In this document: piece after piece, positions 1 through 64,000 of the stretch
Layout: each line of letters starts with the position of its first letter
Position numbering within the stretch: position 1 is the stretch's first letter
From: Tepidanaerobacter syntrophicus
GTDB taxonomy: Bacteria > Bacillota > Thermosediminibacteria > Thermosediminibacterales > Tepidanaerobacteraceae
Length of the DNA stretch: 64,000 nucleotides
NCBI RefSeq assembly: GCF_001485475.2
Contig: NZ_DF976999.1
Span: 282,001-346,000 of the forward strand
Direction: 5' to 3'
The notes under the pieces: model-generated
What the model was told of the DNA's origin: nothing
The model's input: the letters and a program-made list of their open reading frames with translations, nothing else
Databases searched by the model: none
Position numbers and translations under genes: made by a program

Positions 1-604
1 TCGTATGCATTATATCTTTTATCTTTTTATCTCGAGGCGCAGCAATAAGTTCTCTAAGTGATAAAACTCCCTGTAAGTGCTTTTTGTTATCTACCACATA
101 GAGATAGTATATTGTTTCAGCCTCCTGGCCAAATTTTCTTGCATCTTCAATAGCCTGGTTTACAGTTTCATCTGCAAAAATATATACATAATCTGTAGTC
201 ATTAAGCCGCCGGCTGTATCTTCGGCCATTTTTAAAAGCTCTTTTAGTTCTTCATAATCTTCTTTGGGAAGCTTTGCCAGGAGATGTTCTGCCTGAGTTG
301 TAGGCATTTCTTGGAAAAGGTCTATAATTTCATCAACAGACATATTTTCCAGTATTTTTACTATCTCTTCCTCCGGCAGTTCTTCTAATATCTCAACACT
401 TTCAGATGGGTCAAGTTCCTCTAATACTTCTGCAATTTTGGAGCTGCTGAGCATTTGAAGAAATTGCTTTTTATTTCCGTTTTTTATTTCATCAAGTATT
501 TCGGCAATATCTGCCGGATGCAGATTTGCAAGTATTTTTTGGGCTTCTTCGCTTTTGTTAAGCACCAAATGTTTTAAAAGCACTATATCTTTTTTTGGCA
601 GCAT
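1..604 (-). CDS. mgtE: Magnesium transporter MgtE, N-terminal part (cut by window edge)
   Basis: The first 201 codons of an MgtE-family Mg2+ channel are visible; the membrane domain lies beyond base 1. It starts at ATG 604-602 (MLPKKDIVLL) with SD AGGAGG at 612-617, spacing 7. Residues about 20-130 form the acidic helical-repeat MgtE N domain (for example LDPSESVEILEELPEEE). A CBS domain begins near residue 145 with AGGLMTTDYV, the usual MgtE hinge. In the family, the N and CBS domains bind Mg2+ and close the pore when cytosolic Mg2+ is high. The M-box upstream supports the Mg2+ role independently. Expression appears to be controlled at two levels by the leader described next. Confidence 0.95.
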   Translation of the reverse strand, partial: MLPKKDIVLLKHLVLNKSEEAQKILANLHPADIAEILDEIKNGNKKQFLQMLSSSKIAEVLEELDPSESVEILEELPEEEIVKILENMSVDEIIDLFQEMPTTQAEHLLAKLPKEDYEELKELLKMAEDTAGGLMTTDYVYIFADETVNQAIEDARKFGQEAETIYYLYVVDNKKHLQGVLSLRELIAAPRDKKIKDIMHT

Positions 605-726
605 CACATTTCCTCCTTTTCTAGGAGGTCTGCCCGGCCTTAAGGGCGGTAGGGCACACCTCCCATGATATTATTTTGTTTTTCGGACTATGGCTAGGAT
701 CCGGGTCCACCTTACCGCCCCCTTAA
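602..726 (-). promoter_or_regulatory. Alternative hairpins controlling the mgtE SD
   Basis: Read on the minus strand, three stems compete. Stem A pairs TTAAGGGGGCGGTAAGG (726-710) with CCTACCGCCCTTAA (653-640) and would bury the leader-ORF SD. Stem B pairs GGAGGTGTGCCC (663-652) with GGGCAGACCTCC (635-624), 11 of 12 pairs. Stem C pairs CCTCCT (628-623) with the mgtE SD AGGAGG (617-612) across a 5-nt loop. A and B share bases 652-653 and would be knotted; B and C share the CCTCC arm. So B exposes the mgtE SD and C hides it. The pairings are seen in the sequence; the switching is inferred. Confidence 0.7.
621..710 (-). CDS. MgtL-like Mg2+-sensing leader peptide (29 aa)
   Basis: A short ORF lies between the M-box terminator and mgtE: GTG start at 710-708, SD AAGGGGG at 724-718 with 7-nt spacing, stop TAG at 623-621. 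The peptide begins MDPDPSHSPKNK and then runs on with no obvious motif to a C-terminal QTS. The start closely resembles the enterobacterial MgtL leader of mgtA (MEPDPTPLP in E. coli, from memory): acidic-Pro-acidic-Pro at positions 2-5, Ser/Thr at 6, Pro at 9, basic residues after. In MgtL such nascent chains destabilise the ribosome when Mg2+ is low. The stop codon lies in the loop of stem C, 4 nt before the mgtE SD, so the ribosome's fate can decide which hairpin forms. Function is inferred from similarity and context. Confidence 0.72.
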   Translation of the reverse strand: MDPDPSHSPKNKIISWEVCPTALKAGQTS

Positions 727-738
727 TTTTTTATATAT

Positions 739-768
739 AAAAACAAAAACCCTTCCGGACGAAAGGGT
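739..768 (-). terminator. Intrinsic terminator of the M-box riboswitch
   Basis: On the minus strand, ACCCTTTC (768-761) pairs with GAAGGGT and its neighbours (756-749), followed by a T-rich tract TTTTGTTTTT at 748-739. It follows the M-box aptamer directly and precedes the leader ORF, as expected for a transcription-terminating Mg2+ riboswitch expression platform. Confidence 0.85.
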
Positions 769-779
769 ACAACAAAATA

Positions 780-950
780 CTTTCCCCTCGTCATCGGTTT
801 TAGCACTGTGCGACTTTGGAATCTTGTTCCAGCCACATTAGATTTTACCTTAATCCGGCAAAACCTGCTAACCCATTGGTGTCTCTCGACATTTCCGGGC
901 AGTGGCCTGTATTCGCACAGGAGCCTCACCTAACGGGAAGTTAGATGAAT
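780..950 (-). promoter_or_regulatory. M-box (ykoK) magnesium riboswitch
   Basis: The minus strand contains the conserved M-box blocks in order: TTAGGTGAGGCTCCTGTGCG, CACTGCCCGGAAATGTC, ACACCAATGGGTTAGCAG, GTGGCTGGAACAAG, and CACAGTGCTAAAACCG near the 3' end. These match the Mg2+-binding M-box aptamer of Bacillus mgtE and related genes. A terminator hairpin follows and mgtE is downstream. High Mg2+ is expected to compact the aptamer and favour termination. Confidence 0.93.
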
Positions 951-970
951 TTTAATTTTGCATCCACCTT

Positions 971-1000
971 ATTTTAATATCTTTACAGGCGAGATGTCAA
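971..1000 (-). promoter_or_regulatory. Promoter of the mgtE leader
   Basis: TTGACA (1000-995), an 18-bp spacer and TAAAAT (976-971) read toward the M-box. It sits just after the HDAC-like gene, so mgtE is its own transcription unit. Confidence 0.75.
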
Positions 1001-1013
1001 GGAAAAGTTATAA

Positions 1014-2330
1014 TTAAAGGTGTCTTTTGAAGAAAATATCATTTTTTCGGTCTTGAAGGTAAATTCTGAAGTAATTTTGCGCATCGGCTTCTTTATACAT
1101 TTTGTATCCTTCATCTATGCAGGAAGGACAGGCATCTTGCGGTATCGTTACCGCAAAAATAGGCATACCTCTATCACTGGTAGATTCTATCATATTTACA
1201 CCTGAACACTTATTGCAGACCTTAAATCTTTGGGTCTGATATTCCATTATGCCGTCAGTATCATAGTAGACATTCCGTTTTCTTATAATTTCTTCTTTAC
1301 CTTTTATTATTTCTTGAGCAATTGACTCTTTATTGCGCCAGCGTTTATAAATTGTCTCACACAGTTCTTTGATATACTCTGTTATTTTTTGCGGCTGTTT
1401 AAGTTTTGCAGGATCATAATCCGGCTCTCTTACATGGGAATAATCCAGTCCTGCCATTGCCAAAATTATCCCAAGATTAACATAGGGAAGTGCGCCTTCT
1501 ATTGAGTATCCGCCTTCCAGGACTGCAATATCAGGATTTAATCTGTGATTTAGCTCAGCATAACCCCATGCTGTAAAATTCATATTCGTAAGGGGGTCGG
1601 TATAGTGGTTGTCCTGTCCGGCAGAATTTACTATAAGTTCCGGCTTGTATTCATCAAGAATCGGTAAAACAAGATTGTCAAGCACATACAGAAAACCTTC
1701 CTGGCCGGTTCCCGGAGGCAGAGGCACATTTATGTTATATCCAATTGCTCCGGGGCCTCCAAACTCATCGATAAAACCGGTGCCGGGGTAAAGCGTTCTT
1801 CCGTCCTGATGAAAAGAAATAAACAGTGTATCCCTGTCATTCCAGTAAATGTCCTGGGTCCCATCGCCGTGATGGCAGTCAGTATCTATTATAGCAACCC
1901 GCCGGTGGCCATATCGGGCCCTGAGATTTTCCAACATTATGGCTTCAATATTTATTATGCAAAAACCTCTGTCGCCATAAACGACGCGCTGGGCGTGATG
2001 TCCCGGCGGACGCACAAGAGCAAAAGCTTTATCCGCTTCACCTTCCATCACCGCCTCTGCAGCCTTGATTGCTCCTCCTGCTGAAATCATGTGGGAAGTC
2101 GTTGCTCTGTCTTCTACGCTCGGAACACAAAAATGCACTCGCTCTATGTCTTTATTTGACGCTATGTTAGGATTATAAAACTTTATACCTTCGATATCAT
2201 TTATGCCTTCTTCAAATATCTGATCTTGCGTATATAGAAGCCGTTCTTCCCTTTCCGGATGTGTTGGGCTTATTGCCCAGTCAAAAGCAGGAAAGAACAC
2301 AAGGCCAAGCCGGTTTTTCGCTTTAAGCAT
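1014..2330 (-). CDS. Histone-deacetylase-superfamily deacylase with C-terminal Cys-rich extension
   Basis: A 438-residue Zn2+ amidohydrolase of the HDAC/AcuC/acetylpolyamine-amidohydrolase superfamily. Seen motifs: RPPGHHAQR (catalytic His pair), DTDCHHGDGTQDIYW (metal-binding Asp/His), ISFHQDG, YPGTG, and NSAGQDNHYTDPL, where the family usually has GFD/GxD before H. After about residue 340 comes an unusual tail with CNKC and CPSC pairs, a possible zinc ribbon. I chose ATG 2330, which overlaps the end of the upstream hydantoinase-type gene by 8 bases; an in-frame ATG at 2351 lacks an SD. Tight overlap suggests translational coupling and a joint pathway. Substrate unknown: N-acyl amine, amide or peptide-like compounds are all possible. 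Confidence 0.85.
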   Translation of the reverse strand: MLKAKNRLGLVFFPAFDWAISPTHPEREERLLYTQDQIFEEGINDIEGIKFYNPNIASNKDIERVHFCVPSVEDRATTSHMISAGGAIKAAEAVMEGEADKAFALVRPPGHHAQRVVYGDRGFCIINIEAIMLENLRARYGHRRVAIIDTDCHHGDGTQDIYWNDRDTLFISFHQDGRTLYPGTGFIDEFGGPGAIGYNINVPLPPGTGQEGFLYVLDNLVLPILDEYKPELIVNSAGQDNHYTDPLTNMNFTAWGYAELNHRLNPDIAVLEGGYSIEGALPYVNLGIILAMAGLDYSHVREPDYDPAKLKQPQKITEYIKELCETIYKRWRNKESIAQEIIKGKEEIIRKRNVYYDTDGIMEYQTQRFKVCNKCSGVNMIESTSDRGMPIFAVTIPQDACPSCIDEGYKMYKEADAQNYFRIYLQDRKNDIFFKRHL

Positions 2331-3996
2331 CTTTATCGCCCCACATTTCATAAAGTAGTCCGGGTTTTGCTTGCACTCTTATCCTCATATTTTTACCGCT
2401 TGTATAAAAACCCCTGACTATATTAAAAACACTTTCTTCTACTATTTCAGGCTGTATTTCGCCGGCCTCAGCCCCTAAAATAGACAATTGTTTACTTAAA
2501 AGCTCAACAGCCAAAAGTTTTGCATCTTCTAAAGTATAATTTCGTTCTATTTTTTTGCATAGACCGATTTCAGGCACCAAAAGGGTTCCCTGGGCAGTAT
2601 CAACAAATACGGTAATCTCTGCAGTAGTTTTAGCAAGAGCAGCTCCCACAGCATTTGCAGCTTCATAAAATTTAGGATAAAAGCAGGGAATTTTAAAGCT
2701 ATTTTCCAAAATAGGGGCGAGTATCTTCGCCGGTCCGCCAATTGCCTGGACAAATTCCGGATTGATTTTCTTGCCATACAGCAGTTCTTTTACTGTATAC
2801 ACCGGATGGGAATTTATCTCAAAAAGCAACTTATCCACTTTTTCTTTTATCATATTCGCCATTGTTTGTAGAACCAGTGATGCCGCTTCTTGTATATTTA
2901 AATCCAGAGGCCCTGCTATGTCTTTCATAGCATCTACAGCCTTTTCCTTGCTTCCTATATCAAGAAGCCCTTGGGCAATCATGGCATCTGTAGGAGTAGG
3001 GCAGGGACCGCCTAAAGCCATCGGGCTCCCCTTTCTATAAGGCCCGATATGCAGTATGCCATTTTCTACTCTAACCTCGCTGTCTCCGCCTAATCCCATG
3101 GAAACGCTGTAAAGCGCCCTTACCAAAGTAGGGTACTCGCCAATTTTTATTCCAAGGGGTTCAAACAGCGGCACACCATCTGCCAGAAATGCGATATCTG
3201 TAGTTGTTCCTCCTATATCCAAAAATACCCCGTCTTTTGATGTATTAAAAAACGCTTGACCGCCCATTATACTTGCTGCAGGGCCGGATAATATCGTATT
3301 TACCGGAAATTTTTCTGCGCTTTCAAGACCCATTGTACCGCCGTCAGCTTTTAGGACATAAAGCTTTGCATTAATTTTTTCGCGTTTAAGGGCATCAACT
3401 ATGCTGTTGCTAAATCTAGAAAATGTAGAATACACCGCCGAGTTGAAATAAGATGTAAAAACTCTGCGGGGAAAATTTAGCTTTCCCGAAACAGTATGCC
3501 CTAATGTTACAGGTGAAAAATCATTTTTTAACATATCATAAATTTTTATTTCGTGGTCAGGATTTCTAACTGAGAACTTTCCAACAACGGCACAGGCTGA
3601 AATATTTTTGTTTTTAAATGCATTTGACGCGCGATTTATCTCAGCAGGGTTAATTGGGCTTACCTCTCGGCCTCTATGGTCTATATAACCTTCTGTGAAA
3701 ATGTTTTCCTGCCCACAAGCCAAAAAATCACAAGGAAGGCCCGGACCGCTTTCGATTATCATGCCTACAGGGGCTGTCTTTTCTTCCACAATAGCATTGG
3801 TACAGATAGTAGTGCTTAAAATGACTCGTTCTATTTCATCAGGCTTTACTCCGGCAATTAGAGGCTTTAGTGTTTTCCACACAGATTCTAAAAGATTATT
3901 CGGTTCAGTTGGTATCTTTGACGTTTTTATAATCTTGCCATGGTCAATGAGAACCGCATCAACGTGCGTCCCTCCCATGTCAAGCCCTATAATCAC
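2323..3996 (-). CDS. Hydantoinase/oxoprolinase-family (HyuA-type) ATP-dependent enzyme
   Basis: 557 residues with the N-terminal Hydant_A_N domain (MIIGLDMGGTHVDAVLID, an ASKHA-type phosphate loop) and the central hydantoinase A domain (LSGPAASIMGGQAFF, DIGGTTTDIAFL, adenosine-binding IGGPAKIL). The family includes ATP-dependent N-methylhydantoinase A, 5-oxoprolinase and acetone carboxylase subunits; members cleave or activate cyclic amides or ketones using ATP. GTG start at 3996 with SD AAAGGGGG. There is no HyuB partner in the window; instead an HDAC-like deacylase overlaps the 3' end and murB is 14 bases upstream. The exact substrate cannot be told from sequence. Confidence 0.87.
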   Translation of the reverse strand: MIIGLDMGGTHVDAVLIDHGKIIKTSKIPTEPNNLLESVWKTLKPLIAGVKPDEIERVILSTTICTNAIVEEKTAPVGMIIESGPGLPCDFLACGQENIFTEGYIDHRGREVSPINPAEINRASNAFKNKNISACAVVGKFSVRNPDHEIKIYDMLKNDFSPVTLGHTVSGKLNFPRRVFTSYFNSAVYSTFSRFSNSIVDALKREKINAKLYVLKADGGTMGLESAEKFPVNTILSGPAASIMGGQAFFNTSKDGVFLDIGGTTTDIAFLADGVPLFEPLGIKIGEYPTLVRALYSVSMGLGGDSEVRVENGILHIGPYRKGSPMALGGPCPTPTDAMIAQGLLDIGSKEKAVDAMKDIAGPLDLNIQEAASLVLQTMANMIKEKVDKLLFEINSHPVYTVKELLYGKKINPEFVQAIGGPAKILAPILENSFKIPCFYPKFYEAANAVGAALAKTTAEITVFVDTAQGTLLVPEIGLCKKIERNYTLEDAKLLAVELLSKQLSILGAEAGEIQPEIVEESVFNIVRGFYTSGKNMRIRVQAKPGLLYEMWGDKDA

Positions 3997-4010
3997 TTTT
4001 ATTTCCCCCT

Positions 4011-4934
4011 TTATTCGAGTTCATCTTCGCCAATAATTTTTATTTCAGGTTCCAGCAATACATCAAATTTTCTTTGTACTTCCTGCTGTATATATTCTAT
4101 TAGCTCAATTACATCTCTTGCAGTCGCGCCGCCGGTATTCACTATAAAGCCGGCGTGCTTTTCAGATACCATGGCTCCGCCTATTTTATAGCCTTTAAGC
4201 CCTGCTTTTTCTATAAGGGCACCGGCAAAATTCCCCGGCGGTCTTTTAAATACGCTGCCTGCGCTGGGAAGATTAAGGGGCTGTTTTTGTCTGCGAAGGA
4301 CTGAATATTTTTCCATTCTACTTTTTATTTCACCGTAGCTTCCGGGCTCTAGTTTTATCAAAGCTTCCAAAACGATTTTGCCGCTGTTTTGAAGAACAGA
4401 GGTGCGGTATGAATAGCCTAACTCCTTATTTTTTATTTCATATATATCGCCATCTTGTTCCATAACTTTTACGCTTTCGACAATTTCTGCCATTTGGCCG
4501 TCATAGGCTCCTGCATTCATTACAACGGCCCCACCTACTGTACCAGGGATGCCTCCGGCAAATTCCAGGCCTTTTAAACTGTTTTCAAGGGCTAATTTTG
4601 AAAGATTTGATAGAGGCAGCCCTGCCTTGCATCTTATAACATCTTTATCTACAACAGCTTCACTAAAGTTTTGAGCAAGCTTAATAACTACCCCTCTTAT
4701 ACCGCCGTCTTTTACCAATAAATTAGTGCCATTTCCCATTATAAAAAAGGGGATACTGTTTTGAGCGCATATTTTGATGACTTCTAATACGTCTTCTTCA
4801 TCCTCCGGAAGTACCATAATATCGCAAGGTCCCCCGATACGAAAAGATGTATGATATTTCATCGGTTCATTTATCTTTATTTGATCAGGCTTTAATATCT
4901 TGTTTAAAATTTCTACTATTTTAATGGAATCCAT
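4011..4934 (-). CDS. murB: UDP-N-acetylenolpyruvoylglucosamine reductase MurB
   Basis: 307-residue FAD enzyme that reduces UDP-GlcNAc-enolpyruvate to UDP-MurNAc in peptidoglycan synthesis, in the cytosol. FAD-binding segments are GNGTNLLVKDGGIRG and EFAGGIPGTVGGAVVMNAGA; catalytic and C-domain motifs are YSYRTS, GSVFKRPPGNFAG and EPEIKIIGE, as in type II MurB. I chose ATG 4934 because GAGGAG lies 8 bases upstream; the frame is open for 48 codons further (to 5078) but that extension is AT-rich, Lys/Ile-rich and unlike the family. First gene of murB-hyuA-deacylase. The link between a wall gene and the two amidohydrolase-type genes is not obvious. Confidence 0.95.
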   Translation of the reverse strand: MDSIKIVEILNKILKPDQIKINEPMKYHTSFRIGGPCDIMVLPEDEEDVLEVIKICAQNSIPFFIMGNGTNLLVKDGGIRGVVIKLAQNFSEAVVDKDVIRCKAGLPLSNLSKLALENSLKGLEFAGGIPGTVGGAVVMNAGAYDGQMAEIVESVKVMEQDGDIYEIKNKELGYSYRTSVLQNSGKIVLEALIKLEPGSYGEIKSRMEKYSVLRRQKQPLNLPSAGSVFKRPPGNFAGALIEKAGLKGYKIGGAMVSEKHAGFIVNTGGATARDVIELIEYIQQEVQRKFDVLLEPEIKIIGEDELE

Positions 4935-5088
4935 ATCTTTACTCCTCGCCTTGATATTGTCTAAGGTAAAGTAGTTATTAATGATTACTTCTATAATTGT
5001 CCTGTTAATTCCTTCTTTGCAAATAAAGTCAAATTTTTTTATCGCTTTATCAGTAATTTTGAAAAATCTTAAAAGCATTGCGCCATCA

Positions 5089-5125
5089 CAAAAATAGGAT
5101 AAAGGAATCCATCATCCTTTATCCT
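5089..5125 (-). terminator. Terminator after dat
   Basis: Minus strand: AGGATAAAGGA, 7-8 nt loop, TCCTTTATCCT, then ATTTTTG. It separates the yhaM-hprK-...-dat operon from murB. Confidence 0.85.
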
Positions 5126-5145
5126 GGTAAAAAGTGCATGTTATG

Positions 5146-6000
5146 TCAGCGATTAACAGTTTGTTTCAAGTTATTATACTTCTCTTGCAGCATCCTGGTT
5201 ATCTTGCCCGGTATACCGTCACCTATAATCTTTCCGTCCACTTTTACAACAGGCATTATTTCCGTGGTAGTTCCCGTAAGAAAAACCTCGTCGGCATCAA
5301 GAAGCTGGTTAATATTAAATACTTCTTCAGAATATGGTATGTTATTTGCATCTGCAATTTCCAGAACAATTCCTCGGGTTATGCCATTTAATATCCTGTT
5401 GTCGGCAGGATGGGTAAAAAGCTTGCCGCCTTTTACAATAAATACATTGCTGCTTGCTCCTTCGTTTACTGTTCCACCTCTGTGAAAAATTGCTTCATAA
5501 GAACCGGCTCGTTTTGCTTTTTCCTTTGCGATACAATTTGCCAGGAGCTGAACTGTCTTTATATTGCATCGATTCCAGCGTTCATCAGGCACTGTTATGC
5601 AAGTTATGCCGGTTTCATAAAATTCCTCCGGATTTCCTTTGGACTCTCTTGCTATAACAACCCAAGTGCAGGGAATGTTTTCAGGGAAGACATGCTGCCT
5701 TTCAGCTGCTCCGCGTGTCACCTGTATATATACCGATGTATCGGCAAAACCACACTCATCTACAGCTTGTCGGCAAATTTTCTCAAGGTTGTCAATACCA
5801 AAATCGAGATTCAGGTATATTTCTTTTGCTCCGTCTTGAAGCCTGGCCAAGTGGCGGTCCATATAAAAGAATCTGCCGTCATAAGCATGAATTACCTCAT
5901 ACAGACCATCGCCAAAGAGAAACCCTCTGTCTTCTACCGGAATTTTTGCATTTTCGTAATCAACCTTCTGGCCGTTTAAATAAACTATTGTTGATGACAT
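5146..6000 (-). CDS. dat: D-amino acid aminotransferase (D-alanine transaminase)
   Basis: 284 residues, fold type IV PLP transaminase. The N terminus (VYLNGQKVDYENAKIPVEDRG, shown in part: VEDRGFLFGDGLYEVIHAYD) is typical of D-amino acid transaminase rather than IlvE. The PLP lysine is in TVQLLANCIAKEKA. EGASSNVFIVKGGKL and GITRGIVLEIA are the usual phosphate-binding motifs. It interconverts D-Ala and D-Glu with 2-oxo acids, supplying D-Glu for peptidoglycan or degrading D-amino acids. Last gene of a five-gene operon. The nearby operon with N-acyl-D-amino-acid deacylase makes a catabolic D-amino acid role plausible. A branched-chain or 4-amino-4-deoxychorismate function is less likely. Confidence 0.85.
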   Translation of the reverse strand: MSSTIVYLNGQKVDYENAKIPVEDRGFLFGDGLYEVIHAYDGRFFYMDRHLARLQDGAKEIYLNLDFGIDNLEKICRQAVDECGFADTSVYIQVTRGAAERQHVFPENIPCTWVVIARESKGNPEEFYETGITCITVPDERWNRCNIKTVQLLANCIAKEKAKRAGSYEAIFHRGGTVNEGASSNVFIVKGGKLFTHPADNRILNGITRGIVLEIADANNIPYSEEVFNINQLLDADEVFLTGTTTEIMPVVKVDGKIIGDGIPGKITRMLQEKYNNLKQTVNR

Positions 6001-6051
6001 ATTGATGATGCCTCCCTTTTTGATAATTAAAAATTTATATATTGTCCAGGG

Positions 6052-6780
6052 TTATAAAGTGATCTCTTTGCCTTTTAATTTTAAGAAATCTATAACCTTT
6101 TCTGCAGAAGTATTCAATATATTTTCTTGTGGAACCTTTGCATCTTCTATTAATTTTTCGGCCTTTGCAAAATTTGCTATGTCAAAACAGATATGCGCAT
6201 CGCTTCCTAAAGAAACTGTCGCTCCTAACTCTGCTGCTTTTTTTGCAATCAGAGAACAATTTTTCTCGCTGCCTTGTCGGCTTATAAAAGAGCTGTTATT
6301 TATTTCTATTGACACATTGTATGCATGGGCAGCTTCTACAAATCTATCAATATTTATCGGAAATTCGGGGTTTCCCGGATGGACAATAATATCCACATAT
6401 GGATTTTTTATCGCTTCTATAATTGCTTGAGTGTTTTCCTCTACACTAAGTCCCTGGGGAAAACATCCTACATGAAGACCTGCTAAAACTATATCTAATC
6501 TTTGAAGGAATTCCTCAGGAAGATCTAAGGTTCCTCTTGTATCTAAAATATTTGCCTCTACTCCTCTAAGTATATAAACTCCGTTTATTGTCCGCGGAAT
6601 TACTCTCATATTCCAAAAATAATATTTATTAATTCCACCTTCTCCCATAGCCGGCCCGTGGTCCGTTATTGCAATCATTTTAACGCCTTTTTTTGAGGCA
6701 GCCTCCGCATTTTCGGCTATTGTGCTGTAAGCATGGCCACTGGCTATGGTGTGGCAGTGGGTATCAACTTCCCATTTCAA
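6052..6780 (-). CDS. PHP-family phosphatase (YcdX-like)
   Basis: 242 residues of the PHP metal-dependent phosphoesterase fold. Metal-ligand motifs seen in order: DTHCHTIASGHAYST, ITDHGPAMG, GVEANI, HVGCF, HPGNPEFP, NNSSF and SLGSDAHICFD. Close in type to E. coli YcdX and to PHP histidinol-phosphate phosphatases (HisK). I chose TTG 6780 because GAGGTGA precedes it; ATG 6798 has no SD. It sits between the sugar isomerase and dat. The his operon in this window has no phosphatase, so a HisK role is possible, but the local neighbours do not point to histidine. Confidence 0.85.
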   Translation of the reverse strand: MKWEVDTHCHTIASGHAYSTIAENAEAASKKGVKMIAITDHGPAMGEGGINKYYFWNMRVIPRTINGVYILRGVEANILDTRGTLDLPEEFLQRLDIVLAGLHVGCFPQGLSVEENTQAIIEAIKNPYVDIIVHPGNPEFPINIDRFVEAAHAYNVSIEINNSSFISRQGSEKNCSLIAKKAAELGATVSLGSDAHICFDIANFAKAEKLIEDAKVPQENILNTSAEKVIDFLKLKGKEITL

Positions 6781-6804
6781 ATAAATCACCTCATACAATG
6801 GGCT

Positions 6805-7860
6805 TCAGTCGCCCATTTGTTCTTTTAATTTATCGATAAAATCTATTTCCTTTGGATCTTTGTTGTTAAGGATTGCAAGATAAGCACTTGCATAATCTCC
6901 CAGCATTATATGCGAAAGTGTGTGCTCAAGGAACGAATCGCCTTGTGGCCAAATTTCTGTAACTCCTGCTACTTTTTCCTTTAGAATATCTCTTGTTATT
7001 TCTATACGCTTTTTCATGCGCTCGCTTTCATTAGGAGACCTTAATATTATTATTTCAAGCATCTTTAAAAGATCTATATCGCCTTCATATCCCATAATTT
7101 CATTGTGATCCAGCTCGGGAAACGCATTGAAGAAGGCCGGATGTTTTGCGTTTTCATTCATCTGCCCTTTCCATCTTGCCGCAACAACATCTGTCAAATT
7201 TGCAGTGCCATAGATCACAGGAATCTTGCCAAATAATTTTCTTGCCAATTGTTTTGCAGGATTATTTTTTTCTGGCGTTTTTGGGGAATAATCGTCTCGC
7301 ATTTTTTTCAAAAGACTTATTGGCTTTTCAACATTCGCAGCCCCGTCAATTTCTATACCCATAGCTTGAAACAACATTAAAATTGGAAAGAGAGAAAATC
7401 CTAAAGCAGCTCTTGGAGGAAGGCCTGCCGGGACTACAATTGCAGGGATGTTGTCTGCATCAGCCTTTTCCTTTAGCTTTCCGCCTGTTGTAATTACTGC
7501 AATTTGAGCTCCTTTTGCTTTTGCCTCATCATATGCAGCCAGCGTTTCTTCGGTATTGCCCGAATAACTCGATGCAATAACAAAGGTCTTGTTTCCTACG
7601 AAACTTGGCATAGTATAATCTCTGTTTACGATTATAGGAATAGAAGATTTTTTAAAAGCAAGCATCCTTACCAAATCTCCGCCAATGGCAGAACCTCCCA
7701 TTCCCGTTATGACTACATTTAAAATATTCTCAAACTGAATCTTGGAAGTAACGTCCTTTGCAATATTTACAGCTTCCAAACAATGATCAGGAAATTTGTA
7801 TATAAGGTCAAACATCCCGCCTTTATCTAATTCGCCTATAATTTTTAAATCATCCAACAT
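6805..7860 (-). CDS. Bifunctional phosphoglucose/phosphomannose isomerase
   Basis: 351 residues with two SIS domains. GMGGSAIGGDLVRM and ASSYSGNTEETLAAYDEA are the sugar-phosphate binding loops; PAGLPPRAALGFSLFPIL and the central FPELDHNEIMGYEG, with the catalytic Glu/His, are typical of the archaeal-type bifunctional PGI/PMI. It interconverts glucose-6-P, fructose-6-P and mannose-6-P. The plus-strand phosphohexomutase at 49213 would act in the same sugar-phosphate pool. ATG start with AAAGGAGG upstream. A conventional pgi or manA was not seen in the window. Confidence 0.9.
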   Translation of the reverse strand: MLDDLKIIGELDKGGMFDLIYKFPDHCLEAVNIAKDVTSKIQFENILNVVITGMGGSAIGGDLVRMLAFKKSSIPIIVNRDYTMPSFVGNKTFVIASSYSGNTEETLAAYDEAKAKGAQIAVITTGGKLKEKADADNIPAIVVPAGLPPRAALGFSLFPILMLFQAMGIEIDGAANVEKPISLLKKMRDDYSPKTPEKNNPAKQLARKLFGKIPVIYGTANLTDVVAARWKGQMNENAKHPAFFNAFPELDHNEIMGYEGDIDLLKMLEIIILRSPNESERMKKRIEITRDILKEKVAGVTEIWPQGDSFLEHTLSHIMLGDYASAYLAILNNKDPKEIDFIDKLKEQMGD

Positions 7861-7882
7861 AACTTTGTACCTCCTTTGGTTC

Positions 7883-8824
7883 TTAATCTTCTTGTTTATT
7901 CTTGCTGATTTCTTCTATAAGCCGCTTACTAAATTCCAAAGCGGCGTTGTATCCCAATGCCTTTAAACGAAAGTCCATTGCGGCTACTTCCAAAATAGCG
8001 GCAAGATTTCTTCCCGGCCTGATTGGAATTGTTTTCTTTGTTATGTATGAATCTAAAATCTTTGTTTTTTCTTCTTCAAGTCCCAGTCTATCTCCTTCTT
8101 GGTATTTCTCCCATTCCACTAATTCGATTACCATTTCAATTTTTATATCGTTTCGTATGCTGCCTGCTCCAAAAATAGTTCTTACATCAATAACTCCGAG
8201 TCCCCGCACTTCCAAGAAGTGTCTTATAAGTTTTGGCGCCGTACCTATTAAAACCCCTTCAGTTGATTGTTTTATTTCTACGGCATCATCTGCTACCAAA
8301 CGATGTCCTCGTTTTATAAGTTCTACAGCCGTCTCGCTTTTACCTATGCCGCTTTCGCCGATAATTAATATGCCAATTCCGTATATGTCAACTAATACCC
8401 CGTGCATAGTAGTGCGCGGCGCAAGTTCGCTTTCAAGAAAATCTGTCAGCCTACTCATAAATAAAGTGGTGGCAGTGCGGGTTCCGAGTACCGGCTTATT
8501 ACTTTTTTCAGCAATTGTAATAAGCTCAGGAGGCGGAACAAGACTGCGTGTTATTATAACGCAAGGTATATCATATGAAAAAAATTTCTCTAAACGACTT
8601 TTTCGAACATCCTCAGGCAAGCCTTCAAGATAGGATATCTCAGTTCTGCCCAAAATCTGCACCCTGTCATAAGCAAAATAATCAAAATAGCCGGTAAGCT
8701 CTAAACCCGGTCGGTTTAAGTCTGCTACTGTAATATCGGGCATTTTTGTCGTATTTACAATAATATCCAGTTTTAATTTTTCTATAATGTTTTTCAGGTT
8801 TATCTTTTGTCTTGTGTCGTCCAC
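7883..8824 (-). CDS. hprK: HPr kinase/phosphorylase HprK
   Basis: 313 residues. The Walker A loop GESGIGKSETAVEL, the HprK signature EVRGLGVIDVRTIFGAGSI and the C-terminal KKTIPIRPGRNLAAILEVAAMD identify HprK. It phosphorylates HPr on Ser46, and dephosphorylates it, to control carbon catabolite repression and the PTS in Firmicutes. GTG start with AGGAGC upstream. Lies between yhaM and the sugar isomerase in one operon. Two PTS loci at the right end of the window are likely downstream targets. Confidence 0.97.
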   Translation of the reverse strand: MDDTRQKINLKNIIEKLKLDIIVNTTKMPDITVADLNRPGLELTGYFDYFAYDRVQILGRTEISYLEGLPEDVRKSRLEKFFSYDIPCVIITRSLVPPPELITIAEKSNKPVLGTRTATTLFMSRLTDFLESELAPRTTMHGVLVDIYGIGILIIGESGIGKSETAVELIKRGHRLVADDAVEIKQSTEGVLIGTAPKLIRHFLEVRGLGVIDVRTIFGAGSIRNDIKIEMVIELVEWEKYQEGDRLGLEEEKTKILDSYITKKTIPIRPGRNLAAILEVAAMDFRLKALGYNAALEFSKRLIEEISKNKQED

Positions 8825-8867
8825 TGTTTTGCTCCTGATTTACAAATTTTTAAATACTATTATATAT

Positions 8868-9848
8868 CTAGTCGCCATTTTCGCTGTAGTTTATAAGGTA
8901 GGCACTGCGTTCCAAAAATTTATCCCACGGGGTCCAGCCGGATTCTGAATCAACTCCTTTGTTAAGGAGGTTGTAAAATTGGTTTAACTTAGCGCTCACC
9001 AGATCCCCATAAAAGAGTGCAAAAGCTTCTATCGTCTTTGGAACTTCAGGGCTTCCCCATTCTCTTTCACCATGATGAGAAATTATCATATGACTTAGTG
9101 CTAGTTGAAGCTCCGGTGGGAAGTTAGGTATTTCGCGAATTTTTTCATCTATCATTTCTTTTCCAATAACCAAATGGCCGATAAGTTTGCCAATATCTGT
9201 CATATTAAAAGAAATGCTGGAGAAGTTATACTCTTTAATCTTGCCGATATCATGAAGCAGGGCGCCTGTAATTAAAAGATCTCTGTTTATTGTATCCTTA
9301 TAATTCGATGCGATAAGCTCGCAAATTTGAACGACTTCCAGACTATGTTCTAGAAGGCCGCCAATATAGGCATGATGAATTGTTTGTGCCGCTGGGCAAT
9401 TTATAAAAGCAGAGTATATTTTTCTGTCGCTAAAAATTGATATCAGAAGTTTTTTAAGATATGAATTTCCAATAGATTGGACAATTGCATTAAGCCTCTT
9501 TGCCATTTCCCTGCGGTCTTTCCCAGTTGTTTGTTGAAACAGAGTAAGGTCAACAGCTCCTTCGTATTTTTCTATGCTTGTTATGTTTATTTGAAGACCG
9601 TTATATTCTGTTATATAACCCTCGACCAGTACCACATCCCCTTCATTAAATAAATCAATTACATCCTCGACGCCTTCCCAAAGTCTTGCTTCAATAGTGC
9701 CTGTGCAGTCACCTAAAACTAATTTCATAAACTGGCCAGGGGCTTTTGAACTTGAAGAAGAGTAATTCGCTAAACTTTTCTTTACCACACCGAACAAATC
9801 TTTTACTTTATCTCCAACCTTTAGATCTTTTATGAACTGTTTTTCCAT
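8868..9848 (-). CDS. yhaM: 3'-5' exoribonuclease YhaM family (OB fold + HD domain)
   Basis: 326 residues. Residues 1-110 form an OB nucleic-acid-binding fold (KVGDKVKDLFGVVKKSL, GQFMKLVLGDCTGTIEARLW). Residues about 160-300 form an HD hydrolase domain with HHAYIGGLLEHSLEV, GALLHDIGKI and HMIISHHGEREWGSP, the metal-binding His/Asp set of YhaM/CBF1 exonucleases. I chose ATG 9848 because GGAGG lies 5 bases upstream; a GTG at 9866 lies upstream of that SD. First gene of the yhaM-hprK-isomerase-PHP-dat operon. Confidence 0.93.
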   Translation of the reverse strand: MEKQFIKDLKVGDKVKDLFGVVKKSLANYSSSSSKAPGQFMKLVLGDCTGTIEARLWEGVEDVIDLFNEGDVVLVEGYITEYNGLQINITSIEKYEGAVDLTLFQQTTGKDRREMAKRLNAIVQSIGNSYLKKLLISIFSDRKIYSAFINCPAAQTIHHAYIGGLLEHSLEVVQICELIASNYKDTINRDLLITGALLHDIGKIKEYNFSSISFNMTDIGKLIGHLVIGKEMIDEKIREIPNFPPELQLALSHMIISHHGEREWGSPEVPKTIEAFALFYGDLVSAKLNQFYNLLNKGVDSESGWTPWDKFLERSAYLINYSENGD

Positions 9849-9895
9849 TTCAACCTCCGAAGGCACATAAGAAGTGTGCCGCTTGATACAATAAG

Positions 9896-9904
9896 ATTAT
9901 AGCA
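9896..9904 (-). promoter_or_regulatory. Extended -10 promoter of yhaM operon
   Basis: TGTGCTATAAT on the minus strand gives TATAAT at 9901-9896 with the extended TGn motif. No good -35 is visible 17 bases upstream, where the sequence is T-rich because it overlaps the preceding terminator. Confidence 0.55.
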
Positions 9905-9918
9905 CAAGTTAGTTTATT

Positions 9919-9965
9919 TAAAAAGAAAAAGTCGAAGCGATTACATTTCGCTTCGACTTTTTCTT
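9919..9965 (-). terminator. Terminator of the dpp/D-aminoacylase operon
   Basis: Minus strand AAAAGTCGAAGCGA, loop AATGTAA, TCGCTTCGACTTTT, then TCTTTTT. A near-perfect 15-bp stem; since the other strand also ends in T-rich sequence it could work both ways. Confidence 0.92.
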
Positions 9966-9968
9966 TAA

Positions 9969-11177
9969 TTAACTCCAAACCTGTTTTAAGACCCTGAGAG
10001 CATTCCCGCTGATAACTTTTTCTATATCTTCGTCAGAATACCCGTGTTTTACTAGCCACCTTATAATATTCCAAGATCCTTCTGTTGGATTTTCGAGACC
10101 TTTAACATATTTTACTTCTTCATATTCTGCATTAATATTACTCGTCTCTTTCTTGGATAGATTTGCGGAGTAAACATTATGCAAAGCTACGTGGTCTCCA
10201 TATAGAGAATCTGTTCCAAAAGATACGTGCTCAATTCCAACAAGATTTGCGATATACTCAAAGTGCTCCATTACTGATTCAATATCATGTGTCATATGCG
10301 TTTTTGTCATTGTGGTATGCGGTGCGGCTTCCACTCCGACAACTCCACCTTTTTCTGCAATAGCTTTTATTAAATCATCATGAAAAAGTCTTTTACTGTC
10401 CCATAATGCTCTTGCCCCGCAATGACTGGCGATTATAGGCTTTTGAGAATACGTAACTGCGTCGTAAGCAGTTTTTGGTCCGCAATGAGATACGTCAATG
10501 AGCATTCCCACTTTATTCATACGTTCCACGGCTGCTTTGCCAAATTTTGTTAGACCACCATCATTATCTTCTTTAAGACCATTACCAAGAGCATTTGACT
10601 CAGAATAAGTAATTCCTAGTTGCCTTACACCAAGGCCATAAAGAATATCAATCCTGTCTAACTCGTTTTCAATAGGAGCAGCGCCTTCAACTACGGCGAC
10701 CCATGCAATTTTTCCTTCTTCATGCGCCTTATAGATATCTTCAACTCGTTTGCAATGAATTAAAAAATCTTGATGGGCGATATCACATAATCGCATTCCT
10801 AAATCGTGAATTATGTCTTGCCATTTCCAACCCGCTTTGGATGAAATTGTATTTGTTCCATCCATCATATTATCAAAAACACAGTCTATGCAAGAATGAG
10901 ATAATGCTTCATATGCGCAAAACTCTCTTCCTGCTGTATTATACTCCGGAGTTTTCGACATATCCTTTGGAAATAAAGTAGGATGTTCATGCAAAGCAAT
11001 AAAAATCTTTTCTTTTGCTAACCTTTGAACTCTTTCTTCCTGGGTTTCATCGAGTGGCACTAAATAACCGCCTGTCCAATTCCAATCAACAAACTCGAAA
11101 TCTTGATAATCCTTGCCTGGCTCTAAATAAGAATAAGCCTTATAACCCTTATATGCTGTTTTTATTCCCAATTGCAA
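9969..11177 (-). CDS. Membrane-dipeptidase (M19) family peptidase
   Basis: 402 residues of the renal-dipeptidase family, binuclear Zn2+ enzymes that cleave dipeptides, often with a D-residue at the C terminus. Visible ligands: VVEGAAPIE (bridging Glu), MLIDVSHCG and IIASHCGARAL (two His), YGLGVRQLGITYSESNALG. The first metal motif, usually HxD, reads IALHEHPTLFP here, so the Asp ligand is replaced or the family subtype differs. Start taken as TTG 11177 with GAGGTGAC just before; TTG 11171 is as plausible. No signal peptide, so cytosolic. Last gene of the peptide-uptake operon, 11 bases after the binding protein. Confidence 0.87.
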   Translation of the reverse strand: MQLGIKTAYKGYKAYSYLEPGKDYQDFEFVDWNWTGGYLVPLDETQEERVQRLAKEKIFIALHEHPTLFPKDMSKTPEYNTAGREFCAYEALSHSCIDCVFDNMMDGTNTISSKAGWKWQDIIHDLGMRLCDIAHQDFLIHCKRVEDIYKAHEEGKIAWVAVVEGAAPIENELDRIDILYGLGVRQLGITYSESNALGNGLKEDNDGGLTKFGKAAVERMNKVGMLIDVSHCGPKTAYDAVTYSQKPIIASHCGARALWDSKRLFHDDLIKAIAEKGGVVGVEAAPHTTMTKTHMTHDIESVMEHFEYIANLVGIEHVSFGTDSLYGDHVALHNVYSANLSKKETSNINAEYEEVKYVKGLENPTEGSWNIIRWLVKHGYSDEDIEKVISGNALRVLKQVWS

Positions 11178-11188
11178 GTCACCTCTTA

Positions 11189-12829
11189 TTATTTTTTGTA
11201 AACTTTAACAATATCTTTTGCTGCCAACAAGCCATAAAGACCCGGTGTCAGATCCCAGCCTTCAAAATCTTTTGAATAACCATAAGCATTAGTTCTTACA
11301 AACAGGTTTATTGACGGCAGTTCTTCTACAAATTCTTTTTGAAACTCATTCATAATTTCTATGCGCTTTTCGTAACTGATTTCCCTCTCAGACATGTCAA
11401 GCAGCTCATCAATTCTCTCATTCTTATAACCCATAAAGTTTAGTGCCGCATCTGATCTGTAGATTGTACCTAAAGAGGAATCCGGATCGTCGATTACGCC
11501 CCACTCAATTAGATTAATATCGAAATTGCGTTGCTTTACCACTCTATCTGTATACGTTGCAGGATCTACAGGTTTAAGGTTAATAGCAAATCCGGCTTTT
11601 TCAGCATTTGCCTTAACTATATTTACCATAGCATCTACGTTTGCTGTAGTAGTTCTGTAAATAAGCTCAAATTCGAGTTTTTTTCCATTTTTCTCCATTA
11701 CGCCGTCTTTGTTCATTGTATAGCCTGCATCTGTTAAGACTTTTTTTGCACCTTCGATATCAAATGCCGGAAATTTAATATTTGATTTTACCAAATCCTT
11801 ATATACAGGTGAAATAGGTGTTTCCATCTTTATTGCGCCGCCTTGCAATGCAGTATTAACAAGCGCATCGCGGTCAATTGTCATTGCAAAAGCTTTTCTT
11901 ACATTTTTATCTGCTAATAGTTCATTCTTATAGTTAAAGCTTATATAGCCATAACCTAGGGAGTTAACCTTCATTATGCCAAACTTATCAGGTGATGCCT
12001 CCAATTGTTTTTGTGATGCTATTGGCATTGCAGAGCCGGATACGTGAACTTCGCCATTTTTCATGGCAAGCACAAGTGCATTTGGATCCGGAAAAATTCT
12101 GAAAGTTATAGTTTCGAGATATGCTCCAAGGCCATCATTTGCAAGCGGCCAATTAGGAACTCGTTCAAAGGTATAATATTCACCTTTTTTATATTCTTTC
12201 AACTTAAAAGGTCCATAACCGGTCCCATCATAATCAAAGTTCATTGGATCTTCCACGTTTTCGAATATATGCTTTGGCATTATGTTAATCCAAAAACCCG
12301 TCTGGCTGAGAAAATTCACCTGTGGTTTAGATAAGTAATATTTTACTGTGGTATCATCTATAACTTCGACTTTTTCTACAGCTGCGAACATATCCGCCCC
12401 ATGTCCAAGAGACTTCTCTCTTGTATACTCGCATGTAAAAGCAAGATCTTCTGCGGTAAATGGTGTTCCATCATGCCATGTAAGACCGTCATGAATTGTT
12501 ACAGTGTAAACCTTGGCATCATCGCTTACTTCATAATCTTTCAATATATACGGAACCTTTCTTGCTTGATCGTCTGTAACCATAATAGGCGGTACGATTA
12601 GATTTGCTATCAAAGCGGAATTTAAGTCATTTGAAACCCATGGCGCAATACTATAAGGATCTCCTGCAAGTCCGACAACTAAATCGCCGCCAACTTTTGG
12701 TTCTGACTTTTCTGTTTCGCTACCACCTGTTTTTTCTGCCGGTTGAGATTGGCCGCCTCCGCATGCTGTGACAAGTATTGCCAAAACAATGGTAAAAACC
12801 AATAAAGAAACTAATTTACCTTTTTTCAT
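11189..12829 (-). CDS. Peptide ABC transporter substrate-binding lipoprotein (SBP family 5)
   Basis: 546 residues. A lipoprotein signal peptide with lipobox LVTAC puts Cys23 at the mature N terminus, followed by a Gly/Gln/Ser/Glu linker. The body is the OppA/DppA fold: GLTWHDGTPFTAEDLAFT, YGPFKLKEYKKGEYYTFE, RKAFAMTIDRDALVNTALQG and a C-terminal NLFVRTNAYGYSKDFEGW. It delivers peptides, or peptide-like N-acyl amino acids given its neighbours, to the DppBCDF pump. SD AGGAGG. It sits late in the operon, after the deacylase gene, instead of first as is common. Confidence 0.94.
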   Translation of the reverse strand: MKKGKLVSLLVFTIVLAILVTACGGGQSQPAEKTGGSETEKSEPKVGGDLVVGLAGDPYSIAPWVSNDLNSALIANLIVPPIMVTDDQARKVPYILKDYEVSDDAKVYTVTIHDGLTWHDGTPFTAEDLAFTCEYTREKSLGHGADMFAAVEKVEVIDDTTVKYYLSKPQVNFLSQTGFWINIMPKHIFENVEDPMNFDYDGTGYGPFKLKEYKKGEYYTFERVPNWPLANDGLGAYLETITFRIFPDPNALVLAMKNGEVHVSGSAMPIASQKQLEASPDKFGIMKVNSLGYGYISFNYKNELLADKNVRKAFAMTIDRDALVNTALQGGAIKMETPISPVYKDLVKSNIKFPAFDIEGAKKVLTDAGYTMNKDGVMEKNGKKLEFELIYRTTTANVDAMVNIVKANAEKAGFAINLKPVDPATYTDRVVKQRNFDINLIEWGVIDDPDSSLGTIYRSDAALNFMGYKNERIDELLDMSEREISYEKRIEIMNEFQKEFVEELPSINLFVRTNAYGYSKDFEGWDLTPGLYGLLAAKDIVKVYKK

Positions 12830-12851
12830 CTTCTTCCTCCTAAAAATTATT

Positions 12852-14462
12852 TTAATTGTTTCTTCTTAACACCTTGCCTGCAAAAGGCCGTTTTAGCTCT
12901 CCTTTGTCTAATGCAAGCTTCCCGTTTACAATTACGCTGTCAACACCTGAAGCCATGGTAAGAGGTTTTCGATAATCTATCTCTTCTGGAGAAGGATAGC
13001 TATAGGAATCTAAATCAATTACAGCTATGTCTGCAAAATTTCCTTCTTTTAATTCACCTCTTTTCTTGATATCAAAATGTTTTGCAACCATTGAAGTATT
13101 TCTGCGGACAATTTCTTCGAGAGGTACATTCTTTTTAAGATACATTTTCATAAATATTGGGAAACCACCTCTTCTCTGAAGTTCATACCAATCGTAAGGA
13201 TCTTCTATATCTCCCATAATTTCATCTGTGCCTACGCAAACATAAGGATTTTTTACGATTGTTTCGCAATGTCCGTCGGCAGGAAAATCAGTTCTTGATG
13301 GTCCTCCAAGCCAGAATACATAGTTTTTATCATCTGCCAACAAATCTAGCATAGTTTCATCTGGATCTTGGTTTCTTTCCTTTGCAATATCTGCTACAGA
13401 TCTTCCTTCAAGGCTGGGATCTTCTGACAATATTACAAATTTGTCTGATTTATCTCCTGCAAAAATATAAGCATCTTTTTTTATCATTTCTCGGCCTTCA
13501 GGTGTTTTTAAAGCAGCTTTTACTCCTTCTATGCCGCTTGCGAAAAGTTCATCGGAAACCGCCATAACAAATTGCAGCAATCGCGATTTGCTAGTACAAT
13601 GTCCTGTGCTTCTTGGGATAGTGTCTGCTAAAATTCTCATTCCTTCTTCTTCAGCCGCTTTTCTAACCAGCTCAAATGCTTCCGGACATGTAGGTTTCAA
13701 GTGAGAAACCTGTATTTTTACTCCGGATCGCCTTCCCACCTCTATGAATTCTTCAGTTGCTTCTTTTATCCCTATATAGTGGCGAAGATGTGCAGCTGCA
13801 ACACCGTCGTAATCTCTTACAATTTTAGCTACTGATACTAATTCGTCTAAATCAGCATACCTGCTAGGCACGTAATCCAAGCCAAATGATATGCCCCACA
13901 TGCCTTGTTCTAGATTGTGCCGCATTATATTCTCTATCATTGCCGCTTCTTCTTCAGTCGGCGGTCTGTCATGAGCTCCATTCATCACCGACCATCGTAT
14001 CGTACCATGTCCCAAAAGTGTCGCAAAATTTATATTCGTACCTTTTTCCTCTACTGCTTTTGCATAACCATCAAAATCTTGCCACTCAGGAAACCTAGTT
14101 AAATAATCATTTCTTTGTTTTGTGCTAATTAATCCATTTCCCCAATAATAGTTTAAAATATTTTCCCTGGGACCCGGAACTATTGAATGACCGCAATTTC
14201 CATTGACCACTGTGGTAACCCCTTGTCTTAAGAACAATTCGTAGGACCCATCTATAAAACATACCCATTCCTCATGAACATGAGGATCTATGAAACCGGG
14301 GATAACTATTTTACCTTTTGCATCAATCTCAGTTAATCCTTTTTCATTAATTTCTGCTTCTATTTTGCAAATCTTCTCTCCGATTACACCTATGTCGCTT
14401 TTAAAAGCCTCTCTACCACTTCCGTCAACTACTAAGCCATTTCTAATTATTACATCATACAA
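12852..14462 (-). CDS. N-acyl-D-amino-acid deacylase (D-aminoacylase)
   Basis: 536 residues of the amidohydrolase superfamily. MYDVIIRNGLVVDGSG and IVIPGFIDPHVHEEW (HxH metal motif), TTVVNGNCGHSIVPG (ligand Cys of D-aminoacylases), HLRHYIG, KIQVSHLKPTCPE, and the C-terminal KHFDIKKRGELKEGNFADI are characteristic. It hydrolyses N-acyl-D-amino acids to D-amino acid plus acid. TTG start with AAGGGGG. Placed between the permease and the binding protein, it indicates that the imported compounds are N-acylated or D-containing. A dihydroorotase-like or D-glutamate deacylase specificity cannot be excluded. Confidence 0.9.
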   Translation of the reverse strand: MYDVIIRNGLVVDGSGREAFKSDIGVIGEKICKIEAEINEKGLTEIDAKGKIVIPGFIDPHVHEEWVCFIDGSYELFLRQGVTTVVNGNCGHSIVPGPRENILNYYWGNGLISTKQRNDYLTRFPEWQDFDGYAKAVEEKGTNINFATLLGHGTIRWSVMNGAHDRPPTEEEAAMIENIMRHNLEQGMWGISFGLDYVPSRYADLDELVSVAKIVRDYDGVAAAHLRHYIGIKEATEEFIEVGRRSGVKIQVSHLKPTCPEAFELVRKAAEEEGMRILADTIPRSTGHCTSKSRLLQFVMAVSDELFASGIEGVKAALKTPEGREMIKKDAYIFAGDKSDKFVILSEDPSLEGRSVADIAKERNQDPDETMLDLLADDKNYVFWLGGPSRTDFPADGHCETIVKNPYVCVGTDEIMGDIEDPYDWYELQRRGGFPIFMKMYLKKNVPLEEIVRRNTSMVAKHFDIKKRGELKEGNFADIAVIDLDSYSYPSPEEIDYRKPLTMASGVDSVIVNGKLALDKGELKRPFAGKVLRRNN

Positions 14463-14478
14463 CTTTATGCCCCCTTAT

Positions 14479-15327
14479 CTACTTTTTATTAATTTTGGGA
14501 TTTAAAATCTCATTAATACCTGTGCCTAAAATATTAAAGCTAACCACATAAAAAACTATGAACACGCTAGGCCAAAACCACCACCACCATGGATTCGGAG
14601 TGTCAATAACTGCTCCCGCATCCCATGCCTTTTTTAGAATGGTACCCCATGACCATGTTGTCGGATCTCCTAATCCTAAAAAGCTTAAACCGGATTCAGA
14701 CAGCACCGCAGTTGCCATAACAAGTGTAATATTTACCAGCACCGGCCCCATAACATTTAGTAATATATGTTTAAATATTATACTATATTGGGGTATGCCC
14801 AGGCACTTCGCAGCCTCAATAAACTGCATTTCTGAAATCTTTAATGTTGAATTTCTGGTTACTCTAGCTAGAGAAGGCCATGAAAATATTCCTATTACTA
14901 TTGCTACATTAGTGATGGAAGAACCAACAACTGCTGCTATTACTATCATCAAAGGCAGAACCGGAAGAGTAAGGAATATATCAATAATGCTGTCTATTAT
15001 AGAACCAATAAAGCCCTTTTTATAACCTGAAATCAGTCCTGCCGGAACGCCAATAATTATAGCTACACCTACTGCTATTGCTGATACGTAAAGTGAAGTT
15101 CTTGCTCCCCATATTACTTCTGCCAATATATTTAAACCAAGATTGTCAGTTCCAAAGGGATAATTTATTGAAGGAGGTAAAAGAATATCCGGACCGTAGC
15201 CTTTTGGTTGTTCGATAATAGCAGGGGCAAACAAACCTAGAATTATAATAATAGCAACGCCGATAAGGCCAGCTAGTGCTAAGCGATTTGAAATGAAATA
15301 TTTAAAAAAACTCCTTCTATTCTCCAC
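14479..15327 (-). CDS. dppC: Peptide ABC transporter permease DppC type
   Basis: 282 residues, six predicted membrane segments, the first at about 13-35 (LALAGLIGVAIIIILGLFAP). The EAA loop SLARVTRNSTLKISEMQFIEAAKCLGIP couples to the ATPases (quoted as EAAKCLGIPQYSIIFKHIL). GTG start with GGGAGG upstream; ends 16 bases before the deacylase gene. Pairs with DppB to form the transmembrane channel. Substrate assigned only by family and neighbours. Confidence 0.92.
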   Translation of the reverse strand: MENRRSFFKYFISNRLALAGLIGVAIIIILGLFAPAIIEQPKGYGPDILLPPSINYPFGTDNLGLNILAEVIWGARTSLYVSAIAVGVAIIIGVPAGLISGYKKGFIGSIIDSIIDIFLTLPVLPLMIVIAAVVGSSITNVAIVIGIFSWPSLARVTRNSTLKISEMQFIEAAKCLGIPQYSIIFKHILLNVMGPVLVNITLVMATAVLSESGLSFLGLGDPTTWSWGTILKKAWDAGAVIDTPNPWWWWFWPSVFIVFYVVSFNILGTGINEILNPKINKK

Positions 15328-15332
15328 AATTC

Positions 15333-16295
15333 TTAACCTCCCAACTTAATGCGCGGATCTAGCCAGGCAATTATAAGATCTGTAATTATGTTCATAAAAA
15401 CTACGCTTACTGCAAGTATTAGGAAGGCCCCCTGCAATACAGGATAATCCATAGCAGAAACAGAATCGTAAATCAAGCGTCCTACCCCCGGCCAAGCAAA
15501 AATAGTTTCTGTCATTACGGCACCGCCTACCATCGTACCCATCATAAGACCTGTTACAGTAACCGTAGGAATAAGTGCATTTTTTAAAGCATGGTGCTTT
15601 ATAACCAGAGGTTCATTTAGGCCTTTTGCATAAGCGGTTCTTATATAATCTTCACCAAGTACATCAATCATGCTATTTCTCATATATAATACTATGCTAG
15701 CTACATTAGAACAAAAAAGCGTAAGAGAAGGAAGAACGGAATGTCTAGCCACATCTATATAATAAGTAATACCCTGTTTTGGAGGAGGTGTATAAGCACC
15801 TCCTGTGGGAAACAATTTAAGAAAATAAGCAAAGATGTATAAAAATCCAAAAGCCAGAAATGGGACAAATACCGAAATACCCAAGGTTACTAAAAAATTT
15901 ATTAATTTGTCTGCAAATTTGCCTTGCTTTCTAGCTGCATACACTCCAATTGGTATTCCTATAGCAAGAGAAAGAATGACCACCACGAACAGCAGTAATA
16001 AAGTCCAGGGCAATTTTTGCATTAAAACATCAATAACTGGTTGTTGATTTTTGAATGACAATCCTAGATCACCATGAATTAGTCCTTTTAGAAACATGAA
16101 ATATTGCTCAGGTAAAGACTTGTCGAGTCCAAAGCGTTTGATCATTTGAGCCTGAACTTCAGGACCCATCTTTGGATCGATTAGTATGGAAACTGGGTCA
16201 GCAGGCATAAGACGCAAAATGAAAAATGTTATTGTAACAGACACTATTATTGTCAAAAGGCCTTTAGACATTCGTCTAAATAAAAAACTTCCCAT
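15333..16295 (-). CDS. dppB: Peptide ABC transporter permease DppB type
   Basis: 320 residues. An N-terminal membrane helix (ITFFILRLMPADPVSILID) is followed by the usual GLDKSLPEQYFMFLKGLIHGD periplasmic loop (GLDKSLPEQYFMFLKGLIHG), five further helices and the coupling motif YIRTAYAKGLNEPLV. The start ATG shares its first base with the stop TAA of the upstream ATPase gene (TAATG), so the two are translationally coupled. Heterodimer partner of DppC. Confidence 0.93.
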   Translation of the reverse strand: MGSFLFRRMSKGLLTIIVSVTITFFILRLMPADPVSILIDPKMGPEVQAQMIKRFGLDKSLPEQYFMFLKGLIHGDLGLSFKNQQPVIDVLMQKLPWTLLLLFVVVILSLAIGIPIGVYAARKQGKFADKLINFLVTLGISVFVPFLAFGFLYIFAYFLKLFPTGGAYTPPPKQGITYYIDVARHSVLPSLTLFCSNVASIVLYMRNSMIDVLGEDYIRTAYAKGLNEPLVIKHHALKNALIPTVTVTGLMMGTMVGGAVMTETIFAWPGVGRLIYDSVSAMDYPVLQGAFLILAVSVVFMNIITDLIIAWLDPRIKLGG

Positions 16296-17284
16296 TATTC
16301 ACCTCTCCCTTGACTACCCTCGATAAAATGGCAGCGAACATAATGGTTTGGCATTACTTCCTTAAGTTCCGGATGCTTTTCTTTGCATATATCTTGAACT
16401 TTAAAACATCTGGTGGAAAATCTACAACCAGAAGGCGGATTAACTGGACTTGGAATGTCGCCCTCTAATATAATTCGTTTTTTTGATGCTTTGGTTGTGA
16501 TTTCTGGTATAGCCGAAATGAGGGCTTGGGTATAGGGATGTAAAGTATTTTCGAAGAGAAATTTTGAGGGAGCCATTTCCATAATTTCGCCTAAATACAT
16601 AACCATAATTCTGTTACTTATATACTTTACTACAGATAAGTCATGTCCTATAAAAATATAAGTCAAATTCAGCTGTTTCTTTAAGTGATTAAACAAGTTT
16701 AAGACTTGAGCTTGAACAGAAACATCTAAGGCTGATACAGCTTCATCACAAATTAAAACATTAGGTCTTAATGACAAAGCTCTTGCTATTCCTACACGTT
16801 GGCGCTGACCTCCAGAAAACTCATGGGGATACCTTTCATACATCTCAGGTTGCAGGCCAACTATTTTTAGCAATCTTTCAACTTCTGATCTAATTTCACT
16901 TTGCCCTTTAATAATTTTATGAGCTATAATAGGTTCTGCTATAGCATCTCCTATTTTAATTCTTGGATTTAAAGAAGCATAAGGATCCTGGAATACCATT
17001 TGAATTTCCCTAGAAACTTTGTTAAGCGTTGATTTCTGCCATCCAGTAATATCTTTATCTTTGTAAATAACCTTTCCACCGGTAGGTTCTATTAATCCCA
17101 ATATCAATCTTGCAAGTGTTGATTTTCCGGAACCGGATTCGCCTACAATTCCTAAAGTTTCCGATTGAAGTAATTCAAAAGACACATTCTCTACTGCATG
17201 TACATATTTTGAAGGCTGAAGCCATTTTGTGCCTAAATCAAAATATTTAGTCAGATTTTCTACTTTGAGAATTGTTGAAGTCAT
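16295..17284 (-). CDS. dppF: Peptide ABC transporter ATPase DppF type
   Basis: About 329 residues. Walker A GESGSGKSTLARLI, signature FSGGQRQRVGIARAL, Walker B LICDEAVSALDV and switch His FIGHDLSVV are intact. The C-terminal oligopeptide-binding extension carries the usual Cys motif (GCRFSTRCFKVQDIC...HYVRC). I chose the second of two adjacent ATGs (17284), 6 bases after GGAGG; the frame is open further up but overlaps the end of dppD. Energises peptide uptake together with DppD. Confidence 0.93.
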   Translation of the reverse strand: MTSTILKVENLTKYFDLGTKWLQPSKYVHAVENVSFELLQSETLGIVGESGSGKSTLARLILGLIEPTGGKVIYKDKDITGWQKSTLNKVSREIQMVFQDPYASLNPRIKIGDAIAEPIIAHKIIKGQSEIRSEVERLLKIVGLQPEMYERYPHEFSGGQRQRVGIARALSLRPNVLICDEAVSALDVSVQAQVLNLFNHLKKQLNLTYIFIGHDLSVVKYISNRIMVMYLGEIMEMAPSKFLFENTLHPYTQALISAIPEITTKASKKRIILEGDIPSPVNPPSGCRFSTRCFKVQDICKEKHPELKEVMPNHYVRCHFIEGSQGRGE

Positions 17285-18263
17285 CATTAGCCTCCTCACC
17301 TTCAAATTCAAGCCAGCACTGCACATAATGATTATTCATTAAACGTTTAGTCGGCGGGATATTATCTTTACATATATCTAATCTATATTCACATCTTGGA
17401 AAAAACCGACAACCTTTTTCAAAGTCTTCGATGTTGGGCACAGTGCCTGGTATAGTATATAACTCTTTATCGCTGGAAACCATCGTTGGTATAGCTGCCA
17501 TCAACCCCCTGGTATAGGGATGCTTCGGATTTTCTAGAATCGCCTCTAATCTCCCTTGTTCTACTACCCTGCCAGCGTACATAACTACAACTTTATCGCA
17601 TATTTCTGCAACTACGCCCAGATTATGGGTTACAACCATCAATGAGCCATTTTCTTTAAGTCGTTTCATTAAATCTAACACTTGAGCCTGAATAGTTACA
17701 TCCAAAGCGGTAGTTGCTTCATCTGCAATAAGCAATTTAGGCTTACAAATAAGTGCCATTGCAATCATTACCCTCTGTCTCATCCCTCCGGAGAATTGAT
17801 GGGGATATTGATTAACCCTTGCTTCCGGATTAGGTATACCGACTAGCTCAAGTTGCTGAATTACCTCTTTTTTGATGTCTTCTTCCTTAAGATTTGGAAA
17901 ATGGATCTTTAGAACTTCTCCAATTTGAAACCCGATAGTTAATACGGGGTTTAAAGCCGTCATTGGTTCTTGAAAAATCATTGCAATTTCTCTACCTCTG
18001 ATTTTTTGCATTTCTATTTCGCTCTTTTTAAGTAGATCAGTTCCTTTATAAAGGATTTCTCCTCCTTGAATAACGGCAGAAGTCGGCAGGAGGCCCATGA
18101 TAGAAAGGCTAGTCATACTTTTGCCGCAGCCAGATTCGCCAACAACGCCTACTGCTTTACCTTCTTCAATGCTAAAGCAAATATTGTCTAATAAATTATT
18201 AATCTGTCCTTTTTCGTTTCTAAAACCCATGCTGTAGTTTTTAAACTCAATAAGTTTAGACAA
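17247..18263 (-). CDS. dppD: Peptide ABC transporter ATPase DppD type
   Basis: 338 residues. Walker A GESGCGKSMTSLSI, Walker B LLIADEATTALDV, signature FSGGMRQRVMIAMAL, switch MVVTHNLGV and the C-terminal Cys motif (GCRFFPRCEYRLDIC). TTG start with AGGAGG ten bases upstream. First gene of dppD-F-B-C-deacylase-SBP-M19, 105 bases from a consensus promoter. Its last codons overlap dppF by about 38 bases. Confidence 0.93.
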   Translation of the reverse strand: MSKLIEFKNYSMGFRNEKGQINNLLDNICFSIEEGKAVGVVGESGCGKSMTSLSIMGLLPTSAVIQGGEILYKGTDLLKKSEIEMQKIRGREIAMIFQEPMTALNPVLTIGFQIGEVLKIHFPNLKEEDIKKEVIQQLELVGIPNPEARVNQYPHQFSGGMRQRVMIAMALICKPKLLIADEATTALDVTIQAQVLDLMKRLKENGSLMVVTHNLGVVAEICDKVVVMYAGRVVEQGRLEAILENPKHPYTRGLMAAIPTMVSSDKELYTIPGTVPNIEDFEKGCRFFPRCEYRLDICKDNIPPTKRLMNNHYVQCWLEFEGEEANDDFNNSQSRKSD

Positions 18264-18367
18264 ACTTTACTAACCTCCTGAATTAATTGAATAATTATAT
18301 ATTATTTATGCTATTCAATCAATTAGTATTTCAAGTGCTCTTTAATCTATTCGGCATTTTAACTAAA

Positions 18368-18396
18368 ATATTACGCTTTTTTATAGTATTTGTCAA
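18368..18396 (-). promoter_or_regulatory. Promoter of the dpp operon
   Basis: TTGACA (18396-18391), 17-bp spacer, TAATAT (18373-18368), reading into dppD. No clear operator was recognised in the 100-base leader. Confidence 0.85.
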
Positions 18397-18430
18397 GGGT
18401 TGCATTGTTTTGGATATGGACTCAAGGGCT

Positions 18431-18474
18431 TAAAAAAATAAGCGCCGCTCATACTTTTTTGAACCGGCGCTTTT
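18431..18474 (-). terminator. Terminator after the small Cys-rich gene
   Basis: Minus strand AAGCGCCGGTTCA, A-rich loop, TGAGCGGCGCTT, then ATTTTTTT. It ends the upstream small gene and isolates the dpp promoter. Confidence 0.9.
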
Positions 18475-18499
18475 GCTTATGTAGGTTTGGCAGTATCGT

Positions 18500-18673
18500 T
18501 TAGTCAATGGCTTTTAAGATATTATACGCTCTTTCGCATTTTCCGACTTTCCAATTCGAACAACTTTTGCATGATTTATACTGCATAATATATTCAGGAG
18601 GGTACTTAAATGTGTTACCTTCCTGATAGTCTTTACACATATTTGCTATAATAATAGTTTGTTCAGGACTCAT
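18500..18673 (-). CDS. Small Cys-rich protein of unknown function (57 aa)
   Basis: I do not recognise a family. ATG 18673 is chosen because GGAGGAG lies 7-8 bases upstream; an in-frame ATG further up has no SD. The protein begins MSPEQTIIIANMCKDYQ and ends with four-cysteine spacing: C in NMCKD, then CKSC and GKCERAYN, which could bind a metal. It has its own consensus promoter and terminator, so it is a real monocistronic gene. No membrane segment or signal peptide. Confidence 0.75.
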   Translation of the reverse strand: MSPEQTIIIANMCKDYQEGNTFKYPPEYIMQYKSCKSCSNWKVGKCERAYNILKAID

Positions 18674-18706
18674 GAGTATCTCCTCCATTAGGTTTTTGAT
18701 ACTATT

Positions 18707-18735
18707 ATTATAGCACATTCATTATAATAATGTAA
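18707..18735 (-). promoter_or_regulatory. Promoter of the small Cys-rich gene
   Basis: TTACAT (18735-18730), 17-bp spacer, extended -10 TGTGCTATAAT with TATAAT at 18712-18707. Confidence 0.8.
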
Positions 18736-18778
18736 CACTTTTTCTAGTAAACCATCTTTGCCATCATTTTGAGCTATC

Positions 18779-19681
18779 TCATGTCTCTCGCCTGTCATCC
18801 TGAGCATTAGCAAAGGATCTAAGGTGATTTCTAGCGTAATAAAACAAATATTGTTGCGCAAATCCTGCTAAATTGCCAAACTTTGACTCAGCGAAATTTT
18901 GAAGTTTCCTTATAGGCACTTCTTTGCCATTAAAATATATATGTTCCAGCACTCTTTTTATCCATACATCTATGGGGAAGGCATCAAATTTTCTCATGGA
19001 ATATAGCAATATACAATCGGCTACTTTTCTGCCGACACCCGGAAACCGTAAAAGCTCTTTTCTTGCCTCATCTGTGGAAAGTTTACCTAAACTATATATA
19101 TCAACTTCTTTATTTGTTACCATTTTTGCAGTCTCTATAATGTATTTTGCCCTATAGCCGCATCTGGTTTCCTTAAGTTCATCACAAGAAAGGCTCGCCA
19201 ATATTTCGGGTCCGGGAAAAGAATAATAGGTTTTTCCCTGAAATTCTAAAGGATTTCCATATTTTTGACATATATTTTCTATAGTATTTTTTATATTTCT
19301 TATTTGATTATTGGCAGAAATTATAAAAGAGATGATGGTCTCCCAAGGGTCTTGGAATAAAATTCTATAGCCGCTGCAGTATAAGACCGCATCGGCTATT
19401 TCTTTGTATTTTAAAAGCTCATTTTCTATTTTTTTATAATCTCGCGCAAGATCAAAGTAATCAATAAGAAAATCTTTTACTTCTTCGTTTTTGTTTGATC
19501 TTACTATGAGTTTATCTCCATCCTGACAAACTTGCAGAACCCGGTCTCCCACTACACCGATGTAATTACAATCTTTAATATAATTCCAGCGGAAGGCCTG
19601 GCCGCCTTCCGCGATTATTTTGATATTAAATGGCATAATGTTTTCTATCGTAAGTTCGCTTCTATCTAGTATTTCTCCCAC
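18779..19681 (-). CDS. ogg: 8-oxoguanine DNA glycosylase/AP lyase (OGG1 type)
   Basis: 300 residues. The N-terminal OGG_N domain has GQAFRWNYI; the HhH-GPD domain has FISANNQIRNI, the hairpin LLRFPGVGRKVADCILL with the nucleophilic Lys, and FDAFPIDVWIKRVL with the catalytic Asp. It removes 8-oxoguanine from DNA and nicks the AP site. GTG start at 19681 overlaps the end of the nitroreductase gene by 16 bases. The last 14 or so residues (RSFANAQDDRRET) are encoded by a dispersed-repeat-like sequence and are probably not part of the fold. Confidence 0.93.
   Translation of the reverse strand: MGEILDRSELTIENIMPFNIKIIAEGGQAFRWNYIKDCNYIGVVGDRVLQVCQDGDKLIVRSNKNEEVKDFLIDYFDLARDYKKIENELLKYKEIADAVLYCSGYRILFQDPWETIISFIISANNQIRNIKNTIENICQKYGNPLEFQGKTYYSFPGPEILASLSCDELKETRCGYRAKYIIETAKMVTNKEVDIYSLGKLSTDEARKELLRFPGVGRKVADCILLYSMRKFDAFPIDVWIKRVLEHIYFNGKEVPIRKLQNFAESKFGNLAGFAQQYLFYYARNHLRSFANAQDDRRET
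18791..18822. repeat. Dispersed short repeat copy (TGTCATCCTGAGC type)
   Basis: Plus strand CCTGTCATCCTGAGCATTAG followed by CAAAGGATCTAA. It matches, from memory, the widespread bacterial repeat GTCATTCTGAGCGAAGCG... and supplies the C-terminal codons and environs of the glycosylase gene. A degenerate second start (CATCATTTTGAGC) is just left at about 18763. Confidence 0.5.
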
Positions 19682-20175
19682 CGCATTACTTCCTTTAACG
19701 GTTTTTTGTTCCTTGTAACAACTTTATCGGAATACCCAAGAGATAAAAGGGATATAAGCATGTAATCCTCCGGCACATTTAAAAGCTCTCTGATAGCTTC
19801 GCTGTATGGTCTATTGTATCCTGCCACCCAGCAAGAAGCTATATCATAAGCCTTTGCGGCAAGCAAAATATTTTCGGTTGCGGCGCAGCCGTCTTCTATT
19901 GCATGATAAGCATCCTTCCTGCAAAAAACACTGATACAGGCACCGGCATTTGCAATAAATTTGCCATATGTGGCAAGGCTAGCTATTTTTTCTTTTATCG
20001 GCTTTTCAGTGGTTACCACAAAAAGCCACGGCTGGATATTATTTGCACTAGGGGCAAGTCGACCGCAGTCTACTATATCCTCTAATATCTCCTTAGGTAT
20101 AGGTTTAGGAAGATACTCGCGAACACTCCTTCGCTCTTTTATTACGCGAATCGCTTCATTCGTCAAAGATATCAC
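19666..20175 (-). CDS. Nitroreductase-family flavoprotein
   Basis: About 169 residues, short nitroreductase type. IKERRSVREYLPKPIP and LAPSANNIQPWLFVV contact FMN; EDGCAATENILLAAKAYDIAS and the C-terminal LSLGYSDK are typical. Such enzymes use NAD(P)H to reduce nitro compounds, quinones or flavins; the physiological substrate is unknown. GTG 20175 is preferred, close after AAAGGG and 10 bases beyond the ileS stop; TTG 20166 is an alternative. Cotranscribed behind ileS and overlaps ogg. Confidence 0.87.
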   Translation of the reverse strand: MISLTNEAIRVIKERRSVREYLPKPIPKEILEDIVDCGRLAPSANNIQPWLFVVTTEKPIKEKIASLATYGKFIANAGACISVFCRKDAYHAIEDGCAATENILLAAKAYDIASCWVAGYNRPYSEAIRELLNVPEDYMLISLLSLGYSDKVVTRNKKPLKEVMRWEKY

Positions 20176-20185
20176 ACACCCTTTG

Positions 20186-23100
20186 CTAAATTTTTTTAAC
20201 ACCGATATTAGCCTTATGGCCATTGATATCCTGCTCTTTTGCAAAACTATCTGCCGGCGGTACTATTTTTTCAATAGCAACTGAGAGTGTATCGCTTTTT
20301 ATTTCTTCTCCATGTACTTCAATTGCCTTATTTATTATATCATCTCCAACGCAATATAGGCAAATCTTGTCCTCTACTGCAAAACCCGCTTCTTTTCTCA
20401 TATTCTGTACCTTGCTTACAAGTTCCCGGGCGATACCTTCCAGCATTAATTCCGGCGTTATAGTTGTATCTAATACTACATAATAACCGCCTTCGCCTTC
20501 CGCACAGAAACCTTCTTTGTCCTGGGCTCGTACATCAAGTTCGTTTTCTAGGATGGTTATATCCTGGCCGTCTATATTTAGCACTACTTGGCCCTCCGCC
20601 CTAGCCTTCCTTATAAGCTCTAAGGGCTCGGCAGTTGAAAGTTCTTTTGATATTTTAGACATGAGTTTTCCATATTTGGGTCCTAACAAATCAAAGCGCG
20701 GCTTTACAGTATAGGTAAAGTATTCTTCTGCTACATCAATATATTCTATCTCTTTGATATTCAGCTCATCCTTGATGATATCCGATAAATCTTCAATTAG
20801 TGTTTTATCAGCCGGATTTCTCAGCTGAACCATCATCTTTTGCAGGGGCTGTCGGTTCTTTATTTTCCCTTTATTTCGCGCAGCCCTGCCTAATTCCACA
20901 ATCTTTCGCGCAAGTTCCATCTTGTGTTCAAGAGCTTCATCTATAAGCTCTTCTTTAACTTGTGGAAAATCGCAAAGATGAATGCTTATCGGTTCGTCGG
21001 GATACGGCGTCAACACCAAATTTTGATAAATTTCCTCTGTCATGAACGGCACAAAGGGTGCTGCAATCTTTATAAACGTTACCAGTGCCTCATAAAGCGT
21101 CATATATGCAGCTATTTTATCATCGTCCATACCAGACTTCCAGTAGCGTTCCCGGCAGCGCCGCACATACCAGTTGCTGATATCATCCACAAGAGCTTCT
21201 AATGTTCTTGCCGCATCGGTTATGTCCAAATCATCTAAGTTCTGGCGCACCTGTTTATTTACCGTATTAATTCTTGATAGCAGCCAGCGATCAATTTCTG
21301 CTCTGTTTTCGGGGCAAGAAGAATACTTTGTAGGATCGAACTCGTCTATATTAGCATAAAGTACAAAGAACGAATATACATTCCAAAGGGTGCCTAAAAA
21401 GCGCCGTTGGGCTTCGCTTACCGCATCTTGATAAAATCTGCTGGGGCTCCAGGGTGGACTTGCTACGTACAGATACCAGCGCATTGCATCTGCGCCCTGC
21501 TCATTGAGCACTTTCCAAGGATCTAATATATTCCCCTTATGTTTGCTCATTTTTATGCCCTGTTCATCTAAGATATGACCCATTACAAGAACATTTTTAT
21601 AGGGGGATTTATCAAAAAGCAGGGTAGAAATTACTAAAAGACTGTAAAACCAACCGCGAGTTTGGTCAATGGCTTCTGATATAAAGTCTGCCGGAAAATG
21701 TGTCTTGAAATAGTATTGATTTTCAAATGGATAATGGAATTGGGCAAAGGGCATTGAACCTGAATCAAACCAGCAGTCGATTACTTCAGGCACACGCTTC
21801 ATATCACCACCGCATTTGGGGCATTTTAAAATAACTTCATCCACATAGGGCTTGTGAAGTTCGATATCCCCGATAGGTGTTTTGCTCATTTCTTTGAGTT
21901 CTTGTATGCCTCCAACTGCGTGCTGGGAGCCGCATTCATCACAAATCCAAATATTTAGCGGAGTGCCCCAATACCTTTCCCGGCTGAGACACCAGTCAAT
22001 GACATTTTCAAGGAAATTGCCAAATCTGCCGTCTCGGATGTGCTCCGGATGCCAATTTATTTCCTTGTTAATTTCAATAAGTCGTTCCCTTATTGCTGTA
22101 GTCTCGATAAACCAGCTGCTGCGGCCATAATACAAAAGCGGGGTATCACACCGCCAGCAAAAGGGATAGCTGTGCTTGTATTTTTCTGCTTTATATAATA
22201 TGTTGCGATTTTTTAGGTCTTTGATAATGCCCTTATCTGCATCTTTTACAAATATGCCCGCCCACGGCACTACTTCCTCAGTAAACCTTCCCTGGGTATC
22301 TACCGGCTGCAGAGTAGGCAATCCATATTCATGTCCGATTCTTGAGTCATCTTCACCAAAAGCCGGGGCTATGTGGACTATGCCGGTGCCATCCTCTAAG
22401 GTTACGAAGTCTGCCGTTACAACATAAAAAGCCCGCTCTTTTTCTTTTTCGAAAAACGGAAATATTGGTTCGTATTTAAGTGATGCCAGTTCTTTTCCGG
22501 CAAATCTGTCTAAAATCTTGTATTCGCCATCTAAAACTTCTAGTCTGCCTTCTGCCAGAATATATTTTTCACCGTTTTGTTCTACTAAAACATATGTGTA
22601 ATTATCTTTTACGGCAAGTGCCGCATTAGATGGCAGTGTCCAGGGTGTAGTAGTCCAAACAAGAAAATAGGTGTCTTCTTTGCCGGCTACGGGAAATTTG
22701 ACAAAAACCGATGGGTCTTCCACTTCTTTGTAGCCTTGGGCTACTTCATGGCTTGAAAGCGAAGTTCCGCATCTCGGACAATAAGGAACCACTTTATTTC
22801 CTTTATATAGGAGGCCTTTTTTCCAAATTTCCTTAAGCGCCCACCACACAGACTCAATATAGGTATTGTGATAGGTGACATAAGGGTTGTCCATGTCTAT
22901 CCAAAAGCCTACCCGTTCTGTCATTTTGCGCCATTCATTTTCATAAGTAAAAACGCTTTCTTTGCATTTTTTTATGAAATTTTCTACGCCATAGCTTTCA
23001 ATTTGCGGTTTGCCGCTTATGCCCAATTGTTTCTCGACTTCCAGTTCCACCGGCAATCCATGGGTATCCCAGCCGGCTTTTCTATCCACTCTGTAACCGG

Positions 23101-23323
23101 TCATTGTCTTGTAGCGCGGTATGAGGTCTTTTATAACTCGCGTAAGCACGTGGCCTGCATGAGGCATACCGTTTGCAGTAGGCGGTCCCTCATAAAACAC
23201 ATAGTTAGGAGCATCTTTTCTATTTTCGATGCTCTTTTTGAATATCTCTTCTTTATTCCAAAAATCAAGAACCTTTTCTTCGATTGGAACAAAATTCATT
23301 GTAGGTTCTACTTTTTTAAACAT
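20186..23323 (-). CDS. ileS: Isoleucyl-tRNA synthetase, eukaryote-like IleS2 type
   Basis: 1045 residues. The class I motif reads GPPTANGMPHAGHVLTR and the KMSKS loop IKMSKHKGN; DTHGLPVE and the editing domain (GTGIVHIAPAFGEDD) are intact. The PTANGxPHxGH form and length are those of type 2 IleS, the group that includes mupirocin-resistant enzymes, not the common YANGxIHxGH type 1. It charges tRNA-Ile. Transcription is controlled by the Ile T-box directly upstream. Followed by nitroreductase and ogg. Confidence 0.97.
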   Translation of the reverse strand: MFKKVEPTMNFVPIEEKVLDFWNKEEIFKKSIENRKDAPNYVFYEGPPTANGMPHAGHVLTRVIKDLIPRYKTMTGYRVDRKAGWDTHGLPVELEVEKQLGISGKPQIESYGVENFIKKCKESVFTYENEWRKMTERVGFWIDMDNPYVTYHNTYIESVWWALKEIWKKGLLYKGNKVVPYCPRCGTSLSSHEVAQGYKEVEDPSVFVKFPVAGKEDTYFLVWTTTPWTLPSNAALAVKDNYTYVLVEQNGEKYILAEGRLEVLDGEYKILDRFAGKELASLKYEPIFPFFEKEKERAFYVVTADFVTLEDGTGIVHIAPAFGEDDSRIGHEYGLPTLQPVDTQGRFTEEVVPWAGIFVKDADKGIIKDLKNRNILYKAEKYKHSYPFCWRCDTPLLYYGRSSWFIETTAIRERLIEINKEINWHPEHIRDGRFGNFLENVIDWCLSRERYWGTPLNIWICDECGSQHAVGGIQELKEMSKTPIGDIELHKPYVDEVILKCPKCGGDMKRVPEVIDCWFDSGSMPFAQFHYPFENQYYFKTHFPADFISEAIDQTRGWFYSLLVISTLLFDKSPYKNVLVMGHILDEQGIKMSKHKGNILDPWKVLNEQGADAMRWYLYVASPPWSPSRFYQDAVSEAQRRFLGTLWNVYSFFVLYANIDEFDPTKYSSCPENRAEIDRWLLSRINTVNKQVRQNLDDLDITDAARTLEALVDDISNWYVRRCRERYWKSGMDDDKIAAYMTLYEALVTFIKIAAPFVPFMTEEIYQNLVLTPYPDEPISIHLCDFPQVKEELIDEALEHKMELARKIVELGRAARNKGKIKNRQPLQKMMVQLRNPADKTLIEDLSDIIKDELNIKEIEYIDVAEEYFTYTVKPRFDLLGPKYGKLMSKISKELSTAEPLELIRKARAEGQVVLNIDGQDITILENELDVRAQDKEGFCAEGEGGYYVVLDTTITPELMLEGIARELVSKVQNMRKEAGFAVEDKICLYCVGDDIINKAIEVHGEEIKSDTLSVAIEKIVPPADSFAKEQDINGHKANIGVKKI

Positions 23324-23366
23324 TCATATCCTCCTGTCTTAGCTATTAGATTTTGTGTGCTTCAAT

Positions 23367-23622
23367 ATCAAAAAAGAAACCCCGTCCGCAAAGGGACGAG
23401 ATTTCTCCCGCGTTACCACCCAACTAGAAAAAAGGCTTTTCCTCTTTTCCTCTTATTTTAAATAACGGCACATATGCCGGCAGTTATTACTCCTTATTGT
23501 TTCACAACCGCACTCAGGGGTGATGTTCGGACGCTTGAGCCTGCCGGACTTCCACCCTCTCCGGCTCGCTAAAAGGCTTTTCGGCGCTTACTGTCCCCTT
23601 CATCGCTTTACCTTGCTTTAAT
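23367..23622 (-). promoter_or_regulatory. T-box leader, isoleucine specific
   Basis: Minus strand: stem I start near 23620 (AGCGATGAAGGGGACAG), specifier ATC at 23524-23522 within GAACATCACCCCTGAG, the T-box GTTGGGTGGTAACGCGG (around 23411-23427), and a terminator AAATCTCGTCC...GGACGGGGTTT followed by CTTTTTT at 23404-23367. Uncharged tRNA-Ile should stabilise the antiterminator and switch ileS on. Confidence 0.95.
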
Positions 23623-23642
23623 TGCATATTCACTTGTTTTTT

Positions 23643-23671
23643 ATGATATAATATTTTATATACAATGTCAA
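23643..23671 (-). promoter_or_regulatory. Promoter of ileS
   Basis: TTGACA (23671-23666), 17-bp spacer, TATCAT (23648-23643), about 20 bases before the T-box. Confidence 0.8.
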
Positions 23672-23805
23672 TAATCCTTGTATTCTCGCCTGCTCGATGA
23701 AAGGATTGGGCTGGATTCCATGGAAAAGTTTCTTTATAGTTTTTTGTGTGGTATAATATTTTTATCTATTTTACAAACAAATATAAATTTGACCTACCAT
23801 TCACA

Positions 23806-23843
23806 GCCTTAAATCAGACATTTATAACTGATTTATTTAAGGC
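23806..23843 (+). repeat. Inverted repeat before PBP1A
   Basis: GCCTTAAATCAG (23806-23817) and CTGATTTATTTAAGGC (23828-23843) form an imperfect inverted repeat with a 4-base bulge, 12 bases before the SD. Either an operator or a 5'UTR hairpin. A TATAAT lies at about 23752 but no convincing -35 goes with it. Confidence 0.55.
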
Positions 23844-23864
23844 AGAAAGCAAAGGGAGGTTGCT

Positions 23865-26300
23865 ATGTCAAACAAGAAAAGGGCAAAAAAGCGGAAGGTT
23901 CTTACTCTGCGCAACCTGTTTATTTTTTTTCTGGTCCTGCTTATTGCAGTATTTGGAACAGGTGTGGGGGTTTTTGCCGCATATGTAAAAGATGCTCCTG
24001 AATTTGACCCCAGTAAATTAAAACCCAGTGAAACATCGCTGGTATATGACAAAGATAACAATGTAATAGCAGAGCTGCACGGGGAGCAAAATCGAATACA
24101 GGTGCCGCTTGAAAAAATACCAAAGGATCTTGTAAACGCTTTTATAGCAATTGAAGACCAGTATTTTTATTCACACAAAGGCATAAATATCCGTTCAATT
24201 ATAGGTTCTCTTTTTACAAATTTAACCCACGGAACTATCAAGCGAGGCGCCAGCACTATAACTCAGCAGCTGGTAAAAAGCGCTTTCTTGTCTCCGGAAC
24301 AATCTCTTAAGCGCAAAGCTCAAGAAGCGTGGCTTGCTATTCAACTGGAACGGCGTTTTACCAAAGATGAAATTATGGAATTTTATTTAAATCAAATCTA
24401 TTTCGGTCACTCAGCTTACGGTGTTGAGTCAGCAGCTGAGGTTTATTTCGGGAAAAGCGTGGAGGATATAGATTTGGCGGAGGCAGCCATGCTTGCCGGC
24501 ATACCTAAGGGACCTTCTTATTATTCCCCCTATCTTAATTTTGAAAGGGCTAAAGAGCGTCAGGAAATTATACTAAACAAAATGGCCGAATTGGGATTTA
24601 TAACACAGGAAGAAGCCGAAGCAGCAAAAAATGAAGATATAAAGCTTGCGGGTATTAAGGAATCAGAGGCAGATTACAAGGCGCCGTATTTCACCGATTA
24701 TGTAATACAGCAGCTTGCTTCATACTTAGAGGAAGAAGAAGGGCTTTCCGAAGCAGATGCTTATAACAAAATTTATACGGGAGGCCTGCAAATTTATACA
24801 ACTGTGGATATGAAGGTTCAGGAAGCAGCTGAAAAGGTGTTGGCAAACCCCAAGAACTACCCCTATTCTAAAGAAGATTCAAATGGTGTAGTTCAGCCCC
24901 AGGCTGCAGCGGTGATAATAGATCCTCATACAGGATATATAAGGGCGCTGGTAGGCGGGCGAGAGCATGAGAAAAAATTAGGCTTTAACAGGGCCTCGCA
25001 AGCATATAGGCAGCCCGGTTCAACTTTTAAACCAATTATGGTTTATACCGCTGCCATAGACATGGGTTATACGCCGGCAACTGTAATCGATGATTCGCCT
25101 GTATCTTTTTCGTCAGGTTCAGGGGGAATATGGTCTCCTAAAAACTACACAAATACTTTTAGAGGTCTTACAACTATAAGAAAAGCCATAGCAGATTCGG
25201 TAAACGTTGTCGCAGTAAAAGTTTTTAATCAAATAGGTGTTGATAAGGGTATCGAATATGCTCAGAAGCTTGGTATAAAAAGCCTTGTCTTAACCGGCAG
25301 CAAAAATGACAGACAGCTTTCTTCAGCTCTTGGCGGTATAACGAAGGGTGTAACACCACTGGAGCTTGTTTCTGCTTTTGGAACTCTTGCAAACGGGGGT
25401 ATTCACGTAGAACCTGTTGCAATCTTAAAAGTAACAGACAAAACCGGCCGAGTTATATATGAAAATAAACCTAAGCAAGAAGTAGCGGTAAGCGAGCAGA
25501 CAGCTTTTATTATGACTGATATGCTTCGAAGCGTTGTAAAGGAAGGCACAGGAACGCGTCTTGCAAACTTTCCTTACCCGGTAGCCGGAAAAACCGGCAC
25601 TACCTCCGATGATAAGGATGTATGGTGGGTAGGCTACACACCGCATCTTGCAGGTGTAGTATGGATGGGCCATGATCAGCCTACAACTATGTCTAATGTG
25701 GCAGGTGGTTATCAGCCGGCTCTTATGTGGAAACAAATAATGGCAGTTGCTCACGAAGGCCTTGCAAAAACCCAGTTTACAAAGCCGTCAGGTATCGTGG
25801 GGCCCATAGCTGTATGTGTAGATTCAGGCAAATTGCCCGGTGAATTTTGTGCAAAAGATCCGCGAGGAAGCAGGATACGCAATGAATATTTTATAAAAGG
25901 CACCGAACCAACGCAGACTTGTGATGTTCATGTGGAAGAATTTGTTGATAGCTCTACCGGCCTTTTAGCAACACAGTTTTGCCCTGAAGAATTGGTTGTG
26001 CGGAAGGTATTTATAAAAAGGCCGCCATATTCAGCATCTCCAACAGGGCAAATTCCTCTTGACGCAAAATATCAGCCGCCAACTGAGTCCTGCAATGTGC
26101 ACACATCGGCGCCTGTACCGCCTGAAGAAAATGGCTCAGAGGAGACGCCACCGGATTCCGAAGATAATAACAGCTCAGGAGGAGGTTTGGAGGGGATACT
26201 GCCCTCAAGGCCCACTGACAAAAATGGCAGTGGAGGCAAGAATGGAAATAACAAAAACGAAACAGAAGATACAGTCCAGTCACCTGAAAAGAAAAACTAA
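23865..26300 (+). CDS. pbpA: Class A penicillin-binding protein (PBP1A)
   Basis: 811 residues. A basic N terminus and one membrane helix (residues 18-41) anchor it outside the membrane. The glycosyltransferase 51 domain has EDQYFYSHKGINIRSI, RGASTITQQLVKSAFL and EIMEFYLNQIYFG. The transpeptidase domain has the active-site SxxK in QPGSTFKPIM, SxN in ADSVNVVAV and KTGT in VAGKTGTTSDDKDVWW. The C terminus is a disordered Pro/Glu/Asn/Gly/Lys tail. It polymerises and cross-links peptidoglycan. Start at ATG 23865 with GGGAGG. One of only two plus-strand genes. The symbol is generic. Confidence 0.95.
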   Translation: MSNKKRAKKRKVLTLRNLFIFFLVLLIAVFGTGVGVFAAYVKDAPEFDPSKLKPSETSLVYDKDNNVIAELHGEQNRIQVPLEKIPKDLVNAFIAIEDQYFYSHKGINIRSIIGSLFTNLTHGTIKRGASTITQQLVKSAFLSPEQSLKRKAQEAWLAIQLERRFTKDEIMEFYLNQIYFGHSAYGVESAAEVYFGKSVEDIDLAEAAMLAGIPKGPSYYSPYLNFERAKERQEIILNKMAELGFITQEEAEAAKNEDIKLAGIKESEADYKAPYFTDYVIQQLASYLEEEEGLSEADAYNKIYTGGLQIYTTVDMKVQEAAEKVLANPKNYPYSKEDSNGVVQPQAAAVIIDPHTGYIRALVGGREHEKKLGFNRASQAYRQPGSTFKPIMVYTAAIDMGYTPATVIDDSPVSFSSGSGGIWSPKNYTNTFRGLTTIRKAIADSVNVVAVKVFNQIGVDKGIEYAQKLGIKSLVLTGSKNDRQLSSALGGITKGVTPLELVSAFGTLANGGIHVEPVAILKVTDKTGRVIYENKPKQEVAVSEQTAFIMTDMLRSVVKEGTGTRLANFPYPVAGKTGTTSDDKDVWWVGYTPHLAGVVWMGHDQPTTMSNVAGGYQPALMWKQIMAVAHEGLAKTQFTKPSGIVGPIAVCVDSGKLPGEFCAKDPRGSRIRNEYFIKGTEPTQTCDVHVEEFVDSSTGLLATQFCPEELVVRKVFIKRPPYSASPTGQIPLDAKYQPPTESCNVHTSAPVPPEENGSEETPPDSEDNNSSGGGLEGILPSRPTDKNGSGGKNGNNKNETEDTVQSPEKKN

Positions 26301-26317
26301 ATTTGTTTAGATTTTCT

Positions 26318-26365
26318 AAAGAGCCCAAGCATATCATTTGAAATGTTTGGGCTCTTTATTTTTAT
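26318..26365 (+). terminator. Terminator of the PBP1A gene
   Basis: AAAGAGCCCAAGCAT, loop, ATGTTTGGGCTCTTT, then ATTTTTAT. Strong 15-bp stem. Confidence 0.92.
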
Positions 26366-26394
26366 CGCTATCTACCCGCATAGCTGATGGATAA

Positions 26395-26545
26395 AAAATA
26401 ACTTCAGTACCCGTTTACCGATAAGTTTGTAAAGAATGGCAAAAAAATAAGCCACCCGCGATGGTGGCCGCCAAAAAGTTTTGCGGTTGGCAATTTTTCT
26501 GAGCGTAAAACGGTTATCGGCAGTAAGCCTTTTAAAGGTTTACTT
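26395..26545. other. Hairpin-rich spacer between convergent operons
   Basis: No gene. It holds the minus-strand terminator listed next, a second imperfect stem (GCCGCC...GCGGTTGGC, about 26466-26490), a short hairpin at about 26530-26545, and the inverted pair TTACCGATAA (about 26415) and TTATCGGCAGTAA (about 26513). No riboswitch class was recognised. Confidence 0.4.
26441..26469 (-). terminator. Terminator of the pheST-zapA-polX-mutS2 operon
   Basis: Minus strand GGCCACC, loop ATCGC, GGGTGGC, then TTATTTTTTT. Located 85 bases after the last gene (DUF523). Confidence 0.85.
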
Positions 26546-26554
26546 CAGACATTG

Positions 26555-27019
26555 TCAGCTGCGCTGCCTTTGCTTAAGGTATTCATCTGAGTCTATTACA
26601 GATATATTATGTTGATAAAGATATGCTGCAGTAACTCCCATTCCATTTATAAGTTTTTTGCTAAAAGTCCCATCATATATACATTTTGAGCCGCATGATG
26701 GACTCTTGGATTTTAGTATGGCTTCTTTTGCCCCTATAATTTCCGCAAGTTTTAGAGTTTCGAAAGCACCTTTTAAAAAATTTTCTGTTACATCTAAGCC
26801 TTCCCTTGTAATAACTTTTGCGTTCCCATCTAAAACATCTGTGCCGTCTCCGCCCAATATTTCTGATGGGCAGCGCGGTGTTGCAAGACCTCCTGCCTGT
26901 TCGGGACAAAAAGGAACTGCAATTTTATTTTTTACCATATCACAGAAAACCTGATGAAAATTATTCTTTCCATCATATCGAGTATTTAGTCCTATTAGAC
27001 ACGCACTTACAAGAATCAT
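26555..27019 (-). CDS. DUF523 family protein (YbbK-like)
   Basis: About 154 residues. It matches the DUF523 pattern: ILVSACLIGLNTRYDG at the N terminus, FCPEQAGGLATPR, and LKSKSPSCGSKCIYDG near residue 110. Conserved Cys residues (SACL, CPE, SPSCG) suggest a metal or Fe-S cofactor, but function is unknown in general; some homologues act in thiouracil desulfurisation. ATG 27019 with GGAG 8 bases upstream; it begins at the stop of mutS2 and is probably coupled to it. Confidence 0.88.
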   Translation of the reverse strand: MILVSACLIGLNTRYDGKNNFHQVFCDMVKNKIAVPFCPEQAGGLATPRCPSEILGGDGTDVLDGNAKVITREGLDVTENFLKGAFETLKLAEIIGAKEAILKSKSPSCGSKCIYDGTFSKKLINGMGVTAAYLYQHNISVIDSDEYLKQRQRS

Positions 27020-27021
27020 TT

Positions 27022-29385
27022 TCACAACTCCACCACCGTTACTCCGGAGCCGCCCTCATCAATATTTCCTAGTCTAAATGATTTTATATCCCGCCGATTT
27101 CTCAGCATCTCTGTTATTCCTTTGCGAAGTGCGCCGGTTCCTTTTCCGTGTATCAAGGTTACTCTTGGAATTCCGGCAATTTTTGCATCATCAAGATAAC
27201 GGTCCACTTTTATAAGCGCCTCATCCAAAGTTAAGCCCCTTAGATCTATTTCGGTTGAAATTTGGCGAGCTTTATCCATTGCAATTGACGAATAGCGGGA
27301 TTTTTCTTCTTCCATTTCTCGCTCTTTAACAGGGATAAGGCTTGCCGTCGGGACACTTACCTTCATAACTCCTACCTGCACCATAGCAGATTTTGATGAC
27401 TCATCAAGAGATAATATATAACCTTCTTGCCCTAAATTTGATATCCTCACTTTTTGACCCGGTTTTAATAATTTTCTGTAGTTTTTGCCGTTGCTTTCTA
27501 TAACCTCGATCTTTGAATCTTGTAATTCTTCGCCCATTTCCCTAAGCCATGTCCGAGCTTCTTCAGCTGCTTGGCTTTTGATGTGGAGTTGCCTTTCGGC
27601 TTCGGCCTCTTTTAGGCTCCTGATAATCTGCTCAGCTTCTCTCTCGGTCTTATCAAGCATCAAGCGGGCTTTTTTTCTGGCGCTCTCAAGTATTTTTTCT
27701 TCTTGTATCTTAAGTTTTTGCTGTTCTTCTTCAAGCTTTTCGAGTTTTCTAGCGTATTCTGCTTTTAATGCCTTAAGTTCTTCTGTTTCTAATTCAGCCC
27801 TGCTTTTTTCTTGTTCTATATGTGTAAGCAAATCTTCCAGCTTAAGATTTTCTTCAGCCACCAGGCTCTTTGCAAGGTTAACAACTTCTTCCTTTAAACC
27901 CAAGCGTTTTGCTATCTCGAAGGCATTGCTTTTACCCGGAATCCCGATAGTCATTTTATAAGTAGGGCTGAGCGTGGCAAGGTCAAACTCCATACTGGCA
28001 TTTTCTACGCCTTCTGTTGAAAATGCAAAGGCTTTAAGTTCGCTGTAATGGGTGGTCGCCAGCACTTTACTTCCCTTTTTATAAAGGTAGTTTAAAATAG
28101 CCATGGCAAGGGCAGCCCCTTCTGTGGGATCAGTTCCGGCTCCCAGTTCATCAAGAATAACAAGGCTTTTATCGTTTGCCAAATCAATAATTTCCTTTAT
28201 GTTTTTCATATGTGAGGAAAAGGTGCTAAGGCTTTGCTCAATGCTCTGTTCGTCGCCTATATCTGCAAAAACCTCTTCAAATATAGAAATCTCAGTGCCT
28301 TCTTTGGCAGGCAAATGAAGTCCCGATTGGGCCATTAAGACGAAAAGTCCTACAGTTTTAAGTGCAACCGTTTTTCCGCCTGTATTAGGGCCCGTTATAA
28401 TTAATATATTGAATTTATCCCCTAAAAATATGTCAAGAGGAACCGGATCGCCTTTTAGCAAAGGATGTCTACCCTGCAATATATTTATATAGCCTCTATT
28501 GTTAAATATGGGCTCTACGCCTTTTAGGGCTAAGCTGTATCTTGCTTTTGCCATAATAAAATCAAGGTGGGCAAGAGCATATAAGGTATCATAGAGAAAA
28601 TCGGCATTTTCCTGTATTTTTTCAGAAAAATCCATCAAGATTCGTTCTATTTCATTTTTTTCTTCTGCTTCAAGCTGTCTAAGTTCATTGTTCATCTTCA
28701 TTACCGCCATGGGCTCTATATATAAAGTAGCGCCGCTGGCAGATTGGTCGTGAATGACGCCGGGAATACTGCTTCGAAATTCTTGTTTTACCGGAACCAC
28801 ATATCTGTCCTGTCTTACTGTAACGATAGAATCCTGCAGTGCTTTTTGATAGTAAGGAGATGAGATAATCTCGTTTAACTTGTTCCGGATGTTTTGTGAA
28901 AGATTCTTTTTCTGTCTCCTGATTGAATTTAACTTCGGGCTTGCATCGTCAGCTATTTCATCTTCACTGATTATCGCTCGTTTTATTTTTTCTTCCAATG
29001 ACAAAAATGTATGAAGCGAGTTTACTATCTCATCGATAATAGGGGTATCTTCTAATTTTTTCTTGTTCCAAATAGATTTTACCAGTCTAGATGTTTCCAT
29101 GACTGATGCTATATCAAGGAGCTCTTTTGGCGAAAGCATCCCACCGACCTTTGCAAGGTTAAGGCTTCCACGTATATCTCTTATACCATCCAAAGGCAAA
29201 TCAATGCCGGACCTTGTAACCGCCGACCCTTCGCTTGTCTCTTGTTGGAGTCTTTTTACGACTTGTTCATCTGAATAGGGAGCAAGTTTTTCTATTTCTT
29301 CCTTTGCAATATCTGACATAGCATATTCGCTCAATATTTTTTTGATTTTATCATACTCTAGTATTGTTTCAACTTTTTTATTCAT
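27022..29385 (-). CDS. mutS2: Endonuclease MutS2
   Basis: 787 residues. The MutS core has Walker A TGPNTGGKTVALKTVG, DEQSIEQSLSTFSSHM, LVILDELGAGTDPTEGAAL and TTHYSELKAFAF. A Lys/Glu-rich coiled coil spans about 510-620, and the C-terminal Smr nuclease domain has EIDLRGLTLDEALIKV and LIHGKGTGALRKGI. MutS2 in Firmicutes binds recombination intermediates or collided ribosomes. ATG 29385 overlaps the polX stop by four bases (ATGA). Confidence 0.97.
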   Translation of the reverse strand: MNKKVETILEYDKIKKILSEYAMSDIAKEEIEKLAPYSDEQVVKRLQQETSEGSAVTRSGIDLPLDGIRDIRGSLNLAKVGGMLSPKELLDIASVMETSRLVKSIWNKKKLEDTPIIDEIVNSLHTFLSLEEKIKRAIISEDEIADDASPKLNSIRRQKKNLSQNIRNKLNEIISSPYYQKALQDSIVTVRQDRYVVPVKQEFRSSIPGVIHDQSASGATLYIEPMAVMKMNNELRQLEAEEKNEIERILMDFSEKIQENADFLYDTLYALAHLDFIMAKARYSLALKGVEPIFNNRGYINILQGRHPLLKGDPVPLDIFLGDKFNILIITGPNTGGKTVALKTVGLFVLMAQSGLHLPAKEGTEISIFEEVFADIGDEQSIEQSLSTFSSHMKNIKEIIDLANDKSLVILDELGAGTDPTEGAALAMAILNYLYKKGSKVLATTHYSELKAFAFSTEGVENASMEFDLATLSPTYKMTIGIPGKSNAFEIAKRLGLKEEVVNLAKSLVAEENLKLEDLLTHIEQEKSRAELETEELKALKAEYARKLEKLEEEQQKLKIQEEKILESARKKARLMLDKTEREAEQIIRSLKEAEAERQLHIKSQAAEEARTWLREMGEELQDSKIEVIESNGKNYRKLLKPGQKVRISNLGQEGYILSLDESSKSAMVQVGVMKVSVPTASLIPVKEREMEEEKSRYSSIAMDKARQISTEIDLRGLTLDEALIKVDRYLDDAKIAGIPRVTLIHGKGTGALRKGITEMLRNRRDIKSFRLGNIDEGGSGVTVVEL

Positions 29386-31103
29386 TTCTTCACCTTAAAA
29401 AATTTTAAAAGCTCATCAAGAGGCATGGTATTTGCAATATCCTTTTCTTCAAGCCAGCCGCGTCTTGCCGTCCAAACTCCGTATTTTATATCCTCCAATG
29501 CTTCCTTGTCGTGAGCGTCAGTATCTATAACCATTTTTATCCCCATCTCTTTTGCCTTTTGTGCCATCAAATCATTTAAATCAAGCCTGTCCGGTGATGA
29601 ATTTATTTCAAGCACTGTATTGGTTGCAGCTGCCGCTTCAAGGATTTTGTCCATATCTGCTGCATACGGATCGCGTCTTCCCAAAATCCTGCCTGTAGGG
29701 TGGGCAATTATATCCACATGAGGATTTTGGCAAGCGGTAATTATTCTATTTGTAATGGTATCGGTATCCTGTTTAAATCCGCTGTGAATAGAAGCTATGA
29801 CAATATCAAGCTTGCTTAAGACATCATCGCTGAAATCTAATGTCCCATCGCTTAGTATATCTACCTCTATACCTGTCAAAATATAAACTTCATCGCTTTT
29901 TTTGTTTATTTCTTTGATTGCGGCAATCTGTTCTTTTAGTTTTTCTTCATCTATTCCGCCTGCTATTTTTAATGACTTTGAATGATCTGTTATTGCAATA
30001 TACTCATATCCTAATGATTTAGCCTTTTTGGCAATTTCTTTTATGGAGCTTATACCATCGCTGAAATTGCTGTGAATGTGGAGATCTCCTTTAATATCTT
30101 CGAGTTCCACTACTTCAGGCAATTTGCCGCATCTTGCGGCTTTGATTTCTCCCCTGCCCTCTCTCAATTCCGGTATTATATAGGGAAGGCCGAGTTTTTC
30201 ATAAATTTGTATTTCGCTTTCCGGATAAAATATTTCGTTGCTATTTTTATTTAAAATTTTTGTTTCATCTAAATCATATCCCATAGTTTGGGCTAAACTT
30301 TGCAGCTCAGTATTATGATCTACGCTTCCTGTAAAAAACCTTAGTGCAGGATAGAACTCTTGCGGAGTTACAAGTATTAAATCTATTTTAGCTCCCATGT
30401 CATGTATTGCGCTAACAGTTGTAGCGCCGCGCTCTGTAATTTCGCTTATATGAGGTATTTTTGAAAAATCGTTTAAAACCGTCTCCGGAGCCGCTGTCGC
30501 TGCAATTATATCTATGTCTCCCACCATCTCTTTTTTTCGCCGCAGGCTGCCTACTACCTCTGCATCAGTAACTTCTTTCATGCTCGACAGAGAAGATATT
30601 ACCTGATCGGCCACTAAGAGAGCAGTTGCAAGCAAAACCCTCCCTGCTCGGTTTTTCAGAGCTTCAACGCCTTTTAATATAGAAAGCTCAGTTTTTGTGC
30701 CTATGCCCGGGACCGTTCTAAGTTTTTTAGTACGAGCTGCCTTTTCCAGTTCTTCAATAGATGAAATTCCTAAAGTATCATGGATAACTTTTATCTTTTT
30801 TGCACCTAAACCTGGTATTTTAAGCATCTCTACAAGACCCGGTGGAATTTCTTTTTTAAGATTTTCATAGTAATGACAGGTGCCGGTTTCTAAAATCTCA
30901 TAAATTTTATCAGATAAGGCTTTTCCTATACCTTCAATTTCTTGTAAGCGTCCTTCTTTTGCCATTTCTTCAATCTCTACCGGGAGATTTTCAATTGTGC
31001 GAGCTGCTTTTCTGTATGCCCTTATTTTAAAAAAATTCTCGCCTTTGATTTCCAGCATATCTGCTATATCATTAAAAATAAAGGCTACTTCAAAATTTCT
31101 CAT
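29382..31103 (-). CDS. polX: DNA polymerase X with PHP exonuclease domain
   Basis: 573 residues. Residues 1-320 form the PolX part: helix-hairpin-helix repeats (IEGIGKALSDKI, IPGLGAKKIK, VPGIGTKTE) and the nucleotidyl-transferase Asp motif VGDIDII with KIDLILV. Residues 335-573 form a PHP domain (DLHIHSNFSDG, AITDHSKSL, GIEVDI, SIHSGF, HPTGR, DTDAHD). The family does gap filling and 3'-5' exonuclease repair. Located between zapA and mutS2 as in Bacillus. Confidence 0.96.
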   Translation of the reverse strand: MRNFEVAFIFNDIADMLEIKGENFFKIRAYRKAARTIENLPVEIEEMAKEGRLQEIEGIGKALSDKIYEILETGTCHYYENLKKEIPPGLVEMLKIPGLGAKKIKVIHDTLGISSIEELEKAARTKKLRTVPGIGTKTELSILKGVEALKNRAGRVLLATALLVADQVISSLSSMKEVTDAEVVGSLRRKKEMVGDIDIIAATAAPETVLNDFSKIPHISEITERGATTVSAIHDMGAKIDLILVTPQEFYPALRFFTGSVDHNTELQSLAQTMGYDLDETKILNKNSNEIFYPESEIQIYEKLGLPYIIPELREGRGEIKAARCGKLPEVVELEDIKGDLHIHSNFSDGISSIKEIAKKAKSLGYEYIAITDHSKSLKIAGGIDEEKLKEQIAAIKEINKKSDEVYILTGIEVDILSDGTLDFSDDVLSKLDIVIASIHSGFKQDTDTITNRIITACQNPHVDIIAHPTGRILGRRDPYAADMDKILEAAAATNTVLEINSSPDRLDLNDLMAQKAKEMGIKMVIDTDAHDKEALEDIKYGVWTARRGWLEEKDIANTMPLDELLKFFKVKK

Positions 31104-31109
31104 CTCTCG

Positions 31110-31382
31110 TCAATCCTTCGTATCATCTGAATCAAATGTCGACAAGAACTCCTCATATTCTTCCCTGAGCCTAAAAAGTTCATCGGTAATATTAAGGGCT
31201 GCCAATACTGCGATTCGCGTTCGGCTAAGGTTCGGGTAGGTTTGGGAGAGCTTATACATTTCATCGTCCACGTGTTTTGCAACTTTTTTAATGTATTCTT
31301 GGGATGCTGCTCCCTTTATGCAATAGTCTTCGCCGCTTATATTGACTTTGACTTTGCTTATCGGCCTATTTTCATTAGGCAT
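31110..31382 (-). CDS. zapA: Cell division protein ZapA
   Basis: About 90 residues. KVKVNISGEDYCIKGAASQEYI and the following helix YIKKVAKHVDDEMYKL, then RIAVLAALNITDELFRLREEYE, match Firmicute ZapA, which bundles FtsZ filaments. I chose ATG 31382, 9 bases after GAGG; ATG 31388 and TTG 31397 lie in the same frame. It follows pheT after an 84-base gap and precedes polX by 6 bases, the conserved Firmicute order. Confidence 0.9.
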   Translation of the reverse strand: MPNENRPISKVKVNISGEDYCIKGAASQEYIKKVAKHVDDEMYKLSQTYPNLSRTRIAVLAALNITDELFRLREEYEEFLSTFDSDDTKD

Positions 31383-31466
31383 ATCCATCACCCTCAATCT
31401 TTATTTGCGCCGCTGGCACCGCTTCATCTTATATATTATTTATTCTCTAATTTTTTAAAAAATCCT

Positions 31467-33863
31467 TTATTCTCTCAGGGAAGCATTAAATTTATCTTTA
31501 AGACTTTTTTCTATTTTTTCAAAGACTTCATTTACCTCAATATCTGTAAGTGTCCTATCAGGTGCTCTAAAAACCAGTGAAAATGCCATGCTCTTATAGC
31601 CTTTTGCTATTTGGCCTCCTTGATACACATCAAAAAGCTCAACGCTTTCCAACAGCGGCTTTCCGCTTTCGCAAATTTCCTTTATAATATCCCGCGCAAG
31701 CACTCTTTCATCGACAACAATTGCAAGATCCCGCTCTGAAGCCGGAAATTTAGGCAGCGGTTTAAATATTACCTTATTTGATGCATTTTCAAGTATGGTA
31801 TCCAGGTCTAGCTCCGCAGCATAGACTTTTTTATTAATTTCATAGTTTTCCAAGACATCAGGATGCACTTCGCCTACAAACCCGATTTCCTTATCTCCGA
31901 TTAAAATCTTAGCGCAGCGACTTGTATGAAAAGCAAAATGACTGGCTGGAATAAAATCCCAGTTTTTTATGCGCAGTTTTGTAAAGATTGTCTCTATTGC
32001 TTTCTTTAAATCATAATAGTTCATTGATTCGCCGCAAAGCCCCATAACAATTCGCTTATTTTCCACGGGTAACTCTTTAAGCGGAAGCTGTTTGGGCAGA
32101 TATACGGAACTTATTTCAAAAAACCTGAGTTCTTCCGCCTTATGATTCAAATTAAAACTTATGGTGTCAAGCATATTTGGCAAAAGCGTAGTCCTCATAA
32201 TACTTCTTTCTTCCCCTAAAGGATTTAGGAGTTCGATGGCTTTTCTAAGCGGACTGTCATTAGGAGTCTTTATGATGTCAAATACTTTGGGACTTACAAA
32301 GGAATACGTATATGTTTCGAAATAACCGTTATAAACCAGTACATCCTTTATATCATCTATATATTTTTGATAATCATCAAGTTTGCCTTGGGTTACATTG
32401 CCATAGGGCAAAGTTGTTGGTAGCTTGTCATAGCCATACATTCTGCCGATTTCTTCTACAAGGTCAGCTTCTTCTACTAAATCCTGCCTGAAAGTAGGAA
32501 CGATGGCCTTTAGTATACCTGAGTCATGCCTTACATCGATTTCAAGTCTCCTTAATATATCTATCATTTCATCTTGGGGTATAGAAGTGCCTAAAACTTT
32601 GTTTATTCTATCTGGACTGAATGCAATCTCTCTTGGCGCAGGTTTTGCGGGAAATACATCTACACACCCTTTTAAGACTTTCCCCGCTCCTAATTGTTCA
32701 ATAAGCTGGCAGGCTCTATCTGCAGCCATAAGACAAATATTGGGGTCAAGGCCCTTTTCAAATCTCATGGACGACTCTGATCTTAGACCAAGCTGTCTTG
32801 AAGTCCTGCGGATATTTGGACCAAAAAAGTTAGCAGATTCTATTAACACGTTTCTGGTAGAAGATGTTATCTCGGAATCTGCTCCGCCCATAACTCCTGC
32901 AAGGCCTAATGCCCTTGATTTATCTGCAATTACCAACATATCTTCATTTAGCTCTCTTATATTTCCATCAAGTGTTTCAAGTTCCTCCGAGGGTCTTGCC
33001 CGTCTTACGATAATCGAATTTCCTCTAATCTTGTCATAATCAAATGCGTGCAAAGGCTGGCCTGTCTCTAGCATTACATAGTTTGTAATATCCACGATGT
33101 TGTTTATGGAACGGATTCCGCAGGTCTGTAATCTGCGCTGCATCCATAAAGGCGATGGCTCTATTTTTATATCTTTTATGATTCGCGCCGTATATCTTTT
33201 GCACAAATCTTCTGCTTCGATTTTAATTGTAACCTTGTCTTTTACAAATTCTTCTCCTTCTTCATTTAAAGCTATCTTGGGAATAGTAAGCTCTGATTTC
33301 AATGTAGCCGCCGTTTCTCTAGCCATTCCGATAATGCTCAGACAATCCGGTCTGTTGGGTGTTATCTCAAAATCGATAACCGCATCTTCTAAGGGAAGAT
33401 AATCTTTTATATCCGTGCCAACCGGCGCATCCTCAGGAAGTATCAATATACCTTCCTGTATCTCGGGGGGTAAACCGTGGTCATCTAGCCCCAGTTCTTC
33501 TGCAGAACAAAGCATTCCCCATGAATCTACTCCGCGGAACTTGGATTTTCTGATTTTCTTGCCACCGGCAATTATTGAACCATTTAAGGCTACAGGCACT
33601 TTGTTTTTTTCTCTAACATTTGTAGCTCCTGTTACTATCTGTATAGTTTCATTCCCTGTATTTACATATACAATTAACAATTTGTCGGCATCAGGGTGTT
33701 TTTCTATTTTTTCAATCTCGCCTATTATTATGCCTTTAATATCCTTTCCCCAATACTCTATGCCCTCAACATTTGAGCCTGACATTGTAAGTTTTTGGGC
33801 AAGCTCTTCAGGCTCTTCATTTATTTTAACAAATTCTTTTAACCATCTCATAGGTACCAGCAC
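31467..33863 (-). CDS. pheT: Phenylalanyl-tRNA synthetase beta subunit
   Basis: 798 residues, GTG start with GAGGAGGA 7 bases upstream. Domains: tRNA-binding/EMAP-like (about 40-155; VTGATNVREKNKVPVALNG), B3/4 editing domain (about 210-390), B5 (about 405-475; EEIGRMYGYDKLP), core, and FDX-ACB anticodon-binding domain at the C terminus (KFPASERDLAIVVDE, FRAPDRTLTDIEVNEV). Forms the alpha2-beta2 enzyme with PheS. Confidence 0.97.
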   Translation of the reverse strand: MLVPMRWLKEFVKINEEPEELAQKLTMSGSNVEGIEYWGKDIKGIIIGEIEKIEKHPDADKLLIVYVNTGNETIQIVTGATNVREKNKVPVALNGSIIAGGKKIRKSKFRGVDSWGMLCSAEELGLDDHGLPPEIQEGILILPEDAPVGTDIKDYLPLEDAVIDFEITPNRPDCLSIIGMARETAATLKSELTIPKIALNEEGEEFVKDKVTIKIEAEDLCKRYTARIIKDIKIEPSPLWMQRRLQTCGIRSINNIVDITNYVMLETGQPLHAFDYDKIRGNSIIVRRARPSEELETLDGNIRELNEDMLVIADKSRALGLAGVMGGADSEITSSTRNVLIESANFFGPNIRRTSRQLGLRSESSMRFEKGLDPNICLMAADRACQLIEQLGAGKVLKGCVDVFPAKPAPREIAFSPDRINKVLGTSIPQDEMIDILRRLEIDVRHDSGILKAIVPTFRQDLVEEADLVEEIGRMYGYDKLPTTLPYGNVTQGKLDDYQKYIDDIKDVLVYNGYFETYTYSFVSPKVFDIIKTPNDSPLRKAIELLNPLGEERSIMRTTLLPNMLDTISFNLNHKAEELRFFEISSVYLPKQLPLKELPVENKRIVMGLCGESMNYYDLKKAIETIFTKLRIKNWDFIPASHFAFHTSRCAKILIGDKEIGFVGEVHPDVLENYEINKKVYAAELDLDTILENASNKVIFKPLPKFPASERDLAIVVDERVLARDIIKEICESGKPLLESVELFDVYQGGQIAKGYKSMAFSLVFRAPDRTLTDIEVNEVFEKIEKSLKDKFNASLRE

Positions 33864-33878
33864 TTAAAAATCCTCCTC

Positions 33879-34895
33879 TCAAAACTGTTTTAAAAAGCGC
33901 AGATCATTTTCGTAAAAAAGTCTTAAATCATTAATCCCATATTTTAGCATTGCTATCCGCTCGACTCCCATGCCGAATGCAAAACCATTAATTTTCTCAG
34001 GATCGTGACCTACATTTCGAAGCACATTAGGGTGTACCATGCCGCAGCCTAATATTTCCAGCCAACCGGTATATGAACAAACTCGGCAGCCTTTTCCGTG
34101 GCAGGCTATGCAGGAAATATCCATTTCGGCACTAGGCTCTGTAAAAGGGAAAAAATGAGGTCGAAACCGTGATTTTCTATCTTGTCCGAACATTTCATGC
34201 ACGAAGGTAACAAGGGTTCCCTTTAAATCTCCCATTGTAAAACCCTCACCTACTGCAAGTCCTTCTACCTGATGAAACATCGGTGAGTGTGTGGCGTCTA
34301 CGGTGTCAGATCTAAAAACCCTGCCCGGTGCAATTATTTTAAGGGGCGGCTGCTCTTTTTCCATTGTCCGTATTTGAACCGGCGAGGTCTGGGTCCGAAG
34401 AAGTATTTCGTCGCTTATGTAAAAGGTGTCCTGCATGTCCCGTGCCGGATGATCCGCCGGAGTATTTAATGCCTCAAAGTTATAATATTCAAGCTCTATC
34501 TCAGGTCCTTCCACTACTTTGTATCCAAGACCTATAAATATATCCCTTATTTCATCCATAACAAGGGTGAGGGGATGTTTTGCTCCCAGTAAAACCTTAG
34601 TAGGAATTGTAACATCTATAAATTCCCGGCGCATTCTTTCTTCTTTTAACGCCTTCTTTAATTCTAGCTCTTTTTCGGCAATCTTCTGTTCAAGCTCTGT
34701 TTTTATTTCGTTTGCGAGTTTTCCTATCTCGGGTCGTTCCTTATCGGAAAGCTTGCCCATTCCTTTTAAAATCTGGGTTAGCTCTCCTTTTTTACCTAAA
34801 ATTTTAATTCTCAAGTCATTTAATTTGTCGATACTATCAGCTTCAGATAAGGCTTTTAAAGCTCTTTCTCTTAAGTTTATCAAATCGTCTTTCAA
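33879..34895 (-). CDS. pheS: Phenylalanyl-tRNA synthetase alpha subunit
   Basis: 338 residues, TTG start with GGAGG nine bases upstream. N-terminal coiled coil (1-90), then the class II catalytic core: DHPARDMQDTFYI, LLRTQTSPVQIR, FHQVEGLAV, and the C-terminal GLG-type motif GFAFGMGVERIAMLKYGI. CIACHGKGCRVCSYTGWLEI is the Cys-rich insert common in this subunit. Controlled by the Phe T-box upstream; 15 bases before pheT. Confidence 0.97.
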   Translation of the reverse strand: MKDDLINLRERALKALSEADSIDKLNDLRIKILGKKGELTQILKGMGKLSDKERPEIGKLANEIKTELEQKIAEKELELKKALKEERMRREFIDVTIPTKVLLGAKHPLTLVMDEIRDIFIGLGYKVVEGPEIELEYYNFEALNTPADHPARDMQDTFYISDEILLRTQTSPVQIRTMEKEQPPLKIIAPGRVFRSDTVDATHSPMFHQVEGLAVGEGFTMGDLKGTLVTFVHEMFGQDRKSRFRPHFFPFTEPSAEMDISCIACHGKGCRVCSYTGWLEILGCGMVHPNVLRNVGHDPEKINGFAFGMGVERIAMLKYGINDLRLFYENDLRFLKQF

Positions 34896-34917
34896 CTTAA
34901 CTTGCCTCCTGTCATTA

Positions 34918-35152
34918 GATAATAAAAAGCTTCCGTCCTATACACTAGGGACGAAAGCCTTCTTCCGTGGTACCACCCTTTTTTAGTTTCACAAACCCTC
35001 GAAATTTATAACGGCAAAAACCGGGGAGGCCTACTTCAATTTCAACCTCTCAGCTTCAGAGTGAACTTCAACGGCTTCCCATACAAAGGCTTGCAGTCCG
35101 TGGCCTGTGTTCCCTGAAAAGGTACGTCCGTCTACTCTCTCTTTCATAGCAT
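34918..35152 (-). promoter_or_regulatory. T-box leader, phenylalanine specific
   Basis: Minus strand: stem I from about 35150 (GAAAGAGAGAGTAGACGG), specifier TTC at 35065-35063 in GAAGTTCACTCTGAAGC, T-box AAGGGTGGTACCACGGAAG (34980-34962), terminator CTTTCGTCCC...AGGACGGAAGC plus TTTTTATTAT (34960-34918). Confidence 0.95.
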
Positions 35153-35153
35153 T

Positions 35154-35243
35154 TTACGAAGTTAAAAATTGTCTATAAATAAGATAAGCTACAATAGAAC
35201 CGGTAGTCTCAAAAATGTTCCAAAAAAGTTCCGCCTCAGGCAT
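35154..35243 (-). CDS. yqzL: YqzL-like micro-protein (29 aa)
   Basis: ATG 35243-35241, SD GGTGGAG five bases upstream, stop TAA 35156-35154. The peptide begins MPEAELFWNIFETTGSIVAY and ends RQFLTS. Aromatic-xx-F-xx-TG-x-I-xx-YL is the YqzL pattern (tiny Firmicute proteins of unknown function, DFTWKLFSQTGNIETYLL in Bacillus, from memory). It has a consensus promoter 36 bases upstream and ends where the pheS T-box begins, so both may share a transcript. Confidence 0.72.
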   Translation of the reverse strand: MPEAELFWNIFETTGSIVAYLIYRQFLTS

Positions 35244-35278
35244 CGTGCTCCACCCTTTCCTAAGGTTTACACACCAAT

Positions 35279-35307
35279 ATTATAGCACAGCCTAGGGCTT
35301 TTTACAA
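35279..35307 (-). promoter_or_regulatory. Promoter for yqzL and probably pheST
   Basis: TTGTAA (35307-35302), 17-bp spacer, extended -10 TGTGCTATAAT (TATAAT 35284-35279). It lies directly after the rRNA methyltransferase stop. No second promoter is evident between yqzL and the T-box. Confidence 0.82.
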
Positions 35308-35315
35308 CTGACTTG

Positions 35316-36125
35316 TCACGAGTTGATCCGCTGTTTTACTGCTTCGAAAACTATTACTCCGCAGGAAACAGCTACATTCAAGGACTCGGCTTTACCCGGC
35401 ATTGGGATTTTGACTATTTCGTCTGAAATCCCAACTATATCCTTTGAGACTCCTTCGTCTTCTGAGCCCATTATAATCACTGACGCTCTTTTATAATTTA
35501 CATCAAAATAAAATCTTGTTGCCCCAAGATAGGTTGTTACTATAGCAGCTCCTGCCGCCTGTAAATCTTTCAGTGTCTTGGCAAGATCTTCGCTTTCTAT
35601 TACCGGCACATGAAAAATGGATCCCATAGCAGCCCGCACAACCTTTGGGTTATAAATGTCAACACACCCCTTGCCGACTATCACTGCATCTGCAGCCGCT
35701 GCATCAGCTATCCTTATAATTGTACCTGTATTGCCCGGATCTTTAACTTTATCTAGTGCAATTACTAAAAAATCACCATGGATTACATCTTTTAAATCAG
35801 TTTTCTTAAACTCTGCTACTGCCAATATGCCCTGAGGTGTAACAGTATCAGTTAGTTTATCAAGCTCATCGGTTTTGAGTTGGTAAATACTGCCCTGTGG
35901 AACCTTTTTATAAAGTAGCTTTATAAAATCGGGATTTGATACTAAAAACTCTTTTGTAATTGCTACAAGCTTTATTGTATAATCTGAATTTAAAAGTTCA
36001 CCAACATTTCTTGTGCCTTCTACAATAAAACAGCGATTTTTTATCCTTGCCTTCTTGGATTGAATAAGGTTTTTAATTAGCCGCTGCTGGTTTTTGGAAA
36101 GTTCATCCGGCATATCAGTATTCAT
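35316..36125 (-). CDS. SpoU-family (TrmH-like) RNA 2'-O-methyltransferase
   Basis: 269 residues. An N-terminal substrate-binding domain (KNLIQSKKARIKNRCFIVEG) precedes the SPOUT knot with motif 1 DKVKDPGNTGTIIRIADAA, motif 2 IIMGSEDEGVSKDI and motif 3 VKIPMPGKAESLNVAVSCG. It methylates ribose in rRNA or tRNA; exact site unknown. Last gene of the infC operon, 6 bases after ktrA. Confidence 0.92.
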   Translation of the reverse strand: MNTDMPDELSKNQQRLIKNLIQSKKARIKNRCFIVEGTRNVGELLNSDYTIKLVAITKEFLVSNPDFIKLLYKKVPQGSIYQLKTDELDKLTDTVTPQGILAVAEFKKTDLKDVIHGDFLVIALDKVKDPGNTGTIIRIADAAAADAVIVGKGCVDIYNPKVVRAAMGSIFHVPVIESEDLAKTLKDLQAAGAAIVTTYLGATRFYFDVNYKRASVIIMGSEDEGVSKDIVGISDEIVKIPMPGKAESLNVAVSCGVIVFEAVKQRINS

Positions 36126-36131
36126 CCGTTT

Positions 36132-36782
36132 CTAAAAGTGCTTTTCTATATTTTCAATATCGTCCTTATGACCCACCACAGCTAATATGTCTCCTCTTAA
36201 AATCATATCATCGCCGTTAGGGGATATTATAATATTGCCGTTGCGCTTTATCGCAATGACATTTAGCCCGTATTTAGTGCGCATATTGAGCTGTCTTAAG
36301 CTCTTATCATACCAAGCCGGCAGTGCACTTATTTCTATGATAGAGTATTCAGGTGAAAGTTCAATATACTCTAGTATATTGGACAGTGTCAGGTTATGCG
36401 CAACTCTGATTCCCATATCTCGTTCAGGAAAAACTATTCTATCTGCGCCTATCTTTTTCAGTACTCTGCCGTGCAGTTCACTGTTTGCTTTTGCAACTAC
36501 ATATTTTATACCCATTTCTTTGAGTATAAGGGTTACCAGTATACTAGATTGAATATCATTTCCTATACTGACTACCGCCACATCAAAGTTTCTAACGCCT
36601 AACGCTTTGAGGGCGTTTTCATCTGTTGCATCTGCCTTGACCGCGTGTGTTATACTTTCAGCTACGCTTTGAACAATTTCCTCATCGTTATCAATCCCTA
36701 GTACATCATGACCTAATTCATACAATGTCTTAGCCAGACTAAATCCAAAACGGCCAAGGCCTATTACAACAAACTGTTTCAT
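36132..36782 (-). CDS. ktrA: Potassium uptake regulatory subunit KtrA/TrkA
   Basis: 216 residues. A Rossmann RCK-N domain (FVVIGLGRFGFSLAKTL, GIDNDEEIVQ) binds adenine nucleotides; a TrkA-C (RCK-C) domain occupies about 135-216. It gates the KtrB channel from the cytosol. ATG 36782 with GGAGG eight bases upstream. In Firmicutes ktrA is often regulated by c-di-AMP at TrkA-C and its RNA; no ydaO element is seen here because the gene is inside an operon. Confidence 0.93.
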   Translation of the reverse strand: MKQFVVIGLGRFGFSLAKTLYELGHDVLGIDNDEEIVQSVAESITHAVKADATDENALKALGVRNFDVAVVSIGNDIQSSILVTLILKEMGIKYVVAKANSELHGRVLKKIGADRIVFPERDMGIRVAHNLTLSNILEYIELSPEYSIIEISALPAWYDKSLRQLNMRTKYGLNVIAIKRNGNIIISPNGDDMILRGDILAVVGHKDDIENIEKHF

Positions 36783-36799
36783 CAAAATCGCCTCCGATA

Positions 36800-38143
36800 T
36801 TATCCGACAAGAACTCTTTCTTCTGGAAATCTAATCATTGCTTTGTTTGTCCGTCCCCCAAGCGCCATTGCAAGGGTCAAAGGCCCTACTCGGCCGGCAA
36901 ACATGGTTAATATTATCACTACTTTGCCAATATCCGTAAGATTTGGCGTCAGTCCCAAGCTTAAACCCACAGTGCCAAAGGCCGATGTGGTTTCAAATAG
37001 AATAGACATGAAATCCGTATTTTCTGTTATGGTTAAAATAAAGGAACTTGTAAAAATCAATAGTAAAGCTATAACTCCAATAACTGCCGCTTTAAATATA
37101 TTATCATACGGAATTCTCCTGCCCGAAATTTCTACATCTTCTTTTGAAACAAGTATCGTATATATCATCATGATAATAACAGCAAAAGTAGATGTTTTTA
37201 TACCGCCGCCGGTAGAAGCCGGTGACGCGCCAATATACATCAAAAGAATTGTGAGATATTTTGAAGGCATCTTTAAATCCGTAATACTAATTGTGTTAAA
37301 ACCTGCCGTTCTCGGTGTAACGGACTGGAAGGCAGCCGCTAGAATTTTACCCTTTCTCGAAAGACCGCCTAGTGTATAAGGGTTTGACCTTTCAATAGCG
37401 TAAAATGCCAAAAATCCGGAAACCAAAAGCAATAGCGTTGTAACAATGACAACCTTTGAATGCAAAGAAAAATGCTTAAACTTTTTCCGTGCAATTATAT
37501 CCTGAATTACTGAAAAACCCAATCCGCCAAATATTATTAATCCCATTATAACACAGTTTATTAAAGGATCTTCGGCAAATTGCGTTAAGCTTTTAAAGTT
37601 TCCTATAACATCAAAACCGGCATTGTTAAATGCCGAAACAGCGTGGAATATACCGTAATATATTCCTCTTGTCGGACCATATATCTGAGAAAATCGAAGA
37701 GCCAAAAGAGCAGCGCCTGTCCCCTCAAATATTAAAGTCGTAATAAGTATATTACGAGAAAGTTTTACAAGCCCGGATAGTGTCGATTGATTAAGGGCCT
37801 CCTGCATCACCATGCGCTCTCTAAGTGTTATCTTTTTCCCCAGCAGTAAAAAGACCGTTGTAGTCATAGTCATTATGCCTAGGCCGCCCATTTGAATCAG
37901 ACACATAATTACTATTTGTCCGAAAAGCGAATATCGTGTACCGGTATCTACAACCACAAGTCCTGTCACGCATACAGCAGATGTGGAGGTAAATAAAGCA
38001 TCTAAAAAACCTACGCTTTTACCATCACTTGCCGATATTGGCAATGTCAATAAAACCGCACCTGTAAGTATTAGCAAAGCAAAGCCGACAGCCAAAATTT
38101 GGGTCGGCTTTAACCTCCTAAGTCCTACGTCAAGTATCTTAAT
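36800..38143 (-). CDS. ktrB: Potassium/sodium uptake channel KtrB/TrkH
   Basis: About 447 residues, membrane pore of the Ktr system. Four pore repeats carry the selectivity Gly: TSAVCVTGLVVVDTG, AFNNAGFDVIGN, SVTPRTAGFNTI, SAFGTVGLSLGL. A TTG at 38095 would cut off the conserved first residues before QILAVGF. The frame extends to an ATT at 38143 with GGGGG eight bases upstream, giving (M)KILDVGLRRLKPTQILAV, a normal-looking KtrB N terminus; I therefore favour an ATT start. Follows rplT by about 48 bases. Confidence 0.88.
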   Translation of the reverse strand: MKILDVGLRRLKPTQILAVGFALLILTGAVLLTLPISASDGKSVGFLDALFTSTSAVCVTGLVVVDTGTRYSLFGQIVIMCLIQMGGLGIMTMTTTVFLLLGKKITLRERMVMQEALNQSTLSGLVKLSRNILITTLIFEGTGAALLALRFSQIYGPTRGIYYGIFHAVSAFNNAGFDVIGNFKSLTQFAEDPLINCVIMGLIIFGGLGFSVIQDIIARKKFKHFSLHSKVVIVTTLLLLVSGFLAFYAIERSNPYTLGGLSRKGKILAAAFQSVTPRTAGFNTISITDLKMPSKYLTILLMYIGASPASTGGGIKTSTFAVIIMMIYTILVSKEDVEISGRRIPYDNIFKAAVIGVIALLLIFTSSFILTITENTDFMSILFETTSAFGTVGLSLGLTPNLTDIGKVVIILTMFAGRVGPLTLAMALGGRTNKAMIRFPEERVLVG

Positions 38144-38190
38144 TTTAACCGCCCCCGAAAAGTCTAAAAAAGCGACTGTATATGCCGCTT

Positions 38191-38547
38191 TTATTTCACG
38201 TTTGCTTTAGCAATGTCAACTAATTGTGCAAAACCGTTTCCATCATTTATCGCCATTTCCGACAGCATTTTACGGTTAATTTGCACGCCTGCTTTTTTCA
38301 GACCGTATATAAGTTTGCTGTAAGAAAGACCATTTGCCCTTGCTGCCGCATTGATTCTTGCAATCCAAAGTTTCCTAAAATCTCTCTTTTTGAGCTTTCT
38401 TCCTGTATAAGCATGGGCCTGGGCTTTTAAAACTGCTTGATTTGCAGGTCTGTAAAGTCTGCTCAAAGATCCTTTATAACCCTTTGCTAATTTAATAATT
38501 TTTTTATGTCTGTGGCGAGCTGTAACTCCTCTTTTCACTCGTGCCAT
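38191..38547 (-). CDS. rplT: 50S ribosomal protein L20
   Basis: 118 residues, [20 protein letters not shown] at the N terminus, rich in Arg/Lys, as in all L20. ATG 38547 with GAGGAGG six bases upstream. L20 is the autoregulator of infC-rpmI-rplT operons through leader RNA binding in Firmicutes. Confidence 0.98.
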
Positions 38548-38568
38548 AATCATCCTCCTCTGATGGTA

Positions 38569-38766
38569 TTACATGTATGGTATTACCTGTTTTATTCTCT
38601 TGTGATCAGCTTTTGTCAAAATAGCAGGCTTTCTCAAATGTCTCTTTCTCTTTGAGCTTTTTTTGGTAAGTATATGGCTTTTGTAAGCCTTAAATCTTTT
38701 TATTTTCCCTGTCTTTGTAACTTTAAATCTCTTAGCCGCGCCTCTGTGTGTTTTAACCTTTGGCAC
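38569..38766 (-). CDS. rpmI: 50S ribosomal protein L35
   Basis: 65 residues: (M)[19 protein letters not shown] ... [17 protein letters not shown] 38766 chosen because AAGGAG precedes it by 8-9 bases and it gives the usual MPK N terminus; the frame opens further to 38775. Confidence 0.97.
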
Positions 38767-38771
38767 CAAAA

Positions 38772-39302
38772 TCACTCCTTTTCAGTTGTTTCCTTAGGCG
38801 AAATTACAACCACCATATTTCGGCCTTCCATTTTTGGTTCTTTTTCGGCAAAACCATAATCTTTTACTCCTTCGACAAACTTATTCAAAACTTCTTCACC
38901 TAATTTTGTGTGAGTCATCTGTCTGCCGCGGAATTTGATGCTTACTTTTACTTTGTCACCATCTTGTAAAAACTTAATAGCGTTTTTTAGTCTGACTTGA
39001 AAATCATGTTCATCTATGGTCGGATTCATTCTGATTTCTTTTATGTTTATTATTTTTTGTTTCTTACGGGCCTCTTTATCCCGCTTACTCTGCTCATATT
39101 TATACTTACCAAAGTCCATAATCTTGCACACGGGCGGTTTCGCATCCGGCGCAATTTTTACTAAATCCAACTGTGCTTCCTGAGCATAGCGCAACGCATC
39201 TTTTGTTGACATGACTCCAAGCTGCTTGCCATCAGGCGCAATCACTCTCACTTCTCGATCTCTTATATCGTGGTTCACCTGAATTTCTTTGTCTTTGCTA
39301 AT
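38772..39302 (-). CDS. infC: Translation initiation factor IF-3 (ATT start)
   Basis: 176 residues. The N domain has [21 protein letters not shown] and the C domain [17 protein letters not shown]. The best start is ATT at 39302, 8 bases after GGAGG, giving (M)[13 protein letters not shown]; the TTG at 39317 overlaps that SD. AUU starts are the hallmark of infC: IF-3 rejects its own start codon and so autoregulates. Preceded by an L20-type leader and a consensus promoter. Confidence 0.95.
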
Positions 39303-39327
39303 ACTATTCACCTCCAAAAATTTTTAA

Positions 39328-39435
39328 AACTAAAGGGGCAAGAAGAATCTTCTCGCCCCAAGAAATAATAATCTTACGGATAGCAACCTTGTAAGCTTTC
39401 GCCACAAGGTGAGAAGTCTCTTCTACTTTGCAAAA
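39328..39435 (-). promoter_or_regulatory. Ribosomal L20-type leader of infC with attenuator
   Basis: Between the promoter and infC the minus strand folds into AGAAGAGACTTCTCACCTTG structures and ends with GGGGCGAGAAGA / TCTTCTTGCCCC followed by TTTAGTTTT (39359-39325). Position and architecture match the Firmicute L20 leader, at which L20 binding favours termination. The pseudoknot was not verified. Confidence 0.7.
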
Positions 39436-39458
39436 GTTTTTATTTTGTTACCTTCGTA

Positions 39459-39487
39459 AATATATCACATGTTACATTTATAGTCAA
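39459..39487 (-). promoter_or_regulatory. Promoter of the infC operon
   Basis: TTGACT (39487-39482), 17-bp spacer, TATATT (39464-39459). The -35 overlaps the thrS stop codon. Confidence 0.82.
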
Positions 39488-41394
39488 TTAAATTTTGAAA
39501 CAAGTTCATTAACTTCATTTATAAATTCTTCAATAGACTTTGAGCCTGTATCCCCTTTTTCTCTGGTTCTGACAGAAACTGTATTTTCACTGGCTTCTTT
39601 ATCACCTGTAACCAGCATAAAAGGAATCCTTTTCATCTGGGCATCTCTTACCTTATAGCCTATCTTTTCATTTCTCTCATCAACTTCGGCTCGAATGCCG
39701 GCTGCATCCAGTTGCTTTTTCACTTTATAGGCGTAATCTAAATGTTTTTCACTTATAGGAAGAATTTTTGCCTGAACGGGAGCAAGCCAAACAGGGAAAG
39801 CTCCTCCATAGTGCTCGATTAAAATTCCTATAAAACGCTCAATGCTTCCGAATATCACACGGTGAATCATAACCGGTCTATGTTTTTCGCCATCTTGTCC
39901 GATATATGTCAAATCAAAACGCTCCGGCATTTGAAAATCTAATTGAATAGTGCCACACTGCCATGTCCTGCCTAAGCTGTCTTTTAAGTGAAAATCGATT
40001 TTTGGGCCGTAAAATGCTCCGTCCCCTTCGTTAATCTTATAAGGCATCCCTTTTTTCTCAAGAGCTCCTTGAAGCGCTGAGGTTGCCTGCTCCCACAGTT
40101 CATCTGACCCCATGGAATTTTCCGGTCTTGTGGAAAGTTCTACATTATATTCAAAACCAAATATTTGATAGAAATAGTCTACCAAATCTATAACACCGAT
40201 TATTTCATCTTCAATCTGGGAAGGCGTCATGAATATATGAGCATCATCCTGGGTAAAACATCTGACCCTCATAAGGCCATGAAGTACCCCTGATAGTTCA
40301 TGCCGATGCACTAACCCCAGCTCTCCCAGCCTTATCGGCAGGTCTCTGTAGCTGTGAGAATCTGTCTTGTACATAAGAATGCCTCCCGGGCAATTCATCG
40401 GCTTTACGGCATAATTTTCTCCATCTATTTGAGTAAAATACATATTTTCCTTGTAGTGATCCCAGTGGCCGGATCTCCTCCAAAGCTCTTCGTTTAATAT
40501 TATAGGCGTTTTTATCTCTTTATAGCCTCTTTTTGTATGCTCTTTGCGCCAAAAATCCGTAAGCAGATTCCAAATCACCATACCATTCGGATGAAAGAAG
40601 GGAAACCCCGGACCCTCTTCATGAAGACTAAAAATGTCTAATTCTCTTCCTAGTTTTCTGTGGTCTCGCTTTTTTGCCTCTTCTATTCTTTTTAGGTATT
40701 CATCCAGCATAGATTTTTTGGGGAAAGAAATGCCATAAATACGCTGAAGCATTTTATTGCGCTCATCGCCTCTCCAGTATGCCCCTGCAAGACTTGTAAG
40801 CTTAAATGCCTTTATCTTGCCGGTAGATGGAATATGGGGACCTGCGCATAAATCCTTAAACTCTCCCTGCTGATAAAAGCTTATCGGCGCATCTTCCGGC
40901 AGTGCCTCAATGAGTTCTACCTTATAAGGCTCACCCATCTTTTTAAATTCCGATAAAGCTTCTTCTTTTGTAACATCTATGCGGCAAAAGGGGTAATCTT
41001 CGGCGACTATTTTCGCCATCTCGTTTTCTATTTTTTCAAGATCCGAAGGTGTAAAGCTTTCATCTCTATCGAAATCATAGTAAAATCCCTCATCGATGGC
41101 CGGACCTATAGCAAGCTTAGTTTCGGGGAAAAGCCTTTTTACGGCTTGCGCCATAACATGTGAAGTGCTGTGCCAGAAAGCCTTTCGGCCCTCCTCATCT
41201 TCAAATGTTAGTATCTCGACATTACAATCTTCGTCTACTTTCACGCTAAGATCCTTTGCTTTGCCGTCGACTTTTGCTATCAGGGCCTCTTTAGCAAGTC
41301 TCGGGCTTATATCCTGGGCAATTTCCAAAAGCGAAATGCCTTTTTTGTAGAGTTTTTCAACTCCGCCTTTTAAAGTTACTTTAATTTCATCCAT
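39484..41394 (-). CDS. thrS: Threonyl-tRNA synthetase
   Basis: 636 residues. TGS domain (1-60), editing domain with WHSTSHVMAQAV (HxxxH), SAD region with CAGPHIPSTGKIKAFKL (Cys/His site), class II core with PMNCPGGILMYK, FTQDDAHIF and HRVIFGSIERFIGILIEHY, and the anticodon-binding domain (about 540-636). Expression is set by the Thr T-box upstream. Confidence 0.98.
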   Translation of the reverse strand: MDEIKVTLKGGVEKLYKKGISLLEIAQDISPRLAKEALIAKVDGKAKDLSVKVDEDCNVEILTFEDEEGRKAFWHSTSHVMAQAVKRLFPETKLAIGPAIDEGFYYDFDRDESFTPSDLEKIENEMAKIVAEDYPFCRIDVTKEEALSEFKKMGEPYKVELIEALPEDAPISFYQQGEFKDLCAGPHIPSTGKIKAFKLTSLAGAYWRGDERNKMLQRIYGISFPKKSMLDEYLKRIEEAKKRDHRKLGRELDIFSLHEEGPGFPFFHPNGMVIWNLLTDFWRKEHTKRGYKEIKTPIILNEELWRRSGHWDHYKENMYFTQIDGENYAVKPMNCPGGILMYKTDSHSYRDLPIRLGELGLVHRHELSGVLHGLMRVRCFTQDDAHIFMTPSQIEDEIIGVIDLVDYFYQIFGFEYNVELSTRPENSMGSDELWEQATSALQGALEKKGMPYKINEGDGAFYGPKIDFHLKDSLGRTWQCGTIQLDFQMPERFDLTYIGQDGEKHRPVMIHRVIFGSIERFIGILIEHYGGAFPVWLAPVQAKILPISEKHLDYAYKVKKQLDAAGIRAEVDERNEKIGYKVRDAQMKRIPFMLVTGDKEASENTVSVRTREKGDTGSKSIEEFINEVNELVSKFN

Positions 41395-41427
41395 TACACA
41401 ACTGTCCTTTCTTTTATCTTTTGAGCA

Positions 41428-41632
41428 GTGAAAAATAAAAACCTCTCTATCCGTTTAAGGACGAGAGGTTTTCCCGCGGTTCCACCCTAATTTAAACTCA
41501 TTTTTATAAGGCCTGTGCCGTGAAAGGCTCAGAGTTGGTTTTCAGCTTGCTGTTTCCAGGACCTTTCCAGCTGCCGGCCCCTCTCTTTGGAACTTTGCAA
41601 ACTTACTCTTCTCGTCATTGCTTCACAATCAA
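41428..41632 (-). promoter_or_regulatory. T-box leader, threonine specific
   Basis: Minus strand: stem I from about 41630 (GAAGCAATGACGAGAAGAG), specifier ACC at 41539-41537 in GAAAACCAACTCTGAGCC, T-box TTAGGGTGGAACCGCGGG (41495-41472), terminator AACCTCTCGTCC...GGATAGAGAGGTT with TTTATTTTT (41471-41428). Confidence 0.95.
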
Positions 41633-41664
41633 TTATTTGGTTTGCTTGTCTAGTGATTTTCATA

Positions 41665-41694
41665 ATTATAAATCTTAAAAGCTTATATTGTCAA
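41665..41694 (-). promoter_or_regulatory. Promoter of thrS
   Basis: TTGACA (41694-41689), 18-bp spacer, TATAAT (41670-41665). Confidence 0.85.
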
Positions 41695-41711
41695 GGTATA
41701 AAGCATTATTC

Positions 41712-42332
41712 TTACATCAGGACATAGGTAATACCTGCTTGAAAAATGCCTACTAAAAACCCCATCACTCCGCCAAGTACTTCAATCTGCCTTAGCTCTC
41801 TGTTTGCAAGTTGGATAATAAGATCTTCTAATTCCTTTAAATCAAAAGAGTTAATCTTCTCTTCTACCATTTCTTTCAAATTTAGTTCTTCTTTTGCTTT
41901 AGTAACAAGATTAGATTTTATTTCCTCGAAAATATCATTCCCATTTTGCCCTATGACACTACTTATATGTGTTGCTATGGAATTTCGCAACCCTGTAGGT
42001 ATAATAGCCGGAAGTTTAGCTGTGATTTTTGCTGCTATCAGATTTTTAATATACTCCATAAACTCAGTTTTGTTTTTTTCAGAGGCAAGATTTTCTATAA
42101 TTTCTTCTGTGGATATGATTTCTTTTTCCAGGGCTTCACCAATGCTTTTTGATATATCGAGCCTGCGTTTTGGAATCAAGCCCTGAATCTCGATACCAAA
42201 AACGGGAACTTTGATAGGGTTTAGCGGCCTAAAAATAAGCTTTACTGCAAAAAGATTAGTGCCCCATCCTATAAGCGCTCCGATTAAAGGCATTAATGCC
42301 AGTTGAACATATTGGCTCATAGAACTTATCAC
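41712..42332 (-). CDS. DUF445 family membrane protein
   Basis: 206 residues. An N-terminal helix (LALMPLIGALIGWGTNLFAV), the family motif IFRPLNPIKVPVFGIEIQG and RRLDISKSIGEALEKEI, a long helical middle, and a C-terminal membrane segment (VLGGVMGFLVGIFQAGITYV) define DUF445 (YheB-like). Function unknown. GTG 42332 with AAGGAG upstream and its own promoter, so it forms its own unit before thrS. Confidence 0.9.
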   Translation of the reverse strand: MISSMSQYVQLALMPLIGALIGWGTNLFAVKLIFRPLNPIKVPVFGIEIQGLIPKRRLDISKSIGEALEKEIISTEEIIENLASEKNKTEFMEYIKNLIAAKITAKLPAIIPTGLRNSIATHISSVIGQNGNDIFEEIKSNLVTKAKEELNLKEMVEEKINSFDLKELEDLIIQLANRELRQIEVLGGVMGFLVGIFQAGITYVLM

Positions 42333-42399
42333 CGTTTCTCCTTTTTGTTAAATTTGTGTAATTAAGCTCATTTATATATTAAATTAGTCCATCGCTAAT

Positions 42400-42428
42400 A
42401 TGATAGCATATATACACCTTTCCTTCAA
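42400..42428 (-). promoter_or_regulatory. Promoter of the DUF445 gene
   Basis: TTGAAG (42428-42423), 17-bp spacer, TATCAT (42405-42400). Confidence 0.7.
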
Positions 42429-42526
42429 GAGAGAAGGCTTATTGTAGAATAAAAAAACCGCCGCAAAAAGTCCAAAATACTCCGCGCCGATATCTGTCAA
42501 AACTTATATGAAATTATTTAAATCAA

Positions 42527-42601
42527 TGGTGGGCGCTGTAAGGATTGAACTTACGACCCCTTCCGCGTCAAGGAAGTGCTCTCCCACTGAGCTAAGCGCC
42601 C
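42527..42601 (-). tRNA. tRNA-Val(GAC)
   Basis: Cloverleaf on the minus strand: acceptor GGGCGCT/AGCGCCC, anticodon stem CTTCC-TTGACGC-GGAAG with anticodon GAC, T loop TTCAATC, encoded CCA. Last of seven tRNAs; a second tRNA-Val (TAC) is first. Confidence 0.96.
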
Positions 42602-42630
42602 AAATTATCTGATAATATTATGATTTCGAA

Positions 42631-42719
42631 TGGTGCCGGGGACCGGAATCGAACCGGTACGGGGTTTAACTCCCGCAGGATTTTAAGTCCTGTGCGTCTG
42701 CCTGTTCCGCCACCCCGGC
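42631..42719 (-). tRNA. tRNA-Leu(TAA)
   Basis: Acceptor GCCGGGG/CCCCGGC, anticodon stem CAGGA-CTTAAAA-TCCTG with anticodon TAA, long variable arm CGGGAGTTAAACCCCGT typical of Leu, encoded CCA. Confidence 0.97.
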
Positions 42720-42730
42720 GTAATCTATTT

Positions 42731-42804
<74 letters not shown>

Positions 42805-42846
42805 AAAGTAAATCCTTAAAACAATTATACAATTATAATAGAAAAA

Positions 42847-42921
42847 TGGAGCGGAAGACGGGATTTGAACCCGCGACCCTCGCCTTGGCAAGGCGATGCT
42901 CTACCACTGAGCCACTTCCGC
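42847..42921 (-). tRNA. tRNA-Gly(GCC)
   Basis: Acceptor GCGGAAG/CTTCCGC, anticodon stem TCGCC-TTGCCAA-GGCGA (GCC), T arm GCGGGTTCAAATCCCGT, encoded CCA. It would be a ligand of the glyQS T-box (specifier GGC). Confidence 0.97.
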
Positions 42922-42928
42922 ACATCTA

Positions 42929-43004
<76 letters not shown>

Positions 43005-43012
43005 TAATATAA

Positions 43013-43090
43013 TGGCGACCCAGATGGGATTCGAACCCACGACCTCCAACGTGACAGGCTGGCGTTCTAAACCAACTGAACTACTGGGCC
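43013..43090 (-). tRNA. tRNA-Asp(GTC)
   Basis: Acceptor GGCCCAG/CTGGGTC, anticodon stem CCAGC-CTGTCAC-GTTGG (GTC), T arm GTGGGTTCGAATCCCAT, G73, encoded CCA. Confidence 0.96.
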
Positions 43091-43097
43091 GCATATT

Positions 43098-43173
43098 TGG
43101 TGGGCGAAACAGGGCTCGAACCTGTGACCCCGTGCGTGTAAGGCACGTGCTCTCCCAGCTGAGCTATCCGCCC
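43098..43173 (-). tRNA. tRNA-Val(TAC)
   Basis: Acceptor GGGCGGA/TTCGCCC, anticodon stem CGTGC-CTTACAC-GCACG (TAC), T arm ACAGGTTCGAGCCCTGT, encoded CCA. First tRNA, about 14 bases after a promoter -10. Confidence 0.97.
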
Positions 43174-43187
43174 TAAAGACAATATTT

Positions 43188-43216
43188 AGTATACCTGAGA
43201 ATCAATTTGGTGTCAA
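43188..43216 (-). promoter_or_regulatory. Proximal promoter of the tRNA cluster
   Basis: TTGACA (43216-43211), 17-bp spacer, TATACT (43193-43188), immediately before tRNA-Val(TAC). Confidence 0.88.
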
Positions 43217-43345
43217 AAACCAGGAACAGTGATTATTAAATGTTTTTTCTTTCTTGCGAGTTGTATCTCTCGCTTGCTATGTTTATCTACTATATCTCCT
43301 GTATTTCTGAAACCATCAGCCTTGTAAGCTTCGTCGACTGTTTTT

Positions 43346-43374
43346 ATTATACAAATTTTTAGGCTTTTTGTCAA
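43346..43374 (-). promoter_or_regulatory. Distal promoter of the tRNA cluster or a small RNA
   Basis: TTGACA (43374-43369), 17-bp spacer, TATAAT (43351-43346): a full consensus. The -35 contains the hisIE stop codon TGA. The roughly 130 bases downstream code for nothing recognisable but include a small stem GCGAG-AGATACAA-CTCGC (about 43255-43272). Confidence 0.85.
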
Positions 43375-44015
43375 GAACGCTGCTTGTGCCGCTTCTCAAG
43401 CTCATCTGCAATTTCTTCTAATGATATCCCGTCATAGCGCAGTGCAACAAGCAAGTGAAAAATTAAGTCGGCTGATTCATATACTATATCATCTTTCTTT
43501 TGACTCATAGAAGCTATAATTACCTCCGCTGCCTCTTCCCCTACCTTTTTTAATATTCTCTCTCTGCCGCCTTTGTAAAGCTTCGCTACATAAGATGCCT
43601 CAGGCTTTTCGGAAAATCTCGAGTCTATTATTTCGGCAAGCTCATCTAAGAATTCCAGCGTGCCGGAAGAGTTTTCTTCTTCAGTTTCTTCAGCTTCTTT
43701 TGCATCCTTTAAGCTCCGGTAAAAGCAAGAAACATTTCCTGTATGACAGGCTGGTCCGGCTGCATCTACTTTTAGAAGAAGAGCATCCTCGTCGCAGTCA
43801 TAAAAAATACTTTTTACATAGAGAAAATTACCGCTGGTCTCGCCTTTTTGCCAAAGGCTTTTTCTCTTGCGGCTGTAAAACCAAGCCGTTCCTGTTTCTA
43901 AAGTCTTCATCAGCGATTCCTCATTCATGTATGCCAGCATCAGCACTTCTTTTGTTTTGTAATCCTGGACTATCGCAGGCACAAGACCATTCTCGCCGTA
44001 CTTTATATCGATCAT
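43371..44015 (-). CDS. hisI: Phosphoribosyl-AMP cyclohydrolase / phosphoribosyl-ATP pyrophosphatase HisIE
   Basis: 214 residues, a two-domain fusion for steps 2 and 3 of histidine synthesis. HisI part (1-115): [54 protein letters not shown] (zinc ligands). HisE part (125-214): [18 protein letters not shown] and [20 protein letters not shown]. Last gene of the his operon, 2 bases after hisF. Confidence 0.96.
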
Positions 44016-44017
44016 TT

Positions 44018-44767
44018 CTACACATCTACTCCTTGAGACCTTAAATATTCTTTGATTTCGCTAATCTTTAGGATTCCCTTATGAAAAACTGATGCCCCTA
44101 AAGCTCCTGCCGCTTTACCCTCTACTAACACATCTTTAAAATGCTCCAGCTTCCCGGCCCCTCCGGAAGCTACGACCGGCACGTTTACCGCCTCTGCTAC
44201 TGCCCGAGTCAGTGGTATGTCATAACCATTTTGAGCACCGTCTGCATCTATGCTTGTAAGAAGAATTTCTCCTGCTCCAAGTTCTGCAGCTTTTTTGCAC
44301 CACTCGACTGCATCAAGCCCTGTTGGCTCTTTTCCTCCATATATGTAAACTTCCCAGCCTCCATTATTCTTTTTTGCGTCACATGCCAAAACGATATGTT
44401 CACTTCCAAATTTCTTAGCGCTTTCACTTATAAGTTGAGGATTCCTAACTGCTGCAGTTCCTATAGAAACCTTTGTAACTCCTGCTTCCAGTAATTTTTC
44501 AATATCTTCTAGTGTAGATATCCCACCGCCTACTGTAAAGGGCACATTTACTTTCTCTGCAACTTTCCTTGCCAAATCAACCATGGTTTTTCTGCCTTCC
44601 ACTGTTGCCGATATATCCAAAAATACTATTTCATCGGCACCTTCTTTATCATAAAAGGCTGCCATTTCTACAGGGTCTCCCATATCCTCCACATTTTCAA
44701 AATTGATACCTTTTACTACTCTTCCATCTTTCATGTCAAGGCAGGCAATGATTTTTTTCTTACTCAT
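44018..44767 (-). CDS. hisF: Imidazole glycerol phosphate synthase cyclase subunit HisF
   Basis: 249 residues, (beta/alpha)8 barrel. [19 protein letters not shown] with the catalytic Asp11, [34 protein letters not shown] with the second catalytic Asp, [11 protein letters not shown]. HisF needs ammonia from the glutaminase HisH, whose gene is not in this operon. Overlaps hisA by 8 bases. Confidence 0.97.
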
Positions 44768-45512
44768 TTTGGCACACTCCCTTTTTAAAATAAAACTTCT
44801 TTAATACTGACTTTAAATCCAGAGTGCCATCATACAGTGCCCTTCCTATAATCGCCCCATCCAGGCCATGCCCTTCTAATTTTGCAAGCTTTTCTAAATC
44901 TTTTATAGAGGAAATACCTCCGGAGGCAATTACAGAAAAACCACCAAAGTCCAAAATTTTTTCGATGGCCGCAATATTCGGTCCCCGCATCATGCCATCT
45001 CTGGAAATATCAGTATAAATAATGGTTTTTACACCAATATTTTTAAGGGTTTTAAGTAATTCTTCCACCTTTATGCCGGAATCCTTTATCCAGCCCTCAA
45101 CAGCTACTTCATCGCCTCGCGCATCTATGCCAACTGCCACTTTATCAGGCCCAGATTCTGATATAGTTTCTTCTATAAGCTTTAGATTATTAACGGCTGA
45201 GGTCCCGAAAACCAGGCGGTTTATTCCGAGGTTTAAATATCTTTCAACTGTTTCTTTATGTCTTATGCCGCCGCCAAGTTGAATATTTATGCAAACATCT
45301 TTGCGTATTTTTTCTATTATATCAAAATTAACAGGACAAGCGGTTTTTGCACCATCTAAGTCTACTATATGAATCCACTGCGCTCCTTGGCTTTGCCAGT
45401 GCTTTGCAGCATCAACGGGATTCTCGAAATAAACGGTTTCCTTTGAAAAATCACCTTGGGCAAGTCTTACGCACTTGCCTCCCATAATATCTACGGCCGG
45501 GTATATGTTCAT
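44760..45512 (-). CDS. hisA: ProFAR isomerase HisA
   Basis: About 250 residues, barrel sister of HisF. MNIYPAVDIMGGKCVRLAQG with the catalytic Asp8, QLGGGIRHKETV, YTDISRDGMMRGPN with the second catalytic Asp, ASGGISSIKDLEKL. ATG 45512 chosen because GAGGTGAA lies just upstream; the frame is open to a TTG at 45527. Confidence 0.96.
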   Translation of the reverse strand: MNIYPAVDIMGGKCVRLAQGDFSKETVYFENPVDAAKHWQSQGAQWIHIVDLDGAKTACPVNFDIIEKIRKDVCINIQLGGGIRHKETVERYLNLGINRLVFGTSAVNNLKLIEETISESGPDKVAVGIDARGDEVAVEGWIKDSGIKVEELLKTLKNIGVKTIIYTDISRDGMMRGPNIAAIEKILDFGGFSVIASGGISSIKDLEKLAKLEGHGLDGAIIGRALYDGTLDLKSVLKKFYFKKGVCQNE

Positions 45513-45540
45513 CGGTTCACCTCGCAAAATTCACGGTTTT

Positions 45541-46125
45541 TTAAAGGACGCCTTTAGTAGACGGGACTCCCTTTTCTCTTGGATCGACACGCACTGCATC
45601 TTTTAATGCTCTTCCAAATGCCTTAAAAAGGGCTTCGATTATATGATGGGTGTTTTGGCCTCTTATCGCATCTAAATGAAGGGTAATACAGGCACTACTT
45701 GCAAAAGCTCTGAAAAACTCCTCTACAAGCTCCACATCAAAATCTCCTACTTTATCTTTGCTAAAATCTGCATTAAAAAATAAAAACGGCCTGCCGCTAA
45801 TATCCACAGCACAAAAAGCCAGGGCTTCATCCATGGGCACATAAAAGCTTCCATATCGGCCAATGCCTTCTTTTTTCCCTAATGCTTTAGCAAAAGTCTC
45901 TCCCAACACTATTCCAATATCTTCTGTTATGTGATGAAAATCTACTTCCACATCGCCTTTAGCTTCAATATCCAAGTCAAAAAGAGAATGACGTGAAAAA
46001 AGCGTCAGCATGTGATTTAGAAAAAAGGCCGGTGTTTGAATAGAGCTTTTTCCTTCTCCGTCTAAGTTTATCTTAAGTTTTATTTGTGTTTCCTTTGTAT
46101 TTCTTATACTTTCAGCAATTCGCAT
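45541..46125 (-). CDS. hisB: Imidazoleglycerol-phosphate dehydratase HisB
   Basis: 194 residues, monofunctional dehydratase with no phosphatase domain. HHITEDIGIVLGETFAKAL and NTHHIIEALFKAFGRAL carry the repeated metal-binding HH(I)xE motifs. No histidinol-phosphate phosphatase is in the operon; the PHP protein at 6052 is one candidate. Confidence 0.97.
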   Translation of the reverse strand: MRIAESIRNTKETQIKLKINLDGEGKSSIQTPAFFLNHMLTLFSRHSLFDLDIEAKGDVEVDFHHITEDIGIVLGETFAKALGKKEGIGRYGSFYVPMDEALAFCAVDISGRPFLFFNADFSKDKVGDFDVELVEEFFRAFASSACITLHLDAIRGQNTHHIIEALFKAFGRALKDAVRVDPREKGVPSTKGVL

Positions 46126-46140
46126 CTAAAACCCACCTTT

Positions 46141-47262
46141 TTACTTAGAGCTCATTATTTCTTTCAAGGATGCTAAAAGCAAATCATTTTGCTCAGGGGT
46201 ACCTATGCAAAAGCGCAGACAATCTTTAAGCACATCATCGCCAAAGCGGCGAGTAAGTATGCCTTTCTTTAGTAGTTCCTCATATACCATATCCCTGGGT
46301 TTTTTAAGCTCGCATAAGAAAAAGTTTGCGGAACTCGGATATACCGTTACACCGTCAATCTTTTCTAAGCCATTTTGCAGCCGCTCTCTTTCTTTTATAA
46401 ATTCTTGCTGCACTTTTTTAAGCCAATCGGTTTGCCTTAACATTTCTACTGCTGCAATTTGCGAAAAAAGACTGACATTGTAAGGCATTTTTACCTTAAA
46501 CAGCTGAGCTATCGCATCCTCATGGCCTATAGCGTATCCTACTCGCAGCCCTGCCAAGGAAAATATCTTGGAGAACGTGCGAATGACTATGATGTTTGGA
46601 TATTTTGAAATACTGTCGGCAAATGTCTTGCCCCCAAATTCAAAATAAGCTTCGTCTATTGCCACTATTCCGTTAAAATCTCTTATCAGGTCTTCTAATT
46701 TGTCGTCATCGAAATAATCACCCGTCGGGTTGTTGGGATGACACAAAAACATCAATTGAGGTTTATCTTTTGTGAAATGCTTTTTTATATCATCAATTGG
46801 GATATCCCAAAAGCATTTACCCTTTTCTTGTTTTTTTAATAGGGGAACTTTGATGACATTGGATCCGGCAATTGTTGAAAAGATTTCATAGCTTGAAAAT
46901 GTAGGAAATGGAATTATAACATCGCGACCGGGGCCTGCAAAGGCCATAATTATGTCATAGATTACCTCGTCGCCACCACTGCCTACAAATATTTGATCAA
47001 ACTTTGCACCTGTATATTTTGAAAGGTTTTCTCTGACTTCGTCACAGGTGGGATCATAATAGTAATTAAAGTGCTCATCCATAAGCCTTTTCCATATCCG
47101 TTCTTTTATTTCAAGAGGCACGTCATATGGACTTTCATTTGCGTCAAGTTTTATCTTGCAGGGTTCATTTGACGGCATATACGGAACAAGATTTAATATA
47201 TCTTCGCGCACAAAACGCGTAATTTGTGCTGTAATAGTAATCTCCTCCTTAACAGTTTCCAT
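46141..47262 (-). CDS. hisC: Histidinol-phosphate aminotransferase HisC
   Basis: 373 residues, PLP fold type I. KIKLDANESPYDVP, FVGSGGDEVIYDII, HPNNPTGDYFD, AIDEAYFEFGG and RTFSKIFSLAGLRVGYAIG (PLP lysine) are present. ATG 47262 has no SD at normal distance. AAGGAGG sits inside the reading frame and is 8 bases before an ATT at 47235, so translation may really start there, at the residues just before FVREDILNLVPY. Follows hisG after 45 bases where hisD is normally found. Confidence 0.93.
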   Translation of the reverse strand: METVKEEITITAQITRFVREDILNLVPYMPSNEPCKIKLDANESPYDVPLEIKERIWKRLMDEHFNYYYDPTCDEVRENLSKYTGAKFDQIFVGSGGDEVIYDIIMAFAGPGRDVIIPFPTFSSYEIFSTIAGSNVIKVPLLKKQEKGKCFWDIPIDDIKKHFTKDKPQLMFLCHPNNPTGDYFDDDKLEDLIRDFNGIVAIDEAYFEFGGKTFADSISKYPNIIVIRTFSKIFSLAGLRVGYAIGHEDAIAQLFKVKMPYNVSLFSQIAAVEMLRQTDWLKKVQQEFIKERERLQNGLEKIDGVTVYPSSANFFLCELKKPRDMVYEELLKKGILTRRFGDDVLKDCLRFCIGTPEQNDLLLASLKEIMSSK

Positions 47263-47307
47263 ATTGCATAATTATACACCTTTGAAGACTAATATTCTAC
47301 TGTAAAA

Positions 47308-47928
47308 TCATGCAATCTTGTTCAATTTCTCCATTAAGCTCAATATCATATCAGATTTTATCCTAAAGCTAACCTGATTTGCAATAAGTCTGCTGCTTAT
47401 CGGACATATTTCTTCAACTATTTTCAAATTATTTTTTTTAAGTGTCATCCCTGTTGAAACAATATCCACAATAGCGTCAGAAAGTCCCAATATCGGTCCA
47501 AGCTCAACAGAGCCGTGAAGCTTTATTATTTCTACCGGAAATCCTTGCTTTATAAAATGTTCTTCTGCTATGTTCGGGTAGCTTGTGGCAACTCGGTAAA
47601 TCGGCGCACCTTCTGGCATATCGGACGGAGCTGCTACTACCATCCGGCACTTTCCTATATTTAAATCTAGGAGCTCGAATACCTCATTTTTGTTTTCCAA
47701 TAGTATGTCTTTGCCGGCAATTCCCACGTCGGCTACGCCGTGTTCTACATACGTAGAAACATCTGACGGTTTTGCTAAGATTATCCTTAGCCCATAATCT
47801 TCAAAATCAAAAAACAGCCGCCGCGAGCTTTCGCTAATCTCCTCTAAGTTCATTTGTATCTTTTTAAAGAGCTCCAGGCTTTCTTCTAAAATTCTCCCTT
47901 TTGAAAATGCGATTTTAAGTAGTTCCAA
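47308..47928 (-). CDS. hisG: ATP phosphoribosyltransferase, short form HisG
   Basis: 206 residues, lacking the C-terminal regulatory domain of long HisG, hence dependent on HisZ. KIAFSKGRILEESLELF, ADVGIAGKDILLENK, GSVELGPILGLSDAIVDIVSTG (PRPP loop) and RLIANQVSFRIK. First committed step of histidine synthesis. Confidence 0.97.
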   Translation of the reverse strand: MELLKIAFSKGRILEESLELFKKIQMNLEEISESSRRLFFDFEDYGLRIILAKPSDVSTYVEHGVADVGIAGKDILLENKNEVFELLDLNIGKCRMVVAAPSDMPEGAPIYRVATSYPNIAEEHFIKQGFPVEIIKLHGSVELGPILGLSDAIVDIVSTGMTLKKNNLKIVEEICPISSRLIANQVSFRIKSDMILSLMEKLNKIA

Positions 47929-47956
47929 AGAAAACTCTCCTTACTAAATTAATATT

Positions 47957-49063
47957 TCAGTGATCTTTTTCTACAGAGACCATTTTAACTATCATGCCCT
48001 GATTTCTCATTTCTTCTGCTTTATTTAGGGCATCGGCAAATTTTTCCGGCATATAGAAAAGATAGAAAGGTTTATAATCATCTTCAACTTTTTTGTCAAT
48101 TATAGTAAGAATACTGTTTTCTGAAAGGGCAAAACCAGTAGCAGGCCTTGAGCCGTTAAACTTGTCCAAAAGATTATCGTACCTGCCGCCTCCCCCTAAT
48201 GGAAATCCGGCTTCCGGTGAATATATTTCAAACACTATTCCGGTATAGTAATCCATTCCTCGGGCAAGCCCCGGGTCAAAGGTTATACTTATGTTGTCAA
48301 ATTTTCTTACTATCTTCCAAAGCTCCTCAAGCTCATATATTGCCATTTTACATTTATCATTAAGAGAAAACTTTCTAATCTCCTGCAATATTTTTGGGCC
48401 TCCATAGAAATACGGAAGAGATAAAAATATTTCCTTCGCCGAAGTCTCAAGCTCATTAGATTCAACTAGTTCTTTTAACAGAACAAAATTTTTATTTTTA
48501 ATCGCCCATGCTATATTATCTTTTAAAGAAGAGTCTCCTTCTACTTCATCTAAAAGGCCTTCTAAAAACTTCGTGTGTCCAACATTTATTATAAAGTCAC
48601 TTATTCCCGCTTTCTCTAAGATTGAAGATGCAAGAAGTATAATTTCAATATCAGCCTCAATACCCGGGATACCTATCAGCTCAGCGCCTATTTGATAAAA
48701 CTCCTGGTCTTTTCCTTTTTGCATCTCCTGGAATCTAAAAACGTTAGACATATAGCAAAATCTTAAAGGCAAGTTGTGATCGCTGTAGTGAGTTGCCACC
48801 ATTCTTGCAATAGATGTGGTAATATCCGGTCTTAGCGCCATAACGCTGCCTTGTCTGTCAAAAAATTTAAACACCTTTTCGGCAAAGCCATGCTGACCGC
48901 TCCGCGCAAATGTCTCTAAGTATTCAAAAGAAGGTGCTGTTATCTCTTCATAACCCCAACTGTTTAAAATTTCAGCAGCTGCGCTTTCGATGCGATTTTT
49001 TTTGCGGACTTGGGGAGGCAAGTAATCTTTTACCCCTGCCGGTTTTCTGAAATATCTTGGCAT
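47957..49063 (-). CDS. hisZ: ATP phosphoribosyltransferase regulatory subunit HisZ
   Basis: 368 residues, a HisRS-like paralogue: GVKDYLPPQVRKKNRIE, TFARSGQHGFAEKVFKFFD, ALRPDITTSIARM, YMSNVFRFQE, QIGAELIG and GGGRYDNLLDKF. It lacks the anticodon-binding domain and binds HisG for histidine feedback. First gene of the operon, start ATG 49063. Confidence 0.96.
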   Translation of the reverse strand: MPRYFRKPAGVKDYLPPQVRKKNRIESAAAEILNSWGYEEITAPSFEYLETFARSGQHGFAEKVFKFFDRQGSVMALRPDITTSIARMVATHYSDHNLPLRFCYMSNVFRFQEMQKGKDQEFYQIGAELIGIPGIEADIEIILLASSILEKAGISDFIINVGHTKFLEGLLDEVEGDSSLKDNIAWAIKNKNFVLLKELVESNELETSAKEIFLSLPYFYGGPKILQEIRKFSLNDKCKMAIYELEELWKIVRKFDNISITFDPGLARGMDYYTGIVFEIYSPEAGFPLGGGGRYDNLLDKFNGSRPATGFALSENSILTIIDKKVEDDYKPFYLFYMPEKFADALNKAEEMRNQGMIVKMVSVEKDH

Positions 49064-49100
49064 TGCTGCACATCCTTTAGTATATTAAATCGTTAAAGGA

Positions 49101-49129
49101 ATATTAACATAACAATTTGGAATAATCAA
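49101..49129 (-). promoter_or_regulatory. Promoter of the his operon
   Basis: TTGATT (49129-49124), 17-bp spacer, TAATAT (49106-49101). It overlaps the divergent phosphohexomutase promoter. No His T-box or leader peptide is seen in the 37-base leader. Confidence 0.78.
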
Positions 49130-49146
49130 TAGGAATATGTTATAAT
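49117..49146 (+). promoter_or_regulatory. Promoter of the phosphohexomutase gene
   Basis: TTGGAA (49117-49122), 18-bp spacer, TATAAT (49141-49146). Confidence 0.75.
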
Positions 49147-49212
49147 TTATATTACAAAAAGATTATAACAACTTTAGACACAAGTATGGTTTAGGGTTAA
49201 GGGGGCAATATT

Positions 49213-50571
49213 ATGAAGCTGAATCCATATGTATTCCGGCAGTACGATATCAGAGGTATTGTAGGAAAGGAACTGGATGAAGAATTTGCAAGGGGGCTGG
49301 GCCGGGCCTTTGGAACATTTGCGCAAAGAGGAGGCCATCACTGCGCAATTGTAGGATGTGATAACCGAGAATCTTCGCCGGCACTCAAAAAAGCTGTCAT
49401 TGAAGGGCTGCTTTCTTCAGGATGCGATGTGGTAGACATAGGGACGGTTACGACTCCAATATTTTATTTTGCGCGTGTGCATTATGATATAAATCCGGGT
49501 ATTATGGTAACTGCAAGTCATAACCCTCCGGAGTTTAATGGCTTTAAGGTGGCATACGGCCCGGCGACGCTTTATGGAGATGATATTCAAAGGCTTAGGG
49601 TAATGATGGAAAAGGATGACTTTATTTCAGGAAACGGCTCTTTGAGCTGCAAAGATCCTTGCGAAGATTACATAAATATGATTTGTGAAAAAGTAAAGCT
49701 TTCAAAAAGTCTAAGGGTCGGCATAGATTGTGGAAACGGCACTGCATCTCTTTTTGCTGAAAAGCTTTTTACTCGTTTAGGTGTCGATGTATATCCTTTA
49801 TACTGCGAATCTGATCCTACTTTTCCAAATCACTTTCCCGATCCGGTTAAACCCGAAAATTTAGCAGATCTTAAAGAATTAGTTTTGAAAGAAAAACTGG
49901 ATGTAGGTATTGGATTCGACGGTGACGGTGACAGAATCGGCGTTGTAGATGATAAAGGAAATATAATTTACGGCGATATGCTGATGATATTATTTTGGCG
50001 GGAGATAATGCCAAAATACCCCGGTGCCATAGCAATTGTAGAGGTAAAATGTTCTCAAGCTTTGGTAGATGAAATAAAAAAACTAGGCGGCAAGCCTATG
50101 TTCTATAAAACAGGTCATTCACTGATAAAGGCAAAAATGCGGGAAGTTGGAGCTATATTTACCGGTGAAATGTCCGGGCATATGTTTTTTGCAGATGAAT
50201 ACTATGGTTTTGACGATGCGTTTTATGCCGCAGCAAGACTGCTGAGGATTTTATCCAACGCCGACAAAAAACTTTCTGAGCTGCTGGCTGATGTTCCTAA
50301 ATACTATTCCACACCGGAAATTCGGGTCCCGTGTCCTGATGAAGAAAAGTTGGGTAAAGTGGAGGCCGTAAAAAACTTCTTCAAAGACAAATACCCCATA
50401 ATCGATGTAGACGGAGCAAGAATAGTTTTTCCTGACGGCTGGGGACTTGTTAGAAGTTCAAATACCGGCCCCGAGCTTATAGTAAGATGTGAATCAAAAA
50501 CACCTGAGGGTTTGGAGAAAATCAAAAAGGAAATTCAGGAAGCCCTGGCACCTTTAAAAGTATTTGAGTGA
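49213..50571 (+). CDS. manB: Phosphomannomutase/phosphoglucomutase
   Basis: 452 residues of the alpha-D-phosphohexomutase family. VFRQYDIRGIVGKEL, the catalytic serine loop TASHNPPEFNGFKV, the metal loop GIGFDGDGDRIGVVD, the sugar-binding loop GEMSGHMFFADEYYG and the phosphate-binding RSSNTGPELIVRCE appear in order. It interconverts 1- and 6-phosphates of glucose and mannose. SD AAGGGGG. Length and the GEMSGH loop are nearer to dual-specificity PMM/PGM (AlgC) than to GlmM. Confidence 0.93.
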   Translation: MKLNPYVFRQYDIRGIVGKELDEEFARGLGRAFGTFAQRGGHHCAIVGCDNRESSPALKKAVIEGLLSSGCDVVDIGTVTTPIFYFARVHYDINPGIMVTASHNPPEFNGFKVAYGPATLYGDDIQRLRVMMEKDDFISGNGSLSCKDPCEDYINMICEKVKLSKSLRVGIDCGNGTASLFAEKLFTRLGVDVYPLYCESDPTFPNHFPDPVKPENLADLKELVLKEKLDVGIGFDGDGDRIGVVDDKGNIIYGDMLMILFWREIMPKYPGAIAIVEVKCSQALVDEIKKLGGKPMFYKTGHSLIKAKMREVGAIFTGEMSGHMFFADEYYGFDDAFYAAARLLRILSNADKKLSELLADVPKYYSTPEIRVPCPDEEKLGKVEAVKNFFKDKYPIIDVDGARIVFPDGWGLVRSSNTGPELIVRCESKTPEGLEKIKKEIQEALAPLKVFE

Positions 50572-50590
50572 TTAGTGAATTTCTATATGT

Positions 50591-50624
50591 ATAGAAGGCT
50601 ACTTAACTATAAGTAGCCTTCTAT
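50591..50624 (+). terminator. Terminator of the phosphohexomutase gene
   Basis: ATAGAAGGCTACTT, 6-base loop, AAGTAGCCTTCTAT: a perfect 14-bp stem, followed by a weak T-run (CGTATTTCT). Confidence 0.8.
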
Positions 50625-50736
50625 CGTATTTCTCTACTAATTTTTCGCAATAAATCTAATTCTAATCGCACTTTTTCTGCTGTTCCCGCTTAGAATGACG
50701 CCCATTCCAGACATACAAAATAAGCTTTAAATTTGC

Positions 50737-51543
50737 TTATAATAAAGGTTTGATGTTTTTTATTGATTTTTCTGCAGCCACATCAGGTGTAGGAAATGGC
50801 AGACATTCAAAAGCTATGAAACCATCATACTTTATATCTTTTAATGCTTCGATGATACTTCTAAAGTCAATATGGCCATGGCCGGGATACCATCTATCGC
50901 TGTCGGCAAAATGAAAATGTCCTAAGAATTCTCTTGCTTTAAGTATGCTTTTTCTCATATCGGGTTCTTCTATATTCATATGAAACGTGTCTAGATGTAT
51001 TTTAAGATGCGGTGAATTTATTTTTTTGATAAACTTCAGGCTTTCTTCAACATTGTTAATGAAATTTGTTTCGTACCTATTTATTGCCTCATTTAAGATA
51101 GTGACATTGTTTTTTTCTGCAAAATTAATTACCTTATAGAAACATTCAAGAGCATAATTTTCGTATTTTTTGCGGTCATTTGTATTTATAATAGTGCCTC
51201 TCATTGAACCTATTATTACCTTCGCGTTAAGCTTTTTTGCAGCAGAAATATGATCAAATATTCTTTTTACGGCTCTTTCTCTTACATCATCATCCGGATC
51301 TGTAAAACTTAATCCATCGATCCCATAACCCATACCTGTTCCGATAGTAGAAACTGCAATATTGTTTTTATCACATGCCTTTTGTATCTCCTTGATATCT
51401 AACGTATTTGGGTCTTTTACATGGATTTCTACCGCATCATATCCCATCTGTGCCGCTTTTTGGATATTTTCGGTATAGCTTCCTCTTAAAACAATCGGCG
51501 CATTTTCAGCTGCTGACTCTACTATTGTAATACTGAGTTTCAT
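50737..51543 (-). CDS. Sugar phosphate isomerase/epimerase-like TIM-barrel protein
   Basis: 268 residues of the AP-endonuclease-2 / xylose-isomerase-like barrel. GYDAVEIHVKDPNTLD, VIIGSMRGTI, ILNEAINRYETNF, KIHLDTFHMNIEE, HFHFADSDRWYPGHGHIDF and FIAFECLP supply the Glu/Asp/His metal ligands. Such proteins isomerise or epimerise ketoses or inositol derivatives; substrate unknown. It begins 6 bases after glyQS and so probably shares the Gly T-box, which is odd for a sugar enzyme. Confidence 0.85.
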   Translation of the reverse strand: MKLSITIVESAAENAPIVLRGSYTENIQKAAQMGYDAVEIHVKDPNTLDIKEIQKACDKNNIAVSTIGTGMGYGIDGLSFTDPDDDVRERAVKRIFDHISAAKKLNAKVIIGSMRGTIINTNDRKKYENYALECFYKVINFAEKNNVTILNEAINRYETNFINNVEESLKFIKKINSPHLKIHLDTFHMNIEEPDMRKSILKAREFLGHFHFADSDRWYPGHGHIDFRSIIEALKDIKYDGFIAFECLPFPTPDVAAEKSIKNIKPLL

Positions 51544-51549
51544 TTGTGG

Positions 51550-52938
51550 TCACCGCTCAAGATTTAGTTTTTCTTTTAAGTAATCCTTCACTTTTTCTAT
51601 TTCTACCCTGTCCTGCTGCATGGTATCTCTGTCTCTTATTGTAACTTTATTATCTTCCAAGCTGTCAAAGTCTATGGTAATAGCAAAGGGGGTCCCGATT
51701 TCATCCTGTCTGCGGTAGCGTTTACCTATACTGCCTGTGTTATCATACTCAACATTGTAATGTTTTTTTAGGTCATGATAAATTTTTAATGCAAGTTCTT
51801 CCAGCGGTTCTTTCCTTAAAAGCGGAAGCACGGCGCACTTGATAGGTGCAAGACTTGGCTTTAGGTGAAGCACTACTCGAGTTTCGCCTTCGACTTCTTC
51901 TTCGTCATATGCATCGCACAAAACAGCTAAAATTGTTCTGTCTACTCCAACTGAAGGCTCAATTACATATGGAACTATTTGTTTATTTTCTACAGGATCA
52001 AAATATGTTAGAGATTTACCTGAATATTCCATATGGCGTGTTAAGTCATAATCGGTTCTGTTTGCAACGCCCCACAATTCACCCCAACCAAAGGGGAATT
52101 TATATTCAAGATCGGTTGTGGCTTTAGAATAATGTGAAAGTTCTTCAGGTGAGTGATCTCTTAGTCTCAAATTTTCCTTCCTTACTCCGAGCAATGTAAA
52201 AAATTCCATTGTAAACTTGCGCCAGTATTCGAACCATTCTTGGTCATCTCCGGGTTTTACGAAAAACTCCAACTCCATCTGCTCGAATTCCCTTGTTCTA
52301 AAGATAAAATTACCTGGTGTTATTTCATTTCTAAAAGATTTTCCTATCTGAGCAATGCCAAATGGCAGTTTCATGCGGCAAGAGTCCAAAACATTTTTGA
52401 AGTTTACAAATATGCCTTGGGCTGTTTCGGGACGAAGGTAAACTACCGAGCTTGAATCCTCTGTAACCCCTTGATATGTTTTAAACATTAAGTTAAATAC
52501 CCTGGCTTCTGTCCATGCTACGCTGCCGCATACTGGGCATTTTATGTTGTTTTCATGAATTATTTTTGTAAGTTCGTCAACTTTTTTACCCTCAACATGC
52601 ATATCAAGTGCATCTTCTATAAGATGATCCGCTCGAAATCTGGATTTGCACTGCTTGCAATCTATTAAAGCATCATTAAAGCCTGCCACATGGCCGGAGG
52701 CCTCCCAAACCTTAGGGTGCATCAAAATTGCACTATCCAGACCTACTACGTCATCTCTTTCATGAACTACTTTTTTCCACCAAAAATTCTTCACATTTCT
52801 TTTAAGTTCTGTTCCTAGTGGTCCATAATCCCAAGTATTGGCAAGCCCTCCGTATATAGCCGAACTTTGGAAAATGAATCCTCTCTTCTTACAAAGTGAA
52901 ACTATCTTGTTCATATTTTTTTCAGTATCCTTAATCAT
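51550..52938 (-). CDS. glyQS: Glycyl-tRNA synthetase (single-chain, GRS1 type)
   Basis: 462 residues, class [71 protein letters not shown] and [14 protein letters not shown] are the catalytic motifs. A small zinc-type Cys cluster is present ([15 protein letters not shown]). The C-terminal anticodon-binding domain starts near residue 365. Controlled by the Gly T-box. Confidence 0.97.
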
Positions 52939-52971
52939 TACAAATTTCCTCCCGTTAAATAATAGTTAAAA

Positions 52972-53155
52972 TACTAAAACCCCTAAACCACTTTAATGGT
53001 CTAGGGGTCCTTTGTTGCCGGACGGTTCCACCCTAGTTGCAGGAATCTCCTGCCACTTTTTGGAACTTACTATAAGTTTTTAAACTACCGCATTCTGTTG
53101 CCAGACCCTTTTTAACGCAGAGCTTGCACCATCCTCTGCTCGCTTTAAGGCATTG
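52972..53155 (-). promoter_or_regulatory. T-box leader, glycine specific
   Basis: Minus strand: short stem I from about 53155, specifier GGC at 53102-53100 in TCTGGCAACAGAATGCGG, T-box CTAGGGTGGAACCGTCCGGC, terminator CCCCTAGACCATTAAAGTGG...TTTAGGGG followed by TTTTAGTATTTT (53008-52972). The leader is short, as usual for glyQS T-boxes. Confidence 0.93.
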
Positions 53156-53181
53156 AAAAAGGTCACCAGACGCTTAGATAA

Positions 53182-53210
53182 AATATATACTATTGTTTAT
53201 GCCAAGTCAA
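53182..53210 (-). promoter_or_regulatory. Promoter of glyQS
   Basis: TTGACT (53210-53205), 17-bp spacer, TATATT (53187-53182), just after the aspA stop. Confidence 0.82.
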
Positions 53211-53216
53211 GACTCT

Positions 53217-54617
53217 TTATTCACATAAAATGCCGGGTTCTGTCATGGCCTTTGGTGAGAGAATTTCTTCTATTATGTCTTCGGGTAAAATCTTTTTTCT
53301 CAAAAGTATTTCCTGAACTGTTTCATCGCTTTCTGATAGCTCTTTTGCAATTTGCGATGCTTTTTCATATCCGATATGAGGAAGTAAAGCTGTTATTATG
53401 CCGATGCTTTTTTCTACCATTTCCCTGCAGTGTTCCTTGTTGGCTGTTATTCCAACTATACATTTTTCTCTAAATGTCCTTATAGCATTTGTTAAAATCT
53501 CTACAGATTGAAGCAGATTATAAACGATGACAGGTTCCATTACATTTAACTCCAGTTGGCCTGCACCGGCTGCAAGGCTTATTGTATGATCATTGCCCAT
53601 TACCTGAAATGCGACTTGGTTTACAACCTCAGGGATTACGGGATTTACTTTGCCTGGCATTATGGAAGAACCCGGCTGCATCGGAGGAAGCTTGATTTCC
53701 GCAATACCGGCTCTTGGCCCTGAAGCCATTAGGCGTAAATCATTAGCGATTTTTGATAAATTCAAAGCTAATATCTTCAGCGTCGACGAAAAGTCTGCCA
53801 GAGCATCTGTATTTTGAGTAGCGTCAACTAAGCTTTCTGTCTTTTTTAAGGGAAGGCCTGAGATGTCTTTAAGATATTTTACAGCAAGCTCTATATACTC
53901 CACCTTTGCGTTAAGACCTGTGCCTACGGCAGTTGCTCCTAAATTTATCTCATGAAGAGCTTTAAGTGAAGTTTTTATTCTATTTACATCTCGTCCGATT
54001 GCTCTTGAATATGCCTCGAATTCTTGCCCCATTCTAATAGGAACAGCATCCTGCAGATGGGTGCGGCCTATTTTTACTACATCATCTAATTCTTTAGCCT
54101 TTTTTAGTAAGGCATTTTGTAGTAATTTTATTTCATCAAGAAGATTTTTTGTAAGTTTTATCGTTGCAATGCGTATAGCTGTGGGAAACACATCATTTGT
54201 CGACTGCGACATATTTACATCTGTATTTGGTGAAATTATCGTGTAATCCCCTTTTTCGCCGCCTAAAATTTCGATTGCCCGGTTAGCTATGACTTCATTT
54301 ACATTCATGTTTATAGAGGTGCCTGCCCCGCCTTGAATTGCATCAACCACAAATTGGTCGGCAAGTTTTCCGGCTAGTATTTCGTCAGCAGCGTAAATAA
54401 TAGCCTTGCCTTTTCTTTCATCTAAAAGGCCAAGTTCCATATTCGCCATTGCCGCCGCTTTTTTTACCATGGCAACTGCTAAAAACAGTTCCGGATGAGG
54501 CTTATGCCCCGTTATATTGAAGTTTTCTACGGCCCGCAGGGTTTGTATTCCGTAATAAGCATCCTTTGGAACTTCTTTGTCTCCCAATAAATCATGCTCA
54601 ATCCTAAATCCGCTCAT
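53217..54617 (-). CDS. aspA: Aspartate ammonia-lyase
   Basis: 466 residues of the fumarase/aspartase superfamily. The N terminus FRIEHDLLGDKEVPKDAYYG and GGAGTSINMNVNEVIANRA, SQSTNDVFPTAIRIA, KIGRTHLQDAVPIRMGQEF and the signature GSSIMPGKVNPVIPEV are typical of AspA rather than FumC. It converts aspartate to fumarate plus ammonia. Monocistronic, own promoter. Confidence 0.94.
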   Translation of the reverse strand: MSGFRIEHDLLGDKEVPKDAYYGIQTLRAVENFNITGHKPHPELFLAVAMVKKAAAMANMELGLLDERKGKAIIYAADEILAGKLADQFVVDAIQGGAGTSINMNVNEVIANRAIEILGGEKGDYTIISPNTDVNMSQSTNDVFPTAIRIATIKLTKNLLDEIKLLQNALLKKAKELDDVVKIGRTHLQDAVPIRMGQEFEAYSRAIGRDVNRIKTSLKALHEINLGATAVGTGLNAKVEYIELAVKYLKDISGLPLKKTESLVDATQNTDALADFSSTLKILALNLSKIANDLRLMASGPRAGIAEIKLPPMQPGSSIMPGKVNPVIPEVVNQVAFQVMGNDHTISLAAGAGQLELNVMEPVIVYNLLQSVEILTNAIRTFREKCIVGITANKEHCREMVEKSIGIITALLPHIGYEKASQIAKELSESDETVQEILLRKKILPEDIIEEILSPKAMTEPGILCE

Positions 54618-54684
54618 TTATTATCCTTCTCCTTTTTAAAATCTTTAAAAGAGCTTAAAGTTGTATTCTGTGTATTGTATACAT

Positions 54685-54713
54685 ATTTTATCATACTTAA
54701 GTTTTATGCACAA
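54685..54713 (-). promoter_or_regulatory. Promoter of aspA
   Basis: TTGTGC (54713-54708), 17-bp spacer, TAAAAT (54690-54685). Confidence 0.7.
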
Positions 54714-54721
54714 TAACTCTT

Positions 54722-54785
54722 GCAAATAAAAACCCAATCCCTGCAGCATCTCTCTTTAGAAAGATTTGCCTTATTGGGATTGGGT
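54722..54785 (-). terminator. Terminator of the E1/E2 dehydrogenase operon
   Basis: Minus strand ACCCAATCCC (54785-54776), 34-base loop, GGGATTGGGT (54741-54732), then TTTTATTTG. Confidence 0.8.
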
Positions 54786-54834
54786 AAGTGTTTCATTATT
54801 TAACCTGTGAGTTTTTAAATATTAGAATTAAATT

Positions 54835-56088
54835 TTAAAGTATCATATTAATAGGTTCCTCAAGAATTTGCTTTAGGTTCTGAAGGAATTTTGCTCCTGC
54901 TGCGCCGTCTATCACTCGATGATCACAGGAAAGCGTCAGGTTCATCATGGGTTTTACGACAATTTCATCGTTTTCCGCTGCCACCGGTTTTTTCATCATC
55001 TTTCCTACTGCAAGTATGGCTGTTTCAGGTTGATTGATTATTGCGCTAAAGTTTTCTATATCATACATGCCCAGATTAGATATGGTAAATGTACCTCCAT
55101 AATAATCGTCAGGCAGTAATTTTCTATCCCTCGCCTTTGCGATAAGTTCTGAAGTTTCTTTTGCTATTTCTATCAGACCTTTTTTGTCGGCATTCTTGAT
55201 TACAGGAACGATTAAACCATCATCTAATGCTACTGCAAGACCTATATTTATTTCTTCTTTTAAAATTATCTCTTCTTCTGTGAAACTAGAATTTATTATC
55301 GGGTTTTGCTTTAGTGCCACTGCCGCAGCTTTAATTAATATATCGTTATACGAGAGCTTAACATTGTGCTTTTCTATAACAGATGGAAGTAATTTTTCCC
55401 TAAGTTCTATAACTTTTGTCATATCAGCATCTAAAGATAGATAAATGTGAGGTGCAAGTTTTTTGCTGGCAGCCATTTTTTCTGCGATTATTTTTCTCAT
55501 ACCTGTTACGGGAATTGTTCTTTTTATAGTAAACTCAGCAGGTTTAAGCTGCTTATCTATTTGCTTTGCTTGCTCTACTTCTCTTTCAGGCGGAGCAGAT
55601 TCAGATTTGGTTCTTTCAATATAAGACGTTACATCTTTTTCTACTATCCTGCCTCCGGGACCTGTGCCTATCAGTTTAGATAAATCTATGTTGTTTTCTT
55701 TTGCAATTCTTCTTGCGGCAGGAGATGCTTTAATTTTTCTCAAAGGTCCGGTCTCTTCAGCAGAAGGTTTTTCTTCTTGTTTTTTCTGCTCCGTTTCCTT
55801 TGCTTCGATTTTTTCCTTTTGTCCGCTAAGGTATTGGGAAATATCTTCGTTTTTATCTGCTATTATGGCTATAGGCTCCCCGATATGAACGATTTCTCCT
55901 TCTTTTACGAGAATTTTTCTAAGTATTCCAGAGGCCGGTGCTTCATCTTCGATATTTACTTTGTCTGTTTGAATTTCTGCATATACCTCGCCTTCTTGAA
56001 TAGGGTCGCCTTCTTTTTTCAGCCATTTTGTAATTGACCCTTCGGTCATTGTAGTGCCAAGTTTTGGCATGGTAACTATGGTAGCCAT
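54835..56088 (-). CDS. Dihydrolipoamide acyltransferase (E2) of a 2-oxoacid/acetoin dehydrogenase
   Basis: 417 residues. A lipoyl domain (1-78; TDKVNIEDEAPASG carries the lipoyl Lys), a Glu/Lys linker, a peripheral-subunit-binding domain (about 118-155; KASPAARRIAKENNIDLSKL), and the catalytic domain with TFTISNLGMYDIENFSAIIN and the active-site SCDHRVIDGAAGAKFL. It passes the acyl group from E1 to CoA. Cotranscribed with E1 alpha and beta. Confidence 0.93.
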   Translation of the reverse strand: MATIVTMPKLGTTMTEGSITKWLKKEGDPIQEGEVYAEIQTDKVNIEDEAPASGILRKILVKEGEIVHIGEPIAIIADKNEDISQYLSGQKEKIEAKETEQKKQEEKPSAEETGPLRKIKASPAARRIAKENNIDLSKLIGTGPGGRIVEKDVTSYIERTKSESAPPEREVEQAKQIDKQLKPAEFTIKRTIPVTGMRKIIAEKMAASKKLAPHIYLSLDADMTKVIELREKLLPSVIEKHNVKLSYNDILIKAAAVALKQNPIINSSFTEEEIILKEEINIGLAVALDDGLIVPVIKNADKKGLIEIAKETSELIAKARDRKLLPDDYYGGTFTISNLGMYDIENFSAIINQPETAILAVGKMMKKPVAAENDEIVVKPMMNLTLSCDHRVIDGAAGAKFLQNLKQILEEPINMIL

Positions 56089-56100
56089 GGGTATCCTCCT

Positions 56101-57078
56101 TTACGCCAGCACTTCTTTTACGCCCTGGATAATGTTTTCTACTTGAGGTACTGCATGTCTTTCAAGATTCGGATTATAGGGAATTGGTATATCAAGTCCC
56201 GCCAATCGCTTTATCGGCGCATCGAGGTAGTCAAATGCTTCGCTTCCTGCAATCTGAGCAGCTATTTCCGCTCCCCAGCCATAGTATATGGGATCATCTT
56301 CAACTATCATTACCCTGCCGGTTTTTTTGACTGAATTTGCTATGGTTGGAAGATCTAAGGGCTTTAAAGTTCTGGGATCTACTACTTCTATATCTATTCC
56401 TTCTTTTTCTAGTTCCTTAGCGGCTTCTAAAGCTCTTTGCACCATTATGGAACCTGCAACTACGGTAATGTCTTTACCCTGCCGTTTTATATCGGCCTTT
56501 CCTATCGGCACGATGTAATCTTCCTCCGGCACCTCTCCTTTTGTCCAATAAAGTAATTTATGTTCGGCAAAAACCACAGGATTGTTATCTCTTATGGAAG
56601 CTTTTATTAGACCTTTTGCGTCATATGCCGTTGATGGCATTACCACCTTTAGACCGGGAAAATGGGCAAATACAGCCGGAAAGCTTTGAGAGTGCTGAGC
56701 AGCAGCTCCTGTGCCACAACCCATAGGTCCTCGAATAACCATAGGCACTTGTGCTTTTCCGCCAAACATGTACCTTATCTTCGCGCCTTGGTTTACTAGT
56801 TGGTCCATGGCGATTGTAAAAAAGTCAAAGAACATGATCTCCGCTACCGGCCGCATACCGCACAGTGCCGCTCCTACTGAAGCCCCGGCTATTGCAGCTT
56901 CAGATATAGGCGTGTCAATTATCCTGTCTTCGCCAAATTCCTCAAAAAGCCCCTTGGTAACTCCAAATGCACCGCCATAAAGTCCTACGTCTTCTCCTAA
57001 AATAAAAACATTTTTGTCCCTTATAAGTTCTTCCCGCAGCCCTTCTCTCAAGGCCTCAATATAAAGTTTTTCAGCCAA
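56101..57078 (-). CDS. E1 beta subunit of a TPP-dependent 2-oxoacid/acetoin dehydrogenase
   Basis: 325 residues. [71 protein letters not shown] and the C-terminal [16 protein letters not shown] are typical E1 beta (transketolase pyrimidine plus C domains). Works as alpha2-beta2 with the next gene. AcoB and PdhB cannot be separated from sequence alone. Confidence 0.93.
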
Positions 57079-57110
57079 TTATATCGCCTCCGATTCCATT
57101 TTCCTTGTTT

Positions 57111-58070
57111 TCATGCATATACGCCTTCCATAATTTCTTCGACTTTGGGCTCGGGACTGTTTTTTGCATACTCTAAGGCTTCTTGAATAGCTTTTTCTAC
57201 TGATTTTTCTATTTGGTCAAGTTCTTCTTCTGTAGCAACGCCTTCACTTATTAATTTCTGTCGATATCTTTTTATGGGGCATTTTTGTTTCCATGCCTCT
57301 TCTTCTTCTCTTGTCCTGTAAACTCTCGGGTCGCTTTTTGAATGCCCTAGCCAACGATAGGTTTTAGCTTCTATAATAGATGGGCCCTGACCTTGTCTTG
57401 CTCGTTCTACTGCTGCTTTTGTCACCTCGTATACCGCCTCTACGTCATTACCGTCGACTATAACGCCCGGTATATTGTATGCTGCTGCCCTGTCTGCCAC
57501 GTCCTTTGCGGCACTTGCCTTTTCGAAAGGAACAGACATTCCATATAGATTGTTTTCACAAAGATATACTACCGGCAATTTTTTAACTGCACCAAAATTT
57601 ACTGCTTCATGAAATGCTCCCTGATTTGTAGCTCCATCTCCAAAAAAGCACAGCGTCACTTTTCCGTCATTTCTCAATTTAGAAGCAAGGGCAGCACCGG
57701 TTGCTATTGGTATGCCGCCGCCTACTATCCCGTTTGCACCTAAGTTTCCCATTGTAAGGTCCGCTATGTGCATAGAACCGCCGCGTCCCCTGCAGTATCC
57801 TGTCTCTTTTCCTAAAAGTTCGGCAAACATTTGAGGAAGTTTGCCGCCTTTTGCTATGCAGTGGCCATGGCCTCTATGGGTGCTTGTAATCATGTCATCT
57901 TTTTCTAAGGCGGCTATTGATCCCACCGCCGATGCCTCTTCTCCCACCGAAAGATGGCAGGTTCCCCATATAAGATTTGCCTTAAAAAGCCTATCCACTT
58001 CCAACTCAAAATTCCTTATTTCACACATCTTTTGATACATCCACAATTTCTTATCCTTGGTCAAATTCAT
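57111..58070 (-). CDS. E1 alpha subunit of a TPP-dependent 2-oxoacid/acetoin dehydrogenase
   Basis: 319 residues. THRGHGHCIAKGGKLPQMFA, GRGGSMHIADL, the TPP motif LCFFGDGATNQGAFHEAVNF ending in NNLYGMS, and KTYRWLGHSKSDP. Short E1 alphas of this kind without long N-terminal extension are common in acetoin dehydrogenases (AcoA) and clostridial PDH-like systems. First gene of the E1alpha-E1beta-E2 unit; there is no E3 (lipoamide dehydrogenase) and no lipoate ligase alongside. Confidence 0.92.
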   Translation of the reverse strand: MNLTKDKKLWMYQKMCEIRNFELEVDRLFKANLIWGTCHLSVGEEASAVGSIAALEKDDMITSTHRGHGHCIAKGGKLPQMFAELLGKETGYCRGRGGSMHIADLTMGNLGANGIVGGGIPIATGAALASKLRNDGKVTLCFFGDGATNQGAFHEAVNFGAVKKLPVVYLCENNLYGMSVPFEKASAAKDVADRAAAYNIPGVIVDGNDVEAVYEVTKAAVERARQGQGPSIIEAKTYRWLGHSKSDPRVYRTREEEEAWKQKCPIKRYRQKLISEGVATEEELDQIEKSVEKAIQEALEYAKNSPEPKVEEIMEGVYA

Positions 58071-58185
58071 TAAACCAGCTCCTTTGGATAATGACTCAAG
58101 AATTTTAACAAATTCTAATGCTCTTTATTTTTATACTTAACACCAGTTTCTATGGAATATTTTGTGTTACATGATTCAAACCAAA

Positions 58186-59475
58186 CTAAAAAGTCATATC
58201 TTGTAATTTGCGCAACTGTAAGATAAACGAATTCTCGTCTAGTTCTACTGCATCATATGTTAAGGTTTCTCCTTTTTTAATATCAGTTTTAACTTTTACT
58301 TTAGGGCTTACCAATCCTATCGGAAGAGCGTTATCTTTTTTGGCATTTTCAAAGGTGTCAATTACTCCGTATACTGTATAACCTCCAATGCTATCAAGGT
58401 ATTCTCCCGCCTTCAAGTCTTTCTTGGCTACCGCTACTGTCTCAGAAACCGGAGCTCCTTTTGGCACTATTGTTGGCTCATGATATATGCAAGCCCTTGC
58501 TGCAGACAAAGGTGTTTCGATGCTTGTAAGATGGTATGGTCTATACAAAATATAGTTAGGACCTTCACCCATAGAAAGATATGCCATTTCTTCTTTTACC
58601 GCCGGAAGATCTGTAGTTATTATGACAAAAACTCCCGGGGCTATTCCTTTAACAAATTCTACCACTTGATATCTGTCTAGAATTCCTCCCTGCTCCTTTA
58701 AGCTTAAAAGCTTTGGAAGCTCTTTAACTGTAGACTCAGGTCCAATCATTCCTCTTTTTGTTGGTACGAAACCGGTTGCGTTTGAAACACATGTCATTTC
58801 GACCATAGTTTTGGTCCCATCGACAAAGGAAGCAAGCATTTTGGGATTCATATTACTTGCCTGAGCTTTTTCCCTAACGGTATCAGGATTAGCTTCGATG
58901 TCTAAAGGATTGTTTTTGCCTTTTCCTGCCACAAGTATCTTAAAGCCCATAGCATCTGCAAAATCATAAAGTTCTTTTACGGCTCCGGGTTCATCGCCTG
59001 CTGATACTGTGTATACGACGCCGGCACTGTCTGCCATCTTCTTAAGTAGCGGTCCTACTGTAACATCGGTTTCTACATTAAGCATCACTATATTTTTGCC
59101 GTTATAAATAGAATCAAAAGCTATGCGTGCGCCAACATCAGGCACTCCGGTAAGATCTAAAACTACATCGATAGGAAGCGTGCTTGTAATTACGTTAAAG
59201 TCCTCTGTTATTACATATTTGCCCTTTTGTATAGCAGTCTCTGCTTCTACAGCCTTATTTGCAACTGCAATGTCATCACTGCTTATGCCTGCTAAAAGAT
59301 ATGCATTCTTTGCTCTTTCTATGTCTATATCCGAAATTATCGCAGGCAAAATACCTTTCATGCAAAACATCTGGCTTACCATGCCTCGCCCCATCTGTCC
59401 TGCACCTACTATACCGGCCCTTATCTTCTTTCCTTGCTCATCAAGCTCTTTAAGTTTTGTGTTTAAATTTAACAT
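58186..59475 (-). CDS. SAF-domain NAD(P)-binding protein of the glucitol-type PTS operon
   Basis: 429 residues. N-terminal Rossmann domain (RAGIVGAGQMGRGMVSQMF), then VLDLTGVPDVGARIA as in homoserine-dehydrogenase-like folds, an internal insertion, and a C-terminal SAF domain (about 345-425; AVAKKDLKAGEYLDSIGGYT, KTDIKKGETLTYDAVELDE) as found in sialate synthases and FlgA. Such proteins accompany SrlM-SrlA-SrlE-SrlB clusters. In this operon it occupies the place expected for sorbitol-6-phosphate dehydrogenase, so it may oxidise or rearrange the imported polyol phosphate; the activity is not known to me. Confidence 0.8.
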   Translation of the reverse strand: MLNLNTKLKELDEQGKKIRAGIVGAGQMGRGMVSQMFCMKGILPAIISDIDIERAKNAYLLAGISSDDIAVANKAVEAETAIQKGKYVITEDFNVITSTLPIDVVLDLTGVPDVGARIAFDSIYNGKNIVMLNVETDVTVGPLLKKMADSAGVVYTVSAGDEPGAVKELYDFADAMGFKILVAGKGKNNPLDIEANPDTVREKAQASNMNPKMLASFVDGTKTMVEMTCVSNATGFVPTKRGMIGPESTVKELPKLLSLKEQGGILDRYQVVEFVKGIAPGVFVIITTDLPAVKEEMAYLSMGEGPNYILYRPYHLTSIETPLSAARACIYHEPTIVPKGAPVSETVAVAKKDLKAGEYLDSIGGYTVYGVIDTFENAKKDNALPIGLVSPKVKVKTDIKKGETLTYDAVELDENSFILQLRKLQDMTF

Positions 59476-59519
59476 CTATCTTCATCTCCCAATTAATTTA
59501 TAAAATAGCAATAAAAATA

Positions 59520-59891
59520 CTATTTTTTCTCATCTTTAATAATTATTATGTCTCCTTTTTTTAAAGAGAAAGGAAGTTCATCTCCATGTAGGTGAATATC
59601 CCCCGGTAATTCAGGCAAGTTTCTGCCATCGAATTTAAGACACGCGTGACCAATGTTTCTTAAGTTTCTATTTGCTATTTCTCCTACAGCCGTAACTTTG
59701 TATGAAAAATCTCCAAGAACTACCAAATCCCCAACCTCAACATCCTCTTCAAGGCTGGCACCTGTATGCACAACAGATATTTCTTGAAGCTCCGGCGGCG
59801 CTGTTTTGTCAAACAATATAAGTATTCCTTGACGCAGCAGTTCGTCTACCATTACACCTATTTCAATGATCGCAGCTTCGTACTTTGTCAT
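59520..59891 (-). CDS. srlB: PTS glucitol/sorbitol-type EIIA
   Basis: 123 residues. TKYEAAIIEIGVMVDELL, ISVVHTGASLEEDVEVGDL with the phosphorylated His, YKVTAVGEIANRNLRNIGH and CLKFDGRNLPELPGDIHLHG match SrlB/GutB over their whole length. ATG 59891 with AAGGAG upstream; the frame opens earlier without SD. Transfers phosphate from HPr to EIIB. Confidence 0.92.
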   Translation of the reverse strand: MTKYEAAIIEIGVMVDELLRQGILILFDKTAPPELQEISVVHTGASLEEDVEVGDLVVLGDFSYKVTAVGEIANRNLRNIGHACLKFDGRNLPELPGDIHLHGDELPFSLKKGDIIIIKDEKK

Positions 59892-59925
59892 ATTTCCACT
59901 CCTTCGGATACAGTTCGAAATGCGT

Positions 59926-59950
59926 CTGCCGCAATAGCCCATTGCGGCAG
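59926..59950 (-). other. Intercistronic hairpin srlE-srlB
   Basis: CTGCCGCAAT, loop of 5, ATTGCGGCAG: a perfect 10-bp stem between EIIBC and EIIA. No T-tract on the minus strand, so more likely an mRNA processing or stability element than a terminator. Confidence 0.6.
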
Positions 59951-59971
59951 CGCTTTTCTTTAATTTAAATG

Positions 59972-60967
59972 TTAACCTGCATATAATCCGATACTAAAAA
60001 GATAAGCTATTAGAACAGCAATCGGTCCTGTTATTAGTCTCGAAATAAGAATCGCACCTACGCCGATTTCCACCGTCTCAGGTTTTGCTTCTCCAAGGCT
60101 TAGACCCACCGGAATAAAGTCGCATCCTACTTGCGGATTGATAGCAAAGAGTGCAGGTAAAGCAAATTGTGGAGGTATATTGCCCTTACCAATTTCAACG
60201 CCTACCAAAACACCTACGACTTGAGCTATAACAGCTCCCGGTCCCAAAAGCGGCGATAAAACAGGTATTGCGCATACTATTGAAATAAGTAGAAGTCCCG
60301 GCAATGTTCCGGCAAGGGGAGCAATTATATTTGCTATCCAATCACCTACACCAGATTTTAAGATAATACCTATTAGCGTTGCCACAAATGCTATAAACGG
60401 AAGCACATTCTTTATAACTTGATCAATAGTTTCGCGGCCGGATTGATAAAATATACCTACGACTCCGCCCATTCCTCTGCCAATTTTTTCGATAATACCG
60501 GGTTTTCTTTCATATTCAATTTTTGCGGTTTTGACATCTTGAGTTTCTATGTCTTTTGATATTCCTTCTGTTCCGGCATAGCTTGCCGCCTCTTCTTCAG
60601 ATACAAAATGGATATTTTCAGGCTTTACGCCGGAAACATATATATCTGCCTCGATGTATTTCGCCAGTGGTCCCACCTGACCAACCGGAGTCAAATTTAT
60701 TGTGGGAATTCGCTTTTTAGGATAAACGCCGCACCTTGCAGTCCCTCCGCAATCAATAACTACGCAGCATATTTGATCATCCGGCACAGAAGTTTTGAAA
60801 CCGTCAACCGGTGTTCCGCCTGTCATTTCTGCAATCTTACGGGTTACTGCATCTATGCCGCCACCGGTAATTGAAACTATTTTATCTTTGCCTTCTTCGG
60901 GTTTTATTATCAAAGGTCCTCCCCAGCCGCTGGGTCCTTTTTCAACTTTAACTGCTCTATATCCCAT
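59972..60967 (-). CDS. srlE: PTS glucitol/sorbitol-type EIIBC
   Basis: 331 residues. The EIIB domain (1-120) has [20 protein letters not shown] and the phosphorylated Cys in [20 protein letters not shown]; the EIIC2 part has membrane segments from about 180 ([20 protein letters not shown]) and [37 protein letters not shown]. Homologue of E. coli SrlE. 15 bases after EIIC. Confidence 0.93.
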
Positions 60968-60982
60968 TTTTCACCCTCCCTA

Positions 60983-61510
60983 TTAGATCGCAAGATCTCT
61001 TTGTCTCATCATTCTTAGGGTTAATCTTTCTGTAACGATACCTCTTATAAAAATAACTATTACACCAACTAGAAAATACCGTATTGCCAGTTGTCCCAGA
61101 GGTAATCCGAGCTGCTCAATGCCTTGGGCAATTCCCATGTAAACAAAAAGCTCCGCAGGATTTGCATGAGGAAATAATCCTACTATAGGGTGTACAAAGG
61201 AAACGGCCGCATCATAAAATGCCGGTTTATACTTTTCAGGTAAAAATCTTCCAAAAGTATAAGCCATAGGATTTGTCAAGAAAAACACAGCCATAACCGG
61301 CATTACAGTATAGCGCAGAATAGTATATTTTGCTGCAGATTGTGCAACTCTATCAATATTTTCTTGACCTATAAATTTGATTAAAGCATTTATTGCCGTC
61401 ATTAAACATATAAGTGTGGGTAAAATTCCGCCTGCCAAACCTAGAAATTGTTTGCCGCCTTCTTGAAATAACCCGATAAAGGTTTGTGCAAAACTTGCTA
61501 ATGCATCCAT
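60983..61510 (-). CDS. srlA: PTS glucitol/sorbitol-type EIIC
   Basis: 175 residues, several membrane helices. FIGLFQEGGKQFLGLAGGIL, ALIKFIGQENIDRVAQSAAK, FLTNPMAYTFGRFLPEKYKP and GLFPHANPAELFVYMGIAQG match SrlA. Membrane channel partner of SrlE. Confidence 0.93.
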   Translation of the reverse strand: MDALASFAQTFIGLFQEGGKQFLGLAGGILPTLICLMTAINALIKFIGQENIDRVAQSAAKYTILRYTVMPVMAVFFLTNPMAYTFGRFLPEKYKPAFYDAAVSFVHPIVGLFPHANPAELFVYMGIAQGIEQLGLPLGQLAIRYFLVGVIVIFIRGIVTERLTLRMMRQRDLAI

Positions 61511-61564
61511 CTACAATTTCCCTCCTATTTTTTTATTCTATTAATAAAAAAAATAATTTAATAA

Positions 61565-61957
61565 TTACATGGAGCTTTCAACCTCCTTTTCTGACTTTTT
61601 TACCTGCTGCGCCGATTCTGCGGCTTTTAATATAGCGGTTTTCACAGGTTTGTCTATTCCGTCAAGTATTGAATCTATCTCTTGTATATTCTTGCCTTTT
61701 AAAAGATCTAGTGACCGAAATCTTGCAAATACGCTTATGCCTGACATTATTTCTGCATCAACAATATTGTTGTATGAATCGATCCCTAAAATAGCGATTG
61801 CGCCTTTTCCGAGCCAACCTTTAACCTGCCCAATGCCATATTTATGATAATTTTTAAACTTTGCAAGTTTGCCGTTGAAGTTTTTTATTTGAAAGTAGGA
61901 TAAAATTCCCTGCACAATCCAAAGCGCAAAAACGATAATGGCTATTTCAAATCCCAT
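61565..61957 (-). CDS. srlM: Glucitol operon activator GutM/SrlM
   Basis: 130 residues. One N-terminal membrane helix (IAIIVFALWIVQGILSYFQI), then the GutM core KNFNGKLAKFKNYHKYGIGQ and AIAILGIDSYNNIVDAEIMSG, and a charged tail. GutM-type proteins are accessory activators of glucitol PTS operons. Overlaps the regulator gene by 11 bases. Confidence 0.88.
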   Translation of the reverse strand: MGFEIAIIVFALWIVQGILSYFQIKNFNGKLAKFKNYHKYGIGQVKGWLGKGAIAILGIDSYNNIVDAEIMSGISVFARFRSLDLLKGKNIQEIDSILDGIDKPVKTAILKAAESAQQVKKSEKEVESSM

Positions 61958-62906
61958 AAACTTCTATCCTCTCAGAATTTTTTAATAAAAATTCGGCAGT
62001 TTCTTCATCTGTAACAAGTATATCAAGATGGCGTCCTTTAACAGCTGCCAAGACGGCTTCATGCTTTGCTTTTCCACCTGCCACTCCAACCACGGTCGGT
62101 ATTTTATCTAGGTCTTCTATAGATATTCCTATCACTCGTTCGTTGAGTTCTATTGGACATAAATTTCCTTCTTTATCTAAGAATATCCAAGAAATATCGC
62201 ATACAGCCCCTGCCTCTTTCAGATGATTTAACTCCGATCCACTATAGTAGCCGGTTTGCCTTATGGTTGACTCCGGGTCCGTCGGTGAGCCGATACCTAC
62301 TACTGCAATAGTAGATTTTGCGGCAAGGTCTAAAATTTGCTTTATACTTCTGTCAGATACTAAAGATTCTCTTACTTCAATGCTGCTGACGGTAACCGGA
62401 GCATGTAAAAGGCGTCCTTTTCCTCCAAAAGCCCTGGCAAAATTTATAACAATTGCATTTGAATGTATATCTAATTTTGTTTGTCCCGCCCCGCCCACTA
62501 GAGGCACAAATGTTACATTTTTTACTTTAGTATCAATGTATTTAGGAATATGAACAAGCGTAGTACCCCACGAAACACCGACAATATCTCCTTCTTTTAT
62601 TGTCCTTTCTAAGTATTCTGCAGTAGCTTCAGCTAACCTGTGCTTTAGCCCCTCTCCTTCTTCAGGCGGAGTAACTATAACCTCCCGCAGCCCAAAAGTT
62701 TTTTCCAATATATTTTCCAGCTTTGCATAACTTCCTTCATAGCGAATTTTTATTTCTACAATACCTTCATCTCTTGCTCTTTGAAGCAATCTTGATACAG
62801 AAGGACGTGAAATCCCTAACTTATTCGCAATTTCTTGCTGTGTCATACTCTCATCATAGTACATGTGAGCTACCTTTGTCAGGATTCTCTTATCATTACT
62901 CGCCAT
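61947..62906 (-). CDS. SorC/DeoR-type sugar-binding transcriptional regulator
   Basis: 319 residues. Residues 8-60 are a helix-turn-helix (YYDESMTQQEIANKLGISRP); the rest is the SorC sugar-binding domain (GVSWGTTLVHIPKYI, VPLVGGAGQTKLDIHSNAIV, VVGIGSPTDPEST, GVAGGKAKHEAVLAAVKGRH). It likely senses a phosphorylated polyol. First gene of the srl-type operon and preceded by a palindromic site within its own leader, so probably autoregulated. ATG with GGAGAG. Confidence 0.92.
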   Translation of the reverse strand: MASNDKRILTKVAHMYYDESMTQQEIANKLGISRPSVSRLLQRARDEGIVEIKIRYEGSYAKLENILEKTFGLREVIVTPPEEGEGLKHRLAEATAEYLERTIKEGDIVGVSWGTTLVHIPKYIDTKVKNVTFVPLVGGAGQTKLDIHSNAIVINFARAFGGKGRLLHAPVTVSSIEVRESLVSDRSIKQILDLAAKSTIAVVGIGSPTDPESTIRQTGYYSGSELNHLKEAGAVCDISWIFLDKEGNLCPIELNERVIGISIEDLDKIPTVVGVAGGKAKHEAVLAAVKGRHLDILVTDEETAEFLLKNSERIEVYGI

Positions 62907-62922
62907 TTTTATCTCTCCGCTT

Positions 62923-62936
62923 TGAACATTTGTTCA
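62923..62936. promoter_or_regulatory. Probable operator of the SorC-type regulator
   Basis: Perfect inverted repeat TGAACA-TT-TGTTCA (plus strand) between the -10 and the ATG. A half site TTGTTCAA lies at 62949-62956, between the operator and the -10. The spacing places both in the initially transcribed region, suiting repression or autoregulation. Confidence 0.6.
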
Positions 62937-62960
62937 CACAATAATCTTTTGTTCAATTGT

Positions 62961-62989
62961 AGTTTAACTTAGATTTTTTGGTTTGTCAA
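62961..62989 (-). promoter_or_regulatory. Promoter of the glucitol-type PTS operon
   Basis: TTGACA (62989-62984), 17-bp spacer, TAAACT (62966-62961). Further upstream are two more inverted repeats, ATTTAT-CA-ATAAAT (about 63002-63015) and ACTTTAT-CAAT-ATAAAGT (about 63034-63051), possible sites for other regulators. Confidence 0.75.
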
Positions 62990-63106
62990 TAATTGTCTAA
63001 CATTTATCAATAAATTCGTTTGTTTTATCCGGTACTTTATCAATATAAAGTCATTCTTGTAAATGTTAGTTTTCCAAAGTATTTAAGTATAAGTTTTTTG
63101 TAGACA

Positions 63107-63172
63107 TTAATCAACTATATGCAAATAAGGTCTTTAGTTAACTAAAGACCTTATTTGCATATAGTTGATTAA
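63107..63172. repeat. Perfect 66-bp palindrome
   Basis: Arms 63107-63139 and 63140-63172 are exact reverse complements with no spacer; the left arm starts TTAATCAACTATATGCAAAT and the centre is AGTTAACT. It lies 12 bases after the galactitol-type EIIC stop and may fold as a terminator hairpin, but no T-run follows on the minus strand. Confidence 0.95.
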
Positions 63173-63184
63173 GATCAGCGAAGG

Positions 63185-64000
63185 CTAGCCAAATAATTGC
63201 ATAACTTTAAGAATAATCCATGTTAGCGGGTTAGCCCCATCACATATACTCGAAATTGTAGTCGCCCCCTCCGGGAACTGGAAGGCTGCATCAATCGCTG
63301 CTTGAGTATGGAGAGGAGATACGTTTGTGGCTATCAATAATCCTACAGCTATTACTAACGTCCCGATTATAACAGATCTAAAAACATTGCCTCTGCATAT
63401 TGGGGCTATCATAGCTACCATAAAAGGTATTGTAGCAAGATCTCCGAAGGGTAGAACCCTGTTTCCAGGGACCACTAAAGCTAATAAAATAGTAACCGGA
63501 ACTAATATTAGAGCCGTTGCGATAGCTGCGGGATGTCCTATAGCCACAGCCGAATCCAAACCTATATAGAATTCGTTTCCTGCAAATCTTTTCTGCATAA
63601 ACTTCTTTGCTGCTTCAGATACCGGTATCAGACCTTCCATAAGTATGCGAACCATTCTAGGCATCAAAAACATAACTCCTGCCATTGACATGCCAAGATT
63701 TAAAGAATCCTTGATATCATATTTCGCGATTAGGCCTAAGACAATTCCCAAAATCAGGCCAACCATCATAGGTTCGCCAAGCACACCAAATCTTTTACTT
63801 ATACTATCTGGATTTATATCTATTTTATTAATACCTGGGATTTTATCAAAAATTTTATTTAATGGTATTGCAACAGGAACATATGCCAGTGAAAATCCAT
63901 GAGGCAATGAAATACCTGGTAAACCGTAAAATTCTTGGACTATGGGCGCTGTCCAATCTGCAAGTTTCAAGACTATAGCAGCATTTATAGCGGCTGCAAT
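63185..64000 (-). CDS. gatC: PTS galactitol-type EIIC, C-terminal part (cut by window edge)
   Basis: About 271 codons are visible; the frame continues open to base 64000 (INAAIVLKLADWTAP...), so the apparent TTG start at 63970 is internal. Multiple membrane helices; LPHGFSLAYVPVAIPLNKIF, SKRFGVLGEPMMVGLILGIV, GMSMAGVMFLMPRMVRILM, FYIGLDSAVAIGHPA and IAPICRGNVFRSVIIG match the GatC family. It would import galactitol or another polyol with GatA and GatB, presumably encoded beyond the window. Confidence 0.9.
   Translation of the reverse strand: MAAAINAAIVLKLADWTAPIVQEFYGLPGISLPHGFSLAYVPVAIPLNKIFDKIPGINKIDINPDSISKRFGVLGEPMMVGLILGIVLGLIAKYDIKDSLNLGMSMAGVMFLMPRMVRILMEGLIPVSEAAKKFMQKRFAGNEFYIGLDSAVAIGHPAAIATALILVPVTILLALVVPGNRVLPFGDLATIPFMVAMIAPICRGNVFRSVIIGTLVIAVGLLIATNVSPLHTQAAIDAAFQFPEGATTISSICDGANPLTWIILKVMQLFG

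Follow-up and report, generated by a model that had tools for sequence, protein, structure and literature searches.

The window analysed here is a stretch of 64,000 nucleotides from Tepidanaerobacter syntrophicus (contig NZ_DF976999.1, positions 282,001 to 346,000). Its first 1,000 positions contain, on the minus strand, the 5' part of the Mg2+ transporter gene mgtE and a leader with an M-box riboswitch, an intrinsic terminator, and a short ORF. The features are listed below in the direction of transcription.

971 to 1000, minus strand: predicted sigma-70-like promoter, TTGACA-18 nt-TAAAAT, 5' of the M-box (consensus scan, 11/12)
776 to 944, minus strand: M-box Mg2+ riboswitch aptamer RF00380, full-length (153.3 bits, E 4.8e-35, gathering threshold 44)
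739 to 768, minus strand: intrinsic terminator hairpin (768-749) and U tract, the expression platform of the M-box (8-pair stem and T run)
718 to 724, minus strand: Shine-Dalgarno (SD) sequence of the leader ORF, AAGGGGG (anti-SD duplex -10.8 kcal/mol)
713 to 722, minus strand: segment A, GGGGGCGGTA, overlapping the leader SD, partner of A' (MFE folds; 94.4% of cells paired in 12 sequences)
621 to 710, minus strand: leader ORF of 29 codons with a GTG start, peptide MDPDPSHSPKNKIISWEVCPTALKAGQTS (ORF translation; kept in relatives)
696 to 707, minus strand: DPDP codons GAC CCG GAT CCT, residues 2-5, proposed ribosome-destabilising motif (in 14 clade members, variation at third positions only, save Asp4 to Gly)
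652 to 663, minus strand: segment R1, GGAGGTGTGCCC, anti-anti-SD within the leader ORF (R1:R2 helix in 12/12 clade members, whose sequences differ)
642 to 651, minus strand: segment A', TACCGCCCTT, partner of A (MFE folds; pairing in 12 sequences)
624 to 635, minus strand: segment R2, GGGCAGACCTCC, anti-SD at the 3' end of the leader ORF, with R1 or the mgtE SD as partner (folding)
612 to 617, minus strand: mgtE SD, AGGAGG, covered by CCTCCT of R2 (628-623) (R2:SD hairpin in 12/12 clade members)
1 to 607, minus strand: 5' part of mgtE, starting with GTG at 607 or ATG at 604 and running off the window (Pfam MgtE_N E 5.4e-25, CBS E 2.5e-26)

The leader ORF begins MDPDPSHSPKNK, which is read as Met-Asp-Pro-Asp-Pro, and sits between the M-box with its terminator and mgtE. 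Its SD is spaced 7 nt from the GTG, and its stop codon TAG, which R2 overlaps, is followed by AAAA and then by the mgtE SD. A sequence-only reading of the same DNA had described this ORF, its SD, and a stop 4 nt before the mgtE SD, and the coordinates that it gave proved exact; the M-box and the mgtE gene between which it had placed the ORF were borne out by the Rfam and Pfam matches. The covariance score lies above the gathering threshold, and the locus shares with the M-box (ykoK leader) family the full aptamer, the intrinsic terminator, and a downstream mgtE. An SD with an MDPDP-type start occurs once in the entire 2.43-Mb genome, at the present locus. A repeat element as the source of the inverted repeats was ruled out because the genome has a single copy of the leader. 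Elsewhere, the window contains two T-box leaders (23612-23389 and 35156-34944, minus strand) and a cluster of seven tRNA genes (42530-43173, minus strand).

At high Mg2+, M-boxes favor the terminator, and at low Mg2+ transcription reads on; the M-box is a textbook single-input metal riboswitch. To our knowledge, the M-box in Firmicutes has been described as the sole regulator, in a family description without a downstream acidic leader ORF or SD switch. The MgtL peptide is acidic first and basic thereafter; it resembles the window peptide in its acidic-Pro-acidic-Pro alternation over residues 2-5, with basic residues coming next, and both are encoded by short SD-bearing ORFs in the leader of a Mg2+ importer gene. 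MgtL is the leader of mgtA in Escherichia coli and Salmonella (Chadani 2017, as related in PMC11282234 and PMC11552253), and ribosome drop-off is associated with its EPDP sequence (PMC11282234). The output of MgtL is Rho-dependent transcription termination, whereas the predicted output in the window is access to the mgtE SD, with transcription gated by the M-box.

To determine how often such ORFs accompany M-boxes, we took M-boxes by Rfam score from 61 relatives and 398 genomes of the phylum, together with named records found via the M-box 5' motif. Leaders with 100 nt or more between the M-box and the start of the main gene were treated as long (n = 189), and the uORF of each leader was picked solely for the strength of its SD, with the peptide disregarded. 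A strong-SD uORF was present in 171 of the 189 long leaders. Asp or Glu occupied residue 2 in 143 of these 171 uORFs (84%) versus 14 of 187 downstream genes (7%), and an acidic residue at positions 2-4 combined with Pro at positions 3-6 was found in 117 uORFs (68%) versus 2 downstream genes (1%). With duplicates removed (n = 150), the proportions were 81% for acidic residue 2 and 65% for acidic plus Pro. T-box leaders of the same genomes, taken as a control, had strong uORFs in 3 of 24 cases, none of them acidic.

The 58 M-box-bearing families of the phylum comprised 27 with an acidic-plus-Pro uORF, 10 more with an acidic one, 6 with a non-acidic one, 13 with none, and 2 that were unreadable; conservation of acidic/proline-starting uORFs thus extends beyond the clade, to 37 of the 58 families, and the tandem is missing in about a quarter. 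The sequence-only reading, which had known of no such tandem in Firmicutes, is corrected on this point: the design is widespread, and mycobacteria were already known to have an M-box with a translated uORF (PMC4974804 and PMC12810186). The uORF starts vary, with MDSGP in Desulfosporosinus and Pelosinus, MDSSPEPES in Alkalihalobacterium, the less acidic MDSPHSS in the Bacillus subtilis group, and MDDP, MDGDP, METDP, and MDADP across further families. Behind M-boxes of Actinomycetota, the starts were MDSEPG and MESDPG and, before PPE-like genes, MSPxDSP. No strong-SD uORF was found at the sampled M-box loci of Bacteroidales, Anaerolineae, and Ignatzschineria.

Searches independent of the M-box returned few matches. 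A strict pattern of SD, ATG, and DPDP codons had 2 matches in the 398 phylum genomes versus 1 for the reversed-pattern control, and both lie directly before mgtE, one of them with no detectable M-box. A looser, blind MDSGP-type pattern was uninformative (11 matches versus 13 for its reversed-pattern control). At one locus (L363; G099 contig 1, 368-395), a strong-SD MDPDP leader stands directly before mgtE without an Rfam M-box match in the locus.

The peptide start is under codon-level selection. Acidic residues make up 32% of codons 2-6 in frame, versus 5% and 3% in the other two frames and 7.7% at codons 12-20, and the net charge, -1.43 for residues 2-6, turns to +0.89 for residues 7-16. Asp, Pro, Ser, and Gly of the uORF starts are each written with several codons. 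The conservation check proposed in the sequence-only reading was run, and its claim survived: DPDP (or DPGP) is kept across the clade with synonymous third-position changes. Among 14 clade members, the third positions of the four codons show 2, 4, 2, and 2 different bases, and the only other change is Asp4 to Gly. The frame control, the multiple codon spellings, and the restriction of variation to third positions together indicate that selection acts on the peptide start. A chance ORF, or a codon pattern arising from RNA pairing alone, would fit the partial overlap of the ORF with conserved helices, but it does not account for third positions that vary while first and second positions are fixed, for the low out-of-frame control, or for the recurrence in 37 families with other codons and residues (MDSGP, MDADP, MDDP, and METDP); we consider it extremely unlikely.

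Constraint is limited to the first 5-7 residues, and uORF length and the C terminus are free to vary, which is the pattern expected of a cis-acting leader. The same pattern speaks against a trans-acting peptide, such as a small protein that works on the transporter; although the N terminus is conserved and such a role has been suggested for mycobacterial Rv1805A (PMC12810186), this explanation is very unlikely. A further candidate is an attenuator whose signal is not Mg2+ but the supply of proline, the modification of tRNA-Pro, or the activity of EF-P/ABCF. Ribosomes of B. subtilis stall on Asp-Pro, and these stalls are relieved by EF-P and YfmR (PMC11381351); moreover, Pro codons are enriched at uORF residues 3, 5, and 7. 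However, acidic residue 2 is the most constant (81%), Pro is absent in about one-third of the uORFs, and the ORF is associated with M-boxes and Mg2+ transporters. Such an attenuator is therefore unlikely, and proline/EF-P signals could instead be modulators of the same device.

A feature absent from the sequence-only reading is a conserved alternative RNA structure in which, according to folding, the position of the ribosome decides whether the mgtE SD is hidden or free. Five segments recur in the leaders, i.e., A (at the leader SD), R1, A', R2, and the gene SD. Folding was nearest-neighbor, at 37°C and pseudoknot-free, with A:A' and R1:R2 being crossing helices; masking of the first 27 nt represented a held ribosome, and masking past R1 represented a ribosome further on. 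For the window leader, the MFE fold of the free RNA contains A:A' and R2:SD, R1:R2 forms when the first 27 nt are masked, and R2:SD forms when the mask extends past R1. The predicted cost of opening the mgtE SD is 5.8 kcal/mol in the free RNA, 0.1 kcal/mol with the ribosome held at DPDP, and 10.8 kcal/mol with the ribosome further on.

This dependence of SD access on ribosome position in silico is found beyond the window. Among 133 leaders, the SD opening cost was 4.8 kcal/mol in the free state, 2.9 kcal/mol with a ribosome at about codon 5, and 7.5 kcal/mol further on, versus 3.4, 4.0, and 5.2 kcal/mol for shuffles in the free, held, and further-on states. The late-minus-abort difference in opening cost was 4.63 in leaders and 1.27 in shuffles (Wilcoxon p 3e-17), and a closed-open-closed course with steps of at least 2 kcal/mol was seen in 60/133 leaders versus 28/798 shuffles. 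Of 81 switching leaders, 75 have a uORF whose length would let a ribosome travel as far as the point of closure. Within the clade, R1:R2 and R2:SD are foldable in 12/12 members despite differing sequences. The A:A' helix has 94.4% of cells paired versus 35 to 69% when slid, with modest covariation (2 pairs with double changes). Some clade members depart from the model: R1:R2 is already formed in the lowest-energy free state of L006, L009, and L011, and R2:SD is retained in the lowest-energy held state of L017 and L025. The switch predicted for the B. subtilis group (L218) is weak (4.4, 3.9, and 4.8 kcal/mol in the free, held, and late states). A duplex-versus-shuffle test showed little; it omitted the last 20 nt ahead of the gene, which contain R2, and its shuffles retained the CCTCC composition.

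The arrangement has a counterpart in Salmonella mgtQ, where mutants revealed that acidic residues 2 and 5 lower mgtQ translation and thereby free the mgtB ribosome-binding site (RBS) (PMC8092293). Both systems have a short ORF with acidic residues within the first five codons (Asp2 and Asp4 in the window) and alternative stem-loops, one of which covers the transporter RBS; in the window, these are mutually exclusive helices set, in silico, by ribosome position. An abortive ribosome near the start favors the open form, as established experimentally for mgtQ (PMC8092293) and predicted here. The two differ in setting: mgtQ is intergenic in mgtC-mgtB, belongs to a P-type ATPase, is riboswitch-free, and occurs in gamma-proteobacteria, whereas the M-box leaders precede MgtE, CorA, and other genes, lie behind an M-box and terminator, and have a different helix order.

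The best explanation for these observations is probably that one mRNA carries two Mg2+ gates in series, the M-box and, after it, a translational one. At the present locus, high Mg2+ would lead to termination at the M-box terminator, and low Mg2+ would permit read-through. The read-through RNA would carry a leader ORF whose opening DPDP codons are presumably hard to translate. In the ribosome-free state, A:A' would cover the leader SD and R2 the mgtE SD, and mgtE would be off. A ribosome held at or dropping from the acidic/proline codons would occupy A, allowing R1:R2 to pair and exposing the mgtE SD, whereas a ribosome past R1 would let R2 close on that SD and switch mgtE off again. Low Mg2+ would weaken the ribosome, increase early abortion, and turn mgtE on; with sufficient Mg2+, ribosomes would run through the leader, R2 would shut the SD, and leftover read-through mRNA would be silent. 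We infer that the leader ORF is translated in Tepidanaerobacter, that ribosomes abort at DPDP, and that Mg2+ sets the rate of abortion. The sequence-only reading had proposed two Mg2+ sensors in series; the proposal is supported by the uORF conservation and the predicted SD switch, with Mg2+-dependent ribosome abortion as the presumed trigger of the second stage.

The same layout might also reflect positive translation coupling, in which translation of the uORF melts the hairpin around the mgtE SD, ribosomes reinitiate on mgtE, and the acidic start only tunes the flux. In keeping with this, uORFs stop near the main gene, some of those in Desulfosporosinus end exactly at its start codon, and R2 overlaps the stop in the window. 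Against coupling, the no-ribosome state is closed and, in most leaders, the state with the ribosome further on is still more closed; in addition, a strongly destabilising N terminus would cut mgtE expression at low Mg2+, which is the wrong direction for an importer, and R1 would be left without a role. As a general account, coupling is thus rather unlikely, although it, or reinitiation, may dominate in Desulfosporosinus-type uORFs that end at the start codon of the gene.

Known arrangements of an M-box and a uORF are also found in mycobacteria. A ribosome-protected uORF follows the M-box of mgtE in Mycobacterium abscessus (PMC4974804), and uORF2/Rv1805A, with a conserved Pro7 and a function given as unknown in the paper, follows the pe20 M-box in Mycobacterium tuberculosis (PMC12810186). 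These share with the present leaders an M-box followed by an N-terminally conserved uORF, which is translated there and inferred to be translated here; however, they lack an intrinsic terminator, were treated as a controlled gene product with involvement of Rho, and were not proposed to act by an acidic-leader mechanism. The window peptide has an acidic/Pro start similar to that of the pe20-like loci, but it has no Pro7, the remainder is unalignable, and the likeness may be convergent. Three PPE-like/pe20-like loci of Actinomycetota (L329, L330, and L331) have uORFs starting MSPGDSP, MSPDDSP, and MSPSDSP behind M-boxes, in agreement with the reported Pro7. The MgtE-like "small ORF" of PMC4072509 was considered as the same feature and set aside as a different thing. 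A search of the open-access literature, with most subscription papers and all of bioRxiv outside its scope, found no earlier report of an acidic leader behind an M-box in Firmicutes. Judged from sequence, the new element would be the M-box and an MgtL/mgtQ-type leader in series, the mycobacterial M-box uORFs being already known.

We lean slightly toward the broader view that acidic/proline leaders are a standard, old second Mg2+ sensor behind M-boxes throughout Firmicutes and part of Actinomycetota, including mycobacterial uORF2, and that they can also occur by themselves in front of mgtE where there is no M-box. If so, the fragility of ribosomes at low Mg2+ would serve cells generally as a Mg2+ gauge and would be no enterobacterial speciality, and Mg2+ sensing by nascent-peptide ribosome destabilisation would span distant phyla. 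Should most long M-box leaders hold a second, ribosome-based check, free Mg2+ (by the aptamer) and ribosome-bound Mg2+ (by the leader peptide) would be read serially from a single transcript. The orphan mycobacterial uORF2 would also gain a function, and dozens of natural sequences would become available for defining destabilising nascent chains.

Several loci show variant arrangements. M-boxes precede ABC-type permease genes in family f26 (L002 and L032; BPD_transp_1 in L002), with MDADP uORFs, and ABC-type-permease-like genes in family f18 (L012 and relatives; for L012 the similarity was judged by look, not by domain scan), where the uORF is lacking. In families f69 and f88 (L034, L061, L063, and L084), MDTGSS or MDGGGSS uORFs lie 170 to 265 nt before the main gene, farther than elsewhere, and the long gap may hold another control element. 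Two tandem M-boxes within about 320 nt occur in Pelosinus and similar genomes (L163 and L251), and three M-box motifs lie in one 8-kb stretch of Halalkalibacter alkaliphilus (L231).
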